Positions 1 through 21,769 of a stretch of 21,769 nucleotides of DNA are shown here, one piece after another. Source of the stretch: a virus; the IMG/VR virus record IMGVR_UViG_3300034198_009924, positions 1 to 21,769 of that record; one strand, written 5' to 3'. How positions within the stretch are numbered: the first letter of the stretch is position 1; each line of letters opens with the position of its first letter. The notes under the pieces are model-generated. The model had not been told where the DNA came from. It saw only the letters and a list, made by a program, of their open reading frames with translations, and ran no database searches. The translations under genes and the position numbers were made by a program.

Positions 1-1
1 T

Positions 2-121
2 GTGCCTAGTGCTAGTGAACGAGATGGTACATCGGAAAATTGGAATGTTACTTGTGAGGGTATTATGACTATTGATAGAGATACCTCCACTGCGATAATT
101 AATCCTGTTAGTATCAACTAA
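2..121 (+). CDS. C-terminal end of an unidentified gene, cut by the window edge
   Basis: An open frame runs from the window edge to a TAA at 119-121 and gives 39 residues, including NWNVTCEGIMTIDRD. The true start lies outside the window. It is followed at once by small virion-type genes on the same strand, so a structural role is plausible, but I do not recognise the family. Confidence 0.55.
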   Translation: MPSASERDGTSENWNVTCEGIMTIDRDTSTAIINPVSIN

Positions 122-129
122 ATACTAGT

Positions 130-339
130 ATGGCATCAAGTATAAACGCACAATCAGACGCAACGATAGGCACTCTTACTAAGACAGGAGATGCCACTGG
201 CAATCTTGCGCTTCAAACAATTCGTACACAGGCTTCTGATCGAGTTGCTGTAATCAGTGCATGTACTACGATTGAGCAGCTTGCTGCTTTACCGTCAGTT
301 CAATGGGCAAATGACCCTAATTCAGTTAATAGAGGATAA
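130..339 (+). CDS. small hypothetical protein, probably virion-associated
   Basis: The frame encodes 69 residues (MASSINAQSD...NDPNSVNRG) from an ATG eight bases after the previous stop. Its TAA is followed one base later by the next ATG, typical of a packed phage structural operon. The protein is rich in Ser, Thr, Ala and Gln, with no membrane segment and no motif I recognise. The ribosome site is weak, so translation may be coupled to the gene upstream. The structural role is inferred only from its neighbours. Confidence 0.6.
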   Translation: MASSINAQSDATIGTLTKTGDATGNLALQTIRTQASDRVAVISACTTIEQLAALPSVQWANDPNSVNRG

Positions 340-340
340 T

Positions 341-583
341 ATGTCACTACCACCAACTCCAGTAGGTTATAGTAATTGGAATGCCTACATTGAAGAGCAG
401 GGAGCAATAGTTGCTGCAGCTCAAGGCTTAACTTTACAGGGTAAAGCTAGCGTAAAATTACTCAGTGTTGCTACTCCTGGAAGAATAGATCCAACCAGTA
501 CTGATTACATGATATACAACGTATTTGATACGTGGGCAAACATTACAGTTTCTCCTATCGTAGGCAGACCATGGCGATTGTAG
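341..583 (+). CDS. small hypothetical protein, probably virion-associated
   Basis: I start this gene at ATG 341 because AGAGG (331-335) sits just upstream and the start abuts the previous stop. A longer in-frame start at 257 would lie inside the previous gene and has no support. The 80-residue product begins MSLPPTPVGYSNWNAYIEEQ and ends VSPIVGRPWRL. It has no membrane segment and no motif I recognise. Its position between small structural-type genes and the Hint gene suggests a virion or assembly role, which is inference. Confidence 0.65.
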   Translation: MSLPPTPVGYSNWNAYIEEQGAIVAAAQGLTLQGKASVKLLSVATPGRIDPTSTDYMIYNVFDTWANITVSPIVGRPWRL

Positions 584-604
584 TTTGTGATAATGAGGCG
601 ATAA

Positions 605-1669
605 ATGTCAATAATAATTGAAGGTGGAATTACAATTGGACCTGGAATTAATATTATTCCAGAAATATCTACAATCCCCGAATTAATCATTACGGCTAAT
701 ACTCTTTATAATGGACAACAAGCTGGGTCAGTGACGTATGATATTACCAATACCGGTAACAATCCTATATTAGAAAGTGGTATCTTAGTGTCATTAGGCA
801 CACCGAATTATGATAGCAGTGTTAATTTCTGTACTAATCAAGGTGCATCTAACGCTCGATATGTACTACAAACCACCAATTTCCCCACGCAAAATACATG
901 CGGTTTCCCGACACAAACGAATCAATTTGGTAGTTATACACAATGGATCGGTGCTAGTTACGGGGTATTAGGCGACACTGTCATGGTAGTAGCTTATGCA
1001 ATTAATTCTGTCGGCGTGGCTTATTCAGCTCCGATTACTTGGAATGTCGGGATTTGTTTGGTAGAAGGTACATTAATTACTCTATCTGATAACACGACTA
1101 AAGTAATTGAAGATATAATGATGACAGACAAGATTACTGTTTGGGATTTCGATAACGGAGTCATTACATCAGCGTTGCCTCTGTGGATTAAGAAAACTGA
1201 AACTTCTACTCAATACAATTTATTGACTTTCAGCGACGGATCCACTCTCAAAACCGTCAGTCAGCATCGTATTTTTAATAAAGAAGCGGGTGCATTCACG
1301 TATCCAATGACAGAAGCAACTCCTATTGGCACGACCACGATTAATGTTCATGGAGAAGAAATTACATTAGTTGATAAATGTATTATTATTGATACTGTTA
1401 ATTATTATAATGTCATTACTGATTATCATTTAAATTTATACGCAGACGGGATTTTAACTTCGATGCGATACAACAATGTTTATCCAATTGTCGATATGAA
1501 ATACGTTAAAGATAATCGAGTATTAAGATCGATTGTCGAGTTTAGTGACGCTGACATTGCTCAACGATGGGTCGATGGATTACGTCTGACAGAACAAATT
1601 ATTCCATTATCAGATATTAAACTCTACGTAGATCGTCTAGAACGAAATGAAAACGTCATATCTCGCTAA
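605..1669 (+). CDS. Ig/FN3-like virion protein with a Hint (hedgehog/intein) domain
   Basis: The product has 354 residues. Residues 1-150 look like a beta-sandwich. The stretch MVVAYAINSVGVAYSAPITW is typical of the last strands of FN3-like domains, whose family pattern is YYVRAYATNSxGTAYG. A Hint fold follows: Cys151 opens GICLVEGTLITLSD, a block-B-like histidine lies in VSQHRIF, and YHLNLYADGILT at about 274-285 closes it. About 69 residues of unknown function remain (to NENVISR). Hint domains catalyse an N-to-S acyl shift at the leading Cys, causing cleavage or ligation of the upstream segment. The usual terminal His-Asn of splicing inteins is absent after the last Hint strand, so cleavage without splicing, or an inactive domain, is more likely. 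Neighbours are virion-type genes, so processing of a surface or tail protein is the best inference. Confidence 0.75.
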   Translation: MSIIIEGGITIGPGINIIPEISTIPELIITANTLYNGQQAGSVTYDITNTGNNPILESGILVSLGTPNYDSSVNFCTNQGASNARYVLQTTNFPTQNTCGFPTQTNQFGSYTQWIGASYGVLGDTVMVVAYAINSVGVAYSAPITWNVGICLVEGTLITLSDNTTKVIEDIMMTDKITVWDFDNGVITSALPLWIKKTETSTQYNLLTFSDGSTLKTVSQHRIFNKEAGAFTYPMTEATPIGTTTINVHGEEITLVDKCIIIDTVNYYNVITDYHLNLYADGILTSMRYNNVYPIVDMKYVKDNRVLRSIVEFSDADIAQRWVDGLRLTEQIIPLSDIKLYVDRLERNENVISR

Positions 1670-1683
1670 TTTTTAGCATAAAC

Positions 1684-1691
1684 GATAAATA
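1684..1691 (+). promoter_or_regulatory. T4-type late promoter element GATAAATA
   Basis: GATAAATA matches the T4-like late promoter core (TATAAATA in T4, NATAAATA in cyanomyophages). It lies 44 bases before the start of the virion gene at 1736, and the same element stands at the same distance from a hairpin in front of the paralogous gene at 2263. In T4, transcription begins about six bases after this box. Confidence 0.65.
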
Positions 1692-1697
1692 CATTTA

Positions 1698-1713
1698 GAG
1701 ATAGAAATATCTC
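1698..1713 (+). promoter_or_regulatory. 5' leader hairpin, GAGATA-GAAA-TATCTC
   Basis: A six-base-pair stem with a GAAA tetraloop starts six bases after the GATAAATA box, so it would sit at the extreme 5' end of the transcript. It is followed by AAAGGAGATTTACAA and the ATG at 1736. The paralogous gene at 2263 has the same arrangement, with one compensatory pair change (A-T to G-C). Possible roles are mRNA stabilisation or translational control. Confidence 0.6.
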
Positions 1714-1735
1714 ATAACACAAAGGAGATTTACAA

Positions 1736-2146
1736 ATGGCACAATTCCCAAAAATTAATGGTGATTATCAACCAGTTATGAACGTAGACAGTGGCTCATA
1801 CGTTAATCAGTACCCAACTGCTAATGCAGTAGTAAGTGGCTTAACAGTTCAGCCAGCAGGTCCATTCTTGGCATTCTACACAGTTACCGCCGCCGGCGCT
1901 CTTACTGGAACTCAAGTTGGTCTAGCTATTCAGGCTACAGAGCAATTAGCAACTGTAATGGTTTATGAGTATATTGATACAACAAATGATACATTAGCTA
2001 TGGCTGTGTACCCAATTAATGCATGGACTACAACTAATCTACAAGCTAACATTCGTGCAACTTTAACTGCGGCTGGAGTTGCTAATAACGTGACTGTAAC
2101 AGCAACTGCTACTTTCACTGGTGATACATACCCACCAACGTCGTAA
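1736..2146 (+). CDS. virion protein, short paralogue without Ig domains
   Basis: The 136-residue product (MAQFPKINGDYQPVMN...) is rich in Ala, Thr and Val, with no membrane segment, and looks like an all-beta structural protein. By eye it is about two-thirds identical to residues 1-136 of the gene at 2263. Shared segments include VQPAGPFLAFYTVTAAG, YPINAWTTT and FTGDTYPP. It stops two residues after TYPP, where its paralogue continues into two FN3 domains. A strong ribosome site (AAAGGAG, 1721-1727), a late promoter and its own leader suggest high late expression, as for capsid decoration or tail proteins. The exact virion part is unknown. Confidence is high for the gene and moderate for the role. 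Confidence 0.85.
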   Translation: MAQFPKINGDYQPVMNVDSGSYVNQYPTANAVVSGLTVQPAGPFLAFYTVTAAGALTGTQVGLAIQATEQLATVMVYEYIDTTNDTLAMAVYPINAWTTTNLQANIRATLTAAGVANNVTVTATATFTGDTYPPTS

Positions 2147-2174
2147 TTTTATGTTGTAGTGGTAAAATGGTACT

Positions 2175-2203
2175 AAAATATGAGCGCAAGACGCTCATAT
2201 TTT
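2175..2203 (+). terminator. hairpin terminator between the paralogous virion genes
   Basis: A perfect 12-base inverted repeat (AAAATATGAGCG, loop CAAGA, CGCTCATATTTT) lies 28 bases after the stop at 2146. Its A/T-flanked symmetric form gives a U-rich 3' side, so it could terminate in either direction. It precedes the late promoter of the next gene. Confidence 0.8.
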
Positions 2204-2212
2204 ATGGCTATT

Positions 2213-2220
2213 GATAAATA
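2213..2220 (+). promoter_or_regulatory. T4-type late promoter element GATAAATA
   Basis: This is identical to the box at 1684-1691 and lies just after the terminator at 2175-2203. The spacing to the following leader hairpin is also six bases. It would drive the FN3-carrying virion protein at 2263. Confidence 0.65.
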
Positions 2221-2226
2221 AGAATA

Positions 2227-2241
2227 GAGGTAAAATACCTC
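2227..2241 (+). promoter_or_regulatory. 5' leader hairpin, GAGGTA-AAA-TACCTC
   Basis: The six-base-pair stem is the counterpart of the one at 1698-1713, with the fourth pair changed from A-T to G-C on both arms and the loop shortened to AAA. It is followed by TAGGAGATTTAAA and the ATG at 2263. Conservation of the pairing despite base change supports a real RNA structure. Confidence 0.6.
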
Positions 2242-2262
2242 ACTTAAAATAGGAGATTTAAA

Positions 2263-3216
2263 ATGGCACAATTCCCAAGAGTCAATGGTGACTATCTACC
2301 AGTATTAAACAACAGTAGCGGTTCGTATGTTAATAGTGGAGCAAATGCAGTTCAAAGTAACGCATCGGTTCAACCAGCAGGTCCGTTCTTAGCATTTTAC
2401 ACAGTTACAGCGGCAGGTCCATTGACTGGTACGCAAGTTGGTGTTGCTCTTCAAGCAACTGCTCAACTAGCAACAATTCATATATATGAATATTACAATG
2501 CAGCTAATGATTCATTGGCAATGGCAATTTACCCAATCAATGCATGGACTACAACTAGTTTACAAGCTAACATTCGTGCTGCATTGACAGCCGCTAGTGT
2601 TGCTAACGCAGTTACAGTTACTGCTCAAGCATTGTTCACTGGTGATACATATCCACCAGTAGCAGCATTAGTACCTAATGCTCCAACAATTGGAACAGCA
2701 ACTGCATTAAGCGCAACAACAGCTAATGTAACATTTACTCCAGAATATGATGGCGGATCAGCAATCACTTCGTTTACTGCAACAAGTACACCAGGATCAT
2801 TAACTGCTACTGGAGCAAGTTCGCCGTTGACAGTTACTGGTTTAACAACAGGAACAGCATATACATTTGCAGTTACTGCAACTAATAGTGTTGGTACAGG
2901 TGTCGCTTCTACAGCAAGTAACTCAGTCACAACATGGGCAGTTCCAGGAGCTCCAACAGTTGGAACCGCCACTCAGACTGGTCAGACAACAGCCACATTA
3001 GCATTTACTGCTGGCACAACAGGTGGAACACCTATTACGTCTTATACTGTTACATCAACACCTCCAGGTGGAGTTGCCGCGGCCGGTACAACATCACCAT
3101 TGTCAATCACTGGTTTGACAGCAGCCACTTCGTACACGTTTGTAGTTAAAGCGGTCAACGCGGTCGGAGCAGGAGCAAATTCTGCAGCAAGTAACTCAAT
3201 TACAACAGCTAGTTAA
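2263..3216 (+). CDS. virion protein with two C-terminal FN3/Ig-like domains
   Basis: The product has 317 residues. Residues 1-136 are a paralogue of the protein at 1736 (MAQFPRVNGDYLPVLN..., FLAFYTVTAAG, YPINAWTTTSLQ). Two fibronectin-III-like domains follow, about 137-225 (APTIGTATALS ... YTFAVTATNSVGTG) and 226-317 (APTVGTATQTG ... YTFVVKAVNAVGAG). Each contains the classic SPLTVTGLTTGT/SPLSITGLTAAT and YTFxVxAxNxVG strands. Ig-like extensions of this kind on phage capsid, tail or decoration proteins are thought to bind carbohydrate or host surfaces weakly. The gene has its own terminator-isolated unit with a late promoter, leader hairpin and strong ribosome site (TAGGAG), and it ends at a strong terminator. 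Confidence 0.88.
   Translation: MAQFPRVNGDYLPVLNNSSGSYVNSGANAVQSNASVQPAGPFLAFYTVTAAGPLTGTQVGVALQATAQLATIHIYEYYNAANDSLAMAIYPINAWTTTSLQANIRAALTAASVANAVTVTAQALFTGDTYPPVAALVPNAPTIGTATALSATTANVTFTPEYDGGSAITSFTATSTPGSLTATGASSPLTVTGLTTGTAYTFAVTATNSVGTGVASTASNSVTTWAVPGAPTVGTATQTGQTTATLAFTAGTTGGTPITSYTVTSTPPGGVAAAGTTSPLSITGLTAATSYTFVVKAVNAVGAGANSAASNSITTAS
2671..3213 (+). repeat. tandem FN3 domain repeat inside the virion protein gene
   Basis: Two tandem coding repeats of about 270 bases each (2671-2937 and 2938-3213) encode the two FN3 domains. They share APT(I/V)GTAT at the start and YTF(A/V)V(T/K)A(T/V)N(S/A)VG near the end. They have diverged enough that this is a protein-level repeat, not a recent DNA duplication. 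Confidence 0.75.
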
Positions 3217-3242
3217 TCTTTTATTAGATAATTGTAGTAAAT

Positions 3243-3270
3243 TAAAACGGGAACTTAGGTTCCCGTTTTA
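3243..3270 (+). terminator. rho-independent terminator after the FN3 virion gene
   Basis: A 12-base-pair inverted repeat, TAAAACGGGAAC and GTTCCCGTTTTA with a TTAG loop, runs directly into TTTATTT. The GC core with an A tract before and a T tract after is a textbook terminator. It separates the virion genes from the ribonucleotide reductase region. Confidence 0.88.
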
Positions 3271-3305
3271 TTTCAGAAAGATTACTAGTATGATAAGTAT
3301 CATGT

Positions 3306-3743
3306 ATGAATATTTTTCAAAGCACGTATGAGCATAGATTAAGAGATTGGAAACAATTACGAACTAACATTAAGTCACTTACATTAGATCAACAATGTAT
3401 AGAAATTGATAAATGGTGGCAAGCAGTACCATTTGTCAATCATCACTTATCGTGGACTGATTCTGTTAACTGGCCAGACCCATGGACTCTATTGTCCGAA
3501 AATATATATTGTCCATTGACACGAGCAGTGGGAATGTGTTATACTCTACTTCTCAATGACATTGATTCAATTGAGTTAGCATTAGCAAGAGACGAATCGT
3601 GTGAAGATCATTACTTAGTATTAGTAGATAAACCAAAATATATACTTAATTATCATCCAAACACGGTGATAAGTAATGTACTAACCAGTTTCGAAATCCT
3701 CAATTCCAAGTCATTGGAATCTATTAAAAATAAAATAAAGTGA
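3306..3743 (+). CDS. conserved-looking hypothetical protein upstream of nrdA
   Basis: The 145-residue product starts at ATG 3306 and ends three bases before nrdA, so the two are very likely co-transcribed. It is soluble and rich in Trp and His, with a WPDPWTLLSENIYC segment followed by TRAVGMCYTLLL and then DHYLVLVDKPKYILNYHP. I have the impression that proteins with the WPDPW segment are widespread in T4-like marine phages, but I cannot name a function. A Cys followed later by a His in a beta-strand context could fit a transglutaminase- or papain-like fold, which is speculation only. A 14-base palindrome (ATGATA-AG-TATCAT, 3290-3303) lies just before the start. Confidence 0.7.
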   Translation: MNIFQSTYEHRLRDWKQLRTNIKSLTLDQQCIEIDKWWQAVPFVNHHLSWTDSVNWPDPWTLLSENIYCPLTRAVGMCYTLLLNDIDSIELALARDESCEDHYLVLVDKPKYILNYHPNTVISNVLTSFEILNSKSLESIKNKIK

Positions 3744-3746
3744 GCT

Positions 3747-6092
3747 ATGAACCAAATTAATGTTATTAAACGTAGTGGAGTAAAAGTCCCCTTAGATATC
3801 TCAAAGATACAAAGACAGGTAAAATATTGCTGTACTGGAATTGATAATGTAAGTCCTAGTATGATAGAATTAAAAGCACAAATTCAATTTGCAGATGGAA
3901 TGTCAACTGAAACTATCGATCAATTGCTACTTAAAGCTATGGTTGATTTGATCGACGAAGAAGAAAATCCCGAAATCAACAATGTAAATTATCAATACGT
4001 AGCTGGTAGACAGCGAGTATCGATGCTTAGAAAAGAAGTTTACAATCAATATAATCCTCCAAAATTACATGACATTGTAAAGAAGAATGTCGAATCAGGA
4101 ATGTATACTGATGAATTACTAGAATGGTATACAGAAGATGAATGGAATATCATAGAATTATTAATTGATCATAACAAAGACGAAGATTATGGATTTGCTG
4201 CCATTGCTCAGTTATGTGAAAAGTATCTAGTACAGAATCGTAGTACTGGACACATTTATGAAACTCCACAGATTAGATATGCTATTGCTGCTGCTACTGC
4301 ATTTCACAATGAAAACCCACTAAAGAGATTAAAATATGTTAAAGACTATTATGAATGTGCTAGTGACGGTCATTTTACTCTGGCTACTCCTGTATTGGCC
4401 GGACTCGGAACAACTACTAAGCAGTTTTCGAGTTGCGTCCTTATCAGTGCTGATGATACTTTGGATTCGATTTTTGCCTCAGGCGAAATGATGGCAAAAT
4501 ATGCTAGCAAACGTGCTGGCATTGGATTGGAAATTGGTCGTCTTAGACCAGTAGGCTCTCCAATTCGTAATGGAGAAATCAAACATACAGGATTGATTCC
4601 ATTCTTAAAAAAATGGTTTGGCGATCTACGTAGTTGTAGTCAAGGTGGCATTCGTAATGCATCATGTACAGTCACTCTGCCAATATGGCACTTTCAATTT
4701 GAAGATGTGATTGTTCTAAAGAACAATCAAGGCACAGATGAAACTCGTGTTCGTCAAATGGATTACAGCATAGTTATTTCTAAAATGTTTTGGCGTCGTT
4801 ATAAAAACGATGAAACAATCACTCTATTTGATCCACATGAAGTTCCAGATTTATATGAAGCTTACTATCGTGATTCGAAATTGTTTGAGCAATTATACAC
4901 TAAGTATGAAAAGCGTACTGACATTAAAAAGAAAGTAATGTCTGCTGATGATATGTTCAAGAAGTACATTCTTAAAGAACGTACTGACACTGGTCGTATT
5001 TACATTGTAAATATTGACAATGTGATTAATCAGGGTTCATTCGACTGTTTAGTTGATCCTATCTATCAAAGTAATTTATGTCAAGAGATTTTACTACCAA
5101 CTAGACCGTTTCAGCGTTTAGAAGATGAGAAAGGTAGAATTGCTTTATGTACTTTAGGTAGTATTAATTGGGGAGCATTTCGTAATCCACAAGAAATGCG
5201 CAAGGCATGTAGAGTATTGGTTCGTAGTCTGAGTAATTTATTAGGATATCAAGACTTTTTGTCAATACAAAGCTTCTTAGCTAATAAAGAATTTGAGCCA
5301 TTGGGCGTAGGCATTACTAATTTAGCATACTGGCATGCCAAGAAAAATCTTAAATATGGAACTCCAGAGGCATTAGCTGAGGTTAAACGTTGGATGGAGC
5401 ATCAAGCATACTATCTAACAGAGGCTAGCATAGAACTAGCAGAAGAGCGTGGATCATGTGAATTGAGTAGTAGAACATGGTATGGTAAAGGTGTATTCCC
5501 GTGGGAGCGTAGAGCAGAAGGCAGCAATGAACTTACTGATTTTACTCCATCGTTAGATTGGGAGCCACTACGAGAAAGATTGCTAGTATCTGGCATTCGT
5601 AATGCTACACTAATGGCTATTGCTCCAGTAGAATCATCTTCAGTTGTATTGAATTCTACAAACGGTATTGAGTTTCCAATGGAATTGATATCGGTCAAAG
5701 AATCAAAAGCAGGTTCATTCGTTCAAGTTGTACCTGAGTACAAACGATTGAAGAATCGCTATCAACTAATGTGGGATCAGAAAGATTGTATAGACTATCT
5801 AAAGACCGCTGCTGTATTAGCCGTATATATAGATCAAAGTATTAGCACTAATACGTTTTATAACCCCGCTAACTATGCTGATGTTGATCCAGAAAAAGAT
5901 CGTAAAGTTCCAGGCACATTGATCGTTAACAATTTAATGATGGGCACACATTGGGGACTAAAGAGTTTCTATTATAGTCTTGTAAATAAAGTAGGTAGTA
6001 AAGATGTAGCAGAAGAAGCACCTGCTAGTAACGTAATCGCATTCTCTTCAATAATCGAAGAAGATGAAAGTTGCGAAGCATGTAAATTATAA
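3747..6092 (+). CDS. nrdA: class Ia ribonucleotide reductase, alpha (large) subunit
   Basis: The 781-residue enzyme reduces ribonucleoside diphosphates to deoxy forms to supply phage DNA synthesis. The N-terminal region (INVIKRSGVKVPLDISKIQ) resembles an ATP-cone, the allosteric activity site. The catalytic residues are present: Cys230 in QFSSCVL and Cys468 in CTLGSINWG form the reducible pair, and Cys445 with Glu447 in SNLCQEI carry the thiyl radical chemistry. Spacings match E. coli NrdA (C225, C439, C462) almost exactly. Tyr742-Tyr743 fit the radical-transfer pair. The C-terminal tail ends in CEACKL with the shuttle cysteines 776 and 779, the probable target of the glutaredoxin at 7876. 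There is no intein or intron. It is followed eight bases later by nrdB, with ribosome site AAGGA. Confidence 0.97.
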   Translation: MNQINVIKRSGVKVPLDISKIQRQVKYCCTGIDNVSPSMIELKAQIQFADGMSTETIDQLLLKAMVDLIDEEENPEINNVNYQYVAGRQRVSMLRKEVYNQYNPPKLHDIVKKNVESGMYTDELLEWYTEDEWNIIELLIDHNKDEDYGFAAIAQLCEKYLVQNRSTGHIYETPQIRYAIAAATAFHNENPLKRLKYVKDYYECASDGHFTLATPVLAGLGTTTKQFSSCVLISADDTLDSIFASGEMMAKYASKRAGIGLEIGRLRPVGSPIRNGEIKHTGLIPFLKKWFGDLRSCSQGGIRNASCTVTLPIWHFQFEDVIVLKNNQGTDETRVRQMDYSIVISKMFWRRYKNDETITLFDPHEVPDLYEAYYRDSKLFEQLYTKYEKRTDIKKKVMSADDMFKKYILKERTDTGRIYIVNIDNVINQGSFDCLVDPIYQSNLCQEILLPTRPFQRLEDEKGRIALCTLGSINWGAFRNPQEMRKACRVLVRSLSNLLGYQDFLSIQSFLANKEFEPLGVGITNLAYWHAKKNLKYGTPEALAEVKRWMEHQAYYLTEASIELAEERGSCELSSRTWYGKGVFPWERRAEGSNELTDFTPSLDWEPLRERLLVSGIRNATLMAIAPVESSSVVLNSTNGIEFPMELISVKESKAGSFVQVVPEYKRLKNRYQLMWDQKDCIDYLKTAAVLAVYIDQSISTNTFYNPANYADVDPEKDRKVPGTLIVNNLMMGTHWGLKSFYYSLVNKVGSKDVAEEAPASNVIAFSSIIEEDESCEACKL

Positions 6093-6100
6093 GGATAACA

Positions 6101-7204
6101 ATGAGTAAATATCAATACGATTTATCAAAGCAAACCAACTATCTAAGCAGAACAATGTTTCTGGATCCTGCTGGACCAGTTACTGTTCAACGCTATGAAG
6201 AAGTTAAGTATCAGAAATTACAAAAGTATGAAAAGTTGGCTCGTGGATTCTTCTGGGTTCCAGAAGAAATTAGCTTGACTAAAGATAAGATGGATCACAG
6301 AGATGCCAGTGATGCTATAAAACACATTTTCACTTCGAATCTATTACGACAAACTGCGCTTGACAGTATTCAAGGCAGAGCACCAGCACAAATATTTGGA
6401 CCAGTTATTTCTATTCCGGAGTTAGAATCATTGGTCAGTAACTGGAGTTTTTTCGAAACGAATATTCATAGTGCGAGTTATAGTCATATCATTCGTAACG
6501 TCTATGGTGTGCCTAAAGAAGAATTTAATAAGATTCACGATACAAAAGAAATCGTCGAAATGGCTGCTAGTATCGGAAAATACTATGACAACTTGCATAG
6601 TATAAACAGTCTTAAGCAAACCAGTCCCGAGTTAGTTACAGAGAAAGAACATATCAAAGCTATATGGTTAGCTCTACATGCATCATATGCTCTAGAAGCA
6701 TTTAGATTCATGGTATCATTCGCTACCGCACTGGCAATGGTCGAGAACAAGATTTACATTGGAAACGGTAATATCATTTCTCTTATTCTACAAGACGAGA
6801 TTCTTCATCGAGATTGGACAGCCTGGATTATTAATCAAGTTGTCAAAGAAGATTTACGATTTGCTGCTATCGTTGAAGAATGCCGAGACGAAGTGTATTC
6901 AATTTATGAAGAAGTTATCGCTGAAGAAAAACGTTGGGCGCATTACTTGTTTATTAAGGGTGTAGTAATTGGATTGAACGCCGATATTCTATGTGACTTT
7001 ATGGACTGGACTGCATTTCAAGCATTGAAAGAAATTGGAATTAAATATGTAGGACAATCTCCTAAATCAAATCCTATTCCATGGTTTAATAAGCATATCA
7101 ACATTAATAAAAAACAAGTCGCTCTTCAAGAAACCGAAAGCACTAATTATGTGATCGGGTTAATGAGTGACAATGTCGATAAGAATTTATTACCTAGCAT
7201 TTAA
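6101..7204 (+). CDS. nrdB: class Ia ribonucleotide reductase, beta (small) subunit
   Basis: The 367-residue subunit holds the diiron-tyrosyl radical that drives NrdA. Visible ligand positions are Asp88 (TALDSIQGR), Glu119 and His123 (FFETNIHSASYSHIIRN), Glu199 (ALEAFRF), and Glu233 with His236 (DEILHRDW). Tyr127 sits four residues after His123, as the radical Tyr122 follows His118 in E. coli. The first Glu-His pair is spaced ExxxH, not the ExxH of E. coli (ETIH), so the ligand geometry deserves a check. Length is normal for the family. The gene is coupled to nrdA by an eight-base gap with AAGGA before ATG. The palindrome and promoter at 7221-7250 follow its stop. Confidence 0.96.
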   Translation: MSKYQYDLSKQTNYLSRTMFLDPAGPVTVQRYEEVKYQKLQKYEKLARGFFWVPEEISLTKDKMDHRDASDAIKHIFTSNLLRQTALDSIQGRAPAQIFGPVISIPELESLVSNWSFFETNIHSASYSHIIRNVYGVPKEEFNKIHDTKEIVEMAASIGKYYDNLHSINSLKQTSPELVTEKEHIKAIWLALHASYALEAFRFMVSFATALAMVENKIYIGNGNIISLILQDEILHRDWTAWIINQVVKEDLRFAAIVEECRDEVYSIYEEVIAEEKRWAHYLFIKGVVIGLNADILCDFMDWTAFQALKEIGIKYVGQSPKSNPIPWFNKHININKKQVALQETESTNYVIGLMSDNVDKNLLPSI

Positions 7205-7220
7205 TTAGTTATCCAAAATC

Positions 7221-7253
7221 CTTGACTTACTATAGTAAGTCAAGTATACTTAC
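7221..7253 (+). promoter_or_regulatory. sigma70-type promoter overlapping a 24-base palindrome
   Basis: TTGACT (7222-7227) and TATACT (7245-7250) are separated by exactly 17 bases, close to the sigma70 consensus. A perfect palindrome covers 7221-7244: arms CTTGACTTAC and GTAAGTCAAG around TATA. The -35 box lies inside its left arm. A third half-site, ACTTAC, at 7248-7253 overlaps the -10 box, so GTAAGT (7235-7240) could pair on either side. This could be an operator, or a hairpin that ends nrdB transcripts. It lacks a long T tract directly after the stem. Confidence 0.7.
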
Positions 7254-7270
7254 GTTTTAAGGAAAATATT

Positions 7271-7879
7271 ATGAGCAAAACAGCACAATCTAATTATAAA
7301 CCAAAGGAAATATCTGCGGGAGCAGTATTGAAACGAATTAAAGAAGGTACACACATTTCAGCTCACGAAAAGGATGTTTATGGTAACCAAATTTCCATGA
7401 CTAAGAACCCTCGTTATTCTAACGACCCAATGAGTAAGGGCGAAGACGTTCATCCGGAAGTTAAGTCTATCTCAAACTTGATTGATAAGTTTGAGAAAAT
7501 CAACGCCAAAAACAATTGTGTTCGTGTACGTTTTTATGACTGGTTAGCAGACTCTCTGGAAAAAACGGCAATCAAGATGCGTGAACGCGCATTCAACATT
7601 ACGAATCCGTGCGCTATCACGTTGCCACCACAGAAGCCAAAGAAAGTAGAGTCTAAGACCTTAGTCGAGACGATACTTACTAAAGATGAATTAAACAAAG
7701 ACTCAGCCAGCATGAAACTACCAGACGAAGAAGTCAAGAAAATGGTACCTGATCTGACACCTGATCATGATAACATTATCGCTGTAAAAAATGCTACTGA
7801 AATAGCAAATACTATGGTTAAGGCAGGAAACTCATCTGAGACTTTGGAAATCACATCGGATACTAAGGAGAAAAAATGA
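7271..7879 (+). CDS. hypothetical protein, charged and soluble
   Basis: The 202-residue product (MSKTAQSNYKPKEISAGAV...) has no recognised domain. The first two-thirds are basic, with a possible helical core around SISNLIDKFEKINAKNNC and WLADSLEKTAIKMRERAFNI. The last third is acidic and Lys/Glu-rich, probably disordered. It is the first gene after the promoter at 7222-7250, with ribosome site AAGGAAAA, and its TGA overlaps the glutaredoxin start (ATGA). That arrangement suggests a shared early-type transcript with glutaredoxin. I cannot assign a function. Confidence 0.82.
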   Translation: MSKTAQSNYKPKEISAGAVLKRIKEGTHISAHEKDVYGNQISMTKNPRYSNDPMSKGEDVHPEVKSISNLIDKFEKINAKNNCVRVRFYDWLADSLEKTAIKMRERAFNITNPCAITLPPQKPKKVESKTLVETILTKDELNKDSASMKLPDEEVKKMVPDLTPDHDNIIAVKNATEIANTMVKAGNSSETLEITSDTKEKK

Positions 7880-8124
7880 TTACAGTGTATACAAAAGATA
7901 ATTGTCAATTTTGCGATATGGCAAAAGCATTACTAGAAAGTCGTGGTGTTGAATTCACGACAGTCAATGTTAGTGAGAAATCTGAGGCTCGTGACTATCT
8001 CATTGAGAACGGTCATCGCTCAGTGCCACAAATCTTTAAAGGCACTACACACATTCCAGGTGGATGGCAAGGATTAGCCGGTATGACAGAAGCAGATTTC
8101 AATACTAAAGTTAAAGGGCAATAA
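7876..8124 (+). CDS. grx: glutaredoxin
   Basis: The 82-residue protein has a complete glutaredoxin fold signature. The redox pair Cys10-Cys13 lies in TKDNCQFC after a first strand ITVYT. The cis-proline loop is SVPQIF, and the GG motif of glutathione binding is in HIPGGWQGL. It reduces disulfides using glutathione, and in T4-like phages such proteins recycle the C-terminal cysteines of ribonucleotide reductase. That role fits its place one gene downstream of nrdAB. Length is typical for phage glutaredoxins. It overlaps the preceding gene by ATGA and the following gene by TAATG, so all three are translationally coupled. Confidence 0.95.
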   Translation: MITVYTKDNCQFCDMAKALLESRGVEFTTVNVSEKSEARDYLIENGHRSVPQIFKGTTHIPGGWQGLAGMTEADFNTKVKGQ

Positions 8125-8390
8125 TGAACGAACAACAAACTACTAAATTTGATTTTTTTACTCCGATAGAAGTAATGTACAAACATTTTGATAATCCAGA
8201 TTATGGTCGTGATTCTTGGGATATAGCAGCAGATATCGTAAACGTATTAGTTACTAGAGAACAATTTCCTTCAGACGCCGGATATTATTATCATGTGTAT
8301 GAAGTAGTTAGAATGGTAATGGAATACGTAGCATCACCTCATCTTCCAATTATTGAAGCTAGTACTAAAACACAAAATAGACCATATTAA
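8124..8390 (+). CDS. small hypothetical protein
   Basis: The 88-residue acidic product (MNEQQTTKFDFFTPIEVMYK...) starts within the glutaredoxin stop (TAATG) and so belongs to the same transcript. It has a likely helical, Tyr-rich middle (SWDIAADIVNVLVTREQF, YYYHVYEVVRMVMEYV) and no membrane segment. I do not recognise the family. The tight coupling and absence of an overlapping alternative frame support it as real. Confidence 0.78.
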   Translation: MNEQQTTKFDFFTPIEVMYKHFDNPDYGRDSWDIAADIVNVLVTREQFPSDAGYYYHVYEVVRMVMEYVASPHLPIIEASTKTQNRPY

Positions 8391-8398
8391 GGATAATA

Positions 8399-8701
8399 AT
8401 GACATATAAAACAAACGAAATTTACACAATTAAAGTACTGAGTGGCGAAGAACTGATCACTAAAGTATTAGACGAAAATGTCGATACGATTACTGTAAGC
8501 GAACCACTATCGATTGCACCAAATCAGCAGGGAATGGGCTTAATGCCATCATTGTTTTCGGCAGAAATGGACAAACCAGTGACGATAAATAAGAGTGGTA
8601 TTACAATGTATGCTATCACAGCAGAACAAATTAGAGTGAAATACATTGAAGTTACTACTGGTATCGCAACACCACCAGCTAAGAAGATTGTACTAGGATA
8701 A
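8399..8701 (+). CDS. Sm-like (LSm-fold) phage protein
   Basis: The 100-residue product fits the small Sm-like proteins found in cyanophages and other T4-like phages. An Sm1-like opening YTIKVLSGEELITKVLDEN leads into ITVSEPLSIA, then a loop with MGLMPSLFSAEM, and a final strand pair MYAITAEQIRVKYIEVTTG. Sm-fold proteins form rings and commonly bind RNA, as Hfq does. The role of the phage versions is not established. A ribosome site (AAGGA) precedes ATG 8399. A GATAAATA inside the gene (8584-8591) could serve the tail genes downstream. Confidence 0.7.
   Translation: MTYKTNEIYTIKVLSGEELITKVLDENVDTITVSEPLSIAPNQQGMGLMPSLFSAEMDKPVTINKSGITMYAITAEQIRVKYIEVTTGIATPPAKKIVLG
8584..8591 (+). promoter_or_regulatory. 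possible late promoter element inside the Sm-like gene
   Basis: GATAAATA followed by AGAGTGG lies within the Sm-like coding sequence, 115 bases before the PAAR gene. The downstream genes are structural and would need late expression. A seven-base AT-rich motif can arise by chance in this genome, so this is weak. Confidence 0.3.
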
Positions 8702-8705
8702 TTAT

Positions 8706-8984
8706 ATGGCAAAGTTAAGTAGAGTTGGAGACAAAAATGGAGCGGGCGGTAAAATCGTTCGTGGTAGCAGCACGGTCTTCTGTAATGGAAAACCTGTCGG
8801 CCTACATGTTAGTGCCATTACTCCACACTCTCCTAAGCCAAATAAACCACCACACAAAGCAGCTAAAACCACAGAGGGCAGCCCAACTGTATTCTGTGAT
8901 GGAGTAGCGGTACTAAGAGTAGGTAGTGGCAATAGTTGTGGTCACAAGATAATAGAAGGTAGTCCGGACGTTAACGTAGAATGA
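8706..8984 (+). CDS. PAAR-motif tail spike tip protein
   Basis: The 92-residue protein has the PAAR repeat signature. It opens AKLSRVGDKNGAGGKIVRG and continues STVFCNGKPVGLHVSA, EGSPTVFCDGVAVLRVGS and then GHKIIEGSPDV. PAAR proteins form a small cone that caps the central spike of contractile tails (T4 gp5.4) and often bind a metal ion through His/Cys residues; His34, His42 and His70-type positions and several Cys are available here. Length is typical. Its stop overlaps the next start (ATGA, 8981-8984), tying the large downstream gene to the tail. It is good evidence that the phage is a myovirus. Confidence 0.93.
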   Translation: MAKLSRVGDKNGAGGKIVRGSSTVFCNGKPVGLHVSAITPHSPKPNKPPHKAAKTTEGSPTVFCDGVAVLRVGSGNSCGHKIIEGSPDVNVE

Positions 8985-11524
8985 GTCAAAATGGAAGTTA
9001 TACACCACTTCAGTTAAATGTATTATCAGCATTAAAATCTGATAGTGGATTTTTTATTAACGCTACTGCTCAAGCATTACAGGGCGTATGGAATCCTGCT
9101 GGGTACAATCAAGGAACAGTTACATCTAATACTATATTAAGTAAATTAACTGCTAGTATTCCTAATTACTATCAGTTAACTATAGTAGTTCCTATTCCTG
9201 ATCCTCCACCAGACCCACCAGTTCCAGTAACTAATATAACAGTTCAAACTTATCGTAAGTTACTTTCATTAGGATCGGCATCTTGCCCAGCACTAGGAAA
9301 TAGTTTACCATCAACATTTAAGCCAAGTTATCCAGGATATGGTAGCTGGCAGGGTGCCACGTTAGCAAGTGATAGTTATCCTCCAAAGAATTATCCTACT
9401 AGCGGAGAATATAGTTATGTGTATACTGATTATAATCAGTATGCTTATATTACTGGATGGCCAGGAAAAAATAGTTGGCAGAAAACTACTGATACGTATA
9501 TAGCAGCATTGCCACCTAGCGTGAGTGACACTGTTCCTACTAGCTATGATGAATACTTTAGTAATGGATTCATTGCTACTCTAGCTAGACAAGCGTACTA
9601 TGAACTATGGTCAGGACAGTTTAATCAGTATAATGACATTACCAGCGCGTTCTCTACTACTGACAGTAACAAGTCACAGACTAATCAAGAAATATCTAGC
9701 TTAATCAATAGTCAAACAATGTCTACTAACTTTAGTAATATTAATGACTTGACTACTAATGATGTTAGTGGTGTTAATCTAGCATTTAGATTATGGGGAA
9801 CTGATCTAGTAAACAGCGGTAAAGTAATTGATCTAGCGAATATATCACGATTTGGAACACCAAGCGTACTATTAATAACACTACAAAAATGCAATGCATT
9901 TACGCCAGCAGTAGGATTAGCATTACAATATACAGGATTAACCAGTCAAGAATTAGCTAAGATATGTGATCCAAACTATGTACCTACTCCAGATCAAGAA
10001 AAGAAAATCTATGATTCATTTAAACTAATATCAGGTGATGATTTATATAGTTTGAATGGTGGTATTACACTTCAACTGAATTGCAGAATACCAAACTTAC
10101 GAACTCTAGCAGACTTACTAGATCCATTATATCTATTTCCTAATAGCTATGGTAGTTTAACTGTACCTCAATATAGACCAGAGACATTAAGCAGCAAGAT
10201 TTATTACTTGATATATACCAAGGGAGCAATCAATCCTCAGATAACTCCACTGGTTCAAAATGAGCTAAGTAGTCTTATTGGTATAATTCCAACTGATGTT
10301 GCCACTGCTTGTACTGCCTTTGCTATGAGTATGCAGCAAATTCAAAACATTGCTCAGGGAAATATTGAAAAGTTTGGAGTAGCAGTTACTAAATTAGAGT
10401 TAACTAACAAAGATTTACCATTAATAAATCAAGCAACTGGAACTCCAGGTAGCGTCTCATCTGCTAATCAATTATTAAGCAATACTGCACTAGGTAGTGG
10501 TAATTCAGGTGTGTATCGTCAGTGTGATTACTTTGGCGCTGCCAGTGGATATCCATATTCAGATTGGTTGAAAGAAGTAACATCAATTATTAATTCATTA
10601 CCAACTACTGCACTACAGCAAACATATAAGAATATTTTTAATCTAAGTGTTAGCCCAACTGCTACAGTAAATGCTGATCTCAACGCACTAATAACAACTG
10701 CCAACGCTCAGATATTAGCAATTAAGAATAGTAACGCTGGTCAAGTAAGTCGTTTAAATGATCTATGGAATAAAATAGGAAATCAATTGTTCATTGAACA
10801 ACGAGCTATACCCTATGCTATTCCACGAACCACTGATATCACTGATAATGTTGATAGTAATAATATCAGTAGTTTTGTAAAGAGCTTAGAAACTTATGCT
10901 CAAGATATTGGTGATGGAGAAGCAGCCAAGACATTGGAAGCAATTAGTAATACTAACAATCTTGGTGGACAAAGTGTGGTTGCTGCAATGCGTGAAGCAC
11001 GAAACGCTCAAAATCTTAATGATGCTGGAATTCCACCTAACAATGACGTTTTAAATGGTATTGATCCGTGTGCTGCTAGCGCAACGGTAACATTAAGCCC
11101 TACTGGTAGTATACAGTCAGTGACAATGACTAATCAAAGTAATGGATATAGTTTATCGTCACCACCGCAAGTTAACATATATCCATTTGGATACGGAGGA
11201 TTATTAGTTCCAGTAATAGAAAACGATGGGTCTATCAGTAGTTTAATTATAGCCAATGCTGGTTTAGGATATCAATATGCTACAGTAACTATAGATAGCC
11301 CCCCACAATGTTTGCCAACTACCATTGGTAGTGATAGTACTATTCCTGCTTACGCAGCTACAGCTACTAACCCACAAACATTTCCGGGACCAGGACCATT
11401 TACTACCTTTAGCTTTAATCCATATTTGCCAGTACCATCACTGCCATCACCGACTTCTAGTCCCACAGTAGACCAAGCAATCGTTGATGTAATACTTTGC
11501 AACTGCGATTGTTGGAACTTGTAG
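8981..11524 (+). CDS. large virion (tail/baseplate-associated) protein
   Basis: The 847-residue product is coupled to the PAAR gene by ATGA and is therefore probably part of, or attached to, the tail tip or baseplate. The N-terminal part includes a Pro-rich linker (PIPDPPPDPPVPV, about 71-83) and a segment TYRKLLSLGSASCPALGN that I associate with large structural proteins of T4-like marine phages, though I cannot give a firm name. The middle is helical and Ser/Asn-rich. Near the C-terminus two beta repeats of the GSI-x-V...NxGxGY type occur (TGSIQSVTMTNQSNGYSL and DGSISSLIIANAGLGYQ), a pattern common in phage tail proteins. The last residues, CNCDCWNL, form an unusual Cys cluster. There is no signal peptide or membrane segment. 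Confidence 0.8.
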   Translation: MSQNGSYTPLQLNVLSALKSDSGFFINATAQALQGVWNPAGYNQGTVTSNTILSKLTASIPNYYQLTIVVPIPDPPPDPPVPVTNITVQTYRKLLSLGSASCPALGNSLPSTFKPSYPGYGSWQGATLASDSYPPKNYPTSGEYSYVYTDYNQYAYITGWPGKNSWQKTTDTYIAALPPSVSDTVPTSYDEYFSNGFIATLARQAYYELWSGQFNQYNDITSAFSTTDSNKSQTNQEISSLINSQTMSTNFSNINDLTTNDVSGVNLAFRLWGTDLVNSGKVIDLANISRFGTPSVLLITLQKCNAFTPAVGLALQYTGLTSQELAKICDPNYVPTPDQEKKIYDSFKLISGDDLYSLNGGITLQLNCRIPNLRTLADLLDPLYLFPNSYGSLTVPQYRPETLSSKIYYLIYTKGAINPQITPLVQNELSSLIGIIPTDVATACTAFAMSMQQIQNIAQGNIEKFGVAVTKLELTNKDLPLINQATGTPGSVSSANQLLSNTALGSGNSGVYRQCDYFGAASGYPYSDWLKEVTSIINSLPTTALQQTYKNIFNLSVSPTATVNADLNALITTANAQILAIKNSNAGQVSRLNDLWNKIGNQLFIEQRAIPYAIPRTTDITDNVDSNNISSFVKSLETYAQDIGDGEAAKTLEAISNTNNLGGQSVVAAMREARNAQNLNDAGIPPNNDVLNGIDPCAASATVTLSPTGSIQSVTMTNQSNGYSLSSPPQVNIYPFGYGGLLVPVIENDGSISSLIIANAGLGYQYATVTIDSPPQCLPTTIGSDSTIPAYAATATNPQTFPGPGPFTTFSFNPYLPVPSLPSPTSSPTVDQAIVDVILCNCDCWNL

Positions 11525-11562
11525 ATAATTTAATCTACCAGTAATAACAAAAGGAGTATATC

Positions 11563-12210
11563 ATGCTAGATATAAAAAAAATAAGACTAGTCTTATCATG
11601 TATAATTTTGCCCGTACTAGTTTTTCTTTTAGTACGTTGTGATAGTAAAATATCATATTCAGAATTGATTGTATTTAAACCAGTTACTACTATTTCTCAG
11701 TCAACGGTTAATATATTAACAGAAATTAAAATTATTAATCCAATTAAGTTGCCAGAAGTAGCTAAATCTGCTGAATCAGTACCAGTGCCTTCTATTGTTG
11801 ATAATAAGCACATTAAATGTATGGCTGATAATATCTATCATGAGTCAGCAGGTGAACCATATATGGGTCAAGTTGCTGTAGCTAGAGTGGTTATCAATAG
11901 AGTTAAGCATAAATTTGCTTCAGACCCGTGTAGTGTAATCTATCAATCTATAAAAAAAGCTAAACTAGACAAAGAAGTAGTACATTGTCAATTTAGTTGG
12001 GTGTGTCAGGGTAAGAAAACGCCCCCACATAATTCTTTATACGAGCAAGCAATAGAAATTGCTACTCAAGTGATAACTGAAGATAAATGGAAAGATGAGT
12101 TCAATGACAATGTACTGTTTTTTCACAGTACTAGAATACCAACTCAGTGGACTTATAATAAAGCATTTACGATTGGTAATCACGTATTCTACTCATATGA
12201 CAAAAAATAA
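11563..12210 (+). CDS. SleB-type cell wall hydrolase with N-terminal membrane anchor (lysin)
   Basis: The 215-residue protein has a single hydrophobic segment at about 9-24 (LVLSCIILPVLVFLLV) preceded by basic residues, then a Hydrolase_2/SleB domain. The domain signatures are clear: CMADNIYHESAGEPYMGQ with the likely catalytic Glu94, VAVARVVINRV, CQFSWVCQGKK, and the terminal FTIGNHVFYSY. This family cuts peptidoglycan glycan strands, so it is the probable endolysin. The N-terminal segment without a convincing lipobox (LVRC, with Arg at -1) fits a signal-anchor-release or membrane-tethered lysin exported by the host Sec system. No separate holin is visible nearby. A strong ribosome site (AAAGGAG) precedes it, and its stop shares bases with the next start (TAATG). 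Confidence 0.88.
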   Translation: MLDIKKIRLVLSCIILPVLVFLLVRCDSKISYSELIVFKPVTTISQSTVNILTEIKIINPIKLPEVAKSAESVPVPSIVDNKHIKCMADNIYHESAGEPYMGQVAVARVVINRVKHKFASDPCSVIYQSIKKAKLDKEVVHCQFSWVCQGKKTPPHNSLYEQAIEIATQVITEDKWKDEFNDNVLFFHSTRIPTQWTYNKAFTIGNHVFYSYDKK

Positions 12211-12749
12211 TGAAGATACATTGTATACATGATTTAAGTAATACTACTATAATTGATTTATTAAGTAACTCACTACAAGATATTCAGGATGATAACATTG
12301 TTAAAAATTATCATCCTGACTATAGTAATACTTCAGGAAATCTATTTTATATTCTTAACGAGGGTAGATATCAGCGTGGAAAATATTTTGTAGTCACTAT
12401 AGACGATAAGTATGTGTGTAGTGCCGGATGGAATGAGTATGAATCAAATGTGGCATTGTTACTTACTAGAATGTACATTGTTCCTGAATATCGTGGACAA
12501 TATATAATTGGAAATAATATACTTCCATTATGTATTAAAGAAGCAAACTCATATGATCATTTATGGATAACAGCTAATGATTATAATCGTTCGATATATA
12601 CTTACTTTGAAAGAGCTAGTCAAAATAAACGAACCGCATTATTCAATGACTGGCCTGACATTTACAAACGATTTAAGCCACTAGGTAAGAAAATAGTATA
12701 TTACACTGAACAATGGGTAGCAGAATATGACAAATCAACCAACAACTGA
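12210..12749 (+). CDS. GNAT-family acyltransferase
   Basis: The 179-residue protein resembles GNAT enzymes, which transfer an acyl group from CoA or a carrier protein to an amine. The core is YFVVTIDDKYVCSAGW (beta 2-3), then LLTRMYIVPEYRGQ and IIGNNILPLCIKEA, the motif A strand, pyrophosphate loop and helix. The loop is degenerate: GQYIIG follows YR where RxxGxG/A is usual. The final part, YFERASQNKRTALF, matches the substrate-side helix. It is coupled by TAATG to the lysin and overlaps the acyl carrier protein gene by 23 bases, so acyl-ACP is a plausible donor. That last point is inference. Confidence 0.72.
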   Translation: MKIHCIHDLSNTTIIDLLSNSLQDIQDDNIVKNYHPDYSNTSGNLFYILNEGRYQRGKYFVVTIDDKYVCSAGWNEYESNVALLLTRMYIVPEYRGQYIIGNNILPLCIKEANSYDHLWITANDYNRSIYTYFERASQNKRTALFNDWPDIYKRFKPLGKKIVYYTEQWVAEYDKSTNN

Positions 12750-12963
12750 AGCAGAAAAACTTGAATTTATGCAACAAGCAGTAGACAAATTATTTAAAAT
12801 TAAGTTTAAACTTAGTTTAAGTGATAATCTATATGATCTAGGTATAGATTCACTAGACGTAATTGAACTTCAATTAAATTATGAAGATTCTTTCAATATA
12901 CAGCTACCTGATACTCATAAGCCAATAGTATACGTATCAGACGTAATCAATCTAATGCCCTAA
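12727..12963 (+). CDS. acyl carrier protein
   Basis: The 78-residue acidic protein has the length and layout of an ACP. Helix 1 is EAEKLEFMQQAVDKLFKI. The phosphopantetheine site is LGIDSLDVIELQLNYEDSF, with Ser42 in the DSLD motif that host AcpS-type transferases recognise. The last helix is YVSDVINLM. ACPs carry acyl or aminoacyl groups as thioesters. No phosphopantetheinyl transferase gene is visible in the window, so the host's would be needed. The start lies inside the upstream GNAT gene and the stop overlaps the next start (TAATG), so the three are translated together. Only one ATG is sensible for the start. Confidence 0.92.
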   Translation: MTNQPTTEAEKLEFMQQAVDKLFKIKFKLSLSDNLYDLGIDSLDVIELQLNYEDSFNIQLPDTHKPIVYVSDVINLMP

Positions 12964-13883
12964 TGATTAACTTCACACATAATAATCATTTAAAATACAC
13001 CATTAATGATAGACTTTATGGTGTTAGAGAGACTCCCTATGAAAAATTCTTGGTGACTTGTGGTACTATTGATCATGATTATTACAAGTCTAGTTCATGG
13101 CTCAACGAACAGTATCGTACTGCTAGATTAATAAGAGAAGACTTTGGATCAGAGTTCTTGGTCATGTTCAGCGGCGGTACTGACAGTGAGATAGTATTAA
13201 GAGCATTTAAGCATATTGGTATCACACCTAGATCAGTTTTTATTAAATTCAAAAACGATTATAATATCGAAGACTTAGTAATAGCTGAGAAAATTGCAAG
13301 AGAATTAGATATCAAACTTGAAGTTATTGAATTTGATGTTAAAGAGTTTTATCGTAGCGGCGAAGCATACGAATTCTCTAAAGCAATTCAATGTCGTCAA
13401 ATGGCATATCTAACTGTATATCATCATATATTAAAATTACAATCTCCTGCTATCATGGGTGGAGAAATGTTTCTTCGTCGTCATGTAGATACAAAGGGAA
13501 GTCAATGGTACTATTGTTTTCGTGAGAATGAAGATGCTTCAGCAATGAGATTCAGTATTAAATATGACATACCATTGGTCAATGAATGGTTTAGTTATAC
13601 TCCAGAAATGATGGGTTATTATATAAATCATCCAGATATAGACAGTCTTATTCACACTAGATTGAATTATAAAATGGCTAGTGTTAGTAGCAAAAATAGT
13701 ATTTTAAAAAAATTAATGTCAGATATAGTTGACAAGAAGAAAACTCATGGGTATGAACAGTTAATGGGATTTAATGGGGAAACTTATCGAGCATTATATC
13801 AAAGTCATGTTAAACGATTAGAAAGTAGTCTAGATGGTATATTCATCGACGATTTAAAACAACAATTATTTGGAAGAATATAA
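12963..13883 (+). CDS. PP-loop (N-type ATP pyrophosphatase) enzyme, asparagine-synthase-like
   Basis: The 306-residue protein has the N-type ATP pyrophosphatase loop SGGTDS at 70-75 in FLVMFSGGTDSEIVLRAF. These enzymes adenylate a carboxylate, amide or base and then add a nitrogen or sulfur nucleophile (asparagine synthetase, QueC, ThiI and others). It shares with the protein at 18070 a second pair of motifs: IQCRQMA (142-148) and MGGEMFLRRH (165-174), against SQCQRYA and GGGDIYLQRH. There is no N-terminal glutaminase domain and no Cys2, so ammonia from glutamine is unlikely. Coupling by TAATG to the ACP and to the next gene suggests it acts on the same pathway. Confidence 0.82.
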   Translation: MINFTHNNHLKYTINDRLYGVRETPYEKFLVTCGTIDHDYYKSSSWLNEQYRTARLIREDFGSEFLVMFSGGTDSEIVLRAFKHIGITPRSVFIKFKNDYNIEDLVIAEKIARELDIKLEVIEFDVKEFYRSGEAYEFSKAIQCRQMAYLTVYHHILKLQSPAIMGGEMFLRRHVDTKGSQWYYCFRENEDASAMRFSIKYDIPLVNEWFSYTPEMMGYYINHPDIDSLIHTRLNYKMASVSSKNSILKKLMSDIVDKKKTHGYEQLMGFNGETYRALYQSHVKRLESSLDGIFIDDLKQQLFGRI

Positions 13884-14476
13884 TGTCAGTAGTTAAATTA
13901 ACCAGTGATCATATAGAACAAGTAAAAGACTTGTTTACCAATAAGAAATATATGGGCTTAGATATGAATAATGAAGCTTTTAGTCTTGAAGATACCACAT
14001 TTAATAAATTAACCTATGACATTTTTTGTAGTAATTATTTAAGCGATTTACAAAACTTTCATGCTTATGGTTATGTAGAAAATAATACAGTAAAATCATT
14101 GATATCATTTTACGAAAGCATTGAAGAACCAGCATGGTACTACACTGTGTATCGTAGTAGTGGAAACAATGAACTACTTAGACCAGTATTAGATGAAGTT
14201 ATTAAGCACAATGAAGATCGTGATAGGCTAAAATTTTATACACTAGTTAATCAAAAACATAGTAGACTACTCAGAAGATTTCATTGGAGTAAATACAATG
14301 ATGAACGATATGGATATTTTGACGAATACATTGTTCCAATAAAAAACAAGTGCTATTACACAAATGCTTGGGAACTATTGTACAAAAGAATGTTGTTGCC
14401 AGAAGATAGTATTGTTCGTTGTAATTATCTAAAACAAGAGTATAGAACTACATTACCCATTGGAGGAAACATATGA
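13883..14476 (+). CDS. GNAT-like protein of uncertain activity
   Basis: The 197-residue protein (MSVVKLTSDHIEQVKDLFTN...) has the general order of a GNAT fold. It has an N-terminal strand-helix, a central pair HAYGYVENNTVKSLISFYES, then WYYTVYRSSGNNELLRPVLDEVIKH where motif A would fall, and LYKRMLLPEDSIVRCNYL near the end. The acetyl-CoA loop is not clear, so the assignment is tentative and the enzyme may be inactive or use another donor. Its ATG overlaps the PP-loop stop (TAATG) and its TGA overlaps the desaturase start (ATGA, 14473-14476), placing it firmly in the ACP-desaturase operon. Confidence 0.6.
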   Translation: MSVVKLTSDHIEQVKDLFTNKKYMGLDMNNEAFSLEDTTFNKLTYDIFCSNYLSDLQNFHAYGYVENNTVKSLISFYESIEEPAWYYTVYRSSGNNELLRPVLDEVIKHNEDRDRLKFYTLVNQKHSRLLRRFHWSKYNDERYGYFDEYIVPIKNKCYYTNAWELLYKRMLLPEDSIVRCNYLKQEYRTTLPIGGNI

Positions 14477-15282
14477 CAACATTATCAAAATATCTAACCA
14501 CAATATCTAAATCATTTTGGTTTCAATGGGTGCCAGCAGTAGTATTGGGTACATTGACAATCGTACTATTAGCAGTGGGTATCATTCCGCTGTACTATCT
14601 GTGGTCGACGTTAGTTATGTGGATATTAGTATGTGGATTGGGTATTGCAGTTGGCTATCATCGTGTATTTTCTCACAAGACTCATACGTTACCAACGTGG
14701 AAAGAAAACATTCTATTATTTCTAGCCACATTTGCTGGTCAAGGTGGTTCAATATTTTGGGTTGCACTACATCGTGGTTATCATCACCCTCATAGTGACA
14801 CAGCATTAGACTTGCATAGTCCCATATACTATGGAAAAGTAAATGCATTCGTTGGATGGTATTTAAAAATCACTGAATCAAACAACACTGTCAATTTTAA
14901 ATATGCGGTTGATCTATTACGTAAACCAAATCACGTATGGTTTCATAAGCATAGTCTACATATATTATGGATCGTGCCTGCGTTGGTAGCACTAATAGAC
15001 TGGCGATTAGCATTATGTGCATTTTGGTTGGTGACATTAATTGGGTCTACTCAAGACAATTTAGTGAATGTATACGGTCATATTAAAGGATGCATTGGCT
15101 ATAGAAACTTTGAGACTCGTGATCAATCACATAATAATTTTCTATTAGGTTATCTAGCATGGGGTCAAGGGTGGCATAACAATCATCATCAATTTCCAGC
15201 CAGCTATGACTTTGGAACTGGAGTATCGGGTAAATGGTGGGAATATGATCCATGTAGAATATTTCTCCCACTATTAAAATAA
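14473..15282 (+). CDS. membrane fatty-acid (acyl) desaturase, delta-9 type
   Basis: The 269-residue integral membrane protein has all three histidine boxes of the diiron desaturase family: HRVFSH (63-68), HRGYHH (100-105) and HNNHH (235-239), plus a conserved-type QSHNN near 219-222. Hydrophobic segments lie at about 20-57, 81-98 and 160-195. Such enzymes use O2 and an electron donor to insert a double bond into an acyl chain on CoA, lipid or ACP. With an ACP gene 1.5 kb upstream in the same coupled operon, an ACP-bound or membrane acyl substrate is plausible. It is intact and of normal bacterial length. No electron-donor gene is visible. Its start is within the ATGA overlap with the previous gene. 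Confidence 0.93.
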   Translation: MTTLSKYLTTISKSFWFQWVPAVVLGTLTIVLLAVGIIPLYYLWSTLVMWILVCGLGIAVGYHRVFSHKTHTLPTWKENILLFLATFAGQGGSIFWVALHRGYHHPHSDTALDLHSPIYYGKVNAFVGWYLKITESNNTVNFKYAVDLLRKPNHVWFHKHSLHILWIVPALVALIDWRLALCAFWLVTLIGSTQDNLVNVYGHIKGCIGYRNFETRDQSHNNFLLGYLAWGQGWHNNHHQFPASYDFGTGVSGKWWEYDPCRIFLPLLK

Positions 15283-15302
15283 TTAATTTAATTTAATTAT
15301 TT
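15277..15302. terminator. possible AT-only hairpin between convergent genes
   Basis: A perfect 10-base inverted repeat (AAATAATTAA and TTAATTATTT, six-base spacer) overlaps the desaturase stop and lies between the converging desaturase and ABM genes. It contains no G-C pair, so as an RNA stem it is weak. It is the only candidate for a boundary between the two operons. Confidence 0.3.
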
Positions 15303-15322
15303 CGTAATGATCTTCATAAAAC

Positions 15323-15640
15323 TTACAATGTATTAAATATATTCGTAATACCATTTAATGAGTTATATGCATCTCTGGCTGCAAAGTGTGCGATGACGAT
15401 AGGATCATTATAATGTTCATTCATCGATTGTTCATTTTCCCATTCTATTATTACAGTTATCGCAGTGGGAGTGGCTGTTATTATTCGATCAATGATTTTT
15501 CCAGTGTTCAGGTATTTAGTACTCAGTAGTTCATCGAAATCATCAGTAGATTTCGATGAACCATGTTCGTCATGATACCACGGAATGGTAATGTCTGGTC
15601 TAGTGAATACTCGTACTGTTACTATGATTGAATTGTTCAT
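15323..15640 (-). CDS. ABM-like / dimeric alpha-beta barrel protein
   Basis: The 105-residue protein has the strand-helix-strand pattern of ferredoxin-like dimeric barrel proteins. It has IIVTVRVFTRP, a long helix with SKSTDDFDELLSTKYLN, ITVIIEWENEQSMNEHYND and a final helix PIVIAHFAARDAYN. The segment IEWENEQSMNEHYNDP resembles the W(x)s...h..sp part of antibiotic-biosynthesis monooxygenase (ABM) domains, whose members are cofactor-free oxygenases or small-molecule binders. The fold assignment is moderate and the activity unknown. It has its own ribosome site (AGAGGAAT) and an upstream late promoter element. It is the last gene of the minus-strand group. Confidence 0.6.
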   Translation of the reverse strand: MNNSIIVTVRVFTRPDITIPWYHDEHGSSKSTDDFDELLSTKYLNTGKIIDRIITATPTAITVIIEWENEQSMNEHYNDPIVIAHFAARDAYNSLNGITNIFNTL

Positions 15641-15658
15641 ATTAATTCCTCTATATAG

Positions 15659-15666
15659 TATTTATC
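15659..15666 (-). promoter_or_regulatory. late promoter element GATAAATA for the ABM-like gene
   Basis: On the minus strand GATAAATA is followed by CTATATAGAGGAATTAAT and the ATG at 15640. It lies in the 37-base gap between the bicupin and the ABM-like gene, so this gene may have its own late transcript. Confidence 0.55.
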
Positions 15667-15677
15667 ATTTAATCAGA

Positions 15678-16364
15678 TTAATTAAATAGATTGACGGGTA
15701 AATTGACTGCTTGACTACCTGATGGTAAATAAGTACGATTTAGTAAAGTGTGATCATGGTCAGTTGGTCCCCAATCACCGTCTGGATGAAATGATATAAC
15801 AATAAGTCCACTGTCTTCTGTTACGAATCGATGTACTTCCTGTTCTTCCATACAAAATACCGCACCCGGTATTAAATCATGTTTATAAGTCGGTGACTGA
15901 GCATAACCGCGCCCTGACGCAACAATACCTAATCTAAAAGAAGGATGAGTATGAAATGTTTGAACAATTCCTGGAGGAAAATGCAATGAGCTTAAACTAG
16001 GATCCCCTTTGCGAGGCGGATATACTAATAAACTATCACTGCAATGATCTATATAACATAAACGACCTTGTTTCTCAATTGGACCTCCGAATACATTTTG
16101 CCCATGATAACCAAATTTAACAATACAGAATCCAACTCCATTGACAATAATTGTGTCACTACTGTATCTGCTACTGATTGAAAAGAATTCACTTGATGCT
16201 ACAGTTTTTGTATCTGATACGATCATTGCACCGCTGATACAAAATCCATATACTGTTGAGTTTTTTGGAACAATAAATTCCCCGTTAGTAATTTTATGAA
16301 CTTCGCAGGGATACATACTGTCGGTTCTATCTAATACTACATTGGCTTCGTTGCTAATAAACAT
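15678..16364 (-). CDS. bicupin-like metal-binding protein
   Basis: The 228-residue protein has a C-terminal cupin. Motif 1 is PPGIVQTFHTHPSFRLGIV with His138 and His140, but Arg144 where a ligand Glu is usual. Motif 2 is IPGAVFCMEEQEVHRF with His178. The N-terminal half (EVHKITNGEFIVPKNSTVYG ... GAMIVSD) looks like a second, degenerate cupin without the histidines. Cupins include dioxygenases, epimerases, isomerases and sugar-binding proteins. Three histidines are enough to hold a metal, so catalysis is possible. The tail HPDGDWGPTDHDHTLLNRTY is also His-rich. It has its own late promoter element and ribosome site (AAGGAAAA). Substrate is unknown. Confidence 0.75.
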   Translation of the reverse strand: MFISNEANVVLDRTDSMYPCEVHKITNGEFIVPKNSTVYGFCISGAMIVSDTKTVASSEFFSISSRYSSDTIIVNGVGFCIVKFGYHGQNVFGGPIEKQGRLCYIDHCSDSLLVYPPRKGDPSLSSLHFPPGIVQTFHTHPSFRLGIVASGRGYAQSPTYKHDLIPGAVFCMEEQEVHRFVTEDSGLIVISFHPDGDWGPTDHDHTLLNRTYLPSGSQAVNLPVNLFN

Positions 16365-16384
16365 TATATTTTCCTTATTAATAA

Positions 16385-16392
16385 TATTTATC
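16385..16392 (-). promoter_or_regulatory. late promoter element GATAAATA for the bicupin gene
   Basis: On the minus strand GATAAATATTATTAATAAGG leads to the ATG at 16364, with AAGGA as ribosome site. It lies in the 48-base gap after the GNAT gene. The first 13 bases are identical to the element in front of the oxygenase at 20219. Confidence 0.55.
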
Positions 16393-16412
16393 TAATCAAT
16401 CAGTGAGATATA

Positions 16413-16862
16413 TTAAATCCATTGAATGGTTCGATAATATTCTGGAATTAGTCCTTTCTTTATACTTCCTGCAATCACATGTTTATTGTCAGAATGTATG
16501 ATACTTCCTATAGAAACTCCACCTCGTTTTTTAATAATATCTTTAAGATATTCGTGACTCATGTAATTCAACCCACGACGACGATATTTTGGATCAGTGA
16601 ATACTAAAGTTATCCAGCCTTCTGATCGATCAGCAATATATTCGTATACTTGACCTGCCATTACCTCATTATTAGAATTTTCTATCCATATAGAAGAACT
16701 ATTATTTCTAAACGGCATACTAGGAAGAGTCATTCCACTCTTCAGTAATTCTAAATAGCATTCGAACATTAATATTAACGGAGGAATGTTCACTAATGAA
16801 TCACTGTGCCATATTGTCAAAATTTCTCCGTCTTTTTCAATAGTGTCTATAATTTTTTTCAT
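16413..16862 (-). CDS. GNAT-family acetyltransferase
   Basis: The 149-residue protein has a clear GNAT core. MAGQVYEYIADRSEGWITLV forms the central strands, TDPKYRRRGLNYMSHEYLKD gives the motif A acetyl-CoA loop (RRRGLN) and helix, and VSIGSIIHSDNKHVIAGSIKKG with YYRTIQWI completes the C-terminal half. It transfers an acyl group to an amine or similar acceptor. Length is typical. The ATG at 16862 has GGAAG a few bases upstream. It lies between the ATP-grasp ligase and the bicupin, in the same direction. The acceptor is unknown. Confidence 0.8.
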   Translation of the reverse strand: MKKIIDTIEKDGEILTIWHSDSLVNIPPLILMFECYLELLKSGMTLPSMPFRNNSSSIWIENSNNEVMAGQVYEYIADRSEGWITLVFTDPKYRRRGLNYMSHEYLKDIIKKRGGVSIGSIIHSDNKHVIAGSIKKGLIPEYYRTIQWI

Positions 16863-16888
16863 GTTACTTCCTTTAATTATTAATTACT

Positions 16889-18076
16889 TTATTTGCTGAC
16901 ATTTTTTTTCCAATGATTTATGATCGTCATATCATGGCGATACTGCTCTGCATCATTGTTCTGAACCATGATCATTCCCAATACTTCAGGAAAGTTCTTA
17001 GTTACTGGTATTATTCCTGGAAATTTTTTAGGATACTTTTCGCAGAATCTAACTGATTCTAATTTTTCGATGGGCGACCAATCAAGTTCGTGCATATAAC
17101 GCTCACGATAATTGTTCACGCACACTTTATTAAAGTCACCCAATTTATTATACATAATGGCGGTAGTACTAGGTAAATTCAAGTACGCTCGTAAGCTTTC
17201 AATTGCCCAGTGATTACCAGTAGCATTGTTTATAGGTCCGATAACAGCACGACCCTGACTACGAAAGTTTATTTCGACTAAGTTTGGCACACCATTGTTG
17301 ATCTTAACTTGAGTCCATGTGAGTCCAAGTCTGATGCCCAGTGAGTCTAAAATACTAGTAACATAATCATATAATATCGCAATGTTAGGATCATCAGATG
17401 ACACAAGTTCATTCTCTTCTCTCCATGGATATATATCGTTCACTAAGTATTCGCCTTTATATAAACTGGCCATAGTACAGCGATGTATACCATCACGAGA
17501 GCATATTTCCATGCAATATTCAGGACCTTCTACATAGTCCTGTACCATATATTCAATATTACTGTCAAGTAAATTTAGGATAAAATCGTAACCGGGTTTG
17601 ATATGAACATTAATATTACCCGCTCCATTAGTAGGCTTGACTACTAATGAGCGATCACGACAGTTTTCTACGGTCTCTCTGGTCAATACGTACTGATCAG
17701 TAGTAACGTGACCGAAGCTGCGAAGATAATTTAAATATTCGTACTTACTAGAACGTTGTTGTTGTTTAGAAACATCGTTACATCGATCGGAATAGTAGTG
17801 TGCTTGTAATCTGTCCGCAAGTGAAAATCCCTCGTCCTCACCATTGATAAAACATTGAATGTTATAGAGTTTTAGATCGTTATTCAGTTGATCCCAATCA
17901 CCAGTGTATACAATGTGATCATCAATTTGATTCAATGCGGCATTGACTGCGTATTCACGATGTCCGATACTGGGCCATATTGCCAGCACATGATAACGTT
18001 TAAAGTGATTTTTAATCATGGTTACGTATCCATACCCACTATAACGTACTGGGTTAACCAACGCAATTGTTAACAT
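16889..18076 (-). CDS. ATP-grasp ligase
   Basis: I place the start at ATG 18076 because GGAGAAG sits directly upstream and it overlaps the PP-loop gene stop by ATGTTAA. An eight-codon longer version has no ribosome site. The 395-residue product has an N-terminal Rossmann-like part (MLTIALVNPVRYSGYGY) and an ATP-grasp core. SLVVKPTNGAGNINVHI (about 142-158) is the lysine and glycine loop, YMVQDYVEGPEYCMEI (from about 174) the second nucleotide-contact strand, and VPNLVEINFRSQGR (about 260-273) supplies the metal-binding Glu and Asn. ATP-grasp ligases join a carboxylate to an amine or thiol through an acyl phosphate. The layout resembles amino-acid ligases and CarB/PurK-like enzymes. Substrates are unknown. 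Together with two PP-loop enzymes it points to amide-bond chemistry. Confidence 0.85.
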   Translation of the reverse strand: MLTIALVNPVRYSGYGYVTMIKNHFKRYHVLAIWPSIGHREYAVNAALNQIDDHIVYTGDWDQLNNDLKLYNIQCFINGEDEGFSLADRLQAHYYSDRCNDVSKQQQRSSKYEYLNYLRSFGHVTTDQYVLTRETVENCRDRSLVVKPTNGAGNINVHIKPGYDFILNLLDSNIEYMVQDYVEGPEYCMEICSRDGIHRCTMASLYKGEYLVNDIYPWREENELVSSDDPNIAILYDYVTSILDSLGIRLGLTWTQVKINNGVPNLVEINFRSQGRAVIGPINNATGNHWAIESLRAYLNLPSTTAIMYNKLGDFNKVCVNNYRERYMHELDWSPIEKLESVRFCEKYPKKFPGIIPVTKNFPEVLGMIMVQNNDAEQYRHDMTIINHWKKNVSK

Positions 18077-19062
18077 TGATTCTTCTCCGGTGTTAGCCAC
18101 TCTAATAACGTTTCGTGATCAATGATAATTTCACGTTTTTTATACGCGCTGACGTTTTCTAGAATCAGTCTAATATCCGTATTAAGATCGATATCTCGTC
18201 TCAATTCAGCCATCATACTCTCAAATCCATTATACTTCGGTCTAATAGTCATATCTGGCCAATGACGATAGTACATGTATGGTTTGATAGCAAAATAATT
18301 CATATTGGTAAACTTACTGCATGTCGCCACTTCATATTTGATCCAGTGCGAGATATCAGAATCAGTCAAGAATGCCAGCATAAGTTCTGGAGTGTGCATG
18401 AAAAAACGATTAGATGCATTACCGCCTAATTCATGTGCTGCTTCAATAGGAGCTAATGAAATAAGTTCTTCTTCCAAGAACATACCCGCTTTCTCAGGTC
18501 TGCCGTTAAATCTATGACGTTGTAAATAGATATCGCCACCACCAAATACACAGTGAAAATTAGGAAACTGTTTAACCAATTGAGTGTGTAAAATAATACC
18601 CCATAGATCACTAGCATATCGTTGACATTGGCTTGTTACTGAGTTGCGTATGAAATCTTCCATGTCAATGGTCACAGTTCTATACTTTAAATTGTGTTCT
18701 TTTACAAAATCAAATGCATACTTAGTGTCATAATCATTAATGTGATCATTGTCTCCAAACTTTAATTTCATAATAACAACTTCAAAATCGGCGTTTGCTT
18801 CCATAAATGAGCGCACTACTATCTCACTGTCTATACCTCCGCTGTAACACACTAATACAGGTTTATTTGCGTTTTGTGCAATTAATTCTGCTGCTCGTAC
18901 ACATTCTTTCCTGAAAGAAACGGGTTGATAAGAAGCACGACCAAACTTGACCCAAAATATCCCAGTCTTGTCGTCAAAATTAAATAAACCATCTCCCCAC
19001 CCAAATTGAAAATGATTATTATGAGTCGTATACATTACAGTGGTATTATTCTTTATTATCAT
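18070..19062 (-). CDS. PP-loop (N-type ATP pyrophosphatase) enzyme, second copy
   Basis: I choose ATG 19062, which overlaps the upstream stop as ATGA; a TTG two codons earlier is less likely. The 330-residue protein carries SGGIDS at 74-79 in VLVCYSGGIDSEIVVRSF. It shares SQCQRYA (144-150) and GGGDIYLQRH (174-183) with the enzyme at 12963, so the two are distant paralogues with related chemistry. No glutaminase domain is present. The stop overlaps the ATP-grasp start (ATGTTAA), so the two adenylating or phosphorylating enzymes are made together. The C-terminal region (FFMHTPELMLAFLTDSD) matches SYTPEMMGYYINHPD in the other copy, extending the similarity beyond the ATP site. Confidence 0.85.
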   Translation of the reverse strand: MIIKNNTTVMYTTHNNHFQFGWGDGLFNFDDKTGIFWVKFGRASYQPVSFRKECVRAAELIAQNANKPVLVCYSGGIDSEIVVRSFMEANADFEVVIMKLKFGDNDHINDYDTKYAFDFVKEHNLKYRTVTIDMEDFIRNSVTSQCQRYASDLWGIILHTQLVKQFPNFHCVFGGGDIYLQRHRFNGRPEKAGMFLEEELISLAPIEAAHELGGNASNRFFMHTPELMLAFLTDSDISHWIKYEVATCSKFTNMNYFAIKPYMYYRHWPDMTIRPKYNGFESMMAELRRDIDLNTDIRLILENVSAYKKREIIIDHETLLEWLTPEKNQC

Positions 19063-19571
19063 ATACAATAACCAATATTATTATTAATTTTAAATAAATT
19101 ATACATAGATGAATAATCAGTAGTAGTGCATCCAATCGATATGACATATCGATTTACATTGCTTTCGTTTCGAACTTCATGAAATTTTTTAGTGTTTAAC
19201 ATTACCCATTGATTTTTAATATAAGGTATTAATGTGTTTTCAGTTTTGTCATCATTGTAACAAAGTGCTTTAAATTTATCATTATTGTCGCTAATTAACA
19301 TGTTCATAGCAAATTGTCTGTCAGAATCTTTGTGTATTGCATATGACCATCCTGGGACATTTTTAAAACATCCATACTCTGAAACTTTAAATGGCATAAT
19401 TTTTTTTATTTTAAGACATATCTCTATTGGTAAATCAATGCGACATTGTTTAAATTTACTGATCCAAAATTGATTATTTTTCTCTGCGTATAATACGTAT
19501 TCTTTAATTTCCTCAATTAATTCCGGATGATTATAATTAATATACTCGAAATAATCAGATAACTTATCCAT
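19059..19571 (-). CDS. 2OG-Fe(II) oxygenase-like protein
   Basis: I start at ATG 19571, which overlaps the preceding stop by eight bases (ATGGATAA). The 170-residue product has the iron-binding triad of 2-oxoglutarate oxygenases. His80 and Asp82 lie in GWSYAIHKDSD, His131 in TKKFHEVRNES, and Arg141 ten residues later is the expected 2OG-binding residue. AMNMLISDNND after the HxD resembles ALNIVLQCNDD in the neighbour at 19564, so the two are related but clearly diverged. Such enzymes hydroxylate or otherwise oxidise protein, nucleic acid or small-molecule substrates. The protein is short, and its substrate is unknown. Confidence 0.75.
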   Translation of the reverse strand: MDKLSDYFEYINYNHPELIEEIKEYVLYAEKNNQFWISKFKQCRIDLPIEICLKIKKIMPFKVSEYGCFKNVPGWSYAIHKDSDRQFAMNMLISDNNDKFKALCYNDDKTENTLIPYIKNQWVMLNTKKFHEVRNESNVNRYVISIGCTTTDYSSMYNLFKINNNIGYCI

Positions 19572-20175
19572 GTTGATTAATATTATCAAATGTAATTCTA
19601 CTACATAATTCAGTGAATGTCGGAAAATCGTCGAATTTAGTTTGAATTATTATGCGAGGATTCGGTCCAGAACATTTCCAAGTGTGAAAAGTGTTCACAT
19701 CAATAATATATACGTCCCCGACTTTGCTTTTAAATTCTTCAACAAATTGCATATTTTCTATTACATCTACTGGCAATGAAGTTTCGCGAGATGAATTACC
19801 ATTGGCGAATTTCAATGACTGAAGTTCAGATTGTTCTAAAATTAAATCATCATCGTACCATCTAGTCCAATCATCATCATTGCATTGCAAGACGATGTTT
19901 AAAGCACTGCGACATTTAATTCCATCTTTGTGAATTGGATACACGAATTTTGAATCACTATAGAATACTTTCTGAACATATTTTCCATCTATTCTTTTTT
20001 GAACTTTCATGTCAGTAATTATTATGGTATTGAGATAATTTAAAATTTCTTCATCAAATTCAATTCTTTGAAATTTTTTTGTAGTTTTATCATTATGATG
20101 TTTAAGAATCATTGATTTCAACTGTTCAATTATTTCAATTGAAAGAGTCCCAAGAAGTTTATGATGTACGTTCAT
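19564..20175 (-). CDS. 2OG-Fe(II) oxygenase-like protein
   Basis: I place the start at ATG 20175 (MNVHHKLLGTLSIEIIEQLK), since the N-terminus then aligns in style with the oxygenase at 20760 and longer versions would run into the divergent gene. The 203-residue protein has His82 and Asp84 in FVYPIHKDG, His164 in VNTFHTWKC and Arg174 in NPRIIIQTKF, a complete HxD...H...R set on a double-stranded beta-helix fold. No ribosome site precedes the ATG. Instead CATAAATA lies five bases upstream, which may make the message leaderless. It is the first gene of the minus-strand group and is coupled to the next oxygenase. Confidence 0.8.
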   Translation of the reverse strand: MNVHHKLLGTLSIEIIEQLKSMILKHHNDKTTKKFQRIEFDEEILNYLNTIIITDMKVQKRIDGKYVQKVFYSDSKFVYPIHKDGIKCRSALNIVLQCNDDDWTRWYDDDLILEQSELQSLKFANGNSSRETSLPVDVIENMQFVEEFKSKVGDVYIIDVNTFHTWKCSGPNPRIIIQTKFDDFPTFTELCSRITFDNINQHG

Positions 20176-20180
20176 AATAC

Positions 20181-20188
20181 TATTTATG
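20181..20188 (-). promoter_or_regulatory. late promoter element CATAAATA, divergent pair (minus)
   Basis: On the minus strand CATAAATA is followed by GTATT and then the ATG at 20175. With the six-base distance seen at 1691 and 2220, transcription would begin exactly at that A. It is one half of a divergent pair with the element at 20206-20213. Confidence 0.5.
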
Positions 20189-20205
20189 TTCATCGATTTG
20201 ACATT

Positions 20206-20213
20206 GATAAATA
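20206..20213 (+). promoter_or_regulatory. late promoter element GATAAATA, divergent pair (plus)
   Basis: GATAAATA is followed by TTATT and the ATG at 20219. The spacing is the same as in the divergent minus-strand element, and no ribosome site fits between box and start. The 43-base region between the two genes holds little else. Confidence 0.5.
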
Positions 20214-20218
20214 TTATT

Positions 20219-20758
20219 ATGATAGACGTTACCAAAATATTACGTAAATTAACTGACGAAGAAATATTGATGTTGAAACTCGATCTCAATAATATTGATC
20301 ATCTATGGTCTAATCATTCTTTGGATCAAACTACTCATCCGACTGCTTTGGGAATGGGAAAGACTGTTCATTTGAACTCGTGTAGCAACGAACTGGTTTT
20401 TGAGTATAGTATACTGAACACATTACCTAATACCAATAAAATTATCAGTGATATCGTCGGTTCAAATCATATAGGAAGAGCATATTGGCATAGATTAATG
20501 CCAGAAAATCAAATTGATTTTCACACAGACTCTGACATTCCGTTTGTAAAAGACAATAGACTAATTCATCGTTATCAAATATACTTAGAATGTACATCTA
20601 AAAATATTATAATATTGGATGGTACATACAAAAACAGTGCAGAATTTGAATACAGTGTAGTTGATTTTGCTCTCACTAACGTACATTATTATAAAAACTG
20701 GTCGAGTAAACCATGGTATCTTTTGGTATTTGATGCAGTGAATCAACCGCTTTCATAA
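20219..20758 (+). CDS. 2OG-Fe(II) oxygenase-like protein, Asp/Asn-hydroxylase type
   Basis: I use ATG 20219 over an upstream in-frame ATG at 20186 because the earlier one would lie inside the divergent promoter region. The 179-residue product has His102 and Asp104 in QIDFHTDSD, Arg118 in LIHRYQIYLE, and His156 in TNVHYYKNW with a Lys164 that could bind 2OG. The motif order resembles aspartyl/asparaginyl beta-hydroxylases. It abuts the next oxygenase with one base between stop and start. There is no ribosome site, see the promoter element just upstream. The substrate is unknown. Confidence 0.72.
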   Translation: MIDVTKILRKLTDEEILMLKLDLNNIDHLWSNHSLDQTTHPTALGMGKTVHLNSCSNELVFEYSILNTLPNTNKIISDIVGSNHIGRAYWHRLMPENQIDFHTDSDIPFVKDNRLIHRYQIYLECTSKNIIILDGTYKNSAEFEYSVVDFALTNVHYYKNWSSKPWYLLVFDAVNQPLS

Positions 20759-20759
20759 T

Positions 20760-21290
20760 ATGAAACATTCTTTTCCGTTCAAATTAATAGATAACTTAGA
20801 TAGTAATATTTTAGAACAATTTAAAGTATTCGTATTACATCAATCTTATCATGCAATGGAAGACTTCACGGATTATACAATTCAATCATCAAGAACATTA
20901 AATGAAAATGATATAATTTTTAAAAATTTATTGAATGTTTATCTGTCAAAATTTTTTAATTTATCTGGACATCTTGGTAGTAATATTGCTAGAATGAATC
21001 CTAATTCTTATTACCCAGAACATTCAGATTATACTGGAGTTAAATTAGGAAATAGACAAGACAATATTATAAAATTACAAATTCCTATAATTACTAGTGT
21101 TTCAGCTGGACTTATGTGGCGTCATGATTCTGAAAATCGTTCTACTTGTTTAAGTTTGAACGAGGGCTCAATTTATATATTTGATAATTGCAGAGTACAT
21201 TCATCTGTCAATTTTAGTAGTGATTATAGATATTGGATTACTAGTAGATGGCATAGACTATCATTACTGGATACATCAATATTAAATTAA
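20760..21290 (+). CDS. 2OG-Fe(II) oxygenase-like protein, Asp/Asn-hydroxylase type
   Basis: The 176-residue product has His88 and Asp90 in YYPEHSDYT, a strand IIKLQIPIIT, His147 in NCRVHSSVNF and Arg157 in DYRYWITSRW. This is the arrangement of the aspartyl/asparaginyl hydroxylase branch of the cupin-fold 2OG oxygenases. The N-terminus (FKLIDNLDSNILEQFKV) resembles those of the neighbouring oxygenases. It starts one base after the previous stop and so depends on that transcript. It ends just before the first of two palindrome-promoter units. No partner protein is evident. Confidence 0.78.
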   Translation: MKHSFPFKLIDNLDSNILEQFKVFVLHQSYHAMEDFTDYTIQSSRTLNENDIIFKNLLNVYLSKFFNLSGHLGSNIARMNPNSYYPEHSDYTGVKLGNRQDNIIKLQIPIITSVSAGLMWRHDSENRSTCLSLNEGSIYIFDNCRVHSSVNFSSDYRYWITSRWHRLSLLDTSILN

Positions 21291-21297
21291 CACATTG

Positions 21298-21315
21298 TGT
21301 TGTAAAAATACAACA
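21298..21315. promoter_or_regulatory. palindrome upstream of a sigma70 promoter (copy 1)
   Basis: TGTTGTA and TACAACA flank AAAA to make an 18-base palindrome that ends seven bases before the -35 box. An identical pair of arms with TTTT between them occurs at 21602-21619. It may be an operator for a phage regulator or a weak terminator for the oxygenase operon. Confidence 0.55.
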
Positions 21316-21322
21316 ATAATAG

Positions 21323-21351
21323 TTGACATTAAATCTGCTTTCCTCTATAAT
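21323..21351 (+). promoter_or_regulatory. consensus sigma70 promoter
   Basis: TTGACA (21323-21328) and TATAAT (21346-21351) are both perfect consensus with a 17-base spacer. The small gene at 21381 follows. A promoter this strong in a phage usually serves immediate-early transcription by host RNA polymerase. Confidence 0.88.
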
Positions 21352-21380
21352 GGTTGTATTGTCTAAACAAGGAAGAAAAA

Positions 21381-21599
21381 ATGTCTAAAAAATACGTAGT
21401 TATTAGCCCTGATTCAAACTCACTGAGCTATCGTGTCTATGTGTTAGACATTATCGCTGGCACTGACGCTTGTGTGGGTAACTGTGTCGGTAGCTTTGAT
21501 ACTGACGAATACGCTCAAGCGTATGCCAGCGACATGCAAATGGTTCACGACTGGGAATCAGCTAATATTCAACTTGAAGTTGGCTGTGAATTTGACTAA
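21381..21599 (+). CDS. small early-type hypothetical protein
   Basis: I start at ATG 21381 (MSKKYVVISPDSN) because AAGGAAG lies just upstream and downstream of the promoter; a longer version from 21354 would begin at or before the expected transcription start. The 72-residue acidic protein has three Cys (DACVGNCVGSF and VGCEFD) and no membrane segment. The YxxxxASDMQMVHDW stretch is probably helical. I do not recognise it. Its own consensus promoter, and a second just behind it, suggest a host-takeover type early gene, which is inference. Confidence 0.72.
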   Translation: MSKKYVVISPDSNSLSYRVYVLDIIAGTDACVGNCVGSFDTDEYAQAYASDMQMVHDWESANIQLEVGCEFD

Positions 21600-21601
21600 A
21601 G

Positions 21602-21619
21602 TGTTGTATTTTTACAACA
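21602..21619. promoter_or_regulatory. palindrome upstream of a sigma70 promoter (copy 2)
   Basis: TGTTGTA, TTTT, TACAACA repeats the arms of the palindrome at 21298-21315 and ends six bases before the next -35 box. Position and arms are kept while the central bases differ, as expected for a protein-binding site. Confidence 0.55.
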
Positions 21620-21625
21620 TTTTAG

Positions 21626-21654
21626 TTGACAGTAATTATAGTATTTGCTATAAT
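21626..21654 (+). promoter_or_regulatory. consensus sigma70 promoter
   Basis: TTGACA (21626-21631) and TATAAT (21649-21654) are perfect consensus with a 17-base spacer, as in the unit before it. It drives the partial gene at 21686. Confidence 0.88.
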
Positions 21655-21685
21655 TCACACTTACACTGATAAACAGGAATACAAA

Positions 21686-21769
21686 ATGAACGTAAATTTA
21701 GATGAACTCATTGAGGGGCTCAATCAAGCAGAAAATCTGGTTGATCAAGTTTATCATTATGCCATGGAA
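21686..21769 (+). CDS. N-terminal part of a small early-type gene, cut by the window edge
   Basis: From ATG 21686, 28 codons run open to the window end (MNVNLDELIEGLNQAENLVD...). Ribosome site AGGA lies just upstream (in ACAGGAATACAAA) and a consensus promoter is 32 bases before the start. The visible part is acidic and helical. The rest is outside the window, so no function can be given. Confidence 0.7.
   Translation, partial: MNVNLDELIEGLNQAENLVDQVYHYAME

Follow-up and report, generated by a model that had tools for sequence, protein, structure and literature searches.

The 9-kb gene cluster of the viral DNA analysed here (the window, 21,769 nucleotides in full) consists of a conserved five-gene core, i.e., gnat1, acp, ppl1, gnat2 and des, and a variable accessory set (cupin, gnat3, ATP-grasp, ppl2 and four 2OG oxygenases) that differs from phage to phage (Table 1). 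The five core families have stayed linked despite deep divergence, and the T4-like phage family carrying them is known from metagenomes only. With somewhat better than even confidence, the core is read as an acyl carrier protein (ACP)-dependent N-acyl-amide (lipo-amide) biosynthesis cassette, and the accessory genes as phage-specific oxidative tailoring. This reading is drawn from linkage observed from three starting points (ppl1, gnat2 and the desaturase), a natural gene fusion, the folds and the conserved residues.

The original prediction had listed 14 genes, all of which lie at the coordinates claimed when ORF positions are checked. Its family calls hold for most of them, the exception being the ABM-like call, which is weak (E = 0.1). 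The ACP with an intact DSLD site, the three-His-box desaturase, the ATP-grasp ligase and the four HxD...H proteins are all present, and the gene called only "GNAT-like", gnat2, has a GNAT fold in its AlphaFold model, without a sequence match. The reported gene coupling is seen in the core, where acp/ppl1, ppl1/gnat2 and gnat2/des overlap by 1–4 bases and gnat1/acp by 23 bases, and the core families support the anticipated acyl and amide chemistry on a carrier protein. The proposal that the 14 genes form a single pathway had to be given up, since the accessory half varies among relatives, separately from the core. Independent variation among related phages, which had been named as evidence against the prediction, is indeed found for positions 15323–21290, but not for the five core genes, which clearly stay together.

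Table 1. Genes of the cluster, with window coordinates.
Gene	Coordinates	Strand	Assignment	Supporting match or motif
gnat1	12210..12749	+	GNAT-type acyltransferase, core	Acetyltransf_7 0.007
acp	12727..12963	+	discrete acyl carrier protein, core	DSLD intact; PP-binding 3e-6
ppl1	12963..13883	+	predicted PP-loop amide ligase, asparagine/beta-lactam-synthetase type, lacking the glutaminase domain; anchor of the core	
gnat2	13883..14476	+	second GNAT-fold protein, core	by structure
des	14473..15282	+	membrane di-iron acyl desaturase-like enzyme, core	FA_desaturase 1e-11
abm	15323..15640	-	small ABM-like protein, function uncertain, accessory module 2	ABM E = 0.1
cupin	15678..16364	-	bicupin-like, accessory module 2	AraC_binding 7e-4, Cupin_2 1e-3
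gnat3	16413..16862	-	GNAT, accessory	Acetyltransf_1 7e-5
grasp	16889..18100	-	ATP-grasp, L-amino-acid-ligase type, accessory module 2	PRK07206 6e-34
ppl2	18070..19068	-	PP-loop protein, distant ppl1 paralogue, accessory module 2	SGGIDS
og1	19059..19589	-	HxD...H (2OG-oxygenase-like), accessory	HKD 86, H137
og2	19564..20175	-	HxD...H (2OG-oxygenase-like), accessory	HKD 120, H202 (long-frame numbering)
og3	20186..20758	+	HxD...H (2OG-oxygenase-like), accessory	HTD 113, H167
og4	20760..21290	+	AspH-type 2OG oxygenase, accessory	HSD 88 + distal His

Scanning IMG/VR with ppl1 gave 74 further loci, i.e., 75 with the window. Of these 75, 72 contain gnat2, nearly always immediately 3′ of ppl1, and 69 contain the desaturase, as compared with only 40 for the most frequent among 250 other families of neighbours; the core is thus linked above chance. 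The reverse scan with gnat2 led back to ppl1 in 69 of 72 cases, the three exceptions being truncated, and the reverse scan with the desaturase, for which 80 loci were kept out of 586, showed a ppl1-family gene within 4 kb in 72 of the 80. Two gene orders were observed, gnat1-(acp)-ppl1-gnat2-des and des-ppl1-gnat2, showing that the linkage outlasts rearrangement. The latter form possesses neither gnat1 nor ACP, suggesting that the step involving ACP and GNAT1 may be supplementary. An ACP was detected in 34 of the 75 phage loci, a count left unchanged by an iterative ACP search, so the phage's own ACP is not essential; gnat1, like the ACP, was found in many of the loci.

Active-site residues of the core are invariant across relatives. 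Against Acetyltransf_7, gnat1 scores 17.1 bits, under the Pfam cut-off of 27; it is conserved in 32 non-redundant relatives, in which R87, R95 and other residues are invariant, and in one phage relative it is naturally fused to the ACP (L026:9237-10004). The ACP matches PP-binding (PF00550) at 27.7 bits, above the cut-off of 20.8, and the NCBIfam acyl_carrier model at 1e-9, and the phosphopantetheine serine of its DSL motif is kept in 34/34 phage ACPs. At the sequence level, gnat2 has no match. Its AlphaFold model (pLDDT 83) has 293 PDB matches at E<=0.001, of which those listed are acetyltransferases, with TMt up to 0.72. The desaturase matches FA_desaturase (PF00487, SCD/DesC-like) at 45.3 bits (cut-off 29.7) and SCD1 at 3e-24, and its HRxxSH, HRxxHH and HNNHH boxes, together with N199 and H203, are conserved in 46 sequences. 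The membrane desaturase superfamily also includes hydroxylases and acetylenases. The enzyme is a putative acyl-chain desaturase, for which acyl-ACP, acyl-CoA, acyl-lipid and non-lipid substrates are indistinguishable from sequence. The genes gnat1, ppl1, gnat2 and des are under purifying selection (dN/dS about 0.03–0.3), and the ACP is fast-evolving, with dN/dS up to about 0.7 at distances near saturation.

For ppl1, the AlphaFold model (pLDDT 94) has as its best PDB folds in Foldseek AsnS, AsnB, carbapenam synthetase and beta-lactam synthetase, with TMq up to 0.51 against the last, and by TM-score it is closer to AsnB and beta-lactam synthetase than to MnmA, LarE or QueC. The SGGxDS motif, K244 and K260 are invariant. 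In a MAFFT alignment, ppl1 aligns with the C-domain of AsnB with an AsnB-like motif order; the equivalence of the C-terminal lysines comes from this alignment only, the profile-profile match covering the P-loop part alone. The PF00733 score is 15.6 bits, below the Pfam cut-off of 21, and a glutaminase (class II GATase) domain is absent from the 306-aa protein, whose P-loop lies at residue 70. The model points to ppl1 being an asparagine/beta-lactam-synthetase-type PP-loop enzyme without the glutaminase.

Among the accessory genes, abm and cupin recur in the viral contig L010, where abm is syntenic (58%) and cupin 92% identical; the Cupin_2 match (1e-3) is sub-threshold in Pfam. The same contig holds the only direct viral relative of ppl2 in an alignment scan and the only viral match of the ATP-grasp, which was reached by an alignment scan and not by a single-protein scan. 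ppl2 matches QueC/ATP_bind_3 below threshold. By similarity over the ATP-grasp domain, grasp is of the L-amino-acid-ligase type: it matches dapdiamide synthase DdaF at 2e-13 (below the curated cut-off), the solved L-amino acid ligase 30vh at 6e-12 and BL00235 at 0.002, and its Pfam matches are sub-threshold. The Acetyltransf_1 match of gnat3 is above cut-off, and its family occurs in 13 loci. Each of og1–og4 has an HxD motif and a distal His; og1 receives no Pfam family call, the og2 and og3 families occur in 26 and 18 loci, respectively, and og4 matches Asp_Arg_Hydrox at 9e-4 (Pfam). The listed og2 ORF extends to 20289, but its relatives are about 200–205 aa long, so its start is probably near 20175. 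Of the neighbour families (115 representatives), the leading types are oxygenases, radical SAM enzymes and methyltransferases.

The core is also found in bacteria. All five families lie within about 15 kb on one Bdellovibrionales chromosome, in a region that also carries AspH, 2OG and B12-radical-SAM families, and all 23 ppl1-positive genomes sampled in the phylum belong to this one order. Five Bdellovibrionales genomes have a cluster-type desaturase on the ppl1 contig and a longer desaturase elsewhere, the longer ones forming a clade of their own. A relative of the cupin lies inside a Bdellovibrionales cluster (2e-20).

In the proposed pathway, charging of the phage ACP would fall to the host, through its phosphopantetheinyl transferase and its fatty-acid synthesis; in phages without an ACP, that of the host would be loaded instead. 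The membrane desaturase would place a double bond in the chain, and GNAT1 would move the acyl group from the ACP onto an amine, such as an amino acid or polyamine, by N-acylation. ppl1 would then adenylate a carboxylate and join it to an amine in a second amide bond, and GNAT2 may carry out a further acyl transfer or complete the ppl1 reaction. Tailoring would differ per phage through variable 2OG oxygenases, radical SAM enzymes and cupins and, in the window, through the amino-acid-ligase-type ATP-grasp with ppl2. During infection, the pathway would probably yield a lipo-amide that is either secreted or active on the envelope. GNATs that draw acyl groups from discrete carrier proteins have precedents in SbzI/SbzC and FeeM (PMC6331615) and in OlsB (PMC11631085), and a membrane desaturase working with an ACP has one in JamB/JamC (PMC8406139). 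However, Pfam revealed neither an acyl-ACP ligase (AMP-binding) nor a thioesterase among the cluster proteins scanned, and neither gnat1 nor gnat2 matches the OlsB or FeeM models, both of which count against the lipo-amide reading.

Decoration of a surface glycan or LPS is an unlikely alternative, in which ppl1 acts in the manner of AsnB-type O-antigen amidotransferases on a uronic acid or amino sugar, the GNATs N-acylate amino sugars via acyl-ACP and the oxygenases alter the acyl group, which would change the surface of the infected cell or a glycan of the virion. One 30-kb Bdellovibrionales contig carries gnat2, the desaturase and two ppl1 copies along with UDP-sugar-dehydrogenase-like, epimerase-like and glycosyltransferase-like genes (the last by eye), an epimerase and a UDPG dehydrogenase are among some phage neighbours, and the related chemistry island of Pelagibacter phage Mosig includes a sugar aminotransferase and borders on tail-fibre genes. 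Nevertheless, such sugar genes are single cases among the 115 neighbour families, no glycosyltransferase is among the 25 of these 115 listed, and the conserved core itself lacks glycan genes. Likeness to the Mosig island would also suit the view that unrelated auxiliary metabolic genes have piled up in a hypervariable T4-like phage island, as would the accessory genes, whose make-up differs between loci; we give this view little chance overall, and for the core it is refuted by the linkage (three independent queries), the two gene orders, the fusion and the recurrence in bacteria.

It is distinctly improbable that a ribosomal peptide or virion protein is modified (lipidated RiPP-like product or protein acylation), with a GNAT acylating Lys, the AsnB-type ligase forming a macrolactam or amide, and radical SAM, AspH and ATP-grasp enzymes tailoring. 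AsnB-like cyclases, ATP-grasp ligases, SPASM radical SAM and AspH enzymes are RiPP tailoring types, and SPASM/radical SAM families do occur at these loci. Nostolysamides, lanthipeptides reported to bear acyl groups on Lys side chains (PMC13060382), also favour this possibility. On the other side, no small ORF of at least 50 aa near the core is common to all loci. Moreover, a carrier protein and a membrane desaturase are atypical of RiPP clusters. Nucleic-acid or tRNA modification, with PP-loop enzymes acting on bases (QueC/MnmA-like) and GNATs resembling phage Mu Mom, is already disfavoured and is left with hardly any probability: the weak family matches of ppl1 and ppl2 include QueC, MnmA and TilS (PADLOC QueC, 8e-6), but the Pfam and NCBIfam matches are below curated cut-offs, the TM-scores place ppl1 nearer AsnB, and the ACP and desaturase would have no evident role.

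No relatives of ppl1, ppl2 or gnat2 were found in the 50,697 phage records of INPHARED, in line with the expectation that the combination is unusual for a phage. Acinetobacter phage MD-2021a, a candidate for the closest phage desaturase, was rejected as bacterial chromosome sequence. PHROGs returned a single match, an unknown-function family for the desaturase, and PADLOC nothing beyond the weak QueC resemblance of ppl1. The window has no Rfam match and no tRNA genes. The claim that no named system matches agrees with the literature searched, in which neither an account of this gene set nor a virus pathway of this kind was found. The T4 late-promoter consensus TATAAATA has zero occurrences in the window, so the suggested late timing receives no support from the promoter count, and sigma-70-like sites are no more frequent there than in shuffles. 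A LuxI-like quorum-signal synthase was set aside, gnat1 and gnat2 having no such family match.

Most known phage metabolic genes supplement host pathways. In contrast, the genes kept together here make up an anabolic cassette of several enzymes, in many cases including an ACP, for which no counterpart was found in sequenced phage isolates. If the lipo-amide reading is true, a virus would be encoding a specialised metabolite, and phages would have a new way to change host membranes or surroundings. A broader and rather doubtful proposal, put forward tentatively, is that a complete small-molecule pathway is a heritable unit of widespread T4-like phages, making a lipo-amide family that is diversified from phage to phage by the exchange of oxygenases and radical SAM enzymes, the pathway being shared with Bdellovibrionales. 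If those Bdellovibrionales prey on Gram-negatives like named members, two unrelated killers would use the same chemistry, possibly to keep out competitors or to reshape or seal the envelope of the victim. The Bdellovibrionales clusters offer an independent bacterial setting for finding the product. 2OG oxygenases are abundant and unexplained in aquatic T4-like phages; here they adjoin a defined core and could act on what it produces.

Ornithine lipids are tailored (OlsC, OlsE) by AspH-family and di-iron membrane enzymes, and the cluster has similar types. The OlsBA ornithine-lipid/aminolipid pathway (PMC11631085) employs an acyl-ACP-using N-acyltransferase, as proposed for the cassette, but it has no PP-loop enzyme, and a Pfam scan of the cassette shows neither a PF13444 OlsB nor an OlsA O-acyltransferase. 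Systems of the FeeM/FeeL and SbzI/SbzG type (PMC6331615) form an amide with a GNAT that takes its acyl group from a discrete carrier protein, as proposed here, and the sbz cluster (SB-203208; PMC6331615) additionally has a cupin dioxygenase and adenylating enzymes. The cassette has an ACP, fused once to GNAT1, but shows neither a FeeM family sequence match nor, among the proteins scanned, an adenylating acyl-ACP ligase, its putative activating enzyme being the AsnB-type PP-loop protein, and nearly always includes a desaturase. The JamABC alkyne/polyyne cassette (PMC8406139) similarly pairs a membrane desaturase with a dedicated ACP, and polyyne clusters contain several desaturases (PMC8406139), cf. 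the two in the Bdellovibrionales cluster; in place of the JamA acyl-AMP ligase, thioesterase and rubredoxin, none of which was seen, the cassette has the PP-loop enzyme and GNATs. The island of the T4-like Pelagibacter phage Mosig EXVC030M (MT647606) combines a desaturase, Asp_Arg_Hydrox, TauD, GNAT and MoaA-like genes beside tail fibres, but it is without ppl1 or gnat2, and its desaturase is only 31% identical over 70%. Finally, ppl1 differs from AsnB, beta-lactam synthetase and carbapenam synthetase (PF00733) in its short length, missing glutaminase domain and sub-cut-off Pfam score, yet it shares their PP-loop fold and the motif order of their C-domain.

Searching 2.9 million viral contigs with the single ppl1 (PP-loop) protein returned nine loci, and a second scan with an alignment of those nine returned 74, all metagenomic. 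When the window is counted in, gnat2 is found in 72 of the 75 loci and the desaturase (des) in 69, and gnat1 and the ACP are present at many, the core being arranged either as gnat1-(acp)-ppl1-gnat2-des or as des-ppl1-gnat2. The commonest of 250 other families within 7 kb reaches 40/75 loci. A reverse scan from gnat2 found ppl1 adjoining in 69 of 72 fetched loci, the remaining three being cut at the contig end, and one from the desaturase found a ppl1-family gene within 4 kb in 72 of the best 80 of 586 relatives. The core members furthest from the window share 47-50% ppl1 identity with its protein, showing that the linkage does not reflect recent clonality. The core is a real linked gene set. 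Sixteen loci have des-ppl1-gnat2 with neither gnat1 nor ACP, suggesting that these three genes may be the minimal unit, for which the donor may be host acyl-ACP or another. More divergent virus loci (L277, L278, L280, L281, L283, L297, L299, L301 and L303) show the order gnat1-ppl1-(gnat2)-des with weak profile scores, and the cassette family therefore probably extends beyond the 75 loci studied.

Gp23, the T4-type capsid protein, was detected in 6 of 12 larger contigs tested (four at ~1e-97), and ppl1, ppl2 and gnat2 were absent from every isolate phage of the collection searched. One desaturase candidate labelled Acinetobacter phage MD-2021a (CAKLQH020000002.1) was rejected because this stretch, at least, carries accD, trp and btuB genes and is bacterial chromosome.

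Alignments show that the SGG.DS loop, K244 and K260 of ppl1, the core histidines of the desaturase, R87/R95 of gnat1 and W85/R115/R142 of gnat2 are invariant, and the DSL serine is kept in 34/34 phage ACPs found. The dN/dS values of gnat1, ppl1, gnat2 and des are ~0.03-0.3 (unsaturated pairs); those of the small ACP are higher (0.15-0.7), with distances near saturation. Judged by sequence, the core parts look active. A natural fusion at one locus, L026, links GNAT1 to the carrier protein, a single 255-aa frame matching GNAT1 (residues 1-179, 9e-81) and ACP (182-254, 8e-28).

Among solved structures, the predicted structure of ppl1 (pLDDT 94) matches asparagine synthetases best and carbapenam and beta-lactam synthetases almost as well; MnmA, LarE and TtuA have lower TM-scores. 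Its closest viral model is that of an uncharacterised protein from an uncultured phage (TM 0.85), followed by proteins including one annotated asparagine synthase. The segment NEDASAMRFSLKYNIPLVNE of ppl1 aligned to the AsnB C-domain motif (MAFFT), the profile match to AsnB being limited to the P-loop part. A GNAT fold is predicted for gnat2, and acyl-CoA desaturases are the nearest known structures to the desaturase. It is linkage and structure that carry the claim, the sub-threshold family E-values being weak.

The original prediction took 12210-21290 as one cluster. All its listed genes were located there and the core is linked, but the accessory half is not kept as a unit across loci: abm-cupin-grasp-ppl2 recurs in one contig, L010, and partly in two others, L042 and L019. 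At the remaining loci, the genes next to the core encode different oxygenases (AspH, TauD), radical SAM enzymes, methyltransferases and additional PP-loops, with few glycan genes nearby. The cupin of the window is 92% identical to that of L010 vs. 58-64% for same-module neighbours, suggesting recent exchange of the cupin gene alone. As for the predicted families, the ACP, desaturase and gnat3 score over curated cut-offs. In Pfam, the PP-loops, the ATP-grasp and the cupin stay below threshold, and support for ABM is weak; by NCBIfam and PDB matches, the ATP-grasp groups with L-amino acid ligases. The four proteins predicted from HxD...H motifs all retain HxD and a distal His.

The window, a complete virus record of 21.8 kb, also encodes nrdA, nrdB, glutaredoxin, a PAAR protein, a cell-wall hydrolase and a Hint-domain protein, whose intein-like module (2.6e-4, below cut-off) likely lies in a tail-protein context. 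Two perfect sigma-70 promoters, one immediately upstream of a small ORF, are probably host-type early promoters for the next operon. The T4 late-promoter octamer TATAAATA occurs zero times in the window vs. 4.8 expected and is ~two-fold depleted over the 75 loci (132 observed vs. 256), perhaps through avoidance or because of coding constraints.

Coordinates of features in the window and in other fetched stretches
Feature	Record	Position	Strand
Core (gnat1, acp, ppl1, gnat2, des)	window	12210-15282	+
Accessory half	window	15323-21290	
Hint-module protein	window	605-1669	
Sigma-70 promoter (TTGACA-17-TATAAT, 12/12)	window	21323-21351	+
Sigma-70 promoter (TTGACA-17-TATAAT, 12/12)	window	21626-21654	+
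Small ORF	window	21354	
Cupin	window	15678-16364	
Cupin	L010	13807-14481	
Twin-arginine-like small protein	L080	14638-15075	
Twin-arginine-like small protein	L149	3685-4083	
Twin-arginine-like small protein	L116	8809-9261	
Twin-arginine-like small protein	L112	9078-9515	
Twin-arginine-like small protein	L118	10809-11300	
Mosig island	L076	47768-72283	

In bacteria, ppl1 patterns run on 84,980 species genomes returned four loci, all in Bdellovibrionales MAGs at 25-28% identity; these patterns are restrictive and may have missed more distant bacteria. The deeper ppl1 profile, for which bacteria were sampled from one phylum, matched 24 of 141 Bdellovibrionales genomes at 1e-10 and, at 1e-12, 23 among 369 genomes of the phylum, 23/23 in Bdellovibrionales. 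One Bdellovibrionales genome, G003, carries ppl1, two desaturases, gnat2, ACP and gnat1 within ~15 kb, together with AspH, another 2OG protein, an SDR, a split transketolase and two B12-radical SAM enzymes of families that also occur near the phage cores, on a contig with lon and other housekeeping genes. gnat2 was found in 2/141 genomes, with ppl1 on the same contig in both. Five genomes have a cluster-type desaturase on the ppl1 contig and a longer desaturase elsewhere, the longer ones forming a separate clade. Phylogenetically, the phage core ppl1 forms one well-supported clade apart from bacterial ppl1, so the transfer, if any, was not recent; some second PP-loop copies of phages, with long branches, cluster with the bacterial proteins. 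The Bdellovibrionales clusters contain or adjoin small proteins that have a twin-arginine-like motif close to their start. Such proteins were not noticed in phages and are a possible exported partner or acceptor.

Alongside the observed gene linkage, folds, retained active sites and GNAT-ACP fusion, a pathway can be proposed in which acyl-ACP would supply a chain, the desaturase would modify it, GNAT1 would form an amide from acyl-ACP, ppl1 would form another via an acyl-adenylate, and the variable enzymes would tailor the product. Each step is chemically reasonable by analogy, since SbzI, SbzC and FeeM are GNATs using discrete carrier proteins (PMC6331615), OlsB is a precedent for the proposed acyl-transfer chemistry (PMC11631085) and JamB/JamC is a desaturase-ACP pair (PMC8406139). 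None of these systems has this gene set. Tests of membership fail on defining parts for the Jam and Ols systems; for FeeM, an ACP partner is present and no sequence match was found. Although it is without the core and without ppl1, Pelagibacter phage Mosig carries a comparable chemistry island with desaturase, Asp_Arg_Hydrox, TauD, GNAT, carbamoyltransferase and MoaA-like genes, directly adjoining its tail-fibre genes.
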